Assembly (NCBI RefSeq): GCF_900177795.1
Contig: NZ_FXWJ01000002.1
Location: 744,001-808,000 of the forward strand
Length of the DNA stretch: 64,000 nucleotides
Direction: 5' to 3'
From: Plantibacter elymi (nom. nud.)
GTDB taxonomy: Bacteria > Actinomycetota > Actinomycetes > Actinomycetales > Microbacteriaceae
A program made the translations under genes and the position numbers. The notes under the pieces are model-generated. The model was not told the DNA's origin, made no database searches, and saw only the letters and a list, made by a program, of their open reading frames with translations. Within the stretch, counting starts at the first letter, position 1, and each line of letters starts with the position of its first letter. Shown here piece by piece: positions 1 to 64,000 of the stretch.

Positions 1-1367
1 GGGCTCTCCGCGAGCTGGTCGAGCAACGGCGAGGAGTATCCGGCGACCTCGTCCTTCCCCCGCCAGAAGCCCATGTTCCACACGCGCGCCAGGGCGTAGA
101 GCGTCAGGAGCGAGGTCGCGGCTCCGGCGGCGATGAGGATGTACGACAGCGGGTCCCCCAGGGCGACACCTGCCTGGAACAGCCCGATCTTGCCGAGGAA
201 GCCCGAGAACGGCGGGATGCCGCCGAGGTTCATGGCTCCGATGAAGAACAGCACGCCGACGATCGGCGAGGCCTTCAGGATCCCGCCGAGCCGGGAGATG
301 GACGTCGTCCCGCCGATCCGCTCGACGAGACCGGTGGTGAGGAACAGCGTGGTCTGGACGACGATGTGGTGGACGATGTAGTAGATCGTCGCTGCGGTCC
401 CGGCGACCCCGCCGACGGCGATGCCGAAGATCATGTAGCCGATATGGCTCACGAGGGTGAACGACAACAGTCGTTTGATGTCGGCCTGGGCGACCGCGCC
501 GAAGATGCCGATGAGCAGGGTCAGGAACGCGATGACCATCAACGGCGTCGCCAGCGGCACGTCCTTGAAGATGAGCGTGTCGGTCCGGATGATCGCGTAC
601 ACACCCACCTTCGTCAGCAGGCCTGCGAACACCGCCGTGACCGGTGCCGGCGCGGTCGGGTAGGAGTCGGGCAGCCAGAACGACAGCGGGAACACCGCAG
701 CCTTGACCGCGAAGCCCAGCAGCAGTGCGGCGCAGAGGATCGCCTGCACCTCCATCGGCAGGTCGCGCACGCGGTCCGCCACGAGGGCGATCGTCACCGT
801 GCCCGTCGCGCCGTAGATGAGGGCGATCGCGGCGACGAAGAGCAGCGACGACATGAGGCTGATGACGATGTACGTGACGCCGGCGCGGATCCGCGCTCCG
901 GTGCCGCCCAGGGTGAGGAGGACGTAGCTGGAGGCGAGCAGCATCTCGAAGCCGACGTACATGTTGAAGAGGTCGCCCGCGACGAAGGCGTCGAACAGCC
1001 CCGCCGCCAGGACCAGGTAGGTCGGGTGGAAGATCGACACCGGCGTCTCGCGATCGCCGTCGACGATGCCCTGACCGATGGCGAAGATGAGGACGCCCAG
1101 CAGCATCAAGGCGGCGACGAGCAGCATGATCGCGGACAGCCGGTCCACGACGAGCACGATCCCCCACGGCGGGGACCAGCCGCCCAGCTCGACGACGATC
1201 GTGCCGCTCTGGTCGACGGCCGCGAGCAGGATCGCGCTGATCACCGTCACCGCGGTGAGCGCGATGACGCTGATCGCCACCTGCGTCTTGCGGCGGTTGC
1301 GGAACATGAGCGCGATCGCCGAGCCGATCAGCGGGATCATGACCACGAGCGGGACGAGTGCGTTCAT
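1..1367 (-). CDS. mnhD: Na+/H+ antiporter subunit D (MnhD/MrpD), C-terminus off window
   Basis: Membrane subunit of the Mrp/Mnh cation/proton antiporter, homologous to respiratory complex I proton-pumping subunits. The minus-strand frame begins MNALVPLVVMIPLIG at an ATG at 1365-1367 and runs off the left edge after about 455 residues. It is almost entirely hydrophobic helices, with the family's conserved stretches DLFNMYVGFEMLL, GFAVKAAVFPLSFWLPDSYP and GGIPPFSGFLGKIGLF. Its ATG overlaps the mnhC stop codon (ATGA), so the two are translationally coupled. The remaining operon genes (E, F, G) would lie to the left. Role in the family: Na+ and alkali tolerance driven by the proton gradient. The function assignment is secure; only the C-terminus is missing. 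Confidence 0.95.
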   Translation of the reverse strand, partial: MNALVPLVVMIPLIGSAIALMFRNRRKTQVAISVIALTAVTVISAILLAAVDQSGTIVVELGGWSPPWGIVLVVDRLSAIMLLVAALMLLGVLIFAIGQGIVDGDRETPVSIFHPTYLVLAAGLFDAFVAGDLFNMYVGFEMLLASSYVLLTLGGTGARIRAGVTYIVISLMSSLLFVAAIALIYGATGTVTIALVADRVRDLPMEVQAILCAALLLGFAVKAAVFPLSFWLPDSYPTAPAPVTAVFAGLLTKVGVYAIIRTDTLIFKDVPLATPLMVIAFLTLLIGIFGAVAQADIKRLLSFTLVSHIGYMIFGIAVGGVAGTAATIYYIVHHIVVQTTLFLTTGLVERIGGTTSISRLGGILKASPIVGVLFFIGAMNLGGIPPFSGFLGKIGLFQAGVALGDPLSYILIAAGAATSLLTLYALARVWNMGFWRGKDEVAGYSSPLLDQLAES

Positions 1368-1843
1368 TCGCCTGCCCCCTTCCTGGTCGTGTGGCTGTCG
1401 TCGCCGTGCTCGTTGCTCTCGTCGAGGACCCGTTGGATGGCCTCGTCGTCCAGGTCGACCTGGTTGAAGACCGCTTCCGTCGCCGCCTCCGTGTCGTCGG
1501 CGTGCTCGTCGCTGAGGGTGTCGCCCTCGTCGCCGAGCTGTGCCAACCACCAGGTCCGGTAGATGAGCGCCAGGATGAAGGCGGTCACACCGAAGTTGAT
1601 GACGATGGCCGTCAGCATGAGCACCTGTGGCACCGGATCGACCATGCGGTCGTCGGACGCGGTGCCCGTGACGAGCGGTGCGGTGCCGCTCGGGCCGCTC
1701 ATGATCAGGATGAGGAGGTTCGTCGCGTTACCGACGAGCACGAACCCGATGAGGAACCGCGTGAGGCTCCGCTCGAGCATGACGTACACCCCGGTGCCGT
1801 ACATGACGGCCATCAGGACGACGAGGGTCAGTGAGGCGCTCAT
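1364..1843 (-). CDS. mnhC: Na+/H+ antiporter subunit C (MnhC/MrpC)
   Basis: Small membrane subunit of the Mrp antiporter, homologous to NuoK of complex I. The 159-residue protein has three hydrophobic helices and the typical stretch GFVLVGNATNLLILIMSG, followed by DPVPQVLMLTAIVINFGVTAF. The C-terminal 45 residues are an acidic hydrophilic tail (many D/E), longer than in most homologues. It overlaps mnhA at its start and mnhD at its end by 4 bp (ATGA at both junctions), as expected of a tightly coupled operon coding for one complex. Confidence 0.95.
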   Translation of the reverse strand: MSASLTLVVLMAVMYGTGVYVMLERSLTRFLIGFVLVGNATNLLILIMSGPSGTAPLVTGTASDDRMVDPVPQVLMLTAIVINFGVTAFILALIYRTWWLAQLGDEGDTLSDEHADDTEAATEAVFNQVDLDDEAIQRVLDESNEHGDDSHTTRKGAGE

Positions 1844-4770
1844 TGTTCAGCCTCACTCGCCGAGAACTCGTCCGTACTCTGCTCGTCGATGTCGGCTTCC
1901 TCCTGTTGACGGTCGACTTCGGCCCCGAGACTGCGCAGGATGTCGAGCGCCAGCCCGACGACGACGAGGTATACGCCGATGTCGAAGATGCTGGACGTGC
2001 CGAACGAGAGGTGCCCGAGGATCGGGACGTCGGCCGAGAAGTACGCGGACTGGAGCGCCTCACCGCCGAAGAACAGGGAACCGACGGCCGTGCCCACCGC
2101 GAGCAGCAGTCCGACGCCGAGCACCTTGCCCGCGTCGATCGGCACGGCTTCGCCGAGCTCGTAGCGCCCGCCGGCGAGATACCGCATCACCAGCGCGAGG
2201 CCGGCGAGCAAACCGCCCGCGAAACCGCCGCCCGGCTCATTGTGTCCGACGAAGAGGAGGAAGACGGAGACGACGATCGCGGGGTGGAAGAGGAGCCGTA
2301 CGAGGACCTCGAGGAGGATCGAACGGTTCGCCTCGGCGATCGCCCGGCCACCGATGAGCCATGTGTGCCGCCCCACCGCGTCGCGAGGTGCTTCCATCTC
2401 GCTGTCCGCGAGGTGGGGGTCCGACACGACCTGGGATCGGAGGCCCGGGATCCGTCGACGCCGCGCACCGCTGAGGCGCGGGACCTCGGCGCCCCGCTGT
2501 GAGACGAAGAGCAGGCTCGCGATACCGGTGGCCACCACGACGAGCACGGAGATCTCGCCCATGGTGTCCCAGGCTCGGATGTCGACGAGCATGACGTTGA
2601 CGATGTTCTTGCCGTGGCCCTCCTCGACGGCGAGCCGTGGCAGCTCGGTCGCGATGCTCTCTGCCTGTCGCGCGCCCAGGGCGATGACCCCGATGAGCCC
2701 CATGACCAGGCCGGTCAGCGTGCCGATGACGACCCGACGGACGCGGTGGACCGGCGCGTTGCGCTGGGCGATCTTGGCCGGGAGCCGGCGGAGCACGAGG
2801 ACGAACACCACGATCGTGATCGTCTCGACGAGGGCCTGGGTCAGCGCGAGGTCGGGAGCGCCGTGCAGGGCGAACAGGGCGACGAGCCCGAAGCCGGTGA
2901 CGCCGACGAGCAGCACGGCGGCCATGCGCTGCTTCGCCCGGGCGGCCGCGATCGCCGCGGTCGCCATGATGAAGGCGATGGCCACCTGGGCGGGGTAATC
3001 CCACAGCCGGATCTCACTCGGCCAGGCGCGCCCGAGGAGGGCGATCGTGCCGAGGGTGAGCACGAAGACCACGAGGATGGTGGACAGGTACTGGACGAGC
3101 CCGCCGCGCTGGGCGAACAGGGTGACCTTCGCGGAGAGACGATCGATGCCCTGGGTCGCCGACCAGTACCCCTTCGAGGAGTCGATGAGGGGTGGCAGGC
3201 GGTCCTGGAGACGGGCGACCGGGAGCCTCCAGCGGAAGAGCAGCAGACCGAGCAGTACGACGACGGCCGAGATGCCGAGCGCCGGCTCGAGGCCGTGCCA
3301 GAGCGCGAGGTGGTAGTCGCCCTCCCCCACGGAGTCCGCGTAGGGCGCGAGCACCGTGTCGATGGGCTTCGTCGCGAAGCCGAGAGCGATGGTCGCGACG
3401 GCGAGGATGCCCGGCGCGATCATGATCGTTCCGGATTCGGCATGCAGTTCGGTCGGCGCGGCGCCGCGTCGGTCTCCGAAGGCGCCCCAGAGGAACCGGG
3501 CGCTGTACGCGACGGTCAACACGGACCCGACCGCGGTCCCGATGATCGCGACCCATCCCCACACGTCGCCCTCGAGCGCGCCCTCCAGCAGCGAGGTGAA
3601 GACGGCCTCCTTCGCGACGAACCCGAAGAGCGGTGGGATGCCGGCCATCGACGCGACCGCGATCGCCGCGATGACGGCGAGCACCGGAGTCTGACGCCCC
3701 AGACCGGAGAGGTGCCGCCAGTCACGCGTCCCAGCGCGGTGGTCGATGATGCCGACGACGAGGAAGAGTGCCGCCTTGTAGATGGCGTGGGCGAGCAGGA
3801 GCGCGACGGCGGCCAGGGCCGAATCGCGGGTGCCGTACCCCGAGATGACCATCAGGAAGCCGAGCTGACTCACCGTCCCGTAGGCCAGGACCAGCTTGAG
3901 GTCGTACTGACGCAGCGACCGCCAGGCACCGGCGACCATGGTGAGGACGCCCAGGCCGACGAGCATCGCGTCCCAACCCGGGGTGTCGGCGTAGCCGGGT
4001 GCGAGTCTCGCGACGAGGTAGATCCCGGCCTTCACCATCGCCGCAGCGTGCAGATAGGCGCTCACGGGCGTCGGTGCGGCCATCGCCGCGGGCAGCCAGA
4101 AGTGGAACGGCACGAGCGCGGACTTCGAGATCGCGCCGACGAGGATGAGGAGGATGGCGACGGTGGTCGCGGGGCCGGTCAGACCCTGCTCGACGATCGA
4201 GACGAGCGAGGTGCTCTGCGCCTGCACGGAGATCATGATGACGCCCACGAGCATGACGAGCCCGCCGAAGGTGGTCACCAGGAGCGCCTGGAGCGCGGCA
4301 CCGCGACTCTCCTTGCGATCGGTGTAGTGCCCGATCAGCAGGTAGGAGAGCACACTCGTGATCTCCCAGAACATGAACATGACGATGATGTCGTCGGCGG
4401 TCACGAGGCCGAACATGGTGCCGGCGAAGGTGAAGAGGAGCGCGGCGAAGCGACCGAGGCCGGGCTCGGTCGAGGAGAAGTAGCGGCCGCAGTAGAGCAG
4501 CACGAGGGCACCGACGCCGGTGACGACGAGGGATAGCAGCCAGGCGAGCGTGTCCATCCGGAACGAGAGCGCGATGCTCAGTTGCGGGATCCACTCGATC
4601 GTCTCGACGACCGTACCGCCGGACGTGACCGTGCCCGTTTGGAAGAGTGTCCAGACGAATGCCGCCGCGGGCATACACGCGATGACGTAGAAGACCTTCG
4701 TCGACAGCACTCGAGTGAGTGTGGGCGTGGCGACGGCGATCGCAGCAAAAACAAGCAGGATTGTCGCCAT
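1840..4770 (-). CDS. mnhA: Na+/H+ antiporter subunit A fused to subunit B (MnhA-MnhB)
   Basis: Large membrane protein of 976 residues that opens the mnh operon. Residues 1 to about 640 match the MrpA/NuoL-type antiporter module (LFTFAGTMFGLVTADDIIVMFMFWEITS, FHFWLPAAMAAPTPVSAYLHAAAMVKAG seen in part). The C-terminal third contains the MrpA tail plus an MrpB-like domain (around 800-930, GHNEPGGGFAGGLLAG), so subunits A and B are fused in one chain, a form common in actinobacteria. The end is acidic and charged. The ATG at 4770 has a GGGAG Shine-Dalgarno element about 7 nt upstream. MrpA lines the cation path of the complex. Confidence 0.95.
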   Translation of the reverse strand: MATILLVFAAIAVATPTLTRVLSTKVFYVIACMPAAAFVWTLFQTGTVTSGGTVVETIEWIPQLSIALSFRMDTLAWLLSLVVTGVGALVLLYCGRYFSSTEPGLGRFAALLFTFAGTMFGLVTADDIIVMFMFWEITSVLSYLLIGHYTDRKESRGAALQALLVTTFGGLVMLVGVIMISVQAQSTSLVSIVEQGLTGPATTVAILLILVGAISKSALVPFHFWLPAAMAAPTPVSAYLHAAAMVKAGIYLVARLAPGYADTPGWDAMLVGLGVLTMVAGAWRSLRQYDLKLVLAYGTVSQLGFLMVISGYGTRDSALAAVALLLAHAIYKAALFLVVGIIDHRAGTRDWRHLSGLGRQTPVLAVIAAIAVASMAGIPPLFGFVAKEAVFTSLLEGALEGDVWGWVAIIGTAVGSVLTVAYSARFLWGAFGDRRGAAPTELHAESGTIMIAPGILAVATIALGFATKPIDTVLAPYADSVGEGDYHLALWHGLEPALGISAVVVLLGLLLFRWRLPVARLQDRLPPLIDSSKGYWSATQGIDRLSAKVTLFAQRGGLVQYLSTILVVFVLTLGTIALLGRAWPSEIRLWDYPAQVAIAFIMATAAIAAARAKQRMAAVLLVGVTGFGLVALFALHGAPDLALTQALVETITIVVFVLVLRRLPAKIAQRNAPVHRVRRVVIGTLTGLVMGLIGVIALGARQAESIATELPRLAVEEGHGKNIVNVMLVDIRAWDTMGEISVLVVVATGIASLLFVSQRGAEVPRLSGARRRRIPGLRSQVVSDPHLADSEMEAPRDAVGRHTWLIGGRAIAEANRSILLEVLVRLLFHPAIVVSVFLLFVGHNEPGGGFAGGLLAGLALVMRYLAGGRYELGEAVPIDAGKVLGVGLLLAVGTAVGSLFFGGEALQSAYFSADVPILGHLSFGTSSIFDIGVYLVVVGLALDILRSLGAEVDRQQEEADIDEQSTDEFSASEAEQ

Positions 4771-4806
4771 GCAGGTCTCCCGGGTGGTGGCGGCCTCTGG
4801 ACTCCC

Positions 4807-4812
4807 AGGTTA
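4807..4812 (-). promoter_or_regulatory. -10 element for the mnh operon
   Basis: TAACCT reads on the minus strand 37 bp before the mnhA ATG and fits the actinobacterial TAnnnT -10 pattern. It would give a leader of about 30 nt containing the GGGAG ribosome-binding site. No convincing -35 is visible. Confidence 0.45.
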
Positions 4813-4844
4813 GCAGCCCGTGGGTACCCGTCCGACCCCAGGAA

Positions 4845-4882
4845 CGACGACAGGCCCCCACCGGAGCGAGGGCCTGTCGTCG
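4845..4882. terminator. Terminator hairpin after ssrA
   Basis: Perfect 13-bp inverted repeat (arms CGACGACAGGCCC and GGGCCTGTCGTCG) with a 12-nt loop, lying between the 3' end of tmRNA and the mnh promoter. There is no long T-run, as is usual for high-G+C terminators. It most likely ends the ssrA transcript. Confidence 0.75.
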
Positions 4883-4910
4883 ACTCGGCAGCGTGTGACA
4901 ACGTCCTGAG

Positions 4911-5276
4911 TGGAGATGGGGGGAATTGAACCCCCGTCCACTGCTGTGATTCTGCGCCTTCTACGGGCGTATCCCTTGACACGTTCTACTCGGCCCCGAC
5001 CATTGACAAGGGCATCTTGGTCGACGGGCCCAGCCGAAGAAAAGTCCCGGATGACGTCGCGGCTCCGTCATCCAGCAAGTCCCCTAGATGACGCCAGGAT
5101 CCGAGACGGGGACACGCTCGGTCTGACGGACTATCGGGCTCGCTTAAGCAGCGAGGGCGAAGTCAGTGCGCTTAGAGTTGGCACTTGTTGTTTTGCAGAG
5201 ATCGTTAACGAGATAACCCTGCATCCTCGACCCGCTTCTCGCAGTTTCGCAGGCAATGTCGAAACCGATCATCCCC
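4911..5276 (-). ncRNA. ssrA: tmRNA (ssrA)
   Basis: Transfer-messenger RNA for ribosome rescue, about 366 nt, on the minus strand. The 5' end GGGGATGATCGGTTTCGACA and the 3' end (T-loop GGTTCAATTCC, then CATCTCC plus discriminator A) pair as a 7-bp acceptor stem with one G-U. CCA is not encoded. The tag reading frame is 5144-5194: an AAA resume codon followed by codons giving KTTSANSKRTDFALAA and a TAA stop. With the alanine carried by tmRNA itself, the tag would be A-KTTSANSKRTDFALAA, ending in the usual ALAA degradation signal. Its protein partner smpB lies just upstream. Confidence 0.97.
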
Positions 5277-5329
5277 ATGGACTCAGCGCCTCGGAGAACG
5301 AGGCGAAGAGGGTCGTTGTCACACGCTGT

Positions 5330-5392
5330 CGAATTGTCAATCCACCGCGAGCGGCGGACGAGCACCTTGCGGTGCAGCTTTCAAGTGTACCG
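5330..5392 (-). promoter_or_regulatory. Candidate ssrA promoter region
   Basis: Two candidates read toward ssrA. One is GTGACA, 18 bp, TACACT (-10 at 5387-5392, partly inside the end of smpB). The other is a consensus -35 TTGACA at 5335-5340 without a good -10. Because tmRNA is processed at its 5' end, the true start could be either; I cannot choose from sequence alone. Confidence 0.35.
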
Positions 5393-5413
5393 CGCCGAGG
5401 TGGCGCCTGTCAC

Positions 5414-5890
5414 CTATTCGCCGAGACGGTTCCTGGTGGCCATCGCACGCGCCGCCTCACGGGTGTCCTGCTTCTCGCGCAGGGCATGCCGCTTGTCGTA
5501 TTCCTTCTTACCCTTCGCCACGGCGATCTCCACCTTGGCCTTGCCGTCCTTGAAGTAGATCTTCAACGGCACGAGGGTGAAACCGCCGGGGGCGATCTTG
5601 TGGGCGATCTTGTCGATCTGCTCGCGGTGCAGCAGCAGCTTGCGCTTGCGCCGCGGCGGGTGGTTCGTCCACGTGCCCTGGCCGTACTCGGGGATGTGCA
5701 CCGCGTCGAGCCACGCCTCACGGCGGTCGATGAAAGCGTACCCGTCCACGAGCGACGCCCGCCCGGCTCGCAGCGACTTCACCTCGGTACCCGTCAAGAC
5801 CATGCCGGCCTCGTAGGTGTCCTCGATCGTGTAGTCGTGGCGGGCCTTGCGGTTCGTGGCCACGACGTTCTCGCCCCGTTCCCTCGGCAC
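5414..5890 (-). CDS. smpB: SsrA-binding protein SmpB
   Basis: RNA-binding partner of tmRNA in trans-translation, which frees ribosomes stalled on broken mRNAs. The 158 residues match the whole family: [20 protein letters not shown], then [10 protein letters not shown], the central [15 protein letters not shown], and a basic C-terminal tail ([21 protein letters not shown]) that enters the decoding site. The start is GTG at 5888-5890 with CAGGAG about 6 nt upstream. A TAGACT -10 lies in the ftsX-smpB gap. Placement next to ssrA supports co-function. Confidence 0.97.
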
Positions 5891-5956
5891 GGTGTACTCC
5901 TGACGTTCTGGTTCGGATCCATCGGAACGGACCGGCCGCGATCGCGGCAGCCTGTC

Positions 5957-5962
5957 AGTCTA
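5957..5962 (-). promoter_or_regulatory. -10 element for smpB
   Basis: TAGACT on the minus strand in the 111-bp ftsX-smpB gap, about 65 bp before the smpB GTG, suggests smpB has its own promoter in addition to readthrough from ftsEX. Confidence 0.4.
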
Positions 5963-6001
5963 ACGCAGAGCGAGCGGTGCGGTGGCCGCACTGCCTCCCC
6001 G

Positions 6002-6916
6002 CTAGACCTTGAGGTACCGCGAGATCGCGAAGTTGGCCGAGATCGCCGCCAACAGCACGCCGACGAGCAGCAGGATCGGGAGGACCACGAAGGCGTCACC
6101 GAGATCGACGAAGTTGACGTACCGCATGCGGTCCGCCAGGTATCCCTGGACGAACACCTGGACGATGGTGATCACCGCCCCGGCCGCGAGGATGGAGCCG
6201 ATGAGCGCGGCGAACACACCCTCGAGGATGAAGGGTGTCTGGATGAACCGGTTCGATGCACCGACCAATCGCATGATGCCGAGTTCCCGGCGTCTCGAAT
6301 AAGCCGACAATCGGATGGTCGTCGCGATCAGCAGGGCTGCGGCGACCAGCATGAGTGCCGCGATCCCGATCGCCGTGTAACTGGCGATGTTCAGGACCGA
6401 GAAGATCTGGTCGAGGTACTGGCGTTGATCAGTCACCTGCTCCACGCCCGCGACGCCGGAGAACGCCTCGACGAGCACGTCGGACTGCGAAGCGTCTTTC
6501 ATGTTCACCCAGAAGGTCTCGGGCAGCTGGTCCGCCGTGACGAACTGTGCGATGTCGTTGCCCTTGAACTGCTCTTGGAAGTTCGTGAACGCCTGCGCCT
6601 GGTCCTCGAAGTAGAACTTGTCCACGAAGGGCGCGAGGGTCGACGACTCCAGGGCGCTCTGGACGGCGGCGCGCTGCTCTTCGGTCGCGGCGCCGGCGGC
6701 GCAGGTGTCGCCCGCGCTGTCGGCGGTGCAGAGGTAGATCGCGACCTGCGCGCGGTCGTACCAGTAGTTCTTCATCTGGCCGATCTGCATCTGCAGCAGG
6801 ACGGCCGTGCCGACGAAGGTGAGCGAGATGAACGTCACGAGCACGACGGAGACGACCATCGAGACGTTGCGACGCAGGCCGTTCCAGACCTCGGACCAGA
6901 TCAGTGCGAGTCTCAC
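6002..6916 (-). CDS. ftsX: Cell division protein FtsX
   Basis: Integral membrane half of the FtsEX complex, which activates peptidoglycan hydrolases at the septum. The 304-residue protein has one N-terminal helix (about 20-45), a large extracytoplasmic domain (about 50-190, including an extra CTADSAGDTC insertion whose two cysteines could form a disulphide), and three C-terminal helices with the conserved SRRRELGIMRLVGAS loop. The GTG start overlaps the ftsE stop (GTGA). It follows ftsE directly, as in most bacteria. Confidence 0.96.
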   Translation of the reverse strand: MRLALIWSEVWNGLRRNVSMVVSVVLVTFISLTFVGTAVLLQMQIGQMKNYWYDRAQVAIYLCTADSAGDTCAAGAATEEQRAAVQSALESSTLAPFVDKFYFEDQAQAFTNFQEQFKGNDIAQFVTADQLPETFWVNMKDASQSDVLVEAFSGVAGVEQVTDQRQYLDQIFSVLNIASYTAIGIAALMLVAAALLIATTIRLSAYSRRRELGIMRLVGASNRFIQTPFILEGVFAALIGSILAAGAVITIVQVFVQGYLADRMRYVNFVDLGDAFVVLPILLLVGVLLAAISANFAISRYLKV

Positions 6917-8223
6917 TTGGTGGGCCCCACGTTCTGCTCTCCGTCTTCAGTGCCGCGTGCCGCGGCACGCAGGCCGAGTCGCTCAGCGAGCGACAGGTGT
7001 TCGACCTCGATGGGGTCGATCTCGTTGCGTGCCGGGAGCCCGATGGGGCCCGTGGCGTTGCTCAGGCGTTGTGGAGGCGCGACCTCCGGGACCGCAGCCG
7101 CCGGTGGCACGGCGGGCTCCGCTTCCGGCGTCGTCGGCTCGGCCTCGGGTGCTTCCGGGGTCGATTCCTCGACCCGCGTCGCCGGGGTCTCAGGCTCGGC
7201 GACGGGAGCCGCGGCCGATTCCTGGATCGGCGTCGAGCCGGACACGCGGGTGACGACCTCGTCGGTGTCGGCCTGCGGCGTGGTCTCGCGTGAGGCCGCG
7301 GCGGGCGCGGTCGGTGCGGCTGGAGCTGTCGTCGTGACCGCGGTGGCGGCGACCGCGGCTGCGGCCACGGCACTCGTCGTGGGCTCGGAGCTGGCAGCGA
7401 CGGATGAGGTCGTGGTCGTCACCGGAACCGAAGAGGTCTCGACGGCGGGAGCGACCGGGGTCGAGGCCGTTGCGGGAGCGGTCTGTGCCGCCGGGGCGGC
7501 AGCCTTGGAGGATCCTCTGACGAGACCCGGGATGGCCGCGGTCGTGCCGTATCCACCGTGGCGTTCGTCACGGACGATCTGACCGTCCTGCAGCTCGATC
7601 ACCCGGCGCTGCATCTGATCGACGAAGCCGGCCTCGTGCGTGGCCATGACGACCGTCGTCCCACCTGCGTTGATGCGCTCCAGCAACTGCATGATGCCGG
7701 CGCTGGTGGCGGGGTCGAGGTTACCGGTCGGTTCGTCGGCCAGCAGGATCTGCGGCTTGTTGACGATCGCGCGGGCGATGGCGACGCGCTGCTGCTCACC
7801 GCCGGACAGCTCGTGCGGCAGGCGCTGCGCCTTGCCGTCGAGTCCGACCATCTTGAGGACGTCGGGGACGGCCTCCTGGACGAAGCCGCGCGACTTGCCG
7901 ATCACCTGGAGGGTGAAGGCGACGTTCTGGTAGACCGTCTTGCTCGGCAGCAGTCGGAAGTCCTGGAACACGACCCCGAGGCTGCGCCGGAAGTACGGCA
8001 CCTTGCGGTTCGAGATGGAACCGAGGTCGTGGCCGAGCACATGGATCTTGCCCTTGCTCGGCTTGTCCTCCTTGAGCATCAGGCGGAGGCAGCTCGACTT
8101 CCCCGACCCCGAGGCACCGACGAGGAAGATGAACTCTCCCCGGAGGATCTCGAAATCGACGTCGTTGAGTGCGGGACGCGAGGTTCCCGGATACTTCTTG
8201 GAGATGTGATCAAACCGAATCAT
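6913..8223 (-). CDS. ftsE: Cell division ATP-binding protein FtsE with long C-terminal tail
   Basis: Cytoplasmic ABC ATPase of FtsEX. Residues 1 to about 225 are a complete FtsE: Walker [10 protein letters not shown] (36-44), Q-loop FQDFRLLP, signature LSGGEQQR, Walker B ILLADEP, and the switch His in MATHEAGF. A tail of about 210 residues follows, rich in Ala, Pro, Thr, Glu and Ser, and it ends in a conserved-looking segment around [15 protein letters not shown]. Typical FtsE proteins are about 230 residues. The ATG is preceded by a hairpin containing the only nearby AAGGAG. It is coupled to ftsX by a 4-bp overlap. Confidence 0.95.
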
Positions 8224-8224
8224 G

Positions 8225-8244
8225 GCTCCTTGAGCTTAAGGAGC
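8225..8244 (-). promoter_or_regulatory. Hairpin sequestering the ftsE ribosome-binding site
   Basis: The mRNA reads GCUCCUU, AAGCUC, AAGGAGC, then C and the ftsE AUG. The two arms form a perfect 7-bp stem that buries the AAGGAG sequence one base from the start codon, so folding should limit ftsE initiation. Whether it is regulated is unknown. Confidence 0.45.
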
Positions 8245-8322
8245 GACCTGCCGATTACGGGCAGGACACGCCCGCGATCCGTACCCTGTACGAGGGCTGG
8301 GCGAACACTATGCCGCGCTGCG

Positions 8323-9432
8323 CTACTCCGGCTTCGACATCGACCGCCAGCGGATGCCCGCGGCGATGAACCCGTCGAGATCGCCGTCGAACACCGCTGC
8401 GGGGTTCCCCTGCTCGTGCTCCGTCCGCAGGTCCTTGACCATCTGGTACGGCGCGAGCACGTAGGAGCGCATCTGGTCGCCCCAGCTCGCCGTGATGGTG
8501 CCGGCCAGCTCCTTCTTCGTCGCGGCCTCCTGCTCCTTCTGGATGAGGAGGAGTCGCGACTGGAGCACGCGCATGGCCGCGGCGCGGTTCTGGATCTGGC
8601 TCTTCTCGTTCTGCATCGAGACGACCGTGCCGGTCGGCAGGTGGGTGATGCGAACGGCGGAGTCGGTGGTGTTGACCGACTGGCCGCCAGGGCCGCTGGA
8701 CCGGAAGACGTCGACACGGATGTCCGACTCGGGGATCTCGACGATCTCCGTCTCCTCCATGAGCGGGATGACCTCGACGGCGGCGAAGCTCGTCTGTCGC
8801 TTGCCGGCGGCACCGAAGGGGCTCATGCGCACCAGGCGGTGCGTGCCCGCCTCGACGCTCAGCGTGCCGAAGGCGTACGGTGCGTCGACCTCGAAGGTGG
8901 CCGACTTGATGCCGGCCTCCTCCGCGTAGCTCGTGTCCATGACGGTGACCGGGTACTTGTGCTGCTCGGCCCACCGCAGGTACATGCGGAACAGCATGTC
9001 GGCGAAGTCGGCGGCGTCCACACCGCCGGCACCGGCGCGGATGGTGACGACGGCGGGGCGCGGGTCGTACTCGCCGCTCAGCAGCGTCTGCACCTCGAGG
9101 TCGCCGAGCACCTTCTGCAGGCTGATGAGCTCCTGGCGGGCCTCTTCGGCCGACTCCTCGTCCTGGGCGTCGGTCGCGAGTTCGATGAGCACCTCGAGGT
9201 CGTCGAGCCGGTTCGCGATGCTGGTGATGCGGGCGAGCTCGGACTGACGGTGGCTGAGGGCGCTCGTCACCTTCTGCGCGTTCGTCGTGTCGTCCCAGAG
9301 ATCCTGGGCACCCGCCTGCTCGCTCAGCGTCGCGATCTCGGCTTCGAGACGGTCGACGTCGACGACGGTGCGGATGTCGTCGAAGGTCGAGCGGAGGGTA
9401 CTGATCTGTGTGGAGAGGTCCAAGTCAAACAT
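8323..9432 (-). CDS. prfB: Peptide chain release factor 2 (RF2)
   Basis: Terminates translation at UGA and UAA. The 369 residues carry the stop-codon recognition tripeptide SPF (204-206) and the peptidyl-hydrolysis GGQ motif (249-251, in [10 protein letters not shown]). The frame is continuous from ATG at 9432, so there is no programmed +1 frameshift of the kind found in E. coli and many other bacteria. A TAGGCT -10 ends 8 nt before the ATG, so the mRNA is probably leaderless. It heads the prfB-ftsEX-smpB-ssrA group. Confidence 0.97.
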
Positions 9433-9478
9433 TTGGCTTCAGCCTACCGCGCAGGGCCGCGGGCGTACGATCGAGGGG
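9433..9478. promoter_or_regulatory. 46-bp divergent promoter between prfB and the MFS gene
   Basis: The minus strand has TAGGCT (9441-9446) 8 nt before the prfB ATG. The plus strand has TACGAT (9466-9471) 7 nt before the MFS ATG. Both would give leaderless mRNAs, and the prfB -35 position falls on the MFS -10, so the two polymerases should exclude each other. Confidence 0.6.
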
Positions 9479-10747
9479 ATGACTTCCGACGAACGCCCGT
9501 TCCAGCTGCGCTCCGTGGCCGTCTCGGTCTTCCTCCCCACACTGTTGTTCTCGATCGGTGAAGGCGCCATCATCCCGATCATCCCGGCCGTCGCCGGGAA
9601 CCTGGGGGCGACGCTCGCCGTCGCAGGCGTCATCTCCTCGCTCATCATGCTCGGCGAACTCGTCGGCGACGTCCCGTCCGGGTGGATCGTCAGTCGGATC
9701 GGCGAACGCTTCGCGATGATGTGGGCGGCGCTGCTCGCGGTCGTCGGGGTCGCGACGGCTGCCATCTCCCCCAACCCGTTCGTCCTCGCCGTGGGCATCT
9801 TCTGCATCGGGCTCGCGACCGCCGTGTTCGGGCTGGCCCGGCACGCGTTCATGACGACGTACGTGCCGATGCGGTACCGGGCGAGGGCGCTCTCCTCCCT
9901 CGGCGGTGTCTTCCGCGCCGGCACGTTCATCGGACCGTTCCTGGCCGCAGGCGTCATCCACCTCACCGGGACGTCGCAGGCGGCGTTCTGGGTGATGGTC
10001 ATCTGCTGCGCTGGCTCCGCGATCACCCTGCTCGTCCTCCCCGACCCGGCGGAAATGTTCGGGCGACCGCCGTCGACGCGCACCGCCGACGGCGAGGAGC
10101 GGACCGAGGGCGAGGAGCTCGCGTCCGAGGAGTCGAGCGGCCTCATCGCTTCGATCCGAGCCCACGGCGCGGTGCTCGCCAGGATGGGGACGACCGCTGC
10201 ACTCGTCGGCGCCCTGCGCTCGTGCCGCGCGGTCCTGCTCCCGCTGTGGGCCGTGAGCATCGGCGTCTCGGAGACGGACACGGCGCTCATCATCGGGGTC
10301 GTCGGCGCGGTGGAGTTCGCTCTTTTCTATGCCAGCGGTCAGGTGATGGACCGTTGGGGGCGGATCTGGACCGCCGTCCCCTCGATGATCGGGCTGGGCT
10401 CCGGGTTCATCGTCCTGGCCTTCACGCACGACCTCGACGAGGCGCGGGTCTGGTTCATCGCCGTCGCGCTCGTGCTGGCACTGTCCAATGGGCTCGGTAG
10501 CGGCATCCTCATGACCCTCGGCTCCGACCTCGCGCCACCGGACCGTCCCGCGCCGTTCCTCGGCGCCTATCGCTTCCTGGGCGACGCGGGCACCGCCGCC
10601 GCTCCCCTGGCGATGTCCGGGATCACCGCAGCGGCGTCGATCTCCCTCGCCGCCGGCACCATCGGCGGTGTCGGGCTCATCGGCGCGTTCCTCCTCTTCC
10701 GGTTCATCCCCCGCTTCATCGACCGCGGCACGCGCCCGTTCCCCTGA
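9479..10747 (+). CDS. MFS transporter, drug-exporter-like
   Basis: Major facilitator protein of 422 residues, with twelve predicted hydrophobic segments. Family signatures are visible: the loop 2-3 motif GELVGDVPSGWIVSRIGERFAM (a GxxxDRxGRR-type motif, partly quoted) and a second-half repeat around SGQVMDRWGRIWT. A charged central loop (about 195-225, rich in Glu and Ser) separates the two six-helix halves. The start ATGACTTCC is chosen because a TACGAT -10 sits 7 nt upstream and the transmembrane core begins soon after. The substrate cannot be read from sequence. Convergent with the Tad locus, with only 22 bp between. Confidence 0.85.
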   Translation: MTSDERPFQLRSVAVSVFLPTLLFSIGEGAIIPIIPAVAGNLGATLAVAGVISSLIMLGELVGDVPSGWIVSRIGERFAMMWAALLAVVGVATAAISPNPFVLAVGIFCIGLATAVFGLARHAFMTTYVPMRYRARALSSLGGVFRAGTFIGPFLAAGVIHLTGTSQAAFWVMVICCAGSAITLLVLPDPAEMFGRPPSTRTADGEERTEGEELASEESSGLIASIRAHGAVLARMGTTAALVGALRSCRAVLLPLWAVSIGVSETDTALIIGVVGAVEFALFYASGQVMDRWGRIWTAVPSMIGLGSGFIVLAFTHDLDEARVWFIAVALVLALSNGLGSGILMTLGSDLAPPDRPAPFLGAYRFLGDAGTAAAPLAMSGITAAASISLAAGTIGGVGLIGAFLLFRFIPRFIDRGTRPFP

Positions 10748-10769
10748 TCGTCGGCAGGTCCGTCCGCCC

Positions 10770-11231
10770 TCACCAGAAGACACTGCGAGCACTCGCGGTC
10801 GCCTCGATCCGGAGGCCCTGCGGCACGAACAGCGTCAGCATCGGCGGTCGCCAGTCCGACGCCAGCGAGACCTCTGCGCTCCGGCCGTCCGGGGTCCGCG
10901 CCGCGACGATCTCGACGCCGGTGAGCGCACCCGCACCGCCAGTGATGAGGTCGTCGCGTGCACTCGAACGGACCGAGTCGTCATCGAGGACGGGTCGGAC
11001 GGTGCCGTCGGGCTGCATTGTGACATCGTCGATGGAGAAGGACTCCGCGGCGGTCGCGGCCAGGCGGTCGGCGAGGTCGAGGAGCCGCTTGTGCTCCACG
11101 TACAGGGACGTGGCGGCGCTCCCGACGAGGACCACGGCGAGCGCCACGACGGCGAATCCAATCGTCAGGAGCATGGTGGAACCGTCCTCCTCGCCGACGT
11201 CCGGACGTCGGCGTCCGCCCGGAACCCTCAT
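10770..11231 (-). CDS. TadG-like / Rv3654c-like pilus-locus protein
   Basis: Last gene of the Tad locus, 153 residues. After a charged N-terminus, EEDGSTMLLTIGFAVVALAVVL forms a pseudopilin-like helix with a possible prepilin-peptidase Gly, but there is no Glu at +5. A soluble domain of about 110 residues follows. The position equals that of the helicase/secretion-neighbourhood protein Rv3654c in mycobacterial Tad loci. The ATG overlaps the stop of the preceding gene (ATGA). Probably a minor pilus or envelope-anchored component; its exact role is unknown. Confidence 0.75.
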   Translation of the reverse strand: MRVPGGRRRPDVGEEDGSTMLLTIGFAVVALAVVLVGSAATSLYVEHKRLLDLADRLAATAAESFSIDDVTMQPDGTVRPVLDDDSVRSSARDDLITGGAGALTGVEIVAARTPDGRSAEVSLASDWRPPMLTLFVPQGLRIEATASARSVFW

Positions 11232-11716
11232 TCCGCCTCACTGAACCGGTCGTCGAACCGGGAGATCGGTGCCGTCGCCGCGCCGGTCACGGGGACCGCG
11301 GCCTGGACGCCGAGGATCTCGGGCATCAGCGGCAGGACGACGAGGATGTCGACGGTGACGGTGACGGCACCGCCGCGCTGCCCGCACGGGAGACCGGCTG
11401 GTGCGCAGTCGAGCGTGACGGACGACTGGGACCGGTCGAGCCCGAAGTCCTCGAGCGCGAGTGCGAGCGAGTCCTCGACGCGGTCGCGACCCGTGGCGTC
11501 GTCGTCGGCCCGCGCGTAGAGTTTCGCCGCCTGCGCCGCGGCCCCGCCGGCCGCGAGCACCGCCGCCTGCACCTCGGCGAGCGCGACGATGAGATAGACG
11601 ATCGGCACGAGGAGCACCAGACCGACGGTGATGAACTCGAGGGAGGCCGAACCGTCGTCGTCCCGTGCGGTCGGTCGGTGACGCAGCTCATCACTCGAGC
11701 GTCTCGAGGACCGCAT
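11228..11716 (-). CDS. TadE-family pseudopilin (second copy)
   Basis: 162-residue TadE-like minor pilin. A short positively charged cytoplasmic segment is followed by DDDGSASLEFITVGLVLLVPIVYLI (in part): Gly then SASLE, with Glu at +5 of the predicted prepilin-peptidase site, then a hydrophobic helix and an exported domain of about 110 residues with one Cys pair (DCAPAGLPC). The ATG at 11716 has GGAGG upstream and lies 26 bp inside the preceding gene. TadE proteins are processed like pilins and needed for pilus assembly. Confidence 0.8.
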   Translation of the reverse strand: MRSSRRSSDELRHRPTARDDDGSASLEFITVGLVLLVPIVYLIVALAEVQAAVLAAGGAAAQAAKLYARADDDATGRDRVEDSLALALEDFGLDRSQSSVTLDCAPAGLPCGQRGGAVTVTVDILVVLPLMPEILGVQAAVPVTGAATAPISRFDDRFSEAE

Positions 11717-12116
11717 GACCCTCCACCTCCAAGACGCCGGGCAGCCCGATCAAGCCCACGATCGGGAGCGGCGCGCGGACGGTCACGGTGACCATGTCGG
11801 CTCCGCGATGATCGGCCAGTGTGGCGCTGACGTCACCCGTGTAGCCGTTCCCCACGGCGACGGCGATGAGCTGGCGTGCCCGGTCGGCGCCGTCGAGCAG
11901 TTCGGTGTCGGCCAGTGCACCGAACCGGGCTCCCTCCGCCGCCGCGTCGATGAGCGTGTTCCGGACGTGGAGGGCGAGCGCGAGCTGGACCACGGACATC
12001 ATCAGGACGGTGAGGATCGCTCCGACGAACACGAACTCGGCGACGGCTGATCCATCCTCGCCGCGCAGCAGTCGCGTCCGCCATCCGCCGATCCCGGGCT
12101 CAGATGCCGGAGACAC
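11691..12116 (-). CDS. TadE-family pseudopilin (first copy)
   Basis: TadE-like protein, 141 residues from a GTG at 12116 that overlaps the end of the pilin-like gene by 17 bp; the frame stays open upstream to 12164, so the start is uncertain. EDGSAVAEFVFVGAILTVLMM gives a prepilin-like cleavage Gly with Glu at +5 and a hydrophobic helix. The exported domain contains AAAEGARFGALAD, a stretch typical of TadE family members. Located between the pilin-like peptide and the second TadE in the operon. Confidence 0.78.
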   Translation of the reverse strand: MSPASEPGIGGWRTRLLRGEDGSAVAEFVFVGAILTVLMMSVVQLALALHVRNTLIDAAAEGARFGALADTELLDGADRARQLIAVAVGNGYTGDVSATLADHRGADMVTVTVRAPLPIVGLIGLPGVLEVEGHAVLETLE

Positions 12117-12294
12117 GGTCGATGGCCTGTTCGAACACCTGCGTGAGCGCCGGGCCCGCGACACCCCAGATGAGGAGGACGAGCCCGGCCGTCATGAGCG
12201 TGATGAGGACCCAGCCGGGGACGTCGCCGCGCTCCTCGGCGAGGAGGGAGCGGCTCCGGTGGAGCGCGCGATCGAGGAAGGAGGGGGAGGACAT
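12100..12294 (-). CDS. Flp-like small pilin-like peptide
   Basis: 64-residue protein in the position of the Flp pilin in Tad loci. A basic leader of about 22 residues ends at Gly23, followed by DVPGWVLITLMTAGLVLLIW and a short C-terminus. Size, leader and single helix fit a type IVb pilin. However, the +5 Glu that nearly all type IV pilins carry is replaced (D24 V P G W28). The ATG at 12294 has AAAGG 6 nt upstream. It could be the main subunit of an unusual pilus or a membrane-bound accessory peptide. Confidence 0.7.
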   Translation of the reverse strand: MSSPSFLDRALHRSRSLLAEERGDVPGWVLITLMTAGLVLLIWGVAGPALTQVFEQAIDRVSGI

Positions 12295-12307
12295 GTGGAA
12301 CCTTTCG

Positions 12308-13246
12308 TCAGAAGCCGGTCCGGAGTACGAACGCTCCGGGGAAGACGGCGATGATGATGGACAGGGGCAGGATGAGGAAGACGAGGGGCACGAGCATCGC
12401 GACCTCCTTCTTCCCGGCGGATTCGAGGAGACGGCGTTTGGCGGTGTCGCGTCCGTCGTGTGCGTGGTCGAGGAGCACGGCTGCGACCGGTGTGCCGCGT
12501 TCGAGCGCACCGAGGATCTGGTCGACGCATCGCGACAGCATCGGCATCGCGAGTCGGGCCTCGAACTGCCGGAGTGCGGTGGCGAACGGGATACCGGTGG
12601 AGACCTCCGCCATCACCCGGCGGAACTCTCTGCCGAGTTCCCCGCTGGACCCGATGCGCGCAACGCGGTCCATCGCGTCCGTGATCGCCTCGCCCGCCGC
12701 GAGACTCAGACTGAGGAACTCGAGCACCGTCGGCAACTCCTCCTCGATCCGCGCGAGGCGGCGACTGGCGGCGAGCGCCAGCAGCTGGTCGCGGAGGACG
12801 ATTCCGGCCACCGCCCCGACCGCGGGAAGCGGTGCGGCGAACGGGAGCGGGAGCCGACCGTTGCTGAAGGAGAACACGGCGAGCGCCGCCGCGACCGCGA
12901 AACCGCCGAGCCCCCAGAGGAGTTGCAGCAGTCGGTACCGCTCCAACGTCGGTCCCCCGGCTTGACCCAATCGACGGATGACGAGTTCCTGATCGGCGCC
13001 GACCAGGCCGAGCGACCATCGAACCGCGCGGAGGACCGGGACCAGCAGGGTCCCGAGGACCGGTAGCGGGTCGGTCGAGCGGCGCGCGGCTTGCGAGCGG
13101 GCGTCGCTGGAGAGGTCGGCGACATAGGGGGCGATGCGGTCCGCGAGCCGTGGTCGCCCGAGTGCCGGCAGGAGCATCGCGAGCGCCCAGAGGCCGACCC
13201 CGAGCACCGCTCCGAGGCTGAGGGCCCACGCTCCGTCTGCACTCAC
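12308..13246 (-). CDS. tadC: Tad pilus inner-membrane platform protein TadC
   Basis: Type II secretion system F-domain protein, about 312 residues, forming with TadB the membrane platform on which the TadA motor acts. Two N-terminal helices, the cytoplasmic F domain (EEELPTVLEFLSLSLAAGEA, FRRVMAEVSTG) and two C-terminal helices (KKEVAMLVPLVFLILPLSII) are visible. The GTG at 13246 gives a GTGA overlap with the tadB stop, matching other junctions here; a GTG at 13255 is also possible. Confidence 0.88.
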   Translation of the reverse strand: MSADGAWALSLGAVLGVGLWALAMLLPALGRPRLADRIAPYVADLSSDARSQAARRSTDPLPVLGTLLVPVLRAVRWSLGLVGADQELVIRRLGQAGGPTLERYRLLQLLWGLGGFAVAAALAVFSFSNGRLPLPFAAPLPAVGAVAGIVLRDQLLALAASRRLARIEEELPTVLEFLSLSLAAGEAITDAMDRVARIGSSGELGREFRRVMAEVSTGIPFATALRQFEARLAMPMLSRCVDQILGALERGTPVAAVLLDHAHDGRDTAKRRLLESAGKKEVAMLVPLVFLILPLSIIIAVFPGAFVLRTGF

Positions 13247-14112
13247 CGGAACCACCGTCGTTCGGGCTGGAGCCGTCCGACACGGAGCATCGCCTGGTAG
13301 GCGAGAGCGGAGACCACGACGCCGGCGATGATCAGGACCGCTCCTTCACGGGAGTTGTAGGCGGCCGAGGCCTCCGGCCGGGACGACAGGAGCAGGAGGA
13401 TCGCCCAGGGTGCCGCGACGCCCAGCCTGGCGGCGTTCACCACCCAGGACTGCCGCGCCTCGGCCTCGGCTCGGATGGCCGACTCCTCACGCAGCCCCGC
13501 GGACAGCGCTCGGAGCACCGCCGGCAGTTCCGTGCCACCCACGTCGCGGGCCATGCGCACCGTCTCGAGAATGCGGTCCGCGACCGGGTCGGCGAGCGCG
13601 GTCTTCAGGTCGTCGATGCAGTCGGCGAAGCGGCCGGCAGCCCGGTAGTCGGCGCTGAACGCGGCGAACGCCGGACGGAGCGGTGCGGGTCCGACGGTGT
13701 CGAGCGCGGCCACCGCATCCGGGAGCGAGAGCCCTGATCGGATCGCGGACAACAGATGGTCCACGACATCCGGCCACAGTCCCCGCTGCAGGCGACGTCG
13801 AGAGGTGGCGCGGGCTCGGAGCACGATCACCGGGGCGACGAGTCCGGCGACGACGACGACGGCGCTCAACGGCAGGACACGGCAGAGCGCCTGGACCACC
13901 GCGCCGGCGACGAGTCCGGCGAGGACGGAGACCACGATGGCGGCCGCCCAGTACCGACCGGGCAGACCGGCCAGGATCAGGAGTTCGCGGAGCGCAGCGA
14001 CCGGCCTCCACCGCTCCAGGGTGTCGCGCAGCGGCTCAGGGTCCGGCCACCACCAGGGTGCGACGGTGAGGAGGAGGCCTGCGGCGAGGACCGCTCCGAC
14101 GACGAGACTCAT
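13243..14112 (-). CDS. tadB: Tad pilus inner-membrane platform protein TadB
   Basis: F-domain membrane protein of 289 residues, partner of TadC. N-terminal helices (VVGAVLAAGLLLTVAPWW; AAIVVSVLAGLVAGAVV) precede the F domain (WPDVVDHLLSAIRSGLSLPDA, ILETVRMARDVGGTELPAVL) and two C-terminal helices. The ATG at 14112 overlaps the tadA stop (ATGA), which fixes the start despite a longer open frame upstream. Order tadA-tadB-tadC is the standard Tad arrangement. Confidence 0.88.
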   Translation of the reverse strand: MSLVVGAVLAAGLLLTVAPWWWPDPEPLRDTLERWRPVAALRELLILAGLPGRYWAAAIVVSVLAGLVAGAVVQALCRVLPLSAVVVVAGLVAPVIVLRARATSRRRLQRGLWPDVVDHLLSAIRSGLSLPDAVAALDTVGPAPLRPAFAAFSADYRAAGRFADCIDDLKTALADPVADRILETVRMARDVGGTELPAVLRALSAGLREESAIRAEAEARQSWVVNAARLGVAAPWAILLLLSSRPEASAAYNSREGAVLIIAGVVVSALAYQAMLRVGRLQPERRWFR

Positions 14113-15338
14113 CGCTCGCCGACGGCGAGGATCGACGCGAGCGAGATCCCGGCCGCACGGTACTTCGCGTCGTTCAGCGGGAAGCGACCGGTGGCGCGGA
14201 GCTCTCCGTCGCGCTGCTCGAAGAGGGTGGAGGCCTCGATCGTGTGGGACTCCCCGCTCCCGCCGACCGCGATGATCTCCGCCACACGTCGGCGTCCGGA
14301 CCGGTCGAGCTCGCAGTGCACGACGAGGTCGACACATGATGCGACGGCCGGGCGCACGAACCCCGAGTCGATGTTCCGGCCCGCCAGCAATGGCAGCGTG
14401 CAGAGCTTGCCGATCGCGTCGCGCGCGGAGTTCGCGTGGATACTGCAGAGCCCGGGCAATCCGCTGTTGAGGGCGATCAGGAGGTCGAGGCTCTCCGCCT
14501 CCCGGACCTCGCCGACGACGATGCGGTCCGGCCGCATCCGGAGCGCCTCCTTGATGAGCCGACGCAGCGTGATCTCTCCCGTGCCCTCGAGACTGGCCTG
14601 CCGGCACTGCATCGCGACGACGTCGCGGTTGCCCGGCGCCAGCTCGAAGGTCTCCTCGACGGTGACGATGCGGAGGGCCGGGTCCAACGAGGCGATGAGG
14701 GCACCGAGCATCGTGGTCTTGCCGGCCTGCGTCGCGCCCGACACGAGCAGGTTCGCCCCCGCGGTCATGCTCGCGCGCAGGAACTCGGCGGCCTGATAGC
14801 TGATCGACCCTGCGGCCACGAGCTGACCGAGGTCGCGGATCCGCGCGGAGAACTTGCGGATGTTGATGGACATGTGCCGACGCGTGACGTCTGGGATGAC
14901 GACGTGCAGCCGCGAGCCGTCCGGAAGCGAGGCGTCGACGAAGGGGTTCGCGAGGTCGACCCGTCGACCGGTGGCGCGCAGCATCCGCTCCACAAGGTCG
15001 CGGACGTCGCCCTCGCCGAGGACCACGTCCGTGAGCTCCGACACCCCACCGCGGGCGACGAACACCTTCGTCGGCTCGTTGATCCAGATCTCCTCGACAC
15101 CCGGGTCGTCGAGCAACGGCTGGATCGCGCCGAACCCCGTCACCGCGGCGAGCACCTCGCTCGTCATCCCGTGCTCATCGTCGATCAGCGGCGTCGTGTC
15201 GTTCAACGCGCGCTCGTTGTAGCGACGCACCTCCTCACGGGCGATCCGCCCCGCTCCCCCACGCCGACCAGGCTCTCCGAACTCCTCACGCACCCGGTCG
15301 CGCACGCGCGCCGTGATGATCTCTGCCGCTGTCCCCAT
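14109..15338 (-). CDS. tadA: Tad pilus assembly ATPase TadA (CpaF family)
   Basis: Cytoplasmic secretion ATPase that powers pilus extension and retraction, about 409 residues. Walker A is GATQAGKTT (201-209); the Asp box/Walker B region RMRPDRIVVGEVREAESLDLL and the His box SGLPGLCSIHANSARDA follow. The N-terminal domain has the CpaF-type GFGAIQPLLDDPGVEEIWIN. ATG at 15338 is chosen over a start 9 codons upstream because the family's N-terminus begins about there. First gene of the locus; no TadZ/CpaE or prepilin peptidase gene is adjacent, so these must be encoded elsewhere. Confidence 0.92.
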   Translation of the reverse strand: MGTAAEIITARVRDRVREEFGEPGRRGGAGRIAREEVRRYNERALNDTTPLIDDEHGMTSEVLAAVTGFGAIQPLLDDPGVEEIWINEPTKVFVARGGVSELTDVVLGEGDVRDLVERMLRATGRRVDLANPFVDASLPDGSRLHVVIPDVTRRHMSINIRKFSARIRDLGQLVAAGSISYQAAEFLRASMTAGANLLVSGATQAGKTTMLGALIASLDPALRIVTVEETFELAPGNRDVVAMQCRQASLEGTGEITLRRLIKEALRMRPDRIVVGEVREAESLDLLIALNSGLPGLCSIHANSARDAIGKLCTLPLLAGRNIDSGFVRPAVASCVDLVVHCELDRSGRRRVAEIIAVGGSGESHTIEASTLFEQRDGELRATGRFPLNDAKYRAAGISLASILAVGER

Positions 15339-15420
15339 GCCGCCATCCTGACGAACACCGGCCACACCCCGCAGAAGTTATCCACAGCACCACCCGCTCG
15401 ACGCGTCACCGACCGGTCAC

Positions 15421-15426
15421 TAGGCT
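15421..15426 (+). promoter_or_regulatory. -10 element for the barstar-like gene
   Basis: TAGGCT lies 8 nt before the GTG start at 15435, so transcription should begin at or within a base or two of the start codon (leaderless mRNA). Confidence 0.55.
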
Positions 15427-15434
15427 CGGGGACC

Positions 15435-15827
15435 GTGCCGACCACCTTCCGCATCGACGGCTCCCGCATCCACGACATCTCCTCGTTCTACGAGGTGATG
15501 AACGAGCTGCTGATGCAGGACGAGGACTGGGATCTCGGCCCCAGCCTCGACGCCCTCGACGACGTCCTCTACGGCGGGATCGGCTCGCTCCGCGATCTCG
15601 ACGACATGCACTTCGTCTGGACGGACCACGACGCGAGCCGCACCGCACTCGGCGTCACGGCCACCCGCGCTTGGTTGCAGGAGAAGCTCGAGCGGGGCGT
15701 ACCGTTCGACACGGCCCGGATCACCGCGCAGCTCGACGACCTCGACGCCGGCCGGGGTAAGACCTACTTCGACCTCCTCCTCGAGGTCTTCGCCGGCCAC
15801 CCGGACATCCGACTCGAACTCGCCTGA
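15435..15827 (+). CDS. Barstar-family RNase inhibitor-like protein
   Basis: 130-residue acidic protein with the barstar fold signature: N-terminal strand FRIDGSRIHDISSFYEVMNE, then WDLGPSLDALDDVLYGGIG, which corresponds to the barnase-contacting helix and loop of barstar with its conserved Asp residues. The C-terminal part (YFDLLLEVFAGHPDIRLEL) also fits. Barstar binds and inhibits barnase-type secreted RNases. No barnase-like gene is in the window, so its partner is unknown. GTG start with a -10 8 nt upstream. Confidence 0.8.
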   Translation: MPTTFRIDGSRIHDISSFYEVMNELLMQDEDWDLGPSLDALDDVLYGGIGSLRDLDDMHFVWTDHDASRTALGVTATRAWLQEKLERGVPFDTARITAQLDDLDAGRGKTYFDLLLEVFAGHPDIRLELA

Positions 15828-15852
15828 CCAGGTGCGGAACCGGCGCCCGCGC

Positions 15853-16125
15853 TCAGGCCGTCGCGAACCGCTTCGCCGAACGCTCCTTCGCCTTCTGCGC
15901 CTCGACCTCGCGGTCCTTCGGCGGGGCGGTCGTCACGAGGTCTTCGAGCAGATGGCGGGTGATGTGGGCGATCTCCGCGACCGCTCGGTCGAAGGCCTCA
16001 GCGTTCGCCTGGGACGGCTTCGTCGACCCGCTGATCTTCCGCACGTACTGGAGCGCCGCGGCCCCGACCTCGTCGTCGGTCGCGGCCGGCTCGAAATTGT
16101 GAAGGGTGTGGATGTTCCGGCACAT
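15853..16125 (-). CDS. DUF2277 family protein
   Basis: 90-residue protein beginning MCRNIHTLHNFEPAATDDEV, the hallmark of DUF2277 (CRNI..L.NFEPPAT). A central helix pair (ALQYVRKISGSTKPS) and a basic C-terminal helix follow. Function unknown. The start is ATG at 16125 because the MCRNI motif is N-terminal in the family and a TACCAT -10 lies 6 nt upstream (leaderless). Convergent with the barstar-like gene, with 25 bp between. Confidence 0.85.
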   Translation of the reverse strand: MCRNIHTLHNFEPAATDDEVGAAALQYVRKISGSTKPSQANAEAFDRAVAEIAHITRHLLEDLVTTAPPKDREVEAQKAKERSAKRFATA

Positions 16126-16232
16126 GCAGGCATGGTAGCCCCGGCGCACGCCAGGATCCAGAGGCGATTCGGGAGCTGGCGCCGCGCCGCAACCGCTTGC
16201 GGCGGTCGACCCGAGCCGGAAGAGTGGGCGCC

Positions 16233-16976
16233 ATGATCAACGGCTACACCGCAGACCAGGTCCGAGCCGCAGAGGCACCACTCTTGGACGCCGGGGAACC
16301 GCTCATGGCGCGAGCCGCCCACGGCCTCGCCGAAGAACTCCGGACGGTCCTCGCCGATCGCGCGGCGGGCCTCGAGGGCGAGGCACCCGATGTCTGGAAG
16401 ATCCTGCTGCTCGTCGGGTCGGGCGACAACGGCGGCGACGCCCTCTTCGCAGCGGCGGACCTCGCCGGCACGACCGGTCCGGACGACGTCCCGCTCGACC
16501 TCGTCGTGGCCAGGACGGGTGACCACGCGCACGAGGCAGGCTACGCCGCGGCGGTCGAGGCCGGTGTCCGCTTCCTCATGAACTCCCCCGCCGAACCGGA
16601 CGACACCGCCGACGAGGCCAAGGGCGCCGCGATCGTCGTCGACGCGGTCTTCGGCATCGGGGCAAGCCGGAACCCCACCCTGCGCGGTGCGCCGAAGGCC
16701 ATCGTCGAGGCGGTCCTCCCGGTCGTGCAGAACTCCGGCGGACCGACCGTCGTCGCCGTGGACGTCCCGAGCGGCATCGACCCCGATGAGGGAAGCGTCC
16801 CCGAGGGTGCCGTCCTGCCAGCGGAGGTCACGGTCACCTTCGGCGCGGTGAAGGCCGGGCTCCTCATCCCACCCGGCTCGGCCTACGCCGGCGACGTCCG
16901 CCTCATCGACATCGGTCTCGGACCGCAGCTGGCCGACGTCACGCCGTTCACGACGCTCGACCAGGCGGACGCCTGA
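16233..16976 (+). CDS. nnrE: NAD(P)HX epimerase (YjeF N-terminal domain)
   Basis: Repairs hydrated NAD(P)H by epimerising S- and R-NAD(P)HX. The 247 residues cover the YjeF-N Rossmann-like domain: GYTADQVRAAEAPLL, the LLLVGSGDNGGDALFAAADL nucleotide-site loop, DAVFGIGASR and VVAVDVPSGIDPDEG. In many bacteria this domain is fused to the dehydratase NnrD; here it stands alone and ends cleanly, so the dehydratase must be separate. ATG at 16233. Confidence 0.9.
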   Translation: MINGYTADQVRAAEAPLLDAGEPLMARAAHGLAEELRTVLADRAAGLEGEAPDVWKILLLVGSGDNGGDALFAAADLAGTTGPDDVPLDLVVARTGDHAHEAGYAAAVEAGVRFLMNSPAEPDDTADEAKGAAIVVDAVFGIGASRNPTLRGAPKAIVEAVLPVVQNSGGPTVVAVDVPSGIDPDEGSVPEGAVLPAEVTVTFGAVKAGLLIPPGSAYAGDVRLIDIGLGPQLADVTPFTTLDQADA

Positions 16977-16998
16977 CGAGCAGCCACGCACGGTTCGC

Positions 16999-17036
16999 CA
17001 CCTGGGCGGTCGGCATCACCGACCGTCCAGGCGGTG
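16999..17036. terminator. Convergent terminator between nnrE and the PhzE-like gene
   Basis: Long inverted repeat: CACCTGG, mismatch, CGGTCGG, 5-nt loop CATCA, CCGACCG, mismatch, CCAGG, mismatch, GGTG. It sits in the 68-bp gap between convergent genes and probably works in both directions. Confidence 0.65.
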
Positions 17037-17044
17037 CATGACGT

Positions 17045-18958
17045 TCAGGAGCCGACGACAGCAGCCGACCGTCCGGACGCGACACCCGCGAGCGCGTGAC
17101 CCGCGAGCGACCCGAGGGTCCGGAGCCCGTCGCGCGACAGCACCGACTCGAGGTGCCCCTGGACCGACGCGAACCCGCGACCACGCATCGCGAAGACGTC
17201 GCCGGACGCCGCATCGGCAGCGATCTCGACCCCGCCGACCGGAGCCTCACCCGCCAGCCGTGCGGTGAAGGTGTTGTAGAACCCGATCAACGATTCCTCG
17301 CCGAAGAGGTCGAGGTCGAGCTGCAAACCCTGTCGGGGCGCGTCGAGGCGTTCGATCGGCAGCCCGAGCTGGATCGCCAGCACCTGATGGCTCAGGCAGA
17401 CGGCGAGCAGCGGCGCTCCGGCGGCGAGACGCGCGGATACGATCTCGTGCATCCGACGGACACGCGGATCGGCGAGGTCGAGCGGGTCGCCCGGACCCGG
17501 ACCGGCGACGAGGAGGTCGACGTCCACGAGCGCGTCAGTCACCGCCGACCAGTGCTCCACGCTGACGGTCATCCCGAAGTGGCGCAGCTGGTGGGCGAGC
17601 ATCGCGGTGAACTCGTCCTCGGCGTCGACGATGACCGCGGTACGGCCCGACAGCGAACCGACTGGCGCCGGGTGCTGCGGCTGCAACCAGAAGGACGCCA
17701 ACCGCTCGTTCCGCGCTCGGAGCGCGTCCTGCACTCCGGGTTCCGCCGCGAGGTCGACGGTCGGGCCGAGTTCAGCGGGTGCCATGACGCCGAGCGCGGT
17801 CAACACGCCTGCCGCCTTCGCGGCCGTCTCGGCGACCTCCGACTCGGGGTCCGAGTGACGGACGAGCGTCGCACCGGCGGGAACGCGGACGAGGCCGGTG
17901 TCGTCGACATAGGCGGTACGGATGAGGATCGGTGCGTCGAGTTCGTAGTCGCCGTCGCCCACCGGGGTGAACAGCGCGAGCACGCCGGAGTAGTAGCCGC
18001 GCGCGTTCCGCTCGTGGCGGGCGATGACCGAGCACGCGTTCTGCATGGGCGAGCCGGTGACCGTCGGTGCGAACATCGTCAACCGCAGGACCTCGCGGAC
18101 GTCGAGTTCGCTCGTCCCGGCGAGCAGGTACTCGGTGTGGGTGAGGCGCGACATCTGCTTGACGTAGGGGCCGAGGATGCGTCCACCGGAGGCGCACACC
18201 CGGCTCATCATCTTCATCTCCTCGTCGACGACCATGAAGAGCTCTTCCGTCTCCTTGACGTCGCCGAGGAACGCGCGGAAGTCGTCGCCGGTCGCCCCGG
18301 AGCGCGGGTGGCGGAAGGTGCCGCTGATGGGGTTCATGGTGACGGTGCGTTCACCGGTCGACGCGTCGCGGGCGACCGCGACGTGACGCTCGGGCGTCGC
18401 ACCGGCCATCGAGACGCCCGGCGTGTGCACGGCGAAGGTCCAGTAGGCGCCGGTCTCTCCCGACAGGAGCGCCCGCAACCAGGCGAGGACGGCGCGCTCG
18501 GCCGGCACCTCGGTCGTCGCGGTGAACTCGCGGCGGATGACGAAGTTGGCGCCCTCGCCGCGTCCGATCTCATCCTCGATGACGCGGCGCACGATCGACG
18601 CGTAGTCCTCGTCGGAGACGTCGAACCCGCCGTCGACCAGCGGGACCGCGTCTGCGGGGAGTCGTTCGAGCACCTCGTCGAGGGTCACCGTCTCGCGCTC
18701 GCTCACCACGAGGCAGCGCAGCGGAGCGCCGTCGTCCATCGCCGCGAAGCCGCGCTCGCGCACCTGGCGGTAGGGCACGAGGGTGAGGACCTCGGGTTGG
18801 TGGTCGTCGCCGGTGGATCCGAGCGGGATGTCGGCGAGCGACTCGACGTCGACGACGTCGCCCGTGTAGAGGTCGACGGTGTCGCTGCCGTGTCGGCGGA
18901 GCACCGCGAACGGGAAGTCGGGGCCGGCGTGCAGCACGCGGTGGAGCAGGGTGGTCAT
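17045..18958 (-). CDS. PhzE/TrpEG-type anthranilate (or ADIC) synthase
   Basis: Fused chorismate-utilising enzyme of 637 residues. Residues 1 to about 410 are a TrpE/PhzE-type domain: MAGATPERH, NPISGTFRHPRSG, VDEEMKMMSRVC, FAPTVTGSPMQNA, ILIRTAYVD. Residues about 435-625 are a class I glutamine amidotransferase with the nucleophile Cys in LLAVCLSHQVLAI and the late His-Glu pair in FASVQGHLESVL. Domain order and motifs match PhzE of phenazine pathways, but no other phz gene is present. A Trp-codon leader and attenuator lie upstream, indicating control by tryptophan supply and favouring an anthranilate role. RBS TGAGGA precedes the ATG. Confidence 0.88.
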   Translation of the reverse strand: MTTLLHRVLHAGPDFPFAVLRRHGSDTVDLYTGDVVDVESLADIPLGSTGDDHQPEVLTLVPYRQVRERGFAAMDDGAPLRCLVVSERETVTLDEVLERLPADAVPLVDGGFDVSDEDYASIVRRVIEDEIGRGEGANFVIRREFTATTEVPAERAVLAWLRALLSGETGAYWTFAVHTPGVSMAGATPERHVAVARDASTGERTVTMNPISGTFRHPRSGATGDDFRAFLGDVKETEELFMVVDEEMKMMSRVCASGGRILGPYVKQMSRLTHTEYLLAGTSELDVREVLRLTMFAPTVTGSPMQNACSVIARHERNARGYYSGVLALFTPVGDGDYELDAPILIRTAYVDDTGLVRVPAGATLVRHSDPESEVAETAAKAAGVLTALGVMAPAELGPTVDLAAEPGVQDALRARNERLASFWLQPQHPAPVGSLSGRTAVIVDAEDEFTAMLAHQLRHFGMTVSVEHWSAVTDALVDVDLLVAGPGPGDPLDLADPRVRRMHEIVSARLAAGAPLLAVCLSHQVLAIQLGLPIERLDAPRQGLQLDLDLFGEESLIGFYNTFTARLAGEAPVGGVEIAADAASGDVFAMRGRGFASVQGHLESVLSRDGLRTLGSLAGHALAGVASGRSAAVVGS

Positions 18959-18986
18959 GGTGGTGTCCTCAGGCTGGGACCGATCC

Positions 18987-19071
18987 GACAGGGCCTCCGA
19001 ACGAGAACGACCGCCCTGTCAGGCGGTCGAGTCGTCGTGTGTGCACGTGCGCGGTCCGCCTAGGAGGCGGG
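18987..19071 (-). promoter_or_regulatory. Tryptophan attenuator (alternative RNA hairpins)
   Basis: Four pairing segments follow the tandem Trp codons. Segment 1 CCGCC is inside the leader reading frame; segment 2 AGGCGG begins at the leader stop (19061-19056); segment 3 CGACCGCC is 19029-19022; segment 4 GGCGGTCG is 19015-19008. 1:2, 2:3 and 3:4 can each pair. Hairpin 3:4 is a perfect 8-bp stem with a 6-nt loop, followed by the U-rich UUCUCGUU, so it looks like a terminator, with 2:3 as antiterminator. A further GACAGGG/CCCTGTC pairing (19020-19014 with 18993-18987) overlaps segment 4. Confidence 0.75.
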
Positions 19072-19101
19072 CCACCAGCTCGTTGCACACGTCGTTCGCA
19101 T
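19060..19101 (-). CDS. trpL: trp leader peptide (MRTTCATSWWPAS)
   Basis: A 13-codon open frame, ATG at 19101 to TAG at 19060, with two adjacent Trp codons (TGGTGG, 19077-19072). It lies directly after a -10 element and before alternative hairpins and the PhzE-like gene. Ribosome stalling at the Trp codons when charged tRNA-Trp is scarce would be the sensor, as in known trp attenuators. Its TATGCT -10 is 7 nt from the ATG, so the leader mRNA is probably leaderless. Confidence 0.8.
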   Translation of the reverse strand: MRTTCATSWWPAS

Positions 19102-19108
19102 GGAGCCG

Positions 19109-19114
19109 AGCATA
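19109..19114 (-). promoter_or_regulatory. -10 element of the trp leader
   Basis: TATGCT on the minus strand, 7 nt before the leader-peptide ATG. The long untranslated stretch between it and the PhzE-like gene is the attenuator. No clear -35. Confidence 0.6.
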
Positions 19115-19201
19115 CACGGGCCGACCCGGGCTCCGCTGTCCATGGCTCCTCCCCCGAAGCTCAGGACGTTCCCGACCTCGCTCCCGTAGACTGAGCGGGC
19201 C

Positions 19202-19283
19202 GCGGGAGTGGTGGAATTGGCAGACACGCAGGATTTAGGTTCCTGTGCTTTCGAGCGTGAGGGTTCAAGTCCCTTCTCCCGCA
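19202..19283 (+). tRNA. tRNA-Leu (anticodon TAG)
   Basis: Class II tRNA, 82 nt without CCA. The acceptor stem GCGGGAG pairs with CTCCCGC, discriminator A. The D-arm is TGGTGGAATTGGCAGACA. The anticodon stem CAGGA/TCCTG has the loop TTTAGGT, anticodon TAG, reading CUA. A long variable arm (GCTTTCGAGCGT region) and T-loop GGTTCAAGTCC follow. A TAGACT -10 lies at 19187-19192, 9 bp before the 5' end. Confidence 0.97.
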
Positions 19284-19335
19284 CGCGACATCGTCGTACG
19301 CCGTTCCATCCCTCCCCCGACAGCAGGAGCTCCGC

Positions 19336-20082
19336 ATGGTCCACACCGCCCTCATCCCCTGGCTCGACCCGGAGGGCATCATCACGGCCGTCGGTCCCTG
19401 GGCCCTCGTCGTCGTCTGCGCGATCGTCTTCGCCGAGACCGGTCTCCTCGTCGGATTCCTGCTCCCCGGCGACACCCTGCTCGTCATCACCGGTCTCCTC
19501 GCGTTCGGCTCCGCCCGCGTCATCGAGATCGACATCTGGTGGGTCTGCCTCGCGATCGGGTTCGCCGCGTTCCTCGGCGGCGAGGTCGGATACCTCATCG
19601 GGCACAAACTCGGGCCGAAGGTGTTCGAACGCAAGGAGTCCGGCCTCTTCAGCATCAAGAACGTCGAGCGGACGAACGCCTTCTTCGAGCGCTTCGGCGC
19701 CCTCGCGGTCATCCTGGCGCGCTTCGTCCCGATCGTCCGGACCTTCGCCCCGGTCGCGGCCGGCATCGGGCACATGAACTACAAGAAGTACTCGCTCTAC
19801 AACCTCATCGGCGCGCTCATCTGGGGCGCAGGGCTCACCTTCTTCGGCTACCTGCTCGGGTACATCCCCCCTGTCGCCACCTTCGTGCAGAACTACATCG
19901 ACGTCATCCTCATCGGGGCCGTCGTCCTCACCCTCATCCCGACCACCTGGCACTACATCCAGTCCAGCCGGAAGGCGAAGGCTCTGCAGGGCACCATCAC
20001 CGAGGAGGAGCGTCGGGCCGCGGCTTCGAAGCTCGCCGACCAGGACGTCTTCAAGCGCGACCGCGGGAACGACACGGTCTGA
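19336..20082 (+). CDS. DedA family membrane protein
   Basis: 248-residue inner-membrane protein of the DedA/VTT family. Signatures: FAETGLLVGFLLPGDTLLVITG near the N-terminus (re-entrant loop; Glu and Pro conserved), FLGGEVGYLIGHKLGP, and FERFGALAVILARFVPIVRTFAPVAAGI with its conserved Arg residues. Family members act in membrane lipid distribution and proton-motive-force homeostasis; some flip undecaprenyl phosphate. The C-terminal 40 residues are charged and cytoplasmic. ATG follows CAGCAGGAGCTCCGC. Confidence 0.92.
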   Translation: MVHTALIPWLDPEGIITAVGPWALVVVCAIVFAETGLLVGFLLPGDTLLVITGLLAFGSARVIEIDIWWVCLAIGFAAFLGGEVGYLIGHKLGPKVFERKESGLFSIKNVERTNAFFERFGALAVILARFVPIVRTFAPVAAGIGHMNYKKYSLYNLIGALIWGAGLTFFGYLLGYIPPVATFVQNYIDVILIGAVVLTLIPTTWHYIQSSRKAKALQGTITEEERRAAASKLADQDVFKRDRGNDTV

Positions 20083-20085
20083 TCA

Positions 20086-20123
20086 CCGGTGTCGACGCTC
20101 GCACGAGCGGTTGCGACAACCGG
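20086..20123. terminator. Probable terminator after dedA
   Basis: Nested hairpin starting CCGGTGTCG and ending CGACAACCGG, with an inner CGCTCG-CAC-GAGCG stem, between convergent dedA and the cation-efflux gene. Imperfect and without a T-run. Confidence 0.4.
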
Positions 20124-20135
20124 ACCGCCCACGCG

Positions 20136-21047
20136 TCAGCGGTGGTGCGACTCCTCGTGCGAGGCGTGTTCCTCGGGTTCCAGCTGGAACGTCGAGTGCT
20201 CGACGTCGAAGTGGTCGTGGAGGCACGAACCGAGACGGTCGAGCAGCTCCCCCGTGCCACCATCGGCGAACACCTCCTGTTCGACGACGACGTGTGCCGA
20301 GAACACGGGCTGTCCGGACGTGATCTGCCAGACGTGGACGTCGTGGACGGCCACGACGCCGTCGGTGCCGAGCAGGTGGTCCCTGATCTCCTGCACGTCC
20401 GTGTCGGACGGTGCGGACTCGCTGAGGACGTGGACGACGTCGCGGAGTAACGACCATGCCCGCGGCACGATCATCGCGGCGATCGCGAGCGACGCGATGG
20501 CATCGGCCTGAGCGAAACCCGTCACCATGATGACCACCGCGGCGATGATCACGGCGATCGAACCGAGGAGGTCGCCGAGGACCTCGAGGTACGCACCGCG
20601 CATGTTGATCGACGTGTCACGGCCGCCGCGCAGCACCTGGAGGGCGGCGAGGTTCGCCACGAGACCGATGACGGCGACGATCAACATCGGAAGGCTCTTG
20701 ACCTCCGCGTCCGCCGGCTCGACGAGGCGGGACACCCCCTCGATGAGGACCGACACCGCGACGGCGATCAGGATGAGCGCGTTGATGAGTGCGCCGAACA
20801 CCTCCGCGCGCTGATACCCGAAGGTCTGGCGGTCGGTGGCCGGTCGGGCGGCGACGATCGTGGCGACGAGTGCGATGATCAGTCCGGTGAGGTCGGACAG
20901 CATGTGCCCGGCGTCGGCGAGGAGGGACAGCGAACCGCTCACCCAGGCGCCGACGAGTTCGACCACGAGGACGGTCGCGATGATGGCGATCGCCACCGCG
21001 AGTCTCCTGCGGTTGGCGGTGCCGGCGTGTGCGTGATCGTGACCCAT
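20136..21047 (-). CDS. Cation diffusion facilitator (CzcD/ZitB-like) metal exporter
   Basis: Zn2+-type efflux antiporter, 303 residues. His-rich N-terminus (MGHDHAHAG), six helices, and a C-terminal metal-sensing domain (AVHDVHVWQITSGQPVFSAHVVVE) with a His-rich end (HASHEESHHR). The helix-2 metal-site motif LADAGHMLSD has the usual His and Asp. In helix 5 the usual HxxxD reads E-V-L-G-D, so one His ligand is Glu; this occurs in a subgroup of CDF proteins. Substrate likely Zn, Cd or Co; not certain. Confidence 0.9.
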   Translation of the reverse strand: MGHDHAHAGTANRRRLAVAIAIIATVLVVELVGAWVSGSLSLLADAGHMLSDLTGLIIALVATIVAARPATDRQTFGYQRAEVFGALINALILIAVAVSVLIEGVSRLVEPADAEVKSLPMLIVAVIGLVANLAALQVLRGGRDTSINMRGAYLEVLGDLLGSIAVIIAAVVIMVTGFAQADAIASLAIAAMIVPRAWSLLRDVVHVLSESAPSDTDVQEIRDHLLGTDGVVAVHDVHVWQITSGQPVFSAHVVVEQEVFADGGTGELLDRLGSCLHDHFDVEHSTFQLEPEEHASHEESHHR

Positions 21048-21124
21048 GATGCATCAACCGTAGGAGCTTCCCAGCGCCCGCGGAAGGGTTCATGCCGAGA
21101 TAGGAATGGTCCTGAGTATCATGC

Positions 21125-21760
21125 TCAGCTGGCGGTCGACGCGGGCCCCTCGGGCACGAGCCGCTGCAGCACCGGGACGAGTGCTCGGAAGGCGAGCGCG
21201 CGGTGGCTCAGCTCGTTCTTCTCAGCCGGTGACAGTTCCGCCGCCGTCCGCCGCTCGCCGTCCGGGATGAACGCCGGGTCGTATCCGAAGCCGTTCGTCC
21301 CGCTCGGCTCCGTCGCGAGTGCTCCGCGCCAGGTGCCGACGGCGACGTGCTCGAACGGCTCCGTCCCATCGATCCCCGGTGGCACCACGAGGGCGAGGTG
21401 GCAGGCGAACCAGGCGGCACGATGCTCCTCGTGCACGTCCTGCAGCTGGTCGAGGAGCAGGGCGAGGTTCGCGGTCGAGTCGTGCTGCGAGCCGGCCCAG
21501 CGCGCCGAGAAGATACCCGGTGATCCACCCAGGATCTCGACGCCGATGCCGGAGTCGTCGGCGAGCGCGATGGAGCCGGTGTGCGCGGCGGCGACCCGCG
21601 CCTTGATCAACGCGTTCTCGCTGAAAGTCGTGCCGTCCTCGACGGGCTCCGGGCCGTCGTAGGCGAGGACCGTGATCCCGGGGACGTCGCGGCTGACGAG
21701 CCGCTGGAACTCCTCGACCTTGTGCTGGTTGTGCGTCGCGAGGACGATCTCGACGCTCAT
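21125..21760 (-). CDS. rdgB: Non-canonical purine NTP pyrophosphatase (RdgB/HAM1)
   Basis: House-cleaning enzyme that hydrolyses dITP and XTP to monophosphates. 211 residues with ATHNQHKVEEF at the N-terminus, ENALIKARVAA, ADDSGIGVEILGGSPGIFSARWAG and GTNGFGYDPAFIP. ATG at 21760 overlaps the rph stop by one base (TGATG), fixing the start. Third gene of the murI-rph-rdgB operon, an arrangement widely conserved in actinobacteria. Confidence 0.95.
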   Translation of the reverse strand: MSVEIVLATHNQHKVEEFQRLVSRDVPGITVLAYDGPEPVEDGTTFSENALIKARVAAAHTGSIALADDSGIGVEILGGSPGIFSARWAGSQHDSTANLALLLDQLQDVHEEHRAAWFACHLALVVPPGIDGTEPFEHVAVGTWRGALATEPSGTNGFGYDPAFIPDGERRTAAELSPAEKNELSHRALAFRALVPVLQRLVPEGPASTAS

Positions 21761-22494
21761 CAGCGTCCGAGGGCCTCGAACTGGATGGCCTTGAGCGACG
21801 CAGCGCCACCGACGGCGAGGTCGAGCAGGGAGTCGAGTTCGCGGCGGTCGAACGGGGCGCCTTCGGCCGTCCCCTGCACTTCGACGAACGATCCGCCGCC
21901 GGTGACGACGACGTTCATGTCGGTCTCGGCACGCACGTCCTCGACGTAGGCGAGGTCGAGCATGGGCACGCCGTCGATGACGCCGACCGAGACGGCCGAG
22001 ACGCTGTCGGTGAGGGGCGATGCCTTCTGCGAGATGAACTTCTTGCCGCGCGCCCACTCGATCGCGTCGGCGAGGGCGACGTAGGCGCCGGTGATCGCCG
22101 CCGTGCGGGTGCCACCGTCCGCCTGCAGGACGTCGCAGTCGATGACGATCGTGTTCTCGCCGAGGGCCTTGGTGTCGATCACGGCGCGGAGGCTCCGACC
22201 GATGAGTCGCGAGATCTCGTGGGTACGACCGCCGATCTTGCCCTTGACCGCTTCACGGTCCATCCGCTCGTTGGTGGAACGGGGCAGCATCGCGTACTCG
22301 GCGGTGACCCAACCGCGACCCTTGCCGTTCAGCCAGCGCGGCACGCCGTTGGTGAACGAGGCCGTGCAGAGCACCTTCGTCCGACCGAAGCTGATGAGTG
22401 CCGAACCCTCGGCCTGCTCGCTCCAGCCGCGCTCGATCGTGATGGGACGCAGCTGGTCGTTGGTGCGGCCGTCGGCGCGCGCGATGTCACTCAT
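21760..22494 (-). CDS. rph: Ribonuclease PH
   Basis: Phosphate-dependent 3'-5' exoribonuclease that trims tRNA 3' ends. 244 residues, full family length: [58 protein letters not shown], and [21 protein letters not shown] with the phosphate-site residues. Overlaps murI by 8 bp and rdgB by 1 bp. Confidence 0.96.
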
Positions 22495-23332
22495 GGATGT
22501 GCTCCTCGAACTGGTGGGATGGAAGGTCGATGACGCCGGTCTGGACGAGCGAGACGGTGGAGATCTCCCGGCCCATCAGACGGTTGGCGAGGGCGATGAA
22601 GTCGTCGGCACTGCTCCCGGTCGCCTCGTACCGGTGGGTGGCAGGTTCGCTGCTGTCGCGCAGCAGGTCACGGGTGACGAGCACGCGGTAGACGTCGTTC
22701 GCGGTCTCGGTGTCGCTCGAGACGAGCGACACCTGCGGACCCATCACGTAGCTGATCGCTCCCTTGAGGAAGGGGTAGTGGGTGCATCCGAGGACGACGG
22801 TGTCGACGCCGGCGTGCCGGAGCGGGGCCAGGTACTCCTCCGCGGCCTCGAGGAGGTCGGGGCCGGTCGTGACGCCGGCCTCCACGAACTCCACGAACCG
22901 GGGGCAGGCCTGGCCGAACACCGTCAGCTCGGGATTGACCTCGAACAGGTCTTGATACGCCCGCGAGTTGATCGTGCCCTCGGTCCCGATGACGCCGATG
23001 CGCCCGTTCCTCGTGCTCCGGACCGCGGTCCGCACAGCGGGCTGGATCACCTCGACCACGGGGACCGAGTAGCGTTCGCGGGCATCGCGGAGCATGGCCG
23101 CCGATGCGGTGTTGCAGGCGATCACCAGCATCTTCACGCCCTGATCGACGAGCGAGTCGAGGACCTCGAGCGAGTAGCGCCGCACGTCGGCGATGGGCTT
23201 CGGGCCGTAGGGCGAGTGGGCCGTGTCGCCGATGTAGATCACGGACTCGGCGGGGAGCTGGTCGCTGACCGCTCTCGCCACCGTGAGTCCGCCGACGCCG
23301 GAGTCGAAGATGCCGATGGGTGCGTCGTTCAC
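22487..23332 (-). CDS. murI: Glutamate racemase
   Basis: Makes D-glutamate for peptidoglycan. 281 residues with N-terminal DSGVGGLTV (Asp10) and the two catalytic cysteines, Cys73 in [10 protein letters not shown] and Cys183 in [14 protein letters not shown] at 23332 has a TAGGCT -10 ending 8 nt upstream, so its mRNA is likely leaderless. First gene of the operon with rph and rdgB, divergent from pncB. Confidence 0.96.
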
Positions 23333-23419
23333 GATGACCCAGCCTACCGCCCCTGCCGATGGACGTCGCTGACCGACCGATCACCACGTTCCGAGCACGC
23401 TCGCGGCTAGGCTGAACGG
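23333..23419. promoter_or_regulatory. Divergent leaderless promoters, murI / pncB
   Basis: Minus strand: TAGGCT at 23341-23346, 8 nt before murI GTG. Plus strand: TAGGCT at 23408-23413, 6 nt before pncB GTG. Neither start has a Shine-Dalgarno sequence in the available space. Confidence 0.6.
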
Positions 23420-24748
23420 GTGCACGAGTCCTCAGCTCTCCTCACCGACCGATACGAACTCACGATGCTGGACGCCGCCCTCCACCGCGGCACCGCGGAT
23501 CGGGAGTGTCTGTTCGAGCTGTTCGCCAGACGCCTCTCCGGCGGCCGCCGCTACGGCGTCGTTGCCGGCACGGGCCGGTTCCTCGAACTGCTCAAGCACT
23601 TCCGCTTCGGCGAATCGGAACTCGAGTGGCTGCGCGACGAGGGCGTCGTCAGCACGACGGCGCTCGACTGGCTCGCCGACTACCGCTTCTCGGGATCGAT
23701 CTGGGGCTACCGCGAGGGCGAGGCCTTCTTCCCCGGTTCGCCGATCCTGGTCGTGGAGGGCACGTTCGCCGAAGCCGTCATCCTCGAGACCCTGGCGCTC
23801 AGCGTGTTCAACTACGACAGCGCGGTCGCCACGGCCGCCGCGCGCATGACCTCTGCGGCGGGCAGCCGCCCCCTGGCGGAGATGGGCTCCCGTCGGACGG
23901 GCGAGCGGTCGGCGATCGCCGCAGCCCGGGCGGCGTACATCGCCGGCTTCAGCGCCACCTCGAACCTCGAGGCCGGACGCAGCTGGGGCATACCGACGAT
24001 GGGGACGGCCGCGCACTCCTTCACGCTCCTGCACGACTCCGAAGAGGACGCCTTCCGAGCCCAGATCGACACGATGGGCGCCGGGACCACGCTGCTCGTC
24101 GACACCTACGACATCGAGGAGGCCGTGCGACTCGGCGTACGCCTCGCCGGCCCGGAACTGGGAGCCGTACGCATCGACTCCGGTGATCTGCCGATCGTCG
24201 TCGACCAGGTCCGCCGCCTCCTCGACGAGCTCGGCGCCACGTCGACCCGCATCACGGTCACCAACGACCTCGACGAGCACGCCGTCGCGGCCCTGGCCGC
24301 GTCCCCGGTCGACTCCTACGGCGTCGGCACCTCAGTGGTCACCGGCTCCGGCTCCCCCGCCATGGGCATGGTCTACAAGCTCGTCGCGCACCGCGACGAC
24401 CAGGGCGACTGGATCAGCGTCGCGAAGAAGTCGGCAGAGAAGGCGACCGTCGGCGGCCGCAAGACCGCCGCCCGCGCCTACGACCGGCACGGGGTCGCCC
24501 GCGAGGAGCGCATCTACCTCGGGGACGGGCCGGCAGGCGAACACGAGGGTGCGGCCGACGCCGCTTCGGAACGCCCGTTGATGGTCCAGCTCGTCGAAGG
24601 CGGACTCGTGGACGAGCAGTACCTTGGTGCTGCAGGCACGCGTCAGGCCAGGGAACACCGGGCACAGGCGGTGGCGGAATTGCCGCCCCGGGCCGTCAGC
24701 CTCACCCGCGGCGACCCCGTGCTCCCGACCGTCTACCTCGAGGGCTGA
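23420..24748 (+). CDS. pncB: Nicotinate phosphoribosyltransferase
   Basis: First step of NAD salvage from nicotinate. 442 residues: TDRYELTMLDAALHRGTADRE in part, GSRRTGERSAIAAARAAYIAGF, the phosphorylatable-His region TMGTAAHSFTLLH, IDSGDL and GVGTSVVTGSGSPAMGMVYKLV. GTG start at 23420 with TAGGCT 6 nt upstream. The C-terminal segment has an extra charged loop typical of actinobacterial proteins. Confidence 0.95.
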   Translation: MHESSALLTDRYELTMLDAALHRGTADRECLFELFARRLSGGRRYGVVAGTGRFLELLKHFRFGESELEWLRDEGVVSTTALDWLADYRFSGSIWGYREGEAFFPGSPILVVEGTFAEAVILETLALSVFNYDSAVATAAARMTSAAGSRPLAEMGSRRTGERSAIAAARAAYIAGFSATSNLEAGRSWGIPTMGTAAHSFTLLHDSEEDAFRAQIDTMGAGTTLLVDTYDIEEAVRLGVRLAGPELGAVRIDSGDLPIVVDQVRRLLDELGATSTRITVTNDLDEHAVAALAASPVDSYGVGTSVVTGSGSPAMGMVYKLVAHRDDQGDWISVAKKSAEKATVGGRKTAARAYDRHGVAREERIYLGDGPAGEHEGAADAASERPLMVQLVEGGLVDEQYLGAAGTRQAREHRAQAVAELPPRAVSLTRGDPVLPTVYLEG

Positions 24749-24791
24749 CTGCGGCGACGCGTCTCAGCATCGGCCGCGGTGCGCTCCAGCG

Positions 24792-25097
24792 TCAGTCGCG
24801 GAGGAGCTTCTCGTAGATCTCCTTGCAGGACGGGCAGATCGGGAACTTCTCGGGGTCGCGACCCGGCGTCCACTTCTTGCCGCAGAGCGCCTTCACCGGC
24901 TTGCCGCTCAACGCCGACTCGAGGATCTTCTCCTTCTTGACGTAGTGCGAGAAGCGCTCGTGATCGCCCGGCTCGATGTTCTCGCTCTCGATCAGCTCCT
25001 CGAGCTCACGATCCATGATCGCCGTGCTCCCACCGTCGGGCGTGCCACCGGGATCGATCGTGCTCATCTGCTGCTTCGTGCTGTCATGCTGCGCCAT
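24792..25097 (-). CDS. DUF3039 family protein with Cys-rich end
   Basis: 101-residue actinobacterial protein of unknown function. It contains DHERFSHYVKKEKILESALSGKPVKALCGKKW (in part) and C-terminal CPSCKEIYEKL. Three cysteines plus His residues resemble a small zinc-binding site. ATG at 25097 is chosen because a TACCAT -10 lies 6 nt upstream (leaderless). Confidence 0.85.
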   Translation of the reverse strand: MAQHDSTKQQMSTIDPGGTPDGGSTAIMDRELEELIESENIEPGDHERFSHYVKKEKILESALSGKPVKALCGKKWTPGRDPEKFPICPSCKEIYEKLLRD

Positions 25098-25161
25098 GGC
25101 TCCATGGTACCGCCGGACGGCACCCGGATCTCCTGCGGGGCGATCCGGTCGCCGACGTCGG

Positions 25162-26733
25162 TCAGTGCGAGCTGGCGAAGCCGACGATCTCGGGGCTGCG
25201 GCGGTCGAAGACGCGACCACCGGCGAAGATCCCGATCGCGAGGACCAGGATGCCCGTACCCGCACCGACCGCGAGTGCCCCGAAGTTCCAGTTCGGCTCA
25301 CCGGTGAGCCCGAGCACGGCCAGCCAGCCGGCGGGGATCGTGAGGAGCACCGTACCGAGCAGGCTCAGGAACTGTGCGGACATGCCGCTGCTGCCCGGGA
25401 CCTGCGGCTGCTGGAACGGGCTGTCGCCGGGAAGCGACGTCGGGTACGGGAACCGCGCGGACACGAAGCTCGCGATCCCGGCACCGCTGAACAAGAGGCA
25501 CGTGCTCACCCCGATCATCGACGGCAGGGCGTCCCAGTCGCCGTAGAACAGGATGCTCAGCGTCGACCCGACCGCGATGAGCGGGATGCCGATGAGGAGC
25601 ACCGGGAAGAGCCGGCCGATCCGATCTGATCGTCCGCGGACCCCCGAGGCGACGTGCAACCAGACCGCGGTCGAATCGAAGGCGAGGTCGTTGTGCAGGA
25701 GCCAGCCGAGGAACCAGCACACGACCGGAAGGGGGACGAGTGCGAGGACGTTCATCGGGATGCCGGCGACGAGCATGGGCACGAAGAAGATGAAGGGCGC
25801 GATCGGGATGATCACGAGGGAGACGAGGTACCGCGGATCGCGCAGCCAGTAGGTCATGCTCCGAGCGGCGATGGCTCCGGACGGCGAACCGGGGAGCAGG
25901 TCGAACCAGCCCAGGCCGGTGCTGTCGCGGCCCGTCCCGAGGCGTTCGGGTGCGACGAGCAGTCGTGCGACGAACGCCTGCCAGGCGAACCAGAGCAGGG
26001 CGATGGTCGCCGCGGTGAGCAGCAGCTTGACGACCGCCGGTGCGATGCCGCCGAGTGCGGCATCACCGGGGAACGACCAGACGGCGCCGAGCGGCGTCCA
26101 GCTGAGGATGTCCGCGACCCGTCCGAGGACGGCGAATCCGTCGCGCTTCCAGTCCACCGTGGTGAGGGCGATGATCGCCGGAGCCACGGCGATGATGAGC
26201 ACCAGCCCGAGGACACCCATGACCTCCTTGGCGCGACGCGTCGAGAGGAGGCTCGCGGAGATCGAGGTCGCGATCCGGGCCAGGAGTGCGCAGAGCAACA
26301 CGCCCAGGACGGCGGAGACCACGGCGAGGACGGCGGGCAACGGCGACCGCGACCAGGTGACCACCGACGAGGCCGCGAGGACGGCGAGGACGAGCGACGG
26401 CACCGACACGAGGGCTGCGACGAGCAAGCCGGCCGACAGGGTGCGGTTGGGCAACCCGAAGAGGGAGAACGCTCGCGGATCCAGCTGATCGTCGACGCCG
26501 AAGACGAGCGGCAGGATGACGAACCCCAAGACGACGGCCGATCCGGCCAGCACCAGCAGGTTGCGGGTGACCTCCGGATCGCCACCACGCAGGGCGACGA
26601 GACCGGTGCTCGCGAGCACGACGATCCACACGCCGACCGCGATCGCGAGGACGAGCCCGACCAATCGCCAGGGGCTGCGGCGGAACGCGTTGAGCGTCAG
26701 CTGCAGTTTCAGTCGGAGAAGCTGTGCAACCAT
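25162..26733 (-). CDS. ABC transporter permease (ABC-2-type exporter)
   Basis: Hydrophobic protein of 523 residues with about twelve predicted helices in two groups and cytoplasmic loops around STRRAKEVMGVLG and DPRYLVSLVIIPIAPF. It starts at ATG 26733 (MVAQLLRLKLQLTLNAFRR), overlapping the ATPase gene by 25 bp, so the two form one exporter. Substrate unknown; no specific family beyond actinobacterial ABC exporter permeases is recognised. Confidence 0.8.
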   Translation of the reverse strand: MVAQLLRLKLQLTLNAFRRSPWRLVGLVLAIAVGVWIVVLASTGLVALRGGDPEVTRNLLVLAGSAVVLGFVILPLVFGVDDQLDPRAFSLFGLPNRTLSAGLLVAALVSVPSLVLAVLAASSVVTWSRSPLPAVLAVVSAVLGVLLCALLARIATSISASLLSTRRAKEVMGVLGLVLIIAVAPAIIALTTVDWKRDGFAVLGRVADILSWTPLGAVWSFPGDAALGGIAPAVVKLLLTAATIALLWFAWQAFVARLLVAPERLGTGRDSTGLGWFDLLPGSPSGAIAARSMTYWLRDPRYLVSLVIIPIAPFIFFVPMLVAGIPMNVLALVPLPVVCWFLGWLLHNDLAFDSTAVWLHVASGVRGRSDRIGRLFPVLLIGIPLIAVGSTLSILFYGDWDALPSMIGVSTCLLFSGAGIASFVSARFPYPTSLPGDSPFQQPQVPGSSGMSAQFLSLLGTVLLTIPAGWLAVLGLTGEPNWNFGALAVGAGTGILVLAIGIFAGGRVFDRRSPEIVGFASSH

Positions 26734-28439
26734 TCCATTCCCTCTGCCGACTTGCGGCCCCCGGCGAGCTCGACGAACCGCTCCTCGAGCGTGCCCGTTC
26801 CGCGCACCTCGTCGACGGACCCGGCGGCCAGCACCTTGCCCTGCACGATGATGGCCACGTGATCGCACACGCGCTGAATGAAGTCCATGCCGTGGCTCGA
26901 GAGCACGACGGTTCCGCCGTTGGCGACGTACCGCTGGAGGATCTCGATGACGTTCGCCGCGGAGACCGGGTCGACCGATTCGAACGGCTCGTCGAGGATG
27001 AGGAGACGCGGCGAGTGGATGAGTGCGGCAGCCAGCGCGATCTTCTTCGTCATGCCCGCCGAGTAGTCGGAGACGAGACGACCGAGCGCGTCGTCGAGAC
27101 CGAAGGCACGAGCCAGATCGGCGGTCCGCGACTTGACGGTCGCCGGGTCGAGCCCGCGCAGGACGCCGGAGTAGTACAGGAGCTGGCTGCCGGTCAGGCG
27201 GTCGAAGAGCCGCAGCCGGTCGGGCAGCACACCGATCGCCCGCTTGGCCTCGGCGGGATCCTGCCAGACGTCGACGCCCTGGACGGTGATGGAACCCGCG
27301 TCGGGACGGAGCAGACCCGTGACCATGGACAGCGTGGTGGTCTTGCCGGCGCCGTTGGGACCGACGATGCCGTAGAAGGAGCCCCGGCGGACCTCGAGAT
27401 CGACGCCGTCGACGGCGACCGTGTCGCCGAACTGTTTGACGAGTCCTGAGATCGACAGGACGACGGGATGTGCGCCGTCGTCGGCTGCATCGCCGCGCTG
27501 CGGCGTCGTCGCTGCGGGCGACGAGGTGGTGGCGGACGGCCGGGTCGAAGCGGTACGGCCGACAGGACGCTTGGGCGCTGCCGCCGGAGCGACGACCTCC
27601 TCCTGCGGAGGCGTCACCGACACGGACTCCGACGGCGCGGGTGTCGTCTGGCGGGCCGTGTCGTCCGTGGTCTTCTCGGCGGTGGACGAAGCGGTCGTCG
27701 GGGTCTCGCTCTGCGTGTCGTCGGCCCGAGGCTCGTCGACGGCGATCCGGTCGACCGATCCGGGTGCGCTGACCTCGTCGAGGACACCGGCGACCGCGGC
27801 GGCCGTCTGTTCGGTCTGCTTTGCGGCGCTGGTGCGTGCCGGTGTGCGCTTGGCCGGCGTCCGGGCCGTCGTGGACTTCGTCGTCGAGGTCCGGGCGGTG
27901 GTCGTCTTGGCGCCCGCGGCCTTGGTCGCCGGCTTCGCGGCTGCGGGGCGCGCCGTCGTCGACCTGGGCGTCTTCGGGGCGGTGGTCGTCTCGGCCGACT
28001 CAGTGCTCTCCGCAGTACCGGCTGCAGCAGCCGACTTCGCGGGCGTGCGCTTCGCGGCGGTGGTGCGCGCCGTCGTCGACTTGGTGGCCGTGGTCTTCGC
28101 CGCTGAGGTCCGTGTGGTCGTCGAGCGTGCCGTGGTCGTCTTGGGTGCCGGTGTGGTCGCGTCCCCGGACTCCCCCGAGGTCTCGCTCGCCGATGTGGTG
28201 CGGGTGCGTGGTGTACTCGGCCGCTTCGCCGGGGCCTTCGCCGTTCCGGTGGCCCGAGGCGTCGTCGAGCGGGGTGCGCGCTTCGGTGCCGTCGGCGCCG
28301 CAGAGCCCTGATCGTCGGAGGGGGTCGTCGGCGCAGGTGCACCAGCGGCGTCGGCGGGGTTCGGCGCGCCCGGACTCGTCGACGTGCCGTCGGCAGGCGC
28401 GGGCTGCTGAGCGGGATCTGGCGGAGTCGTGGAAGTCAC
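26709..28439 (-). CDS. ABC exporter ATPase with 325-residue basic disordered N-terminus
   Basis: Residues about 326-576 are a complete ABC ATPase: Walker A GPNGAGKTT (near 360), Q-loop region VLPDRLRLFDRLTG, signature YSAGMTKK (a divergent LSGGQ), Walker B LLILDEP and H-loop VLSSHG. The first 325 residues are low complexity, built from Ala, Thr, Pro, Ser and many Lys/Arg (for example KTTATKSTTARTTAAKRTPAK), resembling histone H1-like tails. I place the start at GTG 28439, with a TAGGTT -10 6 nt upstream. It pairs with the overlapping permease gene. Confidence 0.82.
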   Translation of the reverse strand: MTSTTPPDPAQQPAPADGTSTSPGAPNPADAAGAPAPTTPSDDQGSAAPTAPKRAPRSTTPRATGTAKAPAKRPSTPRTRTTSASETSGESGDATTPAPKTTTARSTTTRTSAAKTTATKSTTARTTAAKRTPAKSAAAAGTAESTESAETTTAPKTPRSTTARPAAAKPATKAAGAKTTTARTSTTKSTTARTPAKRTPARTSAAKQTEQTAAAVAGVLDEVSAPGSVDRIAVDEPRADDTQSETPTTASSTAEKTTDDTARQTTPAPSESVSVTPPQEEVVAPAAAPKRPVGRTASTRPSATTSSPAATTPQRGDAADDGAHPVVLSISGLVKQFGDTVAVDGVDLEVRRGSFYGIVGPNGAGKTTTLSMVTGLLRPDAGSITVQGVDVWQDPAEAKRAIGVLPDRLRLFDRLTGSQLLYYSGVLRGLDPATVKSRTADLARAFGLDDALGRLVSDYSAGMTKKIALAAALIHSPRLLILDEPFESVDPVSAANVIEILQRYVANGGTVVLSSHGMDFIQRVCDHVAIIVQGKVLAAGSVDEVRGTGTLEERFVELAGGRKSAEGMEWLHSFSD

Positions 28440-28442
28440 CAA

Positions 28443-28710
28443 GCAAACCTACCAACAGCGGCGGCCGCAGCGGACAGCGGAGTCTCAGGATGAACGGTTG
28501 ACACATCTCCCCCAAGCTGTGTAAACGCCGGGTGGTCGATCACAAAACGACAACGGACCCTGGGAACCCCTGACAGACGGAGTTCACCGCGGCTAGCCTG
28601 TATTTTGGCATAACGGAGTGTCTTTCAATGCACGTCTTGGTTAATCCTCGGTGAATCGTCCACAGCATCGTGGCACCGCGTGATTCCATACCCACACTGA
28701 GGAGAACAAC
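28443..28710. promoter_or_regulatory. Divergent intergenic region: ABC exporter / glycopolymer locus
   Basis: 268 bp without a gene and visibly A+T-richer than its surroundings. It holds the minus-strand TAGGTT -10 (28446-28451) for the ABC ATPase. On the plus strand there is a consensus-like TTGACA at 28499-28504 with GTAAAC 17 bp downstream. A second A+T-rich stretch (GTATTTTGGCATAAC, 28600-28614) precedes the nucleotidyltransferase, whose RBS GAGGAG lies 9 nt before its GTG. This leaves a leader of about 100-180 nt. Confidence 0.45.
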
Positions 28711-29403
28711 GTGACCACCCAGGTAGTGATCCTTGCCGCAGGGATGGGCAGCCGTCTCGGCCGCTCGCTTCCCAAGCCCCTGACCGAGCTCAGCGACGGC
28801 CGCACCATCATGCAGCAGCAGTTCGACAACATCCACCACGCGTTCGGAGCGAGCGCCAAGGTGACCATCGTCGTCGGCTACAAGCTCGAGCACATCATCG
28901 AGGCCTTCCCCGACGCGTCCTTCGTCTACAACGAGCAGTACGACCAGACCAACACCTCGAAGAGCCTCATGCGCGCCCTCGCGGCGTCTCAGGCCGGCGG
29001 CGTGCTCTGGATGAACGGCGACGTCGTCTTCGACCCGGCCGTCCTCGATCGCGCTGCCGCGATGATCGCCAAGGACCGCTCCTTCGTGACCGTCAACACC
29101 TCCAAGGTGTCCGACGAAGAGGTCAAGTACACGACGAGCGCCGAGGGCTACATCAAGGAGCTCTCGAAGACCGTCGTCGGCGGGCTGGGCGAGGCCGTGG
29201 GCATCAACTACATCTCGTCGCAGGACAAGACGATGCTGCACCGCTACCTGACCAAGGTCGGCGACCAGGACTACTTCGAGCGCGGCATCGAGCTGGCCAT
29301 CGAGCGCGAAGGCATGCTCGTCGAGCCGGTCGACATCTCCGACCTCTACGCGGTCGAGGTCGACTTCGCCGAAGACCTCGAGCGCGCGAACCTCTTCGTC
29401 TGA
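28711..29403 (+). CDS. Sugar/alcohol-phosphate nucleotidyltransferase (LicC-like)
   Basis: 230-residue NTP transferase. N-terminal VVILAAGMGSRLGRSLPKPL is the nucleotide-binding signature; metal-binding Asp is in LWMNGDVVFDP; the end YAVEVDFAEDLERA is the second metal site typical of nucleotidyltransferases. Closest general type: enzymes that activate phosphocholine or small alcohol/sugar phosphates with CTP. Near a CDP-alcohol phosphotransferase gene (37011-37838) and a glycopolymer exporter, it may supply their activated precursor; that link is inference. Confidence 0.82.
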   Translation: MTTQVVILAAGMGSRLGRSLPKPLTELSDGRTIMQQQFDNIHHAFGASAKVTIVVGYKLEHIIEAFPDASFVYNEQYDQTNTSKSLMRALAASQAGGVLWMNGDVVFDPAVLDRAAAMIAKDRSFVTVNTSKVSDEEVKYTTSAEGYIKELSKTVVGGLGEAVGINYISSQDKTMLHRYLTKVGDQDYFERGIELAIEREGMLVEPVDISDLYAVEVDFAEDLERANLFV

Positions 29404-29425
29404 GGGTCCCGTCCACATCACACAC

Positions 29426-29463
29426 GAACGCCGTCCCGACGCTGAGCGTCGCGGGCGGCGTTC
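29426..29463. terminator. Terminator after the nucleotidyltransferase
   Basis: Strong nearly perfect hairpin: GAACGCC and GGCGTTC outer arms with inner CGCT-G-AGCG, separating the nucleotidyltransferase from the ABC exporter genes. A TAAGGT -10 begins 15 bp after it. Confidence 0.7.
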
Positions 29464-29490
29464 CTGCGTCGCCTCGATAAGGTTGGTCAC

Positions 29491-30288
29491 GTGAGTTCTT
29501 CTGCTGAGACGCGGCCAAGGATGTCGCGTTCGGCGAGGTATCGCCACGCGCTCTGGATCCTGACCGTCCGAGACCTGCGTGTGCGCTACTCGACGAGCGC
29601 GCTCGGCTACGTGTGGTCCATCCTCGACCCCCTCGTCATGAGCGGGATCTACTGGTTCGTCTTCACGCAGGTGTTCCGGCGCGACGTCGGCGAGGAACCG
29701 TACATCGTGTTCCTCCTCGCCGCCCTGCTGCCGTGGATGTGGTTCACCGGATCCGTGTCCGACAGCACCCGCGCCTTCCTGCGCGAGGCGAAACTCGTCC
29801 GTTCGACGACGATCCCCCGGACGATCTGGGTGAATCGGATCGTGTTGTCGAAGGGCATCGAGTTCCTCGCGGCGCTTCCGGTCCTCGCGGCCTTCGCGAT
29901 CTTCAGTGGCGCCCAGGTGAACCTCGACATCGTGCTGTTCCCACTCGCCATCGTCATCCAAGCCGTCCTGACCATCGGGCTCTGCCTGATCGTCGCTCCG
30001 CTCGTCGTGTTCTTCCGCGACCTCGAGCGAGCCGTCAAACTCGTCCTGCGGTTCATGTTCTACGCGACGCCGATCATCTACAGCACGACGGCGCTGCCCG
30101 ACAAGATCGAGCCCTTCGCGGCGTTCAACCCGCTCAGCGGCATCTTCGCGCTGTACCGGTCCGCATTCTTCCCGCAGGAGCTCAACTGGCACCTCGTGGG
30201 TGTGTCCGCCGCCATGTCGGCAGTGATCCTCGCGGTCGGTCTCCTCGTCTTCAAGCGCTGCGAGCGCTCCGTGCTGAAGGAGATCTGA
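29491..30288 (+). CDS. Polysaccharide/teichoic acid ABC export permease (TagG/Wzm-like)
   Basis: ABC-2 permease of 265 residues and six hydrophobic segments, with the family motif LRVRYSTSALGYVWSILDPL near the N-terminus and FNPLSGIFALYR toward the end. Exports lipid-linked glycopolymer across the membrane together with the following ATPase. GTG at 29491 with TAAGGT (29478-29483) 7 nt upstream, so probably leaderless and separately transcribed from the nucleotidyltransferase. Confidence 0.9.
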   Translation: MSSSAETRPRMSRSARYRHALWILTVRDLRVRYSTSALGYVWSILDPLVMSGIYWFVFTQVFRRDVGEEPYIVFLLAALLPWMWFTGSVSDSTRAFLREAKLVRSTTIPRTIWVNRIVLSKGIEFLAALPVLAAFAIFSGAQVNLDIVLFPLAIVIQAVLTIGLCLIVAPLVVFFRDLERAVKLVLRFMFYATPIIYSTTALPDKIEPFAAFNPLSGIFALYRSAFFPQELNWHLVGVSAAMSAVILAVGLLVFKRCERSVLKEI

Positions 30289-31046
30289 TGCCCACAGGCA
30301 ACGCAACCGCTGGACGGCCGGCGATCTCGGTCGCCGACGCAGGTATCCGGTTCCGGCGTAACCGTGGCGGTCGGCGGAGTTTCAAGGACCTCTTCGCCGG
30401 TCGCGACCGTCGCTCGAAGCCGGGCGAGTTCTGGCCCCTCCGCCACGTCTCCTTCGATGTCGCCCCCGGCGAGGCGATCGGCGTCGTCGGTCGGAACGGT
30501 CAAGGCAAGTCGACGCTGCTCAAGCTCGTCGCCGGCGTCGTCCTGCCCGATGAGGGCACCATCGGTGTGCGCGAGGGTGTCGCGCCGCTCATCGAGATCA
30601 CCGGCGGCTTCGTCAACGACCTGACTGTCCGCGACAACGTGTACCTGACGGCCGGCCTCCACGGCATGTCGCGCCGCGAGATCGACGGACGCTTCGACGA
30701 CATCATCGCGTTCGCCGAGATCGCCGACTTCATCGACACCCCGTACAAGCACCTCTCGAGCGGGATGAAGGTGCGCATCGCCTTCGCGGTGATCGCGCAG
30801 CTCGAGGAGCCGATCATCCTCGTCGACGAGGTCCTCGCCGTCGGCGACCGGGCGTTCCGCGAGAAGTGCTACCGGCGCATCGAGGAACTCCTCGAGGGCG
30901 GGCGGACCCTGTTCTTCGTCTCGCACAATGAGAAGGACCTCAGGCGGTTCTGCACGAGGGGGCTCTACCTCGACAAGGGAGCGCTCGTGCTCGACGCCCC
31001 GATCGACGACGTGCTCGACCGCTACAACGCCGACTACAACAGCTGA
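30288..31046 (+). CDS. Polysaccharide/teichoic acid ABC export ATPase (TagH/Wzt-like)
   Basis: 252-residue ATPase partner of the TagG-like permease. Walker A GRNGQGKST, the characteristic APLIEITGGF and LTVRDNVYL segments of TagH/Wzt proteins, signature HLSSGMKVRIAF, Walker B PIILVDEVLAVGD and H-loop FFVSHNEKD. The extra insert RNRGGRRSFKDLFAGRDRR precedes the Walker A domain, as in TagH. ATG overlaps the permease stop by one base (TGATG). Confidence 0.92.
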   Translation: MPTGNATAGRPAISVADAGIRFRRNRGGRRSFKDLFAGRDRRSKPGEFWPLRHVSFDVAPGEAIGVVGRNGQGKSTLLKLVAGVVLPDEGTIGVREGVAPLIEITGGFVNDLTVRDNVYLTAGLHGMSRREIDGRFDDIIAFAEIADFIDTPYKHLSSGMKVRIAFAVIAQLEEPIILVDEVLAVGDRAFREKCYRRIEELLEGGRTLFFVSHNEKDLRRFCTRGLYLDKGALVLDAPIDDVLDRYNADYNS

Positions 31047-31065
31047 GCCCCTCCAGCAAGCGTCA

Positions 31066-31086
31066 GTCGACCCGCAGTGGGTCGAC
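31066..31086. promoter_or_regulatory. Palindromic operator candidate
   Basis: Perfect inverted repeat GTCGACCC - 5 nt - GGGTCGAC ending 1 bp before a TAGACT -10 (31088-31093) and 34 bp before the ATG of the following gene. Position across the -35 region suggests a repressor or activator site; a weak terminator for the upstream ABC genes is the alternative. Confidence 0.5.
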
Positions 31087-31120
31087 GTAGACTGGCCGCC
31101 CCGCCCACGAGGAGGTCGTC

Positions 31121-32017
31121 ATGACCGGACCGCAGCAGGGACCCGTTCCGGGTCCCGCCCAGTTCCCCACCACCGCAGCACAGCAGCCCGTGCTGCCCGA
31201 GCCGGGATGGGTGCGGGCGCTCGACCGACTGCTCTGGGTCCAGCGACCGGTGGTCGTGGCGCACATCCGGTCGATCCGGCGCATGTATCCGAACGCGACG
31301 GCCGACCAGCTCATCCGCGTCCTGGAACGCCGATACCTCACGACGGTGACGACGACGGGAGCCGCCGTCGGCGCGACCGCTGTGGTCCCGGCGATCGGGA
31401 CGGCGACGACCCTTGCGCTCTCCGGTGTCGAAACGGCCGGGTTCCTCGAGGCGACCGCCCTGTTCGCCCAGTCGGTCACCGAGGTCCATGGCATCGCCCT
31501 GGCGGATCCGATGCGATCCCGCGCGCTCGTCATGACCATGATGCTCGGCAAGGCCGGAACCGACCTCCTGCGCAACTTCGGATCCCAGGCGGCAGGCAAG
31601 GGAGTCCCGCGGCAGGCGTTCTGGGGCCAGACGATCACCCAGGGTCTGCCGTCGATGATCGTGGGCCCCGTCGCCGACCAGTTGCGGGTGCGCTTCGTGA
31701 AGCACTTCGCGGCGAGCGGCAGCGCCGGCGTCATCGGCAAGGCGCTCCCCTTCGGCGTCGGAGCGGCCGTCGGCGGTATCGGCAACCACATGCTCGGCCG
31801 TCAGGTCGTCCGTGCCGCCCGCCAGGCGTTCGGACCGGCGCCGTTCGTCGTCCCCCTCGACCTCGAGCCGCGGATGCGGGCCGTCTCCGGCCGGTCCGGC
31901 CTCGGGAAGATCCGCGACCAGGTGTTCCGTCGCCGGAAGCACCTGGCCATCGAGTCGGGCGGCGAGACCGCCGGCGGCGAGCCGATGGGCGGAGACGGGC
32001 CCGAGCAGCGTCCCTGA
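31121..32017 (+). CDS. Conserved hypothetical protein with glycine/alanine-rich hydrophobic core
   Basis: 298 residues, not recognised with confidence. The Pro/Gln-rich N-terminus is followed by IRRMYPNATADQLIRVLERRYL, then a long hydrophobic helical core (TTGAAVGATAVVPAIGTATT; SAGVIGKALPFGVGAAVGGI) that resembles EcsC-like membrane-associated proteins, and a charged tail. No signal peptide. The ATG has GAGGAGG 7 nt upstream, one of the best ribosome-binding sites in the window. A palindrome overlaps its promoter. Confidence 0.6.
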   Translation: MTGPQQGPVPGPAQFPTTAAQQPVLPEPGWVRALDRLLWVQRPVVVAHIRSIRRMYPNATADQLIRVLERRYLTTVTTTGAAVGATAVVPAIGTATTLALSGVETAGFLEATALFAQSVTEVHGIALADPMRSRALVMTMMLGKAGTDLLRNFGSQAAGKGVPRQAFWGQTITQGLPSMIVGPVADQLRVRFVKHFAASGSAGVIGKALPFGVGAAVGGIGNHMLGRQVVRAARQAFGPAPFVVPLDLEPRMRAVSGRSGLGKIRDQVFRRRKHLAIESGGETAGGEPMGGDGPEQRP

Positions 32018-32101
32018 CCGACCGCGGCGCGCTCGGCGTCACCGCCGACGGGGCCGCTCCGGATGCGGCATCCCTCCAGGTCCATCGCGTACCGTCGGAG
32101 G

Positions 32102-33577
32102 GTGAGACTTCCATTTCTGCGCCGTCCCCAGAAGCCCTTCCCGGAAGGCCGCCACTTCGCCGTGACCTGGGGTCTGTCCGACGACTTCGGCGGCATGACG
32201 GAAGCGATGCTGCAGCGCTCGCGCGCGTTCATCCGTTTGGCTGACACCCCGGTCGACGTCCTCACCTTCGACCACCGCGCGGACTACCCCGAGTTGGAGG
32301 CACGGCTGCGCGCACGCGGAGACCTGATCGACGGACTCCGCGTCGTCAACCTCTGGGACTGGCTCCGTGACAACCCGCTGGCGGGTGGGTCACTCGACCT
32401 CACCCGCCACGGGTTCACCCCGCTCCCCCTCGAGGACGACGGCACAGAACGACGCCGCGGCGATGCGGTCCTCAGCCGCGAGCGACACGACGAGTCCGGT
32501 CAGATCCTGCAGGTGGACGTCTATCGGACCGACGGCACCCTGCTCCTGTCCGACCGCCGCGATACGCGCGAGCGGGGCGTCAAGGGCGGCCGGTCCGTGG
32601 TCCTCTGTGACGATCAGGGCCGTCCCGTCCGATCCTGGGGGCGCATCTGGTCCTTGTACCGCGCCTGGTTCGACACGCTCACCGCAGGTGCTCCGGCCTG
32701 GATGATCGTCGACAGCAAGACCATCGCCCCGTTCGTCCTGAGCTACCGGAAGCGTAACGTCGTCACCGCGCATGTCGTGCACGCCTCGCACCTCCAGGGC
32801 ACGGAACGACCACACGGTCGATTGCGGGAGACACGGCGAGCGGTGTTCGAGGCGCTCGACGACTTCGACCTCGTCGCCCTGCTCAGCGACCGCCAGCTCG
32901 CGGATGTCACGACGATGCTCGGCGAGCACTCCTCACTCACGGTCATCCCGAACTCGCGCGAACTCGTTGCACCGGACGTCGCGCGTGCACCTCGGCCTCG
33001 CAGCCGCGGGATGTTCCTCGGGTCGCTCACGGCCCGGAAGCGGCCGGCAAACGCGATCCGCGCCGTCCTCGCCACCACCTCAGTGGATGGGCCTCCCCCG
33101 ACGCTCGACGTCTACGGCGGCGGGGAACTGCTCGAGGAGCTGCAGACGCTCCTCGCCGTCGAGGACCCGGAGCACCGGGTCGTCCTCCACGGCTACGACC
33201 GCTCCGCCCGGCAGCAGCTCGGCTCCGGTTCGTTCCTCGTCATGACCTCGACCTCGGAGGGCTTCCCGCTCGTGCTCATCGAGGCGATGGCAGCCGGGTG
33301 TCTTCCCATCGTGGTCGACGTCCCCTACGGGCCGGCCGACATCGTCCGCGACGGTTGGAACGGGTTCCTCGTGCCGTCCGCGGAGCCGGCCGTCGTGTCG
33401 GCAGCCATCGAGCGTCTGCTCGCCCTCCCTCAAGCCGAGGTCGACGCGCTGCGTCGCCACGCCAGAACGACCGCGGAGCAGTACGACGACGAAGCCGTCA
33501 CCCGTCGGTGGGCTCAGGAGTTGCACTCGGCCGCTCGCCGGAAGAAGCGGAACGCGCTCGTCCCTCGCGTCGGCTGA
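32102..33577 (+). CDS. Glycosyltransferase, GT4-type (TagE/TarM-like)
   Basis: 491-residue GT-B glycosyltransferase. The C-terminal half has FLGSLTARKRPANAIRAV, DVYGGGELLEEL, VVLHGYDRS and the EX7E motif in TSEGFPLVLIEAMAAGCLPI. The N-terminal half is long with a beta-rich insert, like the poly(polyol-phosphate) glucosyltransferases TagE and TarM, which decorate wall teichoic acids. The acceptor is not proven. GTG start at 32102 with TACCGT 6 nt upstream (leaderless). Its last 80 bp overlap the end of the convergent acyltransferase gene. Confidence 0.82.
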   Translation: MRLPFLRRPQKPFPEGRHFAVTWGLSDDFGGMTEAMLQRSRAFIRLADTPVDVLTFDHRADYPELEARLRARGDLIDGLRVVNLWDWLRDNPLAGGSLDLTRHGFTPLPLEDDGTERRRGDAVLSRERHDESGQILQVDVYRTDGTLLLSDRRDTRERGVKGGRSVVLCDDQGRPVRSWGRIWSLYRAWFDTLTAGAPAWMIVDSKTIAPFVLSYRKRNVVTAHVVHASHLQGTERPHGRLRETRRAVFEALDDFDLVALLSDRQLADVTTMLGEHSSLTVIPNSRELVAPDVARAPRPRSRGMFLGSLTARKRPANAIRAVLATTSVDGPPPTLDVYGGGELLEELQTLLAVEDPEHRVVLHGYDRSARQQLGSGSFLVMTSTSEGFPLVLIEAMAAGCLPIVVDVPYGPADIVRDGWNGFLVPSAEPAVVSAAIERLLALPQAEVDALRRHARTTAEQYDDEAVTRRWAQELHSAARRKKRNALVPRVG

Positions 33578-34706
33578 GCATCCGGGAGCGCACCGCCGCG
33601 ACCCCCGTCTGCACCCCTCGGCCGACGCGGCGCGCCAGGCCATGGGACGGACGCTCGACGAGCTGGAAGAACCCGGCGGCGATCAGCAGGCTGAGTGGCA
33701 CGCCCACGATGCCGACCAGCCACCAACGCTCGTCGCCGAACATGAAGGCGAGCGTGGCCAGGATGGGGGCATGCACGAGGTACAGGCTGAACGACACCTT
33801 GCCGAGCCAGAGGACGGGCGGGGTCTCGAGGAGCCGCCGGGCGAACGGGCTTCCGATGGCGACGACGATGAGGCCGGCCGCGCCCACGCCCGACAGGCCC
33901 CAGAGCGCCTGACCCAGCGTGGAGGAGGACTCGACGTATGGTCGGGAGAGCCAGCTCGCGACGAGCAGGAGCGCGGACCCGCCCGTGAGCAACGCCCACT
34001 GCAGCGGGCGGGACCGGTCCGCAGCCCAGGCGCGGAGGTCGTCGAGCCTGACGGCGATCAGCGTACCGATGAAGAAGGCCGGCAGGTACACGGCGGCGTC
34101 CATCCCGGCGACCCGCCCGAGCACCATGACCACGGCCATCACTGCGGCGACCGGCCACGCCCAGCGACGCAGCAGCCGAGCGAGCAGGACGGCGAACGGG
34201 AGGAGGAGCGTGAAGATCAGCTCCCAGCGCAGCGACCACAGGGTGTTCACCAGGTCATAGCTCACCGGCGTCAGGGTGGCCTCCGTCAGGAGGTGCAGCG
34301 GGTCGACGCTCGTCGCGTTCGCGTTCGCGATCCACTCGCCCGTGGTCACCGAGGCGGGATCCCTCGGGATCAGCAGGATGAGTGCGGCGGCGAACAGCAG
34401 TGAGCCCCAGACGGGGAGGTAGAGGCGCACGAATCGGGCGGCGAAGAACCCTGGCCAGCTCGCACCGCCTCGCAACAGCGGAAGCGCGACGACGAGACCG
34501 CTCAGGACGAAGAACACCTGCACGGCCTCGGTGCCGGCGAAGAGCAGCTTGAGTGGTGTCTCGGTCGCGATGTCCCAGGCGGGCTCTGAGATCCGGCCCG
34601 TCGCGAAGGGTCGTGCGAGCAACGACACGTGGTACAGCACCACGACGACGCTGGCGACACCACGGACTCCGTCGAGGGAGGCCAGTCGCCCGGAGGACGG
34701 ATTCAC
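33498..34706 (-). CDS. Acyltransferase family 3 membrane protein
   Basis: 402-residue protein with about ten helices. N-terminal LDGVRGVASVVVVLYHVSLL carries the family's Arg and catalytic His; FFVLSGLVVALPLL and RFVRLYLPVWG follow, and LWSLRWELIFTLLLP and FSLYLVHAPIL are also typical. These enzymes O-acylate exported polysaccharides or peptidoglycan. GTG at 34706 is chosen because TAGGGT lies 7 nt upstream; a TTG at 34745 would overlap the upstream stop by 4 bp. The C-terminal 60 residues are basic and cytoplasmic, overlapping the convergent glycosyltransferase. Confidence 0.88.
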   Translation of the reverse strand: MNPSSGRLASLDGVRGVASVVVVLYHVSLLARPFATGRISEPAWDIATETPLKLLFAGTEAVQVFFVLSGLVVALPLLRGGASWPGFFAARFVRLYLPVWGSLLFAAALILLIPRDPASVTTGEWIANANATSVDPLHLLTEATLTPVSYDLVNTLWSLRWELIFTLLLPFAVLLARLLRRWAWPVAAVMAVVMVLGRVAGMDAAVYLPAFFIGTLIAVRLDDLRAWAADRSRPLQWALLTGGSALLLVASWLSRPYVESSSTLGQALWGLSGVGAAGLIVVAIGSPFARRLLETPPVLWLGKVSFSLYLVHAPILATLAFMFGDERWWLVGIVGVPLSLLIAAGFFQLVERPSHGLARRVGRGVQTGVAAVRSRMLSRREGRARSASSGERPSATPEPTDG

Positions 34707-34741
34707 CTGCCCGACCCTACGCGGCTCTCCTGGGCGCGGAC

Positions 34742-36058
34742 TCAACGGCTCGTGGTGCCTCGGGCGCGATCCTCGTCGTCGCCCTCGTCTTCGTCCTCGT
34801 CGTCCTCATGCTCGTCGAGCTCAGGCCGGCCATCGGCGTGCGCGAGGGCGAACCGTTCCCACTCCGACATCAGATGTTCGATCGCGCTGTGGAACCTCGC
34901 CGTCGTCACCCCGGGCGTCGTGTCGCCGAAGTAGTACTGGACCCAGTGCTGCAGTCGAGCGACCGTCTCGGGATCACCGAGGAGCCGGTCGACCCCGTCG
35001 ACGATGTCCGCGGCGTCCGACGCATCGAGCCATTCGCACGCCGAGAGGTACCCGCCGGTGTCGATCTCGGCCTCCGGGTTCACGGGACGGGTGATCATGA
35101 GCGGCTTCCCGCTCGCGAGGCGGTCGTAGACCATCGCGGAGATGTCGACGATGGCCGCGTCCGCTGCCGCCAGCTGCCAACCGAGGTCGGCACCCGTGTC
35201 GACGACGTGCTGGGCGGAGGCGTCCGCACGGTTCGCCTCGTGGAGCGCAGCCATGATCTCGCGGTTCGCATTCGCGTAGGCCGGATCGATGACACCGCTC
35301 CTCGGGTGCGGACGGTACACGACGCGGTGCCGCCCGGTCGCGATGAGTGCTCGGACGAGGGTCACGCCGTGGCTCGCGATCGAACCGTATGCCGCAGCCG
35401 CGCGGTCGCCCTCCCAGGTGGGCGCGTACAGGACCACGGTCCGCTCATCAGGCGTGTAGGGCAGCTCGCCCGAATAGTGGTCGGCCTGCGGACGGCCGAT
35501 CATGATCGCGCGCTTGTCGAAGTCGTAGTCCCAGAGCACCCGCTCCAGCCGGTTCCTCGCCGCTTGGCCGGCGATGAGGCTGTAGTCGTAGGCCTTGAAC
35601 TGGTTGGTGGTCATGTACATCTTGTCGCTCTCGCCGTGGTTGACGAAGACGTGCCAACGGGAGCCGTAGCGGAACATCTGGAAGTTCTTGGCGTTCTGGT
35701 TGACGTACAGCACGACCCGGATGTCCTGTTCGGCCAGCGTGCGCTCGAGAGCGACGACCGTCCGGACATAGGCCGTCGGGATCGGCGACTCCTCGAAGAG
35801 TTTCGCCGCTGCGGTCGCTCCCCGGCTGAGGATCAGGACGGGCCACCGCTCGGACAACTCGGCGAGCGGGCGGTACCACTGACGGATCTGGTACATGTTG
35901 ACCGCGCCGTCCGCGAAATACACGGCCACCTTGTAGCGCCCCGGCTCGATCACGGGAGCCGCCTGCATCTGCGCCGCGAGGACGGCTCTGGCCCGGCGGT
36001 TGGCGAGCAGGTCCTTGGCGAGCGTGATGGCACGACGACCGTCTCTGATCAGTCCCAT
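34742..36058 (-). CDS. CDP-glycerol glycerophosphotransferase-like protein (TagB/TagF family)
   Basis: 438-residue enzyme of the teichoic acid polymerase family, which transfers polyol-phosphate from a CDP donor to a lipid-linked acceptor. Signatures: FVNHGESDKMYMTTNQFKAYD (with the family's active-site His), VLYAPTWEGDR, HRVVYRPHPRSG and AAADAAIVDISAMVYDRLASGKP, containing the metal/phosphate-site residues. The last 30 residues are very acidic (EHEDDEDEDEGDDEDRA). ATG at 36058 has GGAG 6 nt upstream. Last-but-one gene of a minus-strand set with two GT2 enzymes and a CDP-alcohol transferase. Confidence 0.86.
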   Translation of the reverse strand: MGLIRDGRRAITLAKDLLANRRARAVLAAQMQAAPVIEPGRYKVAVYFADGAVNMYQIRQWYRPLAELSERWPVLILSRGATAAAKLFEESPIPTAYVRTVVALERTLAEQDIRVVLYVNQNAKNFQMFRYGSRWHVFVNHGESDKMYMTTNQFKAYDYSLIAGQAARNRLERVLWDYDFDKRAIMIGRPQADHYSGELPYTPDERTVVLYAPTWEGDRAAAAYGSIASHGVTLVRALIATGRHRVVYRPHPRSGVIDPAYANANREIMAALHEANRADASAQHVVDTGADLGWQLAAADAAIVDISAMVYDRLASGKPLMITRPVNPEAEIDTGGYLSACEWLDASDAADIVDGVDRLLGDPETVARLQHWVQYYFGDTTPGVTTARFHSAIEHLMSEWERFALAHADGRPELDEHEDDEDEDEGDDEDRARGTTSR

Positions 36059-36126
36059 GTCAGCTCCAGCATCCGTCAAGCGTAACGACGCCAGGTCACG
36101 GTGGGATCACGACGGGTGTCCGCAGC

Positions 36127-37011
36127 TCAGATGACCGGAGGTCGCCCTGCGCGCGTCATCCGCCAGACCGTCCGCCAACGCAGTGGGCGACGTTCGCCGG
36201 GGTCCGTGCGCCAGCCCTCGCGCCAGCCGCCGAACCAGGGGCGGAGGGCGTCCGGCTTCCGCCACCACCGGATCACCTGGATCGCGGTCCACGAACCCAC
36301 GTACAGCGGGATGAGCGGCACCGGGAGGTTCCGGCGTGCGAGCCAGACCCGGTTCCGAGCGTTGAGCCGGTAGTAGGCGGTGTGCCTCGTCGGTTCGGTC
36401 ACCGGGTGGTTCGCTTCGAGGGACGCCTCGTACCAGGCTCGCCTCCCCTGGTCCCAGACCCGCCAGGCGAGCTCGATGCCCTCATGCGCGTAGAAGAACG
36501 GGTCGGCCCATCCGCCGACGGCGTCGAACACTGGCCGCGGCAGCAGGACTGCCGCTTCGAGGCAGGAGAACACGGCGCTCGAATGCCCCGGGTCCTTGTC
36601 GCGGGTGCGCGGCACCCAGCGGGACGGCGTCGCTGCACCGTCCGCGTCGGCGAGCCGGGGCTGGATGAGACCGATGGAGCGGTCCGCGTCGAGCATCGCG
36701 ATGGCGTCGCGGAGGAACGTGGTGGACGGGATGGTGGCGTCGTCGTCGAGGAAGAACACGAACTCCCCCTGCACGGCGTCGGCACCACGGTTGCGGCCGG
36801 CCGGGATCCCGAGGTTCTCCGACAGGGCCAGGCCTCGAGCGCCGTCCGGAAGTCCGGTCGGCTGCCAGCCGTTGCCGACCACGACCACGTCGAGCTCCAC
36901 CGCTTGCTGGGCGAGCACGCTCTCCACGGCTGCGGTGAGCTCGACCGGGCGGCTCCCCTGCGTCAGGACCACGACGCCGACGGAGCGCGTGACCGGGATC
37001 GGGCCGGACAT
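36127..37011 (-). CDS. Glycosyltransferase family 2
   Basis: 294-residue GT-A enzyme: VGVVVLTQGSRPVELTAAVESVL at the N-terminus, SENLGIPAGRNRGADAV, the metal-binding DxD-type VFFLDDDATIP, and an acceptor domain with DPFFYAHEGIELAWRVWDQGR. C-terminal hydrophobic segments suggest membrane association. ATG at 37011 overlaps the stop of the upstream CDP-alcohol transferase by one base. Likely builds or decorates the surface glycopolymer; sugar unknown. Confidence 0.88.
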   Translation of the reverse strand: MSGPIPVTRSVGVVVLTQGSRPVELTAAVESVLAQQAVELDVVVVGNGWQPTGLPDGARGLALSENLGIPAGRNRGADAVQGEFVFFLDDDATIPSTTFLRDAIAMLDADRSIGLIQPRLADADGAATPSRWVPRTRDKDPGHSSAVFSCLEAAVLLPRPVFDAVGGWADPFFYAHEGIELAWRVWDQGRRAWYEASLEANHPVTEPTRHTAYYRLNARNRVWLARRNLPVPLIPLYVGSWTAIQVIRWWRKPDALRPWFGGWREGWRTDPGERRPLRWRTVWRMTRAGRPPVI

Positions 37012-37838
37012 CACGCGTGGAGCCGCTTCGACGAGACGATCGCGATGAAATGCCCGACGAGCGTCAGGAACGCGAGCGGCACGAGGATCGCGAGCACCCA
37101 GCGCATCGCCTCCACGTCGCCGACGAACAGGCCGACCACGGACGCGGCGAAGATCACCATGGTCAGTTCGACCGAGTGGAACAGCCGGTGGAACGGCAGG
37201 AACCGCGCCACCGTCCGCGCCGTCGCGAGCAGTCCCCCGCGCGGCGCCGACTCCTCGGTCGAGTACGTGAGCTTCGGCGCCCCGAACCCGGCTCGGGCGA
37301 CCCGCACCATGTCGTTCAGCGCCTTGTTGAGCACGACGAACAGCGCAAGTGCGAATCCGAGGGTGATCCAGACGAGGTCCTCGGGCGCATCGACCGGCCA
37401 CGCGGCGGCACGGATGCCGAGCGCGATCGCGATGAGCGACTCCGTGGAGTAGTGGCCGACGGAGTCCAGGAACGCACCAGCCGGACTCGACGTCCGCCGC
37501 CAGCGCGCGACCTCACCGTCGCAGCAGTCGACGAGCATCTGCGTCTGGCCGAGCACGAGTGCGAGAGCCGCGCCTCCGAACCCGGGGATGAGCAGCGCGG
37601 CGGCCGTCGCCCAGCCGGTCAGGATCATCAGACCCGTCACGCCGTTCGCGCTGATGCTCGTCCGGAGCAGCAACCAGGTGACGTACGGCGACAGGTCTCG
37701 CAGGTAGAGGTCGGCGGTCCAGTGCTCGGCGTTCTTCCGCGCGCGGACCTCCGGCGGTTGCGCCACGGCACGGAGTTCGGCGATCGTCCGCGGGGGCGTG
37801 AGCCTCGGCCCGCTTCCGGCCGTACTGGGATCCGACAT
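37011..37838 (-). CDS. CDP-alcohol phosphatidyltransferase family protein with altered motif
   Basis: 275-residue membrane enzyme with about six helices. The family motif D-x2-DG-x2-AR-x8-G-x3-D-x3-D is present as D104, D107-G108, A111-R112, G121 and D125, but the last Asp is His129 (LDSVGHY). That final Asp is the proposed catalytic base in characterised members. Family role: displaces CMP from a CDP-alcohol to make phosphodiesters. Sits between two GT2 genes, joined by a 1-bp overlap and a 0-bp gap, implying work on the same polymer or its lipid carrier. Confidence 0.82.
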   Translation of the reverse strand: MSDPSTAGSGPRLTPPRTIAELRAVAQPPEVRARKNAEHWTADLYLRDLSPYVTWLLLRTSISANGVTGLMILTGWATAAALLIPGFGGAALALVLGQTQMLVDCCDGEVARWRRTSSPAGAFLDSVGHYSTESLIAIALGIRAAAWPVDAPEDLVWITLGFALALFVVLNKALNDMVRVARAGFGAPKLTYSTEESAPRGGLLATARTVARFLPFHRLFHSVELTMVIFAASVVGLFVGDVEAMRWVLAILVPLAFLTLVGHFIAIVSSKRLHA

Positions 37839-38906
37839 CTAGACCGCCTTCGGTGGATTGCGCAGCGCGGAGATGCCCTTCGCGAGCGAGCCGTAGCCGA
37901 GCACGAACCCCGTGCCCCAGCAGAAGTGGATGCACGGCAGGACGGCGAGCATCCAGAGGCTCGTCCGCACCCCGTCCCGCCCGGTGACGACGATGCTCGC
38001 GAGCAGCACGATGGCCGCGTAGGCGATGGGGGCCGCGAACCCGAGCAGCAGCCACGGCGTCGCTCCCACACCCAGCTGGACCAGGCCTCCGAGCCCGAGC
38101 AGCGTGCCGAGCACGATGCCGAGCACCAGGACCGGCGGAGCGAAGTAACGGAGCGTGCCGCGGGTGGGGAAGCTCCGGCTGAGCTCGCCGCGCCAGAGCC
38201 CGGTGGAGAAGAACTGTCGCGCCAGGGCCCGCATGCTCGCACGCGGGCGGTAGACGACGCGCAACGCCGGCGTGAACCAGACGAGGCCGCCGGCCTGCTT
38301 GATCCGGCGGTTGAGCTCCCAGTCCTGTCCGCGTTTGATGCGCTCGTCGAACATGCCCACCCGCATGAGCATCTCGCGGTCGAAGACCCCGAGGTAGACC
38401 GTGTCGGCAGGCCCCTCTCGACCGCCGACGTGGTGGGGTGTGCCCCCGAGTCCGACGCGCGAGCCGTACGCCCGCGCCACCGCCGTCTCGAAGCTCGTAC
38501 GCCCCTGGGCGTCCATGATCCCGCCGACGTTCTGCGCCCCGGTGCGGAGCATGGTCTCGACCGCGAGACGCGCGTAGTCGTCGGGCAGCTCGGAATGGGC
38601 GTCGACCCGGATGACGATCGGATGCGTCGACGCGGCGATCGCCAGGTTGAGTCCGGCCGGGGTCGACCCGACGCGGTTCTCCAGCACATGGATGCGCGGG
38701 TCGGCCGCTTGGAGCTCTCGGACGAGCTCGGTCGTGCCGTCGATGCTCGGTCCGACGGCGATCGTGATCTCCACGTCGCCGGTGTAGTCCTGCGCCAGGA
38801 GGCTGTCGACGGCTGCCCGGACGTGTCGGACGTCGTTCAACACCGGCATCACATAGGAGACTCCGGGCGACGACGGTGCGTCGGCCTGGCCTGTGTCGTT
38901 CGACAT
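37839..38906 (-). CDS. Membrane-bound glycosyltransferase family 2 (ExoA-like)
   Basis: 355 residues. GT-A domain (about 15-240): SYVMPVLNDVRHVRAAVDSLL, IRVDAHSELPDDY with the DxD-like motif, and KRGQDWELNRRIKQAGG (ED/QxxRW-type acceptor motif region). C-terminal third has three to four transmembrane helices, as in ExoA-type enzymes that extend lipid-linked glycans. First gene of the minus-strand glycopolymer operon; a GGAG element lies about 8 nt before the ATG. The stop abuts the next start codon with no gap. Confidence 0.88.
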   Translation of the reverse strand: MSNDTGQADAPSSPGVSYVMPVLNDVRHVRAAVDSLLAQDYTGDVEITIAVGPSIDGTTELVRELQAADPRIHVLENRVGSTPAGLNLAIAASTHPIVIRVDAHSELPDDYARLAVETMLRTGAQNVGGIMDAQGRTSFETAVARAYGSRVGLGGTPHHVGGREGPADTVYLGVFDREMLMRVGMFDERIKRGQDWELNRRIKQAGGLVWFTPALRVVYRPRASMRALARQFFSTGLWRGELSRSFPTRGTLRYFAPPVLVLGIVLGTLLGLGGLVQLGVGATPWLLLGFAAPIAYAAIVLLASIVVTGRDGVRTSLWMLAVLPCIHFCWGTGFVLGYGSLAKGISALRNPPKAV

Positions 38907-38936
38907 GGGGGTTCACTCCGTGTTTCGTTCGATCGA

Positions 38937-38942
38937 GCCTAG
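38937..38942 (-). promoter_or_regulatory. -10 element of the minus-strand glycopolymer operon
   Basis: TAGGCT on the minus strand, about 30 bp before the GT2 ATG, leaving a short leader with CGGAGTGAAC as ribosome-binding site. Confidence 0.5.
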
Positions 38943-38970
38943 CAGCCGGTCGTCGGGGTGGCCCGGACGC

Positions 38971-39007
38971 GGAGGACGCCCGCACGGTGGCCGTGCGGGC
39001 GTCCTCC
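38971..39007. terminator. htrA terminator
   Basis: Perfect 17-bp stem with a 3-nt loop (left arm starts GGAGGACGCCCGCACGG), 20 bp beyond the htrA stop codon. A second small GGGGC-ATGAC-GCCCC hairpin (39008-39022) lies between it and the stop. The strongest terminator in the window. Confidence 0.85.
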
Positions 39008-39027
39008 GGGGCATGACGCCCCGGGTG

Positions 39028-40689
39028 TCAGAGCGCGAGTTCGCCGAGCGTGACGTCGGCGGTCTGCGAGTCGTTGCCGCGGGTGAAGGTGAGCTTCGCC
39101 GTCGCCCCGGCCGCGAGCGCCCGCACCTGAGCGGTGAGGTCGTTCGCACCCGTGACCGGGACGCCGTTGAACTCGGTGACGATGTCCCCGGACTTCAGAC
39201 CCGCGGCCTGCGCGGCGCCGTTGTCGGTGACCTTGTCGACAAGTGCGCCGGCGACCGTGCTCTTGGCGTCGCTCGAGGCGTCCTTCACGGTCGCGCCGAG
39301 CAGGCCGTGGGTCGCCTTGCCCGTCTTGATGATCTCGTCCGAGACGCGCTTGGCGATGTTCGCCGGGATGGCGAAGCCGACACCGATGCTGCCGCTCTGC
39401 GACGACGAGTCGGTGCTTCCGGCGCTCGCGATCGCGACGTTGACCCCGATGAGCTTGCCGGTGCCGTCGACGAGTGCGCCACCCGAGTTGCCGGGGTTGA
39501 TCGCCGCGTCGGTCTGGATGACCGCGATGGAGATCGAGGAGGTCGGCGCGGTCGGGGTGGTCTGCCCCGGCACGTCGAAGTTCCACGGGCTCTGGTTGTC
39601 GCCGTTCGAGTCGCCGGACCCGCCGTCGTCGCTCGATCCGGAGTCCGGAACGGCGGAGGAGGCGACGGTGATGCTCCGGTTGAGGGCGCTGACGATGCCG
39701 TCGGTGACGGTCCCCGCCAGTCCGAGCGGCGCACCGATCGCGACGGCCGTCTCGCCGACGTTGAGCTTGTCGGAGTTCGCGAACTCCATCGGGCTGAGAC
39801 CCGAGGCGTCCTCGAGCTTGATGACCGCCAGGTCGTAGATCGGGTCCGTGCCGACGATCTTGGCGTTGTACAGCTTGCCGTTCGCATCGGTGACGCGGAT
39901 GGTCGGGTCGGCGACCTGGCCGTCCAGGGTCACCACGTGCGTGTTCGTCAGGACGTAACCGTCCTTGCTGAGGATGATCCCCGAGCCGGTACCGGCGCTC
40001 TGCCCGCCCTGGACCGAGAGGGTCACGACGCTCGGCCCGGCCGTCGCGGCGATGGCCGTGGTCAGGCTGACGTCGGCGTCGTCGTTGATGGTGAACGCCT
40101 TCGAGCCCGCCTCGTTGCTCGAGACGCTCGACTTCGTCGCGTTCGTGACCCAGAGCGTCGCCCCGGCGCCGGACGCTCCTCCGATGAGGGCGCCGACGGC
40201 GAGCATCGCGACCATGCCGGCCAGCGGGCGGTTGGTCTTCTTCGTCCGCGCTGCCGGTGGCGTCGGGACGCCAGGGTGCTGCCCGGTCGGCTGCTGGGCG
40301 TAGGGGGACGCTCCGTAGGGACCGTGCTGCTGACCGGGCTGCGGCTGAACCGTGGGCTGCTGACCGGTGGGCTGCTGGTACGCGGCGTACGGGTTCGGCT
40401 GCTGCTGACGGGAGAAGGCTGCGGACGGGTGCTGCGGCGCCTGCTGATACGGCGAGCCCTGCTGGGCCGCGCCGTAGGGCTGCTGCGTCGGCTGACCGGC
40501 GGGCGGTGCGGCCGGTGGCATCGCGGTCGGGGGCGGGAAGTACGCTCCTGAGGTCGACGGCCGTGCCTCGCCCGCGGGAGGCACTGTGCCGCCCGCCTGC
40601 TCAGCGGGTGCGGACTGCGGCGCGGTCTCACCGTTCGGGGTGGACTGGGGGTGTTCGGCGGGCTGCTGTCCGTCTGCGGTGTCGGTCAT
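39028..40689 (-). CDS. HtrA/DegP-like serine protease, membrane-anchored
   Basis: Envelope quality-control protease of 553 residues. Residues 1-155 are cytoplasmic and Pro/Gln/Ala/Tyr-rich; one transmembrane helix (about 156-178) anchors the chain; the trypsin-like domain carries the triad His251 (LTNTHVV), Asp286 (DPIYDLAVIK) and Ser402 (NPGNSGGAL); a PDZ domain (about 455-550) contains LKSGDIVTEFNGVPV. A Gly/Ser/Asp/Asn-rich insert (about 347-385) expands a loop ahead of the active Ser. ATG at 40689 with AAGGAG upstream. Confidence 0.93.
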   Translation of the reverse strand: MTDTADGQQPAEHPQSTPNGETAPQSAPAEQAGGTVPPAGEARPSTSGAYFPPPTAMPPAAPPAGQPTQQPYGAAQQGSPYQQAPQHPSAAFSRQQQPNPYAAYQQPTGQQPTVQPQPGQQHGPYGASPYAQQPTGQHPGVPTPPAARTKKTNRPLAGMVAMLAVGALIGGASGAGATLWVTNATKSSVSSNEAGSKAFTINDDADVSLTTAIAATAGPSVVTLSVQGGQSAGTGSGIILSKDGYVLTNTHVVTLDGQVADPTIRVTDANGKLYNAKIVGTDPIYDLAVIKLEDASGLSPMEFANSDKLNVGETAVAIGAPLGLAGTVTDGIVSALNRSITVASSAVPDSGSSDDGGSGDSNGDNQSPWNFDVPGQTTPTAPTSSISIAVIQTDAAINPGNSGGALVDGTGKLIGVNVAIASAGSTDSSSQSGSIGVGFAIPANIAKRVSDEIIKTGKATHGLLGATVKDASSDAKSTVAGALVDKVTDNGAAQAAGLKSGDIVTEFNGVPVTGANDLTAQVRALAAGATAKLTFTRGNDSQTADVTLGELAL

Positions 40690-40802
40690 GGCGATTCTGC
40701 TCCTTCCAAGCGCAGTCAGCTTCCCGTGCTGAGCTGAGTGTTTCATTCGCGCCCGCTGTGCGCCGGCTAGGGCTTCGCCGCAAGGACCTGCGCACGGTGT
40801 CC

Positions 40803-40808
40803 TAGATT
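40803..40808 (+). promoter_or_regulatory. -10 element for the DapC-like gene
   Basis: TAGATT 39 bp before the ATG, followed by a leader with a strong GGAGGGAGATCGAC ribosome-binding site. Confidence 0.45.
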
Positions 40809-40847
40809 GGGAGCGGCCCGCGCCCGCGGCCACGGAGGGAGATCGAC

Positions 40848-42044
40848 ATGGTGGTTGACGGACCCTGGCGGCGCACTGCCGAAGGCGCCGGCCTCGTCGA
40901 CGAGGACGGACACGTCTCGTCGACGATCTTCGCGGAGATGAGCGCGCTCGCGCTGCAGACCGGAGCCGTCAACCTCGGCCAGGGGTTCCCCGACGAGGAC
41001 GGACCCGAGGCGGTCCTCGCCGAGGCGGTCGCGGCCATCGAGCGCGGCGAGAACCAGTACCCACCCGGCCCGGGCACCCTCGACCTCCGCACCGCGATCA
41101 GCGAGCACCAGCGACGGTTCTACGGTCTCCAGCCCGACCCGCAGGGAGAGGTGCTCGTCACCGCCGGAGCGACCGAGGCGCTCGCCGCGACCCTGCTCGC
41201 CCTCGTCGAGCACGGCGACGAGGTCGTGACCTTCGAGCCGTTCTACGACGCGTACGGCGGACTCATCGCCCTCGCCAGCGGCCGGCACCGGACGGTCAAG
41301 CTGCGCGCACCCGACTTCCAGCCGGACCCGGACGAGCTCCGCGCCGCCGTCACCGACCGGACCAGGGTCATCCTGGTCAACACCCCGCACAACCCGACCG
41401 GCACCGTCCTCGACCGCGCGACGCTCGACCTGATCGCCGAGTTGGCGGAGCGCCACGATGCGATCATCGTGACCGACGAGGTCTACGAGCACCTGACCTT
41501 CGACGTCCGGCACGTCCCCATCGCGACCCTGCCGGGTGCCGCCGGACGCACACTCACGATCTCGTCCGGTGGCAAGACATTCAGCACGACCGGCTGGAAG
41601 ATCGGCTGGTTGAGCGGACCCCGCGAACTCGTCACGGCCGTCACGACGGTCAAGCAATACCTCAGCTACGTCAACGGCGCACCGTTCCAGCCGGCGATGG
41701 CGACCGGACTCCGACTGCCCGACGCCGCATTCACGGCCATCGCCGACGGCCTGCGCGGCAAACGGGACCTCCTGAGCGCGGGCCTCTCCGCCGCCGGTTT
41801 CGACACCTTCCGACCGGACGGTACCTACTTCATCGTGGCCGATGCGACCCCGTTGGGCTTCGACGATGCTGCAGCGTTCTGCCGGGCACTGCCCGAGCTC
41901 GCCGGTGTCGTGGCGGTGCCGATGTCGGCGTTCTGCCTCGACCGGCACGACCCGGACTACGCGTCACTGGTCCGGTTCGCGTTCTGCAAGCGCGTCGAGG
42001 TGCTGGAGCGGGCCGTCGACGGCCTCGCCCGACTCCGCGGCTGA
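40848..42044 (+). CDS. Class I/II aminotransferase, DapC-like
   Basis: PLP-dependent aminotransferase of 398 residues. The N-terminus (SSTIFAEMSALALQTGAVNLGQGFPDEDGP in part), NQYPPGPGTLDLR, VTAGATEALAATLLAL, INTPHNPTGTVL-type ILVNTPHNPTGT, the PLP lysine in SSGGKTFSTTGWKIGW and PMSAFC all match the mycobacterial N-succinyldiaminopimelate aminotransferase DapC (Rv0858c) and the related kynurenine/methionine aminotransferases. Lysine/peptidoglycan precursor synthesis is likely; a broader specificity is possible. Confidence 0.87.
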   Translation: MVVDGPWRRTAEGAGLVDEDGHVSSTIFAEMSALALQTGAVNLGQGFPDEDGPEAVLAEAVAAIERGENQYPPGPGTLDLRTAISEHQRRFYGLQPDPQGEVLVTAGATEALAATLLALVEHGDEVVTFEPFYDAYGGLIALASGRHRTVKLRAPDFQPDPDELRAAVTDRTRVILVNTPHNPTGTVLDRATLDLIAELAERHDAIIVTDEVYEHLTFDVRHVPIATLPGAAGRTLTISSGGKTFSTTGWKIGWLSGPRELVTAVTTVKQYLSYVNGAPFQPAMATGLRLPDAAFTAIADGLRGKRDLLSAGLSAAGFDTFRPDGTYFIVADATPLGFDDAAAFCRALPELAGVVAVPMSAFCLDRHDPDYASLVRFAFCKRVEVLERAVDGLARLRG

Positions 42045-42063
42045 CGCCCTGATGCACAAGACA

Positions 42064-42091
42064 ACGGGCACCGGATCGCTCCGGTGCCCGT
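42064..42091. terminator. Bidirectional terminator, dapC-like / proX
   Basis: Perfect 12-bp stem ACGGGCACCGGA / TCCGGTGCCCGT with loop TCGC in the 62-bp gap between convergent genes. Confidence 0.8.
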
Positions 42092-42106
42092 CGTCTCATC
42101 GATCCG

Positions 42107-43003
42107 CTACTTGGTGAGCGAGTCCACGTACTCCTGGTTGTCGCTGATCCACTGCTTGACGACGGGCGCGTAGTCCTTCGAGTCACCCTCGTTGAACATC
42201 GCGTTCTCGAGCGAGAACAGTCGCTCCGAGTCGAAGTCGAAGTCCTTCAGCCACCCGGCGAGCGTCGGGTACTCGTCCGCGAAGTCGGCCTTGCCGAAGC
42301 TGTGGATGCCTTCGGCATCTCCGAGGGCGCCCTTCGGGTCCTCGAGGTCCTTGATCGGGAACGCGTCGTAGGCCCAGTGCGGACGCCACAGCGTGACGGC
42401 GATGTTCTCGCCGGCGTCGGTCGCGGCCTTCAGCTCCGAGAGCATGGCAGGAGTGCCCGAGGTCAGGAACTCCCAGTCGTCGAGGCCGTACTCGGGGATG
42501 ACCTTGTCCTGGGTGGCCTCGGTCAGTCCGGCACCGGGGTCGATGCCGACGAGGCGACTGTCGAAGAGGTCCGCGTTGGCCGCGAGGTCCTCGAGCGAGT
42601 CGACAGGGGCGTCCTCGTTGACGGCGATCGTGAGCTTGGCGTCGGTGTTCCAGGCGCCGAGGTCGACGACGTCGTCACCGAACTTCTCGATGTAGCTCGC
42701 GTGCGTGGTCGGCAGCCAGACGTCGAGCGTCAGGTCGTAGTCACCGGTGCTGAGGCCGGAGAACACCGGGGCGGGCTCCGCCTCCTCGAGGGTGACGTCG
42801 TAGCCCTGCTCCTCGAGCACGGCCTTCCACAGCTCGGAGGCCGCGATGCCCTCGTCCCAGCCGCTGAACACGGCGATGGTCACCGCCTGCTTGTCGCCGT
42901 TCTCGAGCGTCTCGTCCGAGGCGCCCGCGGAGCAGCCGGAGATGGCGAGCGTCGCCGCCGCCCCCGCTGCGATGGTGGTTGCGATCTTCGTGCGGTACTG
43001 CAT
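42107..43003 (-). CDS. proX: Glycine betaine/choline-binding lipoprotein (ProX/OpuAC-like)
   Basis: Substrate-binding lipoprotein of 298 residues. The signal peptide ends in the lipobox LAISGC (Cys24). Substrate-site aromatics typical of quaternary-amine binders are in VWLPTTHASYIEKF and LWRPHWAYDAF. Follows the permease and ATPase genes of an osmoprotectant importer. AAAGGA lies about 10 nt before the ATG. Exact ligand (betaine, choline, proline betaine) is not resolvable. Confidence 0.9.
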   Translation of the reverse strand: MQYRTKIATTIAAGAAATLAISGCSAGASDETLENGDKQAVTIAVFSGWDEGIAASELWKAVLEEQGYDVTLEEAEPAPVFSGLSTGDYDLTLDVWLPTTHASYIEKFGDDVVDLGAWNTDAKLTIAVNEDAPVDSLEDLAANADLFDSRLVGIDPGAGLTEATQDKVIPEYGLDDWEFLTSGTPAMLSELKAATDAGENIAVTLWRPHWAYDAFPIKDLEDPKGALGDAEGIHSFGKADFADEYPTLAGWLKDFDFDSERLFSLENAMFNEGDSKDYAPVVKQWISDNQEYVDSLTK

Positions 43004-43074
43004 GTTCGATGATTCCTTTCGTCCCGCGTGACGCGGGGATCGGTGTCGTCGGATGGAAGCTGTGTGCCGGTGGG

Positions 43075-44082
43075 TCACCGCACGGTGGTCGGCGACTCGG
43101 CGGGAGTGCGCTGCTCCTCACCGGAGGCGGTGCTGTCAGTCGTCGTGGTGCTCGAGGCAGGCGCCGGTCGGATCCCGCCGGGCGAGGACGGGGCAGCCTT
43201 CGTGCGCTTCCCGCGCTGCTTGCGACCGCCGCCGAGGGAAGCCGTGAGACGGTCCAGGAAGATCGCCAGGATGACGACCGACAGGCCCGCTTCGGAGCCG
43301 AGCTGGATGTCGATCCGGGAGAGGCTCTTGACGACGTCGCCACCCAGGCCGCCGGCGCCCACCATGCCGGCGATGACGACCATCGAGAGCGAGAGCATGA
43401 TGACCTGGTTGACACCGGCCATGATGTTCGGCATCGCGAGCGGCAGCTGGATCTGGCGGAGGATCCGCCAGGAGGAAGCGCCGAACGCGTTGCCGGCCTC
43501 GACGACCTCGCGGTCGACGTTGCGGATCCCGAGTTCCGTGAGACGGACGGCCGGGGCCAGCGCGAAGACGATCGTCGCGACGATGCCCGGGACGACGCCG
43601 ATGCGGAACAGGATGAGCGCGGGGATGAGGTAGACGAACGCGGGAGTCGTCTGCATGAAGTCGAGCAACGGCCGGATGATCGACGACGCGACCTTCGAGC
43701 GCGCCGCCAGGATGCCGAGTGGGATCCCGATCACGATGGCGATGAGTCCGGCCACAAGCACGAGCGAAAGCGAGTCCATCGCGTTGTCCCACTGCTCGAC
43801 GCCGACGATGATCAACAGCCCGACCGCGGAGCCGATGGCGAACACCGGGCCCCGTGCGACGAAGGCCAGCAGGGCGGCGACGATGATGATCACCCAGAAC
43901 GGCGGACCACTGAGCACGAGGTCGACGCCGTCGTACAGCCCCTGGAAGACGCTCCGGATGACGTCGAAGACGGGCTGGAAGACGTCGGTGATGAAGTCGA
44001 CGAAGGCTTCGACCCACGCACCGATCTCGGGGCGGGTGATGGCGTCCAGGAACCCGGACGACTGGAGACGGATGCCGTTCAT
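43075..44082 (-). CDS. proW: Glycine betaine/proline ABC permease (ProW/OpuAB-like)
   Basis: 335-residue permease. Helices surround the coupling motif VVEAGNAFGASSWRILRQIQLPLAMPNIMAG (EAA loop, in part). The long N-terminal region (about 1-70) and a C-terminal tail of about 45 Pro/Ser/Thr-rich residues are cytoplasmic. ATG overlaps the ATPase stop (ATGA), and proX begins 71 bp after it. Confidence 0.92.
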   Translation of the reverse strand: MNGIRLQSSGFLDAITRPEIGAWVEAFVDFITDVFQPVFDVIRSVFQGLYDGVDLVLSGPPFWVIIIVAALLAFVARGPVFAIGSAVGLLIIVGVEQWDNAMDSLSLVLVAGLIAIVIGIPLGILAARSKVASSIIRPLLDFMQTTPAFVYLIPALILFRIGVVPGIVATIVFALAPAVRLTELGIRNVDREVVEAGNAFGASSWRILRQIQLPLAMPNIMAGVNQVIMLSLSMVVIAGMVGAGGLGGDVVKSLSRIDIQLGSEAGLSVVILAIFLDRLTASLGGGRKQRGKRTKAAPSSPGGIRPAPASSTTTTDSTASGEEQRTPAESPTTVR

Positions 44083-45440
44083 CGGACACTCCCTTCCGGC
44101 AGGCTCGCTGCCGGTTCGGCGGCGCTGGTCTCGATCGACGAGGTCACGTCGTCGGGGTGCTGCGGGTCCTCCGCGGTCGACCGCAGGGTCGCCGTGATGA
44201 GCTCGACGGGCACCGTCGCCGGCGGCCCGACGAGGCTGATCTCGTCCGTGTTGGTCGGGACGTTGCCGACGGCGGCGAGCAGGGTCACCCGCGGGACGAC
44301 GCCCAGCAGGCGCGTCCGCTCGTCCACGACGGCGACGGGCAGGGCACTCTCGACGGCGGACTCGAAGAGGTCGACGAGCGCCGCCTCCGGCGAGACCGTG
44401 GCGAGGTCGGCGGTGATGACGCTGCCGAGCTCGTGGTCGCCCGCACGGACGAGGCGCAGCACGTCCTTGTCGCGGACGACGCCGAGGAGCTGCCGACCCG
44501 GACCGACCACGAAGGCGGTCGAGGTCTGCAGGTCGCGCATGATGCGCAGGGCGGCCCGAGGTCCGGCGGACGCGGAGACGACGGAGCGCGCGGGTTCCAT
44601 CACACCACCGGCGGTCAGGACGCGGGCGCGGTCGACGTCCTGCACGAACTGGGCGACGTAGTCGTTCGCCGGGTCGGTCAGGATGTCGTTCGGGGTGCCG
44701 ACCTGGACGATCCGGCCGTCGCGCATGACGGCGATCCGGTCGCCGAGGAACATCGCCTCGTTGAGGTCGTGGGTGATGAACACGATGGTCTTGCCGAGCT
44801 CGGCCTGCAGCTCGACGAGCTGCTCCTGCATCTCGCGGCGGATGAGGGGATCGAGCGCGGAGAACGCCTCGTCCATGAGGAGGATGTCGGTGTCCGAGGC
44901 GAGTGCGCGGGCGAGGCCGACGCGCTGCTGCATCCCACCCGAGAGCTGGCCCGGGAGCTTGTCCTCCCAGCCTGCGAGCCCGACGCGCTCGACGACGGCC
45001 TGGGCCCGCTCGCGTCGTTCAGCGGCCGGCACACCCTTCACCTCGAGTCCGTAGGCGGCGTTCTCGAGCACCGTGCGGTGCGGCAGCAGGGCGAAGTGCT
45101 GGAAGACCATCGAGATGTTGTCCTGTCGGACCGTACGCAGCTGCTTCGAGGACACCCCCGAGATCGGCTTCCCGGCGATGGTCACGGTGCCCGCCGTCGG
45201 TTCGAGCAGGCCGTTGAGCATCCGGATCAGCGTCGACTTGCCCGAGCCGGAGAGGCCCATCACGACGAAGATCTCGCCCTGTTTCACCTCGAACGAGGCG
45301 TCGATGACAGCTGCGGTGGTCCCGCCGGAGGCGAGTTCGTCACGCGAGGCACCGGCCTGCAGGCGTTTCACGGCTTCCTTCGGCTTCCTGCCGAAGACCT
45401 TGTACAGTCCCGTCGCGGAGACGGCAATCGTTTCGGTCAT
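44079..45440 (-). CDS. proV: Glycine betaine/proline ABC ATPase with CBS domains (ProV/OpuAA-like)
   Basis: 453-residue ATPase. Walker A GLSGSGKST (62-70), signature QLSGGMQQRVGL, Walker B ILLMDEAFSALDP and ITHDLNEAM are typical of the OpuAA/ProV group, including the long N-terminal extension before Walker A. Residues about 290-420 form a tandem CBS pair (STAFVVGPGRQLLGVVRDKD; VVDERTRLLGVV), the ionic-strength sensor in homologues such as OpuA. ATG at 45440 has AGGAG 5 nt upstream. Confidence 0.93.
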   Translation of the reverse strand: MTETIAVSATGLYKVFGRKPKEAVKRLQAGASRDELASGGTTAAVIDASFEVKQGEIFVVMGLSGSGKSTLIRMLNGLLEPTAGTVTIAGKPISGVSSKQLRTVRQDNISMVFQHFALLPHRTVLENAAYGLEVKGVPAAERRERAQAVVERVGLAGWEDKLPGQLSGGMQQRVGLARALASDTDILLMDEAFSALDPLIRREMQEQLVELQAELGKTIVFITHDLNEAMFLGDRIAVMRDGRIVQVGTPNDILTDPANDYVAQFVQDVDRARVLTAGGVMEPARSVVSASAGPRAALRIMRDLQTSTAFVVGPGRQLLGVVRDKDVLRLVRAGDHELGSVITADLATVSPEAALVDLFESAVESALPVAVVDERTRLLGVVPRVTLLAAVGNVPTNTDEISLVGPPATVPVELITATLRSTAEDPQHPDDVTSSIETSAAEPAASLPEGSVR

Positions 45441-45837
45441 GTGTTCTCCTGGAAGCGCACGCGGAACCGCGGTGCGCTCTTCCTGTCGATCGTCAGGCCG
45501 GGTCGAACGGCTCTCGATCCGCCCCATCGGCGCACTGATGGACAGCGCGCGGGCTCGGATCACGTGGGGCGACAACGGCTACCGCGTGGCGTTCGACCGT
45601 ACGTCCAGCACGCCGTCACGGGGCGACAGGGGGCGGGACGCGGTTACGTAGGTCAGCCCTTGCGGGCCGTCGACAACGCTAACGAAACTCACAGCTGCTG
45701 GCTAATCGAGGATCCCCCAAAAGGCGGACATCGCGCACGGCCTCCCTGGCAAAACCGAACATGGTCAGGGTTTTCCGCCGAACTCCTTCGTTATGCGTTC
45801 GTGACCTTCGCCCGGCCGGTACCGGCGTGGATCGCCC
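45441..45837. other. 397-bp non-coding region upstream of proV
   Basis: Contains no supportable gene. Downstream of lrp and upstream of proVWX on the minus strand, so it should hold the osmolyte-operon promoter and possibly the lrp terminator. A locally A+T-rich patch lies at 45670-45730. A 12-bp perfect palindrome GCCGGTACCGGC is at 45815-45826. I see no strong -10/-35 pair or riboswitch fold. Confidence 0.6.
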
Positions 45838-46320
45838 TCACTCCCCCACCGCGACGCCGATGAACGAGTGATCGAAGACCAGGCTCGTGCGGGTCGAGGC
45901 GACCGTCGGATCGGCCGACAGATGCTCGACGACGAAGTCGCGGATGTGGGCACTGTCCCGAGCCGCGAGATGGATGACGAAGTCCTCGGAGCCGCCGAGG
46001 AAGAACACCTGCACGACCTCCGGGAGCTGTCGGATGCCGGCGCTGAACTCGGCGATACGGGCGCGAGCCCCTGCCCTGATGTTGACGCTGATGAGCGCCT
46101 CGAGACCGAGCCCGACCGCGACCGGGTCGATACGCGCCGAGAACCCCGTGATCACGCCGCGATCGACGAGCGACCGCACCCGGGCGACGCACGTCGAGGG
46201 GGCGATGCCGACGAGCTCCGCCATGCGGGCGTTCGTCATGCGCGCGTTCTCCTGCAGGAGCCGCAGCAGTGCGTGGTCGACGTCGTCGAGGTCCGCCCGC
46301 CCGTGCAGATTGTTCGTCAT
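45838..46320 (-). CDS. Lrp/AsnC family transcriptional regulator
   Basis: 160-residue regulator: N-terminal winged helix (LDDVDHALLRLLQENARMTNARMAELVG, then PSTCVARVRSLVDRGVITGF) and C-terminal RAM ligand-binding domain (ALISVNIRAGARARIAEF; VVQVFFLGGSEDFVIHL). Divergent from alanine dehydrogenase, which homologues such as AldR of mycobacteria control in response to amino acids. ATG at 46320 has GAGGAG upstream; an in-frame ATG 16 codons earlier is possible. Confidence 0.93.
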   Translation of the reverse strand: MTNNLHGRADLDDVDHALLRLLQENARMTNARMAELVGIAPSTCVARVRSLVDRGVITGFSARIDPVAVGLGLEALISVNIRAGARARIAEFSAGIRQLPEVVQVFFLGGSEDFVIHLAARDSAHIRDFVVEHLSADPTVASTRTSLVFDHSFIGVAVGE

Positions 46321-46338
46321 CCTGCGCCCACTCTCCTC

Positions 46339-46404
46339 TTCAGCCGAAGCATCATCGAATACAGACATGAATTCCGCGAAAGCTGCGGTGTTCATCCGGC
46401 TGAA
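46339..46404. promoter_or_regulatory. Putative Lrp operator region between lrp and ald
   Basis: The divergent gap carries an inverted repeat TTCAGCCG (46339-46346) and CGGCTGAA (46397-46404), about 50 bp apart, or five helical turns. Paired sites at this spacing suit the DNA-wrapping octamers of Lrp/AldR proteins. The assignment is inferred from spacing and position only. Confidence 0.45.
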
Positions 46405-46489
46405 ACGCAGCAACCTCAGAATAGTCGCACACCGTCCACCGACGAGCGGGAGAGCCGAGCCTTGGCCCAGCCTGCGAGAGGAACCAGCC

Positions 46490-47593
46490 ATGCGAATCGG
46501 CATCCCCACGGAGATCAAGAACAACGAGAACCGGGTCGCCGCGACACCCGGCGGCGTCCACGAACTCGTCCGGCACGGCCATGAGGTCATCGTCCAGGCG
46601 GGCGCCGGCCTCGGGTCCGGCAATCACGACGAGGCGTATCGCGCCGCTGGGGCGACCATCGCCGCCGACGCGGCCTCCGTCTGGGCGGCAGGCGACCTCC
46701 TGCTCAAGGTGAAGGAGCCCGTCGCCGCCGAGTACGGCTACCTCCGTGCCGACCAGACGCTCTTCACCTACCTCCACCTCGCGGCGGACCGCCCGCTCAC
46801 CGACGCCCTGCTCGCCTCTGGGACCACCGCGATCGCCTATGAGACCGTGCAGCTCCCCAATCGCTCGCTGCCGCTCCTGCAGCCGATGAGCGAGGTCGCA
46901 GGACGATTGTCGACGCAGGTCGGCGCCTACCACCTCATGCGCGCCACCGGTGGACGCGGGATCCTGCTGGGCGGCGTGCCCGGAACCCCCAAGGCGAAGG
47001 TCGTCGTCATCGGCGGCGGGGTCGCTGGCGAGCACGCCGCAGCCAACGCGCTCGGCATGCAGGCGGACGTCACGATCATCGACATCTCCATCCCTCGCCT
47101 GCGCGAGCTGGAGAACCGCTTCAGCGGACAGATCCAGACCAGGCCGTCATCGGCGTACGAGATCGCGGAGCATCTCCGCGACGCCGACCTCGTCATCGGC
47201 TCGGTGCTCATCCCCGGGGCCCAGGCCCCGAAGCTCGTCACCGACGCCATGGTGGCGGACATGAAGCCCGGCTCGGTGCTCGTCGACATCGCGATCGACC
47301 AGGGCGGATGTTTCGAGGGCTCCCGGCCGACGACGCACGACGACCCGACGTTCCGTGTCCACGACAGCCTCTACTACTGCGTGGCCAACATGCCCGGCGC
47401 CGTCCCGGAGACCTCGACGCGCGCGCTGACCAACGCCACCCTCCGGTACGCACTCGCCATCGCCGACCAGGGCACGGGAGAAGCGGTGGCGGCCGACGCA
47501 GCGCTCCGCGCGGGCGTCAACATCCACGCGGGTGCGGTCACCAACGCCGGCGTGGCCGCGGCGTTCGGCCTCCCCGTCGCGACGATGGGCTGA
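46490..47593 (+). CDS. ald: Alanine dehydrogenase
   Basis: NAD-dependent interconversion of L-alanine and pyruvate + ammonia. 367 residues, full length: MRIGIPTEIKNNENRVAATP with Arg15, KVKEP (Lys75 region), FTYLHLAAD (catalytic His), nucleotide-binding VVVIGGGVAGEHAA, and DIAIDQGGCFE with the active-site Asp. ATG at 46490 with AGAGGAA about 6 nt upstream. Divergent from the Lrp/AsnC regulator. Confidence 0.96.
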   Translation: MRIGIPTEIKNNENRVAATPGGVHELVRHGHEVIVQAGAGLGSGNHDEAYRAAGATIAADAASVWAAGDLLLKVKEPVAAEYGYLRADQTLFTYLHLAADRPLTDALLASGTTAIAYETVQLPNRSLPLLQPMSEVAGRLSTQVGAYHLMRATGGRGILLGGVPGTPKAKVVVIGGGVAGEHAAANALGMQADVTIIDISIPRLRELENRFSGQIQTRPSSAYEIAEHLRDADLVIGSVLIPGAQAPKLVTDAMVADMKPGSVLVDIAIDQGGCFEGSRPTTHDDPTFRVHDSLYYCVANMPGAVPETSTRALTNATLRYALAIADQGTGEAVAADAALRAGVNIHAGAVTNAGVAAAFGLPVATMG

Positions 47594-47636
47594 CCCACCG
47601 CTCGCCGACCGCGGGCGGCCATCCCCCGAAACGACG

Positions 47637-47665
47637 AAATCCCGGTCTCGAGGAGACCGGGATTT
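47637..47665. terminator. Bidirectional terminator, ald / tRNA-fMet
   Basis: Stem AAATCCCGGTCT / AGACCGGGATTT with a 5-nt loop, followed on the plus strand by CATCTTTTCTGTT. Placed between ald and the convergent initiator tRNA gene; the only terminator here with a clear T-rich tail. Confidence 0.85.
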
Positions 47666-47676
47666 CATCTTTTCTG

Positions 47677-47750
47677 TTGCAGGGGCAGGATTTGAACCTA
47701 CGACCTCTGGGTTATGAGCCCAGCGAGCTACCGAACTGCTCCACCCTGCG
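47677..47750 (-). tRNA. Initiator tRNA-fMet (anticodon CAT)
   Basis: 74 nt without CCA. Features of an initiator: first base C opposite A (no 1:72 pair) in CGCAGGG/CCCTGCA, and three consecutive G-C pairs closing the anticodon stem (TGGGCTCATAACCCA). D-arm GAGCAGTTCGGTAGCTC; T-loop GGTTCAAATCC. Confidence 0.96.
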
Positions 47751-47762
47751 GCACAAGAGATA

Positions 47763-47791
47763 AACCTAGCATGCATTCTGAGGGCGCGCAA
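47763..47791 (-). promoter_or_regulatory. Promoter of the initiator tRNA gene
   Basis: -35 TTGCGC and -10 TAGGTT with exactly 17 bp between, reading on the minus strand; the -10 ends 12 bp before the mature 5' end. Confidence 0.65.
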
Positions 47792-47843
47792 ATCGCGTGC
47801 CGTCAAGCACTCCGATTCCGGCCGAATCCCTCCTCCTGGAACG

Positions 47844-47879
47844 CCGAACGGCGCCGCCCGTCAGGGCGACGCCGTTCGG
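47844..47879. terminator. Terminator after the UPF0182 gene
   Basis: Long hairpin with CCGAACGGCG / CGCCGTTCGG outer arms and an inner CGCCC/GGGCG-type stem, 15 bp beyond the UPF0182 stop on the minus strand. Confidence 0.75.
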
Positions 47880-47894
47880 ATTGCAGGCTCGGAA

Positions 47895-50819
47895 TCAGCC
47901 GTTCAGCAGTGCCAGCGCCTGCGCCAGTGCGTCGGAGATCTTCTTGTCCGCCACCCCGTAGGCAGCCCAGTCACCGCTCGCCATGGCCGCGTCCTTCTCG
48001 ACCATCGCGGCCTTCGCCTGGTCGAGCAGCGTCTTGATCTGCGCGTCCACCGTCGGGTCACCCGTGCTCGGGGTCGAGCCGGTGTCGGTTCCACCGCCGG
48101 TGTCCGTGCCGTCCGTCGGGGGCGTCGTGCTGTCTCCGGGGACGTTGGTGTCACCCGCATCCGCACCCGAGTCGCCGCCGAACAGGACGTCGAGCGCCTC
48201 GTCCAGCGTGTCTTCGAAGGCGATCTGGTCGCCGAAGGCGACGAGCACCTTCTGCAGGAGCGGGAAGCTCGTGTCGCCGGTGGACTTCACGTAGACCGGC
48301 TGCACGTAGAGCAGACCGCCACCGACCGGCACGGTCAGCAGGTTGCCGTTCAGCACCTCGGTCTGGCCCTGCTTCAGGATGTTGATCTGGCTCGACACGC
48401 TCGGATCGGAGTCGAAGGTGTTCTGCACCTGGCCGGGGCCCGGCACGGTGTCGTCCTTCGGCAGGGTCAAGAGTCTGATCTTGCCGTAGTCGGAGCTCCG
48501 CTTGCCGTCCTCGGCGCCGGCGTTCGCATCGACCGCGAGGTAGCCGGTCAGCACGTTCCGCGACTGCTCACCGCCCTGACGCGGGATGAACGTGGAGTAC
48601 AGGGAGAAGGACGGCGCGTCCTGCTCGGGCAGCTGCATCGTCAGGTAGTACGGCGGCTGGTACTTCTTCTCCGTGTCGGTCGACTGCGGGTCGTTGGGGG
48701 TGACCCACGCGTCCTCGCTCGAGTAGAACGAACCGGCGTTGGTGACGTGGTACTGGCCGAGCACCGAACGCTGGACCTTGAAGAGGTCGGCCGGGTACCG
48801 GACGTGGCTCATCAGATCGCCGGACATGTCCGACATCGGCTTGACCGTCGACGGGAACACCTTCTGCCAGGTCTTGAGGATCGGATCCTGGTCGTCCCAG
48901 CTGTAGAGCGTCACCTTGCCGTCGTACGCGTTGACGGTCGCCTTCACCGAGTTCCGGATGTAGTTGACGTCGTCGAGCGCGTAGTTCTGCGCCGGCGTGA
49001 CCGAGTCGGAGATCGTGTCGGACAGGCTCACGGTCTTCGAGTAGGGGTAGCTGGCGCTCGTCGTGTAGCCGTCGACGATCCAGACGATCTGACCGTCCAC
49101 CACAGACGGGTAGGGGTCGGAGTCGAGCGTCAGGTAGGGAGCGACCTTCTGGACCCGGGTGAGCGGGTCGCGGTCGTAGAGGATCTGCGACTGGCTGTTC
49201 ACGGAGTCGGAGAGGAAGATCTGCTCCGACTGGAACTTGAGCGCGTAGACGAGCTTCTTGAAGACGTTGTCGAGCTTGGGCCCGCCATCGCCGTCGAAGG
49301 TCGTGTAGGTCTGCGACTCACCCTGCGTGCCCGACGGGTAGTCGAGCTCCACCGGGTCCGCGCCCTTGGGAGCGCCGACGATGGAGTAGTCGGGCGACTG
49401 CTCACCGAAGTACACGCGCGGTTCGAAGTCGCCGAGCGCGCCGGTGGTGGGGATGCCCGACTCGAGGAAGACCGGCTCACCGGAGGCCGAGCGCTGGTTG
49501 CCGTACGCGGCGACCAGACCGTACCCGTGGGTGTACACGACCGTGTTGTTGATCCACGACTGCGAGTTGTCGAGGCCGGCGACGTTCAGCTCGCGGACCG
49601 CGACGACGGCGTCCTGCGTCTTGCCGTCGATGTTGTAGCGGTCGACGTCGAGCTGCTTGTCGAAGGAGTAGAACTGCTTGAACTGCTCGAGCTGCGCGAC
49701 CGAGGCGCTCACGAGCGACGGGTCGATGATCCGGATGTTCGCCGTGGTCTCGGCGTCCTGACGGAGCGCTCCGGGCGTCGCGTCGGTGGTGGCCGCGTAC
49801 TCCTCCTCCTCGACGTCGGCGATACCGTAGGCGTCACGGGTCATGTCGATGTTCCGCTTGATGTACGGCGTCTCGAGGCTCTTCGCGTTCGGCTCCACCT
49901 GGAAACGCTGGACGATCCACGGGTAGAGGCTGCCGACGATGAGGGACGCGACGATGAGCAGCGCGGTACCGACGAGCGGCAGACGCCAGCGGCCGGTGAA
50001 CGCGGTCACGACGAACAGGACGGCGACCATGAGCGCGATCCCGGCGAGGATGACGCGACCGGGGATGGTCGCGGCGACGTCGGTGTACGAGGCGCCGGTG
50101 ATCAGCGTGCCGGTGTCGTTCAGTGTCGTGTACTGGTCGAGCCAGAGGCTGACGGCCTGCAGGATCAGGTACAGCGCGGCGAGCACCGAGATCTGCACGC
50201 GGGCCGCCATGGAGATCCAGACCTCGCGGCTGACCACCCGGATGCCTCCGTAGAGGTAGGTGACGACGGCGGTTGCGATGAGGGCGATCAGGACGACCGC
50301 CGAGGAGAAGGCGACCACGGCCTGGAAGAACGGCAGGTCGAAGAGGTAGAACGACACGTCGAGGTTGAACTGCGGGTCCTTGGTGCCGGACGGGGTGCCG
50401 TTCATCCACAGCAGCACCAGCTGCCAGCGCGAGGCCGCGGCGACACCGCCGAAGAGCCCGAAGAGCGCCGGGATCCCGTAGGTCGCGAGTCGGCGGAGCG
50501 GCTCGACCACCTGCTGGTAGCGGTCGACCTGCGAGCTGAGCTTCGCGTAGACCGGACGGGTCCGGTAGGCGATCTCGATGGCCAACCAGACGGGGAGGGC
50601 CATCCCCACGAATCCGACGAGGAACATGGCGATCGCCGCGATCCACTGCGTGGTCAGGACCTCGGTGAAGCCGAGCTGTTGGAACCACAGCAGGTCGGCG
50701 TAGAACCCCGAGAACATGAAGAACCCGATGAGGAGCGCGGCGATGATCGCCACCGTGATCGCGATCGGGGCGCGTCGGCGCTGAGTGGACAGGGGCTTCT
50801 CTGCTGCTGCGGATGTCAC
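47895..50819 (-). CDS. UPF0182 family large membrane protein
   Basis: 974-residue protein of unknown function, homologous to mycobacterial Rv3193c and Rv0064. The N-terminal 310 residues hold about seven transmembrane helices; residues about 320-870 form a large extracytoplasmic region with the family stretch QSWINNTVVYTHGYGLVAAYG and QLEQFKQFYSF; near the end lies a Gly/Asp/Thr/Pro-rich linker (about 885-930) before a helical C-terminus. GTG start with GAGG 7 nt upstream and a TAGGAT -10 before that. Confidence 0.92.
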   Translation of the reverse strand: MTSAAAEKPLSTQRRRAPIAITVAIIAALLIGFFMFSGFYADLLWFQQLGFTEVLTTQWIAAIAMFLVGFVGMALPVWLAIEIAYRTRPVYAKLSSQVDRYQQVVEPLRRLATYGIPALFGLFGGVAAASRWQLVLLWMNGTPSGTKDPQFNLDVSFYLFDLPFFQAVVAFSSAVVLIALIATAVVTYLYGGIRVVSREVWISMAARVQISVLAALYLILQAVSLWLDQYTTLNDTGTLITGASYTDVAATIPGRVILAGIALMVAVLFVVTAFTGRWRLPLVGTALLIVASLIVGSLYPWIVQRFQVEPNAKSLETPYIKRNIDMTRDAYGIADVEEEEYAATTDATPGALRQDAETTANIRIIDPSLVSASVAQLEQFKQFYSFDKQLDVDRYNIDGKTQDAVVAVRELNVAGLDNSQSWINNTVVYTHGYGLVAAYGNQRSASGEPVFLESGIPTTGALGDFEPRVYFGEQSPDYSIVGAPKGADPVELDYPSGTQGESQTYTTFDGDGGPKLDNVFKKLVYALKFQSEQIFLSDSVNSQSQILYDRDPLTRVQKVAPYLTLDSDPYPSVVDGQIVWIVDGYTTSASYPYSKTVSLSDTISDSVTPAQNYALDDVNYIRNSVKATVNAYDGKVTLYSWDDQDPILKTWQKVFPSTVKPMSDMSGDLMSHVRYPADLFKVQRSVLGQYHVTNAGSFYSSEDAWVTPNDPQSTDTEKKYQPPYYLTMQLPEQDAPSFSLYSTFIPRQGGEQSRNVLTGYLAVDANAGAEDGKRSSDYGKIRLLTLPKDDTVPGPGQVQNTFDSDPSVSSQINILKQGQTEVLNGNLLTVPVGGGLLYVQPVYVKSTGDTSFPLLQKVLVAFGDQIAFEDTLDEALDVLFGGDSGADAGDTNVPGDSTTPPTDGTDTGGGTDTGSTPSTGDPTVDAQIKTLLDQAKAAMVEKDAAMASGDWAAYGVADKKISDALAQALALLNG

Positions 50820-50890
50820 GTGTGGCCTCTTCAGATAGGGGTCGTCCCACCCATCCTAAAGCGGCCGGGCTGGGAGAGCGCCCGAAGTGG

Positions 50891-52021
50891 TCAACCGGCC
50901 GAGCAGGTGGGCAGCTTGCTCGTGTCGGCTCCGTCCGCGATGGCCTTGAGCGCCGCGATCGAATCGTCGAGGGTCTTCACAGCGAAGACCGTCAAGCCGT
51001 CCGGGACGTGTCCGGCGACCTCGTCGCAGTTGCTCTCCGGCGCCAGGAACCACTCGGCCCCGGCGTCCTTCGCGCCGAACAGCTTCTGCCGGATGCCGCC
51101 GATCGCGCCGACGTTCCCGTCGGCGTCGATCGTCCCGGTACCGGCGACGTCCTTCCCGCCGTTGAGCTCACCCGGGGTGAGCAGGTCGATCATGCCGAGT
51201 GCGAACATCATGCCGGCGCTCGGGCCGCCGACGTTGTCGAGCTGGATGGTGATGTCGACGGGGAGGTCGTAGGTGGTCTTGGTACCGATGCCGATCACGG
51301 TCGAGGTCGTCCCGTCGGACGCGGTCGCGGTCGTCGGCGTGATCTCGACGGTGCTCGCCGCTCCCCCACGCATGATGTCGAGCGTGACCGGCTTGTCCGT
51401 GCCGTTGGCGTTGATCGCGTCCCGCAGGCCGGCCAGGCCGGTCACCGGCGTGCCGTCGACCGCGACGATCTCGTCGTCGAGCCGCAGTACACCCTGCGCG
51501 GGAGCACCCTCCGCGATCTGTGCCACCACGATGTGCTCGGGAACCTCGTACCCGAGCTCGCGCAGCGCCGCCGCGACCGAGTCCTGCTGCGAGTCGACCA
51601 TGAGGGTCGCGTTCTGCTCGTCGCGCTGCTCGGTCGTGACTCCGGGCGGGAAGTAGAGGTCCATCGGCACGACGGCGCGGCTCGGGTCGAACCAGGCCGA
51701 GACGATGTCAAGCCAGCCCGGGCTCCGTTGCGGATTCCCGACCAGCTGGACCGTCAACATGTCGAGCGTGCCGCCCGTGTCGTAGGTCTGCTCGTCGTGG
51801 ACCTCGATCAGCGGGACGTCGCCGTCATCGCCCTCGGTCGTACCCAGCACGTTGAACACGGGACCCGGCTGTTCGATGACGTACGGCGCGGGTACCGCCG
51901 ACAGCACGCCGAGGAGGACGAGCGAGAGGCTGAGCACGATCCACCCGAACCGGGCGCGACGGTTGCGACCCTGACCGGTCGGCGCCGAAGCGGTGGGAGC
52001 CTCATCGGCGAAGAGCGACAT
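50891..52021 (-). CDS. PDZ domain and Lon-type serine protease (YlbL family)
   Basis: 376 residues. One N-terminal transmembrane helix (about 26-45) anchors an extracytoplasmic PDZ domain (about 160-235, QGVLRLDDEIVAVDGTPV) and a Lon-type protease domain. The Ser-Lys dyad is Ser268 (NVGGPSAGMMF) and Lys313 (GGIRQKLFGAKDAG), 45 residues apart as in Lon. No ATPase domain. Same position as Rv3194c between UPF0182 and DUF2342 genes. A TATGGT -10 lies about 45 bp upstream. Confidence 0.92.
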   Translation of the reverse strand: MSLFADEAPTASAPTGQGRNRRARFGWIVLSLSLVLLGVLSAVPAPYVIEQPGPVFNVLGTTEGDDGDVPLIEVHDEQTYDTGGTLDMLTVQLVGNPQRSPGWLDIVSAWFDPSRAVVPMDLYFPPGVTTEQRDEQNATLMVDSQQDSVAAALRELGYEVPEHIVVAQIAEGAPAQGVLRLDDEIVAVDGTPVTGLAGLRDAINANGTDKPVTLDIMRGGAASTVEITPTTATASDGTTSTVIGIGTKTTYDLPVDITIQLDNVGGPSAGMMFALGMIDLLTPGELNGGKDVAGTGTIDADGNVGAIGGIRQKLFGAKDAGAEWFLAPESNCDEVAGHVPDGLTVFAVKTLDDSIAALKAIADGADTSKLPTCSAG

Positions 52022-52141
52022 GCAAGCCTTCCGGAGTGTTCGCGGTGGGCGGAAACCCGACCAACCATACCCCGGCGATTCTTCAGCGAGGTGCGACTAG
52101 CGTAGAAGGCCCAGCACCGAGCTATCTGAGAGGCGGCTGAC

Positions 52142-53539
52142 GTGCCAGAGGATTCCGACAAGAGTCCGGAGGACGAGTTCCGCGACATGCTCCGCGAGCT
52201 CCTCTCCGGCAACGGTTCGTTCGACCCGAGCCAGCTCGCCGGCGCCGCCGGCCTCCCCAGCGATCCGGCCAGTCTCGCTGCGCTCATGTCGCAGCTCCAG
52301 GGTGCACTCCACTCCAGTGGCGACGGCATCAACTGGGACACCTCACTCCAGCAGGCGAAGACCATCGCCGGAGACGGCGCCCAGGACACGACGCCCGAGC
52401 AGCGTGCGGCGTTCGAGCAGGCGTTCCACATCGCCTCCCTGTGGCTCGCCGACGTCACCGACGTCGCCGAGCTGTCGAGCGAACCGGCCCTGTACACGAG
52501 GACGCGCTGGGCCACGAAGACGATGCCGTTCTGGACGCAGCTCGCCGAGCCGGTGGCCACGAACATCGCGAACGCCCTGACCGGCGTGCTCACGGAACGC
52601 GCGCCCGAGGAGCTGTCGAGCATGATCGCGAACGCTGGACAGCTCGTCCGCGGGATCGGCGGCACGCTCTTCGCGATGCAGCTCGGACAGGTCGTCGGTC
52701 AGCTCTCCAAGGAGGTCGTCTCCGGCGGCGACATCGGCATCCCGCTGCTCGACGACAACGAGGCCGCCCTGGTCCCCCAGAACGTCGCCGACTTCGGCGA
52801 GGGCCTCGACATCCCGGCGGATCAGGTCCAGATCTACCTGGCGGTCCGTGAACTCGCCCACGCACGACTCTTCCGCCACGCCCGCTGGCTCCGCCTGCAC
52901 CTCATCTCCTCGATCACCGACTTCGCGCGCGGCATCCGGATCGACACCGAGCGACTCGAGGAGCTCGCCGAGAGCTTCGATCCGTCGAACCCCGAGGAAC
53001 TCCGGGAGGCCATGACGAGCGGGGCACTCATCCCCGCCCGAACCGAGGCGCAGGATGCGAGCCTCGCTCGACTCGAGACGACGCTCGCCCTCATCGAGGG
53101 CTGGGTCGACGTGGTCACCGCGGCAGCCACCGAGCGTCTCCCCCGCTCCGCGGCCATCGCGGAGACCGTCCGCCGACGCCGCGCCGCCGGTGGGCCGGCC
53201 GAACAGGCCTTGGGCGCGCTCGTGGGACTCGAGCTGCGACCCCGCCGCCTGCGCGAGGCTGCGCAGATGTGGCAGCAGGTCACCGACGCCGTCGGTACCG
53301 CGCAGCGCGACGCCCTGTGGTCGCACCCCGACCTCGTGCCGACCGCAGCCGACATCGACGCCCCGGAGGCGCTCATCGCGCGCCTCGAAGCGGAGGCCAG
53401 GGGCGAGCGTCCCGAGCAGGACGAGATGGATCTCGCGCTCGAAGACCTCCTCCGTGGCGAGGAACGCGGCGACCAGCACGACGACGAGCCCGGTTCGGAG
53501 CCCTCCGGCCCGAACGGTGCCGGCGGTCCCCCGGTCTGA
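52142..53539 (+). CDS. Zinc-dependent metalloprotease-like protein (DUF2342)
   Basis: 465 residues matching the actinobacterial DUF2342 family (Rv3195-like). Core: MQLGQVVGQLSKEVVSGGDI, VQIYLAVRELAHARLFRHARWLR with clustered His residues proposed to bind metal, and FDPSNPEELREAM. The acidic, disordered C-terminus has about 40 residues rich in Asp/Glu/Gly/Pro. Proteolysis has not been shown for the family as far as I can state. GTG at 52142 has GAGAGG 8 nt upstream and a TAGCGT -10. Confidence 0.87.
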   Translation: MPEDSDKSPEDEFRDMLRELLSGNGSFDPSQLAGAAGLPSDPASLAALMSQLQGALHSSGDGINWDTSLQQAKTIAGDGAQDTTPEQRAAFEQAFHIASLWLADVTDVAELSSEPALYTRTRWATKTMPFWTQLAEPVATNIANALTGVLTERAPEELSSMIANAGQLVRGIGGTLFAMQLGQVVGQLSKEVVSGGDIGIPLLDDNEAALVPQNVADFGEGLDIPADQVQIYLAVRELAHARLFRHARWLRLHLISSITDFARGIRIDTERLEELAESFDPSNPEELREAMTSGALIPARTEAQDASLARLETTLALIEGWVDVVTAAATERLPRSAAIAETVRRRRAAGGPAEQALGALVGLELRPRRLREAAQMWQQVTDAVGTAQRDALWSHPDLVPTAADIDAPEALIARLEAEARGERPEQDEMDLALEDLLRGEERGDQHDDEPGSEPSGPNGAGGPPV

Positions 53540-53551
53540 TCCACAGCGACG

Positions 53552-53585
53552 CTCCACAGCCGGCCCTTCCGGGCGGGCTGTGGAG
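53552..53585. terminator. Terminator after the DUF2342 gene
   Basis: Hairpin with arms CTCCACAGCC and GGCTGTGGAG plus an inner GGCCC/GGGC stem, 13 bp after the stop codon. Confidence 0.75.
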
Positions 53586-53626
53586 AGTGCCGACGCGACC
53601 GGTCGTCGAACCGCCATCATCGATGG

Positions 53627-54496
53627 ATGACGACGCGCCTCGATCCCAGGAGACCACTGCTCTGGCGAACCCCGCACAGCCTGCAGGTGGGAGTCGATGA
53701 AGCGGTCGTGCTCGACAGCGTCCGGACCGAGACCGAGCAGGTCGTCGCGGCACTGCGTGCCGGCTTCCCGGCTCTGGTCGAACGACGACTGCCGGACGCC
53801 TTCGACGTCCCAGCCCAGGAGTTCGATCGCGTCCTCGCGACGCTCGACCCGGTGATCGAGCACGACGGCCCCACCTCCGGACCCGCTGTGACGCACCGGG
53901 TCGTCGTGGACGGCGCGAGCCCGGCGGCCGAGCTCCTCCGACGCCTCCTCACCGAGCAGGAGGCGGTCGGACTCCTGCCGCCGGAGTCCGGGTCGACGTC
54001 GACCGGGTCGCAGCGCGGCCACGTCGACGTCGCCGTCCTCTTCGCCGACTTCGTCATCCCGCCGAGCCGGTACACGCGTTGGCTGCGCGACGACGTCCCG
54101 CACCTGCCGGTCGTCTTCAGCGACCGTGTCGTCCGGATCGGACCGTTCGTGACACCCGGTTCAGGGCCGTGCCTGCACTGCGTCGAGCTGCACCGCACCG
54201 ACGACGATCCGGCCTGGCCGGCCGTCGCATCCCAGCTCCTCGGGCGCCGCTCACCACTCGACACCCAGCTCCTCGGCGCGGAGGTCGCGACCCGCGTGAC
54301 CCGCTTGGTGCTCCGACACCTCGACGCGTCCCAGCCCATCCTCGCGAGCACCCAGCTGGTGGTCGACGCCGCGACCGGTGGGGTCAGGCGCCGCGTCGTC
54401 CGGGAGCACTCGAGGTGCGCATGCCGAGCTCTGCCAGGAATCGCGACGGCTCGCGTCGACCCCCACGTTGCTGCGTCTCGGACCAGGACAGGTTGA
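53627..54496 (+). CDS. ThiF/cyclodehydratase-like protein (Rv3196-like position)
   Basis: 289 residues. The layout resembles the E1-like or leader-binding partner proteins of azole-peptide (TOMM) cyclodehydratases: N-terminal winged-helix-like part, central Rossmann-like VDVAVLFADFVIPPSRY, then FVTPGSGPCLHCVELHRTDDDPAW and a late HSRCACRA. The CxxC and CxC pairs suggest one zinc site. No YcaO or precursor peptide gene is nearby. Its final 113 bp overlap the end of the convergent uvrD2 gene. The start ATG has no strong ribosome-binding site. Confidence 0.68.
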   Translation: MTTRLDPRRPLLWRTPHSLQVGVDEAVVLDSVRTETEQVVAALRAGFPALVERRLPDAFDVPAQEFDRVLATLDPVIEHDGPTSGPAVTHRVVVDGASPAAELLRRLLTEQEAVGLLPPESGSTSTGSQRGHVDVAVLFADFVIPPSRYTRWLRDDVPHLPVVFSDRVVRIGPFVTPGSGPCLHCVELHRTDDDPAWPAVASQLLGRRSPLDTQLLGAEVATRVTRLVLRHLDASQPILASTQLVVDAATGGVRRRVVREHSRCACRALPGIATARVDPHVAASRTRTG

Positions 54497-56117
54497 GCAG
54501 CCGCTTGGCGCGCGTGATGCCGACGTAGAGGAGCCTTCGCTCCTCGTCCGCCTGTTCGAAGTGTTTCGCGTAGGAGATCGGCAGATACCCCTCGGAGAGC
54601 CCGATGAGGTGCACCGCCTCCCACTCGAGGCCCTTCGCCGAGTGCAGTGTCGCCAGCGTGACCGCCTCGACCGTCGGCTCGTGCTGCGCCGCCTGCCGGA
54701 GTTGCAGCTCATCCGTGAAGGCCCGGAACGAGGTCCCCTCCGGCGCCTGGTCGACGAGCCCCATGATCGCGTTGAGCGACTCCCAGCGGTCGCGCACCGC
54801 GCCGCCGCCGTCGGGCGGGTCCTGGCTCCAGCCGAGCGACCGGAGCACGTCGCTCACAGACTTGAACAGGGGCTCACCGCTGATCGAGACGGAGGCCGCG
54901 CGGAGCTGGAGCAGGGCCTGCCGTACCTCGGGCAGCTCGAAGAAGCGCTTGGAGCCGTGCATGACGTAGGGGATGCCCGCTTCGCCGAGGGCCGTCTCCA
55001 ACGCCGCCGCCTGGACGTTGATCCGGTAGAGCACGGCGATCTCCGAGGCCGGGACGCCCGCCTGCAGCTGCACGAGGATCTCCGAGGCCACGCCTCTCGC
55101 CTCGGACAGCTCGTTCGGGTACTGCCGCAGGCCGACCGCCGGCGTCTCGGGCCGTGCGGTCTGGGTGCCCTCGTCGTCTCGTGCGGTTGCCGCTGAGAGG
55201 TGCAGTGCCCCCGGGCGACCCCGCATGAGGGTGTTCGCCGCGGCCACGACCGGCGGGGCGGAACGGTAGTTGCGCTCGAGCCGGACGACCGTGGCATCGT
55301 GGTACCGGGTCGGGAAGTCGAGCAGGTAGTCGGAACGGGCACCGGCGAAGGAGTAGATGGTCTGACTCGCATCGCCGACGACGCACACGTCCCGTCGTCC
55401 GCCCAGCCAGAGTTCGAGGAGTCGGTGCTGCAGCGGCGAGACGTCCTGGTACTCGTCCACGACGAAGAAGCGGTACTGCTCGTGCACCTGCATGGCGACG
55501 GCGGGCTCGGTCTCGATCATGCCGGCGCAGGCGAGCAGGACGTCCTCGAAGTCGATGCGCCGGCGCTCGTCCTTCAGCTGCTCGTACGTCTCCTGGAGCG
55601 AGACGACCTGCTCGAGGGACAGCTTGGCCGGCAACGGCCGGTTCGACGCCGCATATTGCTCGAGGGTCAGGCCGGACACCTTGCGCCATTCGATCTCGCC
55701 CGCCACATCGCGCAGGGTCGCCGTGTCGACCCGCAACCGGAGCCGTTCGGCCGCGTGCCCGAGCACCCGGCCCTTGCTCTCGACGAGCGCAGGCACCTGT
55801 CCGCCGACGACCTGGGGCCAGAAGAAGTTCAGCTGCGAGAGCGCGGAGGCGTGGAAGGTCCTGGCGGAGACCCCCTCGGCTCCGAGTGCCCGGAGCCGGC
55901 CACGCAGTTCCGCAGCGGCGCGGCTGGTGAAGGTGAGCGCCATGACGCGCGACGCCGTGTACGTCCCGGTCGCGACCCCGTAGGCGATGCGATGGGTGAT
56001 CGCGCGGGTCTTGCCGGTGCCTGCGCCGGCGAGCATGCACACGGGTCCGCGGAGCGCCTCCGCTGCGACGGCCTGGTCGGGGTCGAGTCCGGCCAGCAGT
56101 TCGGCCGGACTGCTCAT
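54384..56117 (-). CDS. UvrD/PcrA-type DNA helicase (UvrD2-like), short form
   Basis: Superfamily 1A 3'-5' helicase of 577 residues. Motif I GAGTGKT (31-37), Ia TFTSRAAAEL, II VVDEYQD, III VVGDASQTIYSFAGA, IV VVRLERNYRS, V TLHSAKGLEWEAVHL and VI LLYVGITRAK are all present. The chain stops shortly after motif VI, so it lacks the linker and HRDC domain present in mycobacterial UvrD2. SD GAGGG lies 6 nt before the ATG. It is followed on the other strand by the ThiF-like gene with a 113-bp overlap. Confidence 0.9.
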   Translation of the reverse strand: MSSPAELLAGLDPDQAVAAEALRGPVCMLAGAGTGKTRAITHRIAYGVATGTYTASRVMALTFTSRAAAELRGRLRALGAEGVSARTFHASALSQLNFFWPQVVGGQVPALVESKGRVLGHAAERLRLRVDTATLRDVAGEIEWRKVSGLTLEQYAASNRPLPAKLSLEQVVSLQETYEQLKDERRRIDFEDVLLACAGMIETEPAVAMQVHEQYRFFVVDEYQDVSPLQHRLLELWLGGRRDVCVVGDASQTIYSFAGARSDYLLDFPTRYHDATVVRLERNYRSAPPVVAAANTLMRGRPGALHLSAATARDDEGTQTARPETPAVGLRQYPNELSEARGVASEILVQLQAGVPASEIAVLYRINVQAAALETALGEAGIPYVMHGSKRFFELPEVRQALLQLRAASVSISGEPLFKSVSDVLRSLGWSQDPPDGGGAVRDRWESLNAIMGLVDQAPEGTSFRAFTDELQLRQAAQHEPTVEAVTLATLHSAKGLEWEAVHLIGLSEGYLPISYAKHFEQADEERRLLYVGITRAKRLLNLSWSETQQRGGRREPSRFLAELGMRTSSAPGRRGA

Positions 56118-56142
56118 CGGCGGCCCTCGGTGGTGCCGCGCC

Positions 56143-57081
56143 TCATCGAGACCAGGATCCGCGAAGCCACTCGTCGATCACGGCTCGTGCGATCGACGAC
56201 GGTCCGGGGAGGATGACGTCGGTGGCCGGGTCCTCGAGTTCCTCCCGCGTGAACCACCGGAGGTCGAGGATCTCCTGGCCGTCCGGGACGAGCGCCTCCG
56301 GATCCTGATCCTCCGCGAGCGGGGCGACGAAGCCGAGCATGAGCGAGCGCGGGAACGGCCACGGTTGCGACCCGAGGTAGACGGGCTTGCCGAGACGCAT
56401 CCCCGACTCCTCGAAGATCTCGCGGGCGACGGCCTGCTCGAGGGACTCGCCGGCATCGACGTAGCCGGCCAGCAGTGAGTACCGGTTGTGCTCCCACATC
56501 GCGTTCGACCCGAGCAGGATCCGTCCCTGAGGATCGACGACCGCGACGATGACCGCGGGGTCCATGCGTGGGAAGAGTTCGTTGCCGTCGACCGGGCAGT
56601 GCCGTGCCCAGCCGGCGTTGCGGACGGTGGTCGGCGAGCCGCAGTGCGCACAGAACGGCTCGGCGCGATGCCAACCGGCGATCGCCAGCGACGTCGCCAG
56701 GATCCCGACGTCGCGGTCGGACAGCCGGTGTCCGCTCCGGCGGAGGTCGAACCAGCGGTCCTCATCCTCGGTGATCGCGTCGGCATCGGCCTCGGCGAGG
56801 ACCCACAGCAGGATGTCGGTGCCCGGTGGTGTCCCCGGGCTGTCCTCAGTGGTGCTTCCGAGGTAGACCATGAGCTCCGGCTCGGGCAGCTCCGAGGGAT
56901 CCAGGAGGTCGAGCGCGTCGCCGGTCACGAGTGCGCGCCGACCGCGGAGGATGACGGCTCGGGTGTTCGGATCGACCCGCAGTCCGTCGAGCACGTCCGG
57001 TCGTGAACGGAGCTCGCCGTGACGGTCGAGTCCGCCTCTCGCGAGCGGTAGACCGGCGAGTGCGCGAACCTGAATCGTCAT
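56143..57081 (-). CDS. nudC: NAD(+) diphosphatase NudC (NADH pyrophosphatase)
   Basis: Nudix enzyme that cleaves NADH/NAD and, in homologues, removes NAD caps from RNA. 312 residues: a zinc-ribbon-like segment (FCAHCGSPT; RHCPVDG, where the fourth Cys of the E. coli protein is not conserved), the Nudix box GYVDAGESLEQAVAREIFEESGM (in part) and the NADH-specific GSQPWPFPRSLM. ATG at 57081 with GAGAGG 6 nt upstream. Lies 25 bp before uvrD2 in the same direction. Confidence 0.94.
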   Translation of the reverse strand: MTIQVRALAGLPLARGGLDRHGELRSRPDVLDGLRVDPNTRAVILRGRRALVTGDALDLLDPSELPEPELMVYLGSTTEDSPGTPPGTDILLWVLAEADADAITEDEDRWFDLRRSGHRLSDRDVGILATSLAIAGWHRAEPFCAHCGSPTTVRNAGWARHCPVDGNELFPRMDPAVIVAVVDPQGRILLGSNAMWEHNRYSLLAGYVDAGESLEQAVAREIFEESGMRLGKPVYLGSQPWPFPRSLMLGFVAPLAEDQDPEALVPDGQEILDLRWFTREELEDPATDVILPGPSSIARAVIDEWLRGSWSR

Positions 57082-57144
57082 GGACAACCTCTCTGAGGGC
57101 GTGGCGAGCGCGGCTCACCGGGACGGCCCCGTACCCTGGATGTC

Positions 57145-58404
57145 ATGGCCAGATCCCATCTCACTCTAGCCGCGTTGGCCACCTCGGCCGTCGCCGACCT
57201 CCAGGTCCGCGGGTCCGGCGCGCACACCGCCGGCGGCGAGGGGAACTACGACGCGGCCCGTCTCGTGACGGCCGACGGGCGCGAGCTCATCGTGCGCATC
57301 CCGACCTCGCAGCAGGCCGAGACGGAGCAGTCCGCGGACCTCATCGCCCTTCGCGCGCTCACCCCCGGTATCCGCAGCAGGTTGCCCTTCGACGCCCCGA
57401 CCGTCGTGGGCCAACTGCCCGTCGACGGCACTCGCGCCGTGGTGCTCGACTTCGTGGCCGGCAGTCACCTCGACCCGACCGCGCTCGGCCGCGACGAGGT
57501 CCTCTCGGACTCGCTTGGTGCCGCGGTCGCCGCGATCCACTCCCTCCCGACGGCCTTCATCGCGGAAGCGGGCCTCCCGCTGCTGTCCACCGAGCTCATC
57601 CGGGCGGACGCGCACCGCATCGTGTCCCGCGCCGCCGAGACGAGGCTCCTCCCGACCGCCGTCCGGGAGCGCTGGCAGGCGGCCGTCGAGGACCACTCGC
57701 TCTGGCAATTCCAGCCCACCGTCATCCACGGATCCCTCGCCGCCGACCGGGTGCTCGTCATCCGTCAGGACGGCCACGGCCTCGTCAACGGCGTCATCGA
57801 ATGGGGCTCGCTGCGGGTCGGCGACCCGGCCCTCGACCTCCACTGGATCGCGACGCTCGGCGTGACCGGCGAGCAGGCGCTGTCCGCCTACGCGGCCTCG
57901 TGTTCCCGCGGACCCGACCGCTTCGTCACGCTCCGCGCCCGCCTCTACGCGGAACTCGAGATCGCCCGCTGGCTCCTGCACGGCCGCGACAGCCACGACG
58001 AGACCATCGTCGAGGACGCGGTCGCGATGCTCGACGGACTCGTCGACCGCGTGCTCGGCGACGTGACGGACCCCCTCGGTACCACGACCGGACCCGTCCT
58101 CGACGTCGACGAGGTCGAGGACATGCTCGACCGCACGCCGATCGGCTCGTCCTCCCCCGGCATCGCCATGCAGACCGACACCTATGACCGGTCAGAGCTC
58201 GAGCGTGCCCTCGGCCGCGATCCCGGCGGCTCGGAGGACGACGACACCGACGACGGTGAGACCCACGACGATCGCGACCACGTCGGAACCGACGCGGACG
58301 CGAACGCCACGGATCAGATCGACACCTCGTCGTTCGAGCTCTGGGACTCGGCGGCCTCCCCGAAGGACCGCTCCCACTCCGACAGGAGCTCCTCCTCCGA
58401 GTAG
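57145..58404 (+). CDS. APH-like phosphotransferase with degenerate active site
   Basis: 419 residues with the aminoglycoside-phosphotransferase fold: ADGRELIVRIPTSQQAE (N-lobe Arg in place of a Lys), VVLDFVAGSHLDPT hinge, and C-lobe VIHGSLAADRVLV followed by VIEWGSLRVGDPALDL. The catalytic HGDxxxxN motif reads H195-G-S197-xxxD201-R202 and the metal Asp of the IDW motif is Glu219, so catalysis is doubtful. A 90-residue acidic tail follows. ATG with TACCCT 7 nt upstream (leaderless). The last 91 bp overlap the end of adnB. Confidence 0.75.
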   Translation: MARSHLTLAALATSAVADLQVRGSGAHTAGGEGNYDAARLVTADGRELIVRIPTSQQAETEQSADLIALRALTPGIRSRLPFDAPTVVGQLPVDGTRAVVLDFVAGSHLDPTALGRDEVLSDSLGAAVAAIHSLPTAFIAEAGLPLLSTELIRADAHRIVSRAAETRLLPTAVRERWQAAVEDHSLWQFQPTVIHGSLAADRVLVIRQDGHGLVNGVIEWGSLRVGDPALDLHWIATLGVTGEQALSAYAASCSRGPDRFVTLRARLYAELEIARWLLHGRDSHDETIVEDAVAMLDGLVDRVLGDVTDPLGTTTGPVLDVDEVEDMLDRTPIGSSSPGIAMQTDTYDRSELERALGRDPGGSEDDDTDDGETHDDRDHVGTDADANATDQIDTSSFELWDSAASPKDRSHSDRSSSSE

Positions 58405-61400
58405 AGGCGTTCCGGCCGGAGCTGCACGTCGTGGCTCACGTAGTAGAGCACGGCGTCGATGCGCTCAGGGTCGACCTCCCGGTGGTGCGCGTAGGCCAGA
58501 CGGTAGAGCGCGAGCTGGAACGAGGCGTTCCGCACGTCCTCCGGCGTCGTGGGTACCGCGCCGGTCTTCCAGTCGACGATCTCGAACCGGTCCCCGCGCT
58601 CGAACACCGCGTCGAGCTTGCAGACCACCACCCGTCCGGTGTCGCCGAGCGGCACATGGATCTCGGTCTCGACCTCGATCGGTCGGACGTCCGCCCATTC
58701 CGAAGCGAGGAACCGCTCGGTGAGCTCGTCGAACCCGATCCCCTCCGACGCCTCCGGCCTCGGGCGTTCGACGTCGAGCTCCTCGGGGAGCGCGTCGACC
58801 AGCTCCTGTAGCCCGAAGCGCCCATAGTGCGCCTCGACCCACGAATGGAACCGGGTCCCGAGACGGGTCTGCCGGTAGGGCCGCTGCGGGACGGGGCGGC
58901 GCAGACGTTCGAGTGCGGCCTCCGGTTCCGTGACGAACTCCTTGAACTTTGACGCGGGGATGCGCACGGGGAGCTCACCGCGCGCGGTCGTCGTCGCGGC
59001 ACGGCGTCGTTCCTCGAGGAGCAGTGTGAGCTCGTTCTCGAGAGGGCCGAGGGTCGCGAGCAGCTCGGCCTCGGGCCGCCCGCGCCGCTGGTCGACCTCG
59101 GCCGCCGCCCGCTCGACGACGCTCCGACGCGCTCCGAGCGGATCGAGTGGCCAGTCGAGGACCGCGGCACCGGAGTCGACCGGGTTCTCCTCGAAGGCGG
59201 ATGCGGCGGGGAGCGGAGCGATGACGCCCGCCGCGGCCAGCTCAAGGAGGTAGGTGCTCGCAGCACGGGGCCGCTTCCGATCGCCCGACCAGAACGAGCC
59301 GGTGAGCAGGAGGTTGTGCTTGGCGCGGGTCACCGCCACATACGCGAGCCGGCGTTCCTCGTCGAGCGCGCGTTCGCCGAGCGCCTCCGAGAAGGCGAGC
59401 TGAGCGTCGACGACCTCCTTCCGTGTCTCGGCCGTCCGCCAGGCGAACTCCGGCAGCTCCGCCGCGTCGCCGCGGAAGTCGTAGGGCAGCGTCCCGAGAC
59501 GCACCCAGCCCTTGCCGTCCTTCGGTTTGGCGGGCAGTTCGTCGACCACGAGCCGCGGGATCGCGACATGGTCCCACTCGAGGCCTTTCGAACCGTGGAT
59601 GGTGAGCAGTTGGACGGCACCCTGGTCGGGTGCGTCGCTCGCCGGTCCGAGGTCGTCGCGGGCGAGCGAGCGGTCGATCCACGCCAGCAGGCTGCCGAGC
59701 GTCACCTGCTCCTCCGCCTGGATGAACGAGATGACCTCGTCGTGGAAGGCCTGCAGTCTGGCCGGGGCGCGCGCCGCGGAGCCGGTCGACTCGTTCGCGA
59801 CGACCTCGATGTCGAGTCGCAACTCGCGTTCGACCGCTCTGACGAGATCGGGGAGGCCGCTGCCCGCGCGACGCCGCAGGGAGGCGAACACCAGTCCTGC
59901 CTCCCGGAGACGCGAACGCGCCTCGTCGGTGAACCCGGCGGCGAGGCCGGCCGGCACGCGGTCGGCGGCGATGAAGTCGAGTGCGTCGATGATCGACCGT
60001 CCGTCGTCGTCGGCGACCGACTCGCGGAGCCGGGCGGCCAGTTCGGCGTCATACCGCTTCGTCTTCCAGTCGATGGCCTGCAGGTACCGGGCCACCTCCA
60101 CGAGGTGACCGAGGTCGTGGACGCCGATCCGCCAGCGAGGCCCGCTCAGGAGCCTGATGAGCGAGGACCCCGCACCGGGATCGTGGATCACCCGCAGTGC
60201 CGCCGTCACGTCGACGATCTCCGGCGAGGAGAGCAGACCGCCGAGGCCGAGGATGTGGTGGGGGACGCCGAGCGCGGCGAGGCCGTCGGCGAACTCCTGC
60301 ATCGGTCGACGCGCCCGGAACAGGATCGCGGCCGAACCGGCCGGGTCTCCCCCGCGTTCGGCGAGCAACCGGTCCGCGCACCACTCGGCGACCACCCGGA
60401 TCTCCTCGGCACCGGTCTCGGGGAACTCGACGGCGAGGGAGCCCGCCCCGGCGCCGGGCTTCGGCTCGAGGTCGAGGACTCGCAGCTTCCCCGCCGTCTG
60501 CGCCTGCTGCTGCAACGGGCGGACGAGGACGTTCGCGGCTTCGAGGACCGTGCGGTCGTTCCGCCAACTCGTGGACAGGTTGAACTGGGTGGCGGCGACC
60601 TCCCGACCGAAGTCGCGGGAGAACCGTGCGAGGTTCGCCGCGCTCGCGCCACGCCAGCCGTAGATGGACTGGTGCGGGTCGCCGACCGCCATGACGGGGT
60701 GGTCGGCGAACAGCGTCGACAGCAGTCTGGTCTGCACGACCGAGGTGTCCTGGTACTCGTCGAGCAGGACGACGCCCGCGCGATCGCGTGCGACGGCGGC
60801 GACCTTCGGCGAACGCTCACAGGCGGCGAGCGCGAGGGCGATCTGGTCGGAGAACTCGACGAGTCCCTGCCGACGCTTCTCGTCGGCGTACCGGTGCGCG
60901 AGGTCGAGCAGGACCGGCAGGGCACTCACGACCTCGACGGCCTGGTCGATCTGCGCGTACGCCCCGCGACCACCGTCGGGGAGCTCGCCGATGCCGACGA
61001 ACCGTTCCACGAAGCCGAGCAGCTCCTCGGTGGTACCGTCGATCTCGGCGAGCTCATGGCTCAGCGAGAGGACGAGCTCGGCCACCTGGTCGACGGACTT
61101 GCCGAGGGTGGCGAGCCGTTCGTCTCCGTGCCGGACCACGACGCGCCTCGCGAGTCGCCAGGCGGACGCCTCGGACAGCAGCACGGATTCGGGCTCACGG
61201 CCCACCAGGAGGGCGTTGTCGCGGAACAGGGCGTTCGCGTAGGCGTTGTAGGTGGACACCTCGGGACGGTCGAAGAGTGCGTCGGCCGCGGGATCCAGGA
61301 TCCCGATGTCCTGCAGGGCGGCGATCCGCTTGCCGATCCGTGCCGCCAGCTCACCCGCAGCCTTCCTGGTGAAGGTGAGCCCCAGGATCCCGTCGACGCT

Positions 61401-61589
61401 CACGTGCCGGTTGGCGAGTAGCCACACGACGCGCGAGGCCATGGTCTCGGTCTTCCCGCTCCCGGCACCGGCGACGACGAGCACCGGCGCCATGGGGGCC
61501 TCGATGACCTCGACCTGCTGCGTCGTCGGTTGTGGGAGGCCGAGCAGTCCGGCGAGCATCTCGGCCGAGTAGGTCTCCTCCGCGCTCAC
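58314..61589 (-). CDS. adnB: AdnB-type helicase-nuclease subunit
   Basis: Subunit of the actinobacterial AdnAB motor-nuclease that resects DNA double-strand breaks. About 1091 residues. Helicase motifs: I GAGSGKT (41-47), TFTRKAAGEL, II VVLLDEYQDTS, III AVGDPHQSIYGWRGA, LLTIHGSKGLEWDHV and LAYVAVTRAK. The C-terminal RecB-like nuclease has RFHSWVEAHYG (His), and FEIVDWKTGAV (Asp and DxK). A GTG at 61589 overlaps the adnA stop (GTGA) and gives a length like known AdnB proteins. Confidence 0.93.
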   Translation of the reverse strand: MSAEETYSAEMLAGLLGLPQPTTQQVEVIEAPMAPVLVVAGAGSGKTETMASRVVWLLANRHVSVDGILGLTFTRKAAGELAARIGKRIAALQDIGILDPAADALFDRPEVSTYNAYANALFRDNALLVGREPESVLLSEASAWRLARRVVVRHGDERLATLGKSVDQVAELVLSLSHELAEIDGTTEELLGFVERFVGIGELPDGGRGAYAQIDQAVEVVSALPVLLDLAHRYADEKRRQGLVEFSDQIALALAACERSPKVAAVARDRAGVVLLDEYQDTSVVQTRLLSTLFADHPVMAVGDPHQSIYGWRGASAANLARFSRDFGREVAATQFNLSTSWRNDRTVLEAANVLVRPLQQQAQTAGKLRVLDLEPKPGAGAGSLAVEFPETGAEEIRVVAEWCADRLLAERGGDPAGSAAILFRARRPMQEFADGLAALGVPHHILGLGGLLSSPEIVDVTAALRVIHDPGAGSSLIRLLSGPRWRIGVHDLGHLVEVARYLQAIDWKTKRYDAELAARLRESVADDDGRSIIDALDFIAADRVPAGLAAGFTDEARSRLREAGLVFASLRRRAGSGLPDLVRAVERELRLDIEVVANESTGSAARAPARLQAFHDEVISFIQAEEQVTLGSLLAWIDRSLARDDLGPASDAPDQGAVQLLTIHGSKGLEWDHVAIPRLVVDELPAKPKDGKGWVRLGTLPYDFRGDAAELPEFAWRTAETRKEVVDAQLAFSEALGERALDEERRLAYVAVTRAKHNLLLTGSFWSGDRKRPRAASTYLLELAAAGVIAPLPAASAFEENPVDSGAAVLDWPLDPLGARRSVVERAAAEVDQRRGRPEAELLATLGPLENELTLLLEERRRAATTTARGELPVRIPASKFKEFVTEPEAALERLRRPVPQRPYRQTRLGTRFHSWVEAHYGRFGLQELVDALPEELDVERPRPEASEGIGFDELTERFLASEWADVRPIEVETEIHVPLGDTGRVVVCKLDAVFERGDRFEIVDWKTGAVPTTPEDVRNASFQLALYRLAYAHHREVDPERIDAVLYYVSHDVQLRPERLYSEEELLSEWERSFGEAAESQSSNDEVSI

Positions 61590-64000
61590 GAGCTCACCGC
61601 CGGGACGACGTGGATGGCGCACTCACCGAACGCGAACGGGTCATGACAGTGGGTCCCGACGCGAGCCTCGAACACCGCGCCCGCCATGCCGACCGCGTCC
61701 GCCAGAACACGCTCGCGGAAGCGCTCGAGGGCTTCGTCGTCGAAGGCGGGCTGGGCCGGGTCGTAGTACTCCTTGCGCTTCGTGCCGGCCGACACGACGA
61801 TGAGCTTCGCGCCACCGCTCAGCAGCCCCTCCGTACCGGTGATCGCACCGGACGCCAGCGCGAGCTGGTAGGCACCGAGCTGCGCCATGTCGGCGACCTC
61901 CCGGTCCTGTCTGGGCGCCGAGCCGCCGGTCTTGAGGTCGGCGATCACGACGCGTCGCGTCCCGTCCGCGTCGGGCACGAGTTCGACGCGGTCGACCGAG
62001 CCGCCGAGCACGGCCGCGCCGCCCAACTCGCCGATGGGGATGCGGAGACTGAACCGGCTCTCGTTGCCGATCGAGGTCACGCCCGCCCGCTCCGCGTCGT
62101 GGAGGTACGCCGACAGCCGGTGGACGAGTTCCGCCGCACGCCGTTTCGTCGCCGCGCCCTCCCAGGCCGCCTCGAAGTGGAGTTCGTCCCAGCGGTCCTC
62201 CACCGCTGCCCAGAGCGCGGCCTCGTCGGAGGACTCGGCGTGCTCGAGCGCGGCGTGCACGATCGTGCCGAGCCCGGAGGCGAACCCGGAGGCTCCGCCG
62301 CCCAGTCGGGCGATCGCCCAGTGCAGCGGGCACTCCTCGAAGGCCTCCATGCGGGACGGGGAGACCGGCAGCTCCTCGACGGCGGGGTCGTGGAGCGGTG
62401 CCGTCGAGCTCGGTGCGGCCACGCCGTACCACTCCTCGGTCGGAGCGCCGGGGACTCCCGCTGTCGCGAGGATGGCCAGGGCCGAGGCGGACGCGGCACG
62501 CTCGGCCGGGTCTGCGGGGCGGATCCGCCGCGTGAGCGAGCGACGCAGGGTGCCGACGAGGCCCCGGAGCGACAGGGGCGACAGGGACGCCCGGTGCGGA
62601 TCGGGTTCCGGGAGCAGCGTGAGGAACGGGCTCGCCTGGTGGTCGTCGTCGACGACCGCGACCACCATGAGCGACCGGTGCGCACGGGAGGTCGCCTGGG
62701 CGAAGAGTCTGAGCTCGTCGTGGAGGACCGCGCGTCGTGCGTCCGCCGTCGCCGTGGCCGTGCCCTCCAGCAGTTCCACGAGCTCCGAGGCGCCGAGCAG
62801 TGAGTCGCGGACCCGCAGGTTGGGCCACACGCCGTCCTGCATGCCGGCGACGACGACCGTGTCGAACGCGGTCCCGACCAGGGCGGCGGGCGTCGCGATC
62901 GTGACCGCCTCCCGGAGGCCCGTCGGCGCGAGGGAGTCGTCGCCGACCGTCTGTTCGAGCAGGCGGTCGAGGAAGACGGAGGCCGGGGTGTCGGGCTCCG
63001 CCTCGACGAAGGTGCGTGCCGCATCGGCCAGCTGGGTGATCGCGTCGAGGTCGCGGTTCGCCTCCTCGGCTGCCTGACCGCTGCCCTTCGACAGCGAGAC
63101 CCAGGATCGCTCGAGCCTGCTCCGCGACCAGAGGCCGTAGACGAGCTCCTCGGCGGACGCGCCCGCCGCCGCCTGCGCGCTCGCCTCGGCGAGGCTGTCG
63201 GCCAGTGAGCGGGCGCGGGCGGCGGAGGGCGTCTCGAGTCCGATGAGTGCACCGGGGACGGCGAACGCCTCCTCCAGCAGGCGGTCCGCGCTGCGGTCGA
63301 GGCCCTCGGCGAGATCGGCGTGGCGGAGCGCGGCCCGGAGTCGCCTGACCCCGATCGAGTCCAGTCCGCCGAGCGCACTGTGGAGGAGTTCGGTCACGAC
63401 CTCGGCGTCGAGCGGCGTCCGCCCGAGCGCCACCGACATGGCGAGGAGGACCGACCTGACGAACGGGTGGTCGCGCAGCGGTGCTCCGCCGGTGCTCGCC
63501 CGGGTGGGCACCTCGAGGGAGGACAGCCCTCGTTCGATCGCCGGGATCAGCCCGCCGCTGCGGACGACCACCGCCATGTCGGCCCACGCGACACCGTCGA
63601 GGACGTGGCGCTCGCGGAGGAAGCGTGCGACGACCGCGATCTGCTCGGCCGGGGAACCGGCCGCCACCGTGACGACGGAGTGTTCGGGCACCTCGGCGTC
63701 ATCGACCGGTGATGCTGCTGTGCGGTGGAGTCCGGCGCCGGCCGTGCCGATGCGCTCGGCGACGCCGCGGACCGTCGCCCGGATGTCCGGTGTCCCGCGG
63801 TGGACCTGCCCGAGGACGAGCGTGTCCACCGGGCGTCCGAGCACCTCGGCGAACCGCCCGAGGGCGTCGGCACGGGCACCGTGGAAGGCTCCCGTCGTGA
63901 GGTCGGGGTCGCCGAACGCGACGATCGTGACGCCGTGTCGGGCGAGCGCGGCGAACAGTTGCAGAACGCCGTGGGTCGCCTCCTGGGCGTCGTCCACGAA
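61586..64000 (-). CDS. adnA: AdnA-type helicase-nuclease subunit, N-terminus off window
   Basis: Upstream partner of AdnB; 804 C-terminal residues lie inside the window, with no start codon. The right edge falls just at motif II, which reads VDDAQEA rather than DEYQD. TIVAFGDPDLTTGAFHGA corresponds to motif III and VATPAALVGTAFDTVVVAGM-type AIVGTAFDTVVV to motif V. The C-terminal nuclease has CPLHWAIARL, VHAALEHAE and the catalytic VVIADLKTGGSAP. Full AdnA proteins are about 1,000 residues, so about 200 N-terminal residues including Walker A are missing. Confidence 0.9.
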   Translation of the reverse strand, partial: FVDDAQEATHGVLQLFAALARHGVTIVAFGDPDLTTGAFHGARADALGRFAEVLGRPVDTLVLGQVHRGTPDIRATVRGVAERIGTAGAGLHRTAASPVDDAEVPEHSVVTVAAGSPAEQIAVVARFLRERHVLDGVAWADMAVVVRSGGLIPAIERGLSSLEVPTRASTGGAPLRDHPFVRSVLLAMSVALGRTPLDAEVVTELLHSALGGLDSIGVRRLRAALRHADLAEGLDRSADRLLEEAFAVPGALIGLETPSAARARSLADSLAEASAQAAAGASAEELVYGLWSRSRLERSWVSLSKGSGQAAEEANRDLDAITQLADAARTFVEAEPDTPASVFLDRLLEQTVGDDSLAPTGLREAVTIATPAALVGTAFDTVVVAGMQDGVWPNLRVRDSLLGASELVELLEGTATATADARRAVLHDELRLFAQATSRAHRSLMVVAVVDDDHQASPFLTLLPEPDPHRASLSPLSLRGLVGTLRRSLTRRIRPADPAERAASASALAILATAGVPGAPTEEWYGVAAPSSTAPLHDPAVEELPVSPSRMEAFEECPLHWAIARLGGGASGFASGLGTIVHAALEHAESSDEAALWAAVEDRWDELHFEAAWEGAATKRRAAELVHRLSAYLHDAERAGVTSIGNESRFSLRIPIGELGGAAVLGGSVDRVELVPDADGTRRVVIADLKTGGSAPRQDREVADMAQLGAYQLALASGAITGTEGLLSGGAKLIVVSAGTKRKEYYDPAQPAFDDEALERFRERVLADAVGMAGAVFEARVGTHCHDPFAFGECAIHVVPAVSS

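Follow-up and report, generated by a model that had tools for sequence, protein, structure and literature searches.

Upstream of a single fused gene on the minus strand of the window (the whole 64,000-nt stretch of Plantibacter elymi DNA that was analysed) lies a leader region that in all likelihood serves for transcription attenuation of the trp type, mediated by the ribosome. The gene that it precedes is, by sequence, the only anthranilate synthase candidate of the genome. The preliminary description had read the region as such an attenuator, and this is very probably right, as conservation and the switch simulated in silico agree with it. The grounds are a short frame, its Trp codons, their spacing, alternative pairings, a terminator-like hairpin, conservation and the simulated switch. 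From these we infer where transcription of the leader starts, that the leader is translated and that termination at the attenuator responds to tryptophan.

The leader element and its conservation

As shown in Table 1, the 13-codon minus-strand frame with tandem TGG codons, the -10 element 7 nt ahead of its ATG and the four segments able to form 1:2, 2:3 and 3:4 hairpins are present as they had first been described. The 3:4 hairpin is, in the letters of the window, a perfect 8-bp stem followed by TTCTCGTT, and the three pairings compete with one another. The 108-nt leader strand is predicted to fold with -57.8 kcal/mol (z = -4.67), and none of 200 shuffles was equally stable.

Table 1. Parts of the leader element and the controlled gene, in coordinates of the window
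Feature	Position	Strand	Remarks
-10 promoter element TATGCT	19109..19114	minus	7 nt 5' of the leader ATG (19101)
Leader peptide ORF MRTTCATSWWPAS, 13 codons	19060..19101	minus	ATG at 19101
Tandem Trp codons TGG TGG	19072..19077	minus	putative sensor
Leader stop TAG	19062-19060	minus	overlaps segment 2a
Segment 1a GUGUGCA	19084..19090	minus	pairs with 2b, lower part of the 1:2 domain; predicted fold
Segment 1b CCGCCT	19065..19070	minus	codons of PAS; partner is segment 2a
Segment 2a AGGCGG	19056..19061	minus	partner is 1b (protector) or segment 3 (antiterminator)
Segment 2b UGCACAC	19039..19045	minus	within the spacer between segments 2 and 3; predicted fold
Segment 3 CGACCGCC	19022..19029	minus	5' arm of the putative terminator
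Segment 4 GGCGGTCG	19008..19015	minus	3' arm of the putative terminator
Terminator tail TTCTCGTT	19000..19007	minus	5/8 T, modest U tract
Controlled gene, 637-aa fused anthranilate synthase candidate	17045..18958	minus	chorismate-binding and class-I glutamine amidotransferase domains

No Rfam family, Trp_leader included, matched the leader at gathering level, and the three RNA matches of the window fall elsewhere. The best match at the leader was a full-length, sub-threshold one to RcsR1 (RF02552; 25.2 bits versus a gathering score of 60; 19004-19086, minus strand), which we take to be the trp leader RNA of Sinorhizobium; the likeness may reflect convergent design. The window also carries a tRNA gene (19202-19283, plus strand), the divergent neighbour of the promoter of the attenuated gene, and a tmRNA gene (4908-5276, minus strand).

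In order to follow the leader through relatives, 104 loci (L004-L107) were compared, made up of 80 of 298 confirmed relatives and 24 loci from genomes of the family; the loci are not independent, because some genomes are present in both collections. A leader with adjacent Trp codons (WW leader) was found upstream in 102 of the 104 loci with the gene. One exception is L020, where the contig ends 124 nt upstream and which was left out of the 188-region count below; the other is L104 (genome G027, 1.4 Mb), in which a fused gene without WW leader occurs without a canonical TrpE match. At L103 (genome G148) the leader is intact, the fused gene has an early in-frame stop and a canonical TrpE is also encoded in the genome. 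The fused protein is 98%, 99% and 91% identical to three Plantibacter records, and the leader-to-gene stretch of L004 is identical to that of the window.

In the class as a whole, the fused gene was found in 147 of 394 genomes at the threshold used. The sample drawn from these is partial, with 85 further loci (25 returned by the search and 60 fetched). With the start rule applied, 156 of 189 gene copies have a WW leader, one of which (L188) was judged spurious. Of 188 copies, 149 have a short ORF with WW in the sense direction within 350 nt upstream; the reverse strand gave 4 and shuffled sequence 2. A chance ORF or chance hairpin is ruled out by the shuffle controls for WW ORF, terminator and fold stability. 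The short stretch TGGTGGCCNGCN used alone as a genome query gave 33 matches versus 57 with the reversed control and was uninformative.

A TAnnnT box precedes the leader start by 5-8 nt in 139 of 144 unique leaders under a start rule that is blind to the box, and in all 144 when the rule favours it, with 1.6% in shuffles; an SD-like motif was found in none of the 144. This spacing of the -10 box and the lack of an SD motif indicate that the leader is very probably a leaderless mRNA, with its transcription start at or near the A of the ATG. Both features match the pattern reported for leaderless promoters of S. lividans (PMC8079986). The suggestion that the leader mRNA is leaderless thus stands, whereas its supposed novelty does not, as trpL1 of S. 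lividans is a precedent (PMC8079986).

Two other Trp leaders were observed. Outside the window, in the same genome, MNFNRSAWWWLR lies upstream of the second tryptophanyl-tRNA synthetase gene (L221:1304, plus strand, G000:C7). A TAGTAT box precedes the ATG of this leader by 7 nt, and alternative pairings GGCTGC/GCAGCC are seen by eye; a trpS attenuator is reported for S. lividans (PMC8079986). The leader MHMTTAWWPTFSVG (L244, position 1501 on the reverse complement, genome G089) precedes a gene for a 249-aa methyltransferase-like protein and shares the architecture with a changed core, CCCACC/GGTGGG; no fused gene was found in G089 at E 1e-60.

Alternative pairings and the predicted switch

A putative intrinsic terminator with a U tract, modest in the window, precedes the structural gene. 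A terminator score of at least 20 was obtained for 121 of 134 unique leader regions and for 3.2% of dinucleotide shuffles, the script detecting no terminator in 8 of the 134, and U tracts are weak at several loci. Together with the WW leader counts given above, this documents in relatives the conservation of Trp codons and pairings whose absence, by the preliminary description, would have refuted it. The same hairpins bear on two other readings. Leader translation might alter access to the start site of the gene, by sequestration or reinitiation, and leave termination unaffected; the gene start lies 101 nt past the leader stop in the window type, and actinobacterial leader peptides without obvious terminators are described (PMC1262725). 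We consider such translational control improbable, since a strong hairpin with a T-containing tail stands well ahead of the gene start in those 121 regions. Attenuation that depends on Rho or on pausing, in which the hairpin would serve as a pause or processing signal, would suit the weak U tracts, but stem and T-containing tail are kept far above the shuffle level, and this reading deserves even less credence.

The antiterminator duplex had a mean of -12.9 kcal/mol, compared with -8.8 kcal/mol for shuffled upstream segments (123 regions). Counted from the start of the WW codons, GGCGG of segment 2 begins at a distance of 17-20 nt in 110 of the 111 loci scored, namely those in which all three cores were recognised; the script skipped 23 of 134 for a changed core, the choice of another hairpin or an undetected terminator, among other reasons. 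The position flanking the core in the three segments reads T, A, T in 52 of the 111 loci and C, G, C in 19, the latter being Streptomyces-like genomes (recognised by a leader like that of trpL1) and further families outside the Micrococcales. At the other 40 loci, to which the window belongs, segment 2 is unable to pair at this position. In a 33-row alignment of the Micrococcales type, the outer terminator pair is AU in 23 rows, CG in 9 and unpaired in 1. Double changes in the 1:2 and 2:3 cores were sought in the same alignment and none was found, the cores being nearly invariant. Support for these two cores thus consists of conservation, fixed spacing and one flanking position that varies by clade. 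Covariation of the pairing segments, which the preliminary description had proposed as a check, was seen for the outer pair of the terminator (AU/CG) and not for the 1:2 and 2:3 cores.

Leader RNA or peptide acting mainly in trans, as S. meliloti peTrpL is reported to do (PMC7298713), is the most remote of the readings: the WWPAS peptide end is common among leaders and the sub-threshold RcsR1 match points the same way, but PAS is accounted for by RNA segment 1b, and segment 2 keeps its place at loci with different codons after WW.

For transcription attenuation by a translating ribosome, we envisage the following course. RNA polymerase would start at or beside the leader AUG, as the -10 box suggests, and a ribosome would be loaded on the 5'-terminal AUG and translate the 13-codon leader. 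When charged tRNA-Trp is scarce, the ribosome would stall at UGG-UGG, covering 1b and leaving 2a exposed past its leading edge; the exposed 2a would then join segment 3 ahead of the synthesis of segment 4, no terminator would form, and the fused gene would be transcribed. With ample tryptophan, the ribosome would reach the UAG overlapping 2a and mask segment 2, permitting the 3:4 terminator. If the ribosome is absent, 1:2 would form and termination would be the default.

This course was followed in partition-function runs, in which a ribosome was represented by a blocked footprint that reached 15 nt upstream of the A-site codon and, counted from the first base of this codon, 12 nt onwards. The means refer to 120 of the 134 regions, 14 having been removed by script filters. 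Before segment 4 is made, the simulated mean probability of 2:3 was 0.94 with a stall at the first Trp codon, 0.91 at the second, 0.03 at the stop codon and 0.24 in the ribosome-free state; the simulated values for L004 were 0.999, 0.999, 0.0 and 0.0, respectively. A scan of stall positions over the 120 regions revealed a peak at codons -1 to +1 about the first Trp codon, with a mean antiterminator probability of 0.89-0.94; the maximum fell on the first Trp codon itself, and the value three codons later was 0.09. Once segment 4 has been made, equilibrium favours the terminator whatever the state, with a mean P(3:4) of 0.84 and 0.92 for the stalled ribosome. Hence, the switch must be kinetic, with 2:3 forming first, and kinetic folding is the usual assumption for attenuators. 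In the model, therefore, the pairings are mutually exclusive and the Trp codons are so placed that a stall would select the antiterminator, albeit only kinetically.

A further pairing is predicted between the first codons of the leader and the spacer that separates segment 2 from segment 3. Over 120 regions, leader nt 1-15 formed duplexes with the spacer of -12.2 kcal/mol on average, as against -7.3 kcal/mol for the 15-nt stretch just ahead of the start, -9.0 for the stretch of equal length ahead of that one and -9.5 for permuted spacers, the lowest of 200 permutations giving -10.0. They outpaired the adjacent promoter stretch in 108 of the 120 and the next stretch in 97. With shuffled spacers, 74 of 120 leaders ranked 2 or better of 50, and the window type had rank 3 (3 of 50 shuffles pair as well). 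The pairing is kept while its sequence differs by group (TGTTCGCGAAC/TTTCGCGAACC, TGTACGCGAC/TTCGCGTACC and TGTTTGCAAT/TTTGCAAACC). In alignment A2, uncorrected for kinship, 4 of 6 pairs show a double change, with 81.3% of cells paired, a covariation of 0.172 and 10 doubly changed cells; a control slid by -2 was not clean, with 60.6% paired, a covariation of 0.162 and 14 doubly changed cells. On two of the five shuffle measures, 22 and 26 of the 500 shuffles attained the observed value. Given the control and the shuffle results, a helix 1a:2b between the 5' end of the leader and the spacer is graded as likely to exist, not as proven. The start codon is predicted to take part in it to a varying degree (of 103 unique leaders, 77 have nt 3 paired and 33 have nt 2 paired), and in the predicted fold of the window's own leader the helix stops short of it.

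It is conceivable, though we hold it doubtful, that 1a:2b is kept for its pairing, excludes the antiterminator and serves as a timing gate tied to leaderless initiation; the gate role is speculative. A ribosome that arrived after about 60 nt of RNA had been synthesised would then be too late, the transcript being locked into termination. The helix is described nowhere in the literature searched, among the matches listed, the 1998 paper on the S. venezuelae attenuator lying outside that scope. It offers a possible test of ribosome loading on leaderless messages in an attenuator.

The downstream fused gene and its family

The 637-aa product matches Pfam PF00425 and PF00117, and its closest PDB sequence is PhzE (3r74, 556 bits). 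The preliminary description was correct in calling the gene fused and PhzE-like, and misleading in setting it apart from a classical trpE. The genome has three chorismate-binding enzymes, one above the PabB cut-off, one above the isochorismate synthase cut-off and the fused gene. With E 1e-100 as the limit, neither this genome nor three more of the genus yielded a canonical TrpE. Since the other two enzymes pass cut-offs for other functions and canonical TrpE was not found, the fused gene is left as the sole candidate for an anthranilate synthase. The genome has trpD and trpA, as well as IGPS, a PALP-family protein at the TrpB position and the Trp-associated membrane protein near HisG. The motif LLES, which we take to be a TrpE motif of tryptophan feedback, is absent from the 637-aa protein.

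Among 199 genomes of the family, the fused gene occurs in 24 and canonical TrpE in 176. Canonical TrpE is absent from 11 of the 24 genomes with the fused gene versus 12 of the 175 without it (Fisher p = 4e-6, uncorrected for kinship and with three genomes assigned by elimination), and 13 of the 24 have both. No WW ORF was found within 450 nt upstream of canonical trpE in the 20 regions examined of 176 (the 4 best-scoring and 16 selected ones, 11 of the latter from genomes that carry both genes), so that in family genomes the leader goes with the fused gene. A covariance model of the leaders gave 24 matches of at least 39 bits in the 199 genomes, and all but one of these lie at fused loci, covering 23 of the 24; as leaders of this kind had served to build the model, close relatives match it by construction. 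Matches below 39 bits were left uncounted, 70 of the 199 genomes having some match at E 0.01; among these are L246 (38.5 bits), without a WW ORF, and L247 (34.3 bits), with one about 950 nt away.

PhzE, the ADIC synthase of phenazine clusters, belongs to the same fused two-domain family. In a 108-row tree, the leader label changes 4 times, compared with a shuffled mean of 29.3. The tree, with a midpoint root only, separates a window group of 47 rows, 46 with leader, from a group of 61 rows, which holds both the Streptomyces-like leader copies and PhzE-type copies, the latter without leader. Leader-bearing copies are not one clade, which argues against a simple claim of orthology. Burkholderia PhzE sits among copies without WW leader, with support of 88 and 93, not starred. 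The neighbours of four leader-lacking copies (6 proteins scanned) include PhzF-/PhzG-like proteins, an isochorismatase, a class-II DAHP synthase and an O-methyltransferase, in one case each. Some leader-lacking copies thus lie beside phz-type genes. In 10 genomes from which 2-3 copies of the fused family were fetched, exactly one fetched copy bears a leader in 8 and none in 2.

In the window, the fused gene is flanked by genes for a YjeF_N protein and a VTT-domain protein and by a tRNA gene, with no phz genes among these neighbours. A role as a phenazine gene is disfavoured there by the neighbours, the gene content of the genome and the distribution of leaders, the tree alone being indecisive. 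The Trp leader may mark those members of the PhzE/TrpEG family that serve tryptophan synthesis as opposed to phenazine-type pathways. Protein sequence is said not to separate the two, nor an ADIC from an anthranilate product (PMC5958127).

Comparison with known attenuators

Escherichia coli trpL follows the logic of segments 1-4 with tandem Trp codons. The window leader shares both, differing in that it has no Shine-Dalgarno site and, as we infer, no 5' untranslated region. Lin, Paradkar and Vining reportedly found a trp attenuator on an S. venezuelae anthranilate synthase gene in 1998, and that gene is probably the one of the fused enzyme of Ashenafi 2015. The S. venezuelae anthranilate synthase is described as a fused monomer (PMC5897657). 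Classical trp attenuators are reported for Corynebacterium and Streptomyces in PMC1262725, which also cites experiments in S. venezuelae. The Corynebacterium attenuators share with the window a Trp-codon leader and a terminator/antiterminator pair, but they precede the trp operon, whereas that of the window precedes a single fused gene.

The nearest likeness, along with the S. venezuelae attenuator, is to trpL1 of S. lividans, which PMC8079986 reports to be leaderless, to have two hairpins and a uridine-enriched stretch and to stand upstream of a monocistronic trpE. A Trp-codon leader peptide, hairpins, a uridine-enriched stretch and a monocistronic anthranilate synthase gene are thus shared, as is a leaderless leader ORF, which for the window is predicted from the -10 spacing and SD absence. 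Leaders MFAHSTQNWWWTAHPAAH (L155, L197), one residue from the trpL1 peptide MFAHSTRNWWWTAHPAAH, also precede genes of the fused family, so that Streptomyces-like loci share a fused TrpEG/PhzE-family gene downstream. The kind of element is therefore already known from Streptomyces, and control of a fused enzyme is not the novelty that it had been taken for. Differences remain. S. lividans trpL1 has three Trp codons and the window leader two; in the window the stop codon overlaps with segment 2; beside the 2:3 core the window lacks a pair (A faces A), unlike the C-G of Streptomyces-like loci; and its genome has no candidate for an anthranilate synthase other than the fused gene. The tree does not place the Streptomyces-like and window groups in one clade apart from PhzE.

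The spread to Micrococcales-type genomes was absent from the literature searched, among the matches listed. Searches for PhzE with leader-peptide attenuation and for tryptophan leader attenuation in Microbacterium gave no match, and those for leader-peptide attenuation in Micrococcales nothing on the topic among the matches listed. Collectively, our results extend a Streptomyces-type control element to genomes of Microbacterium, Plantibacter, Rathayibacter, Cellulomonas and Arthrobacter, tie it to one gene family and point to lineages in which the fused enzyme is, by prediction, attenuated and no canonical TrpE was found.
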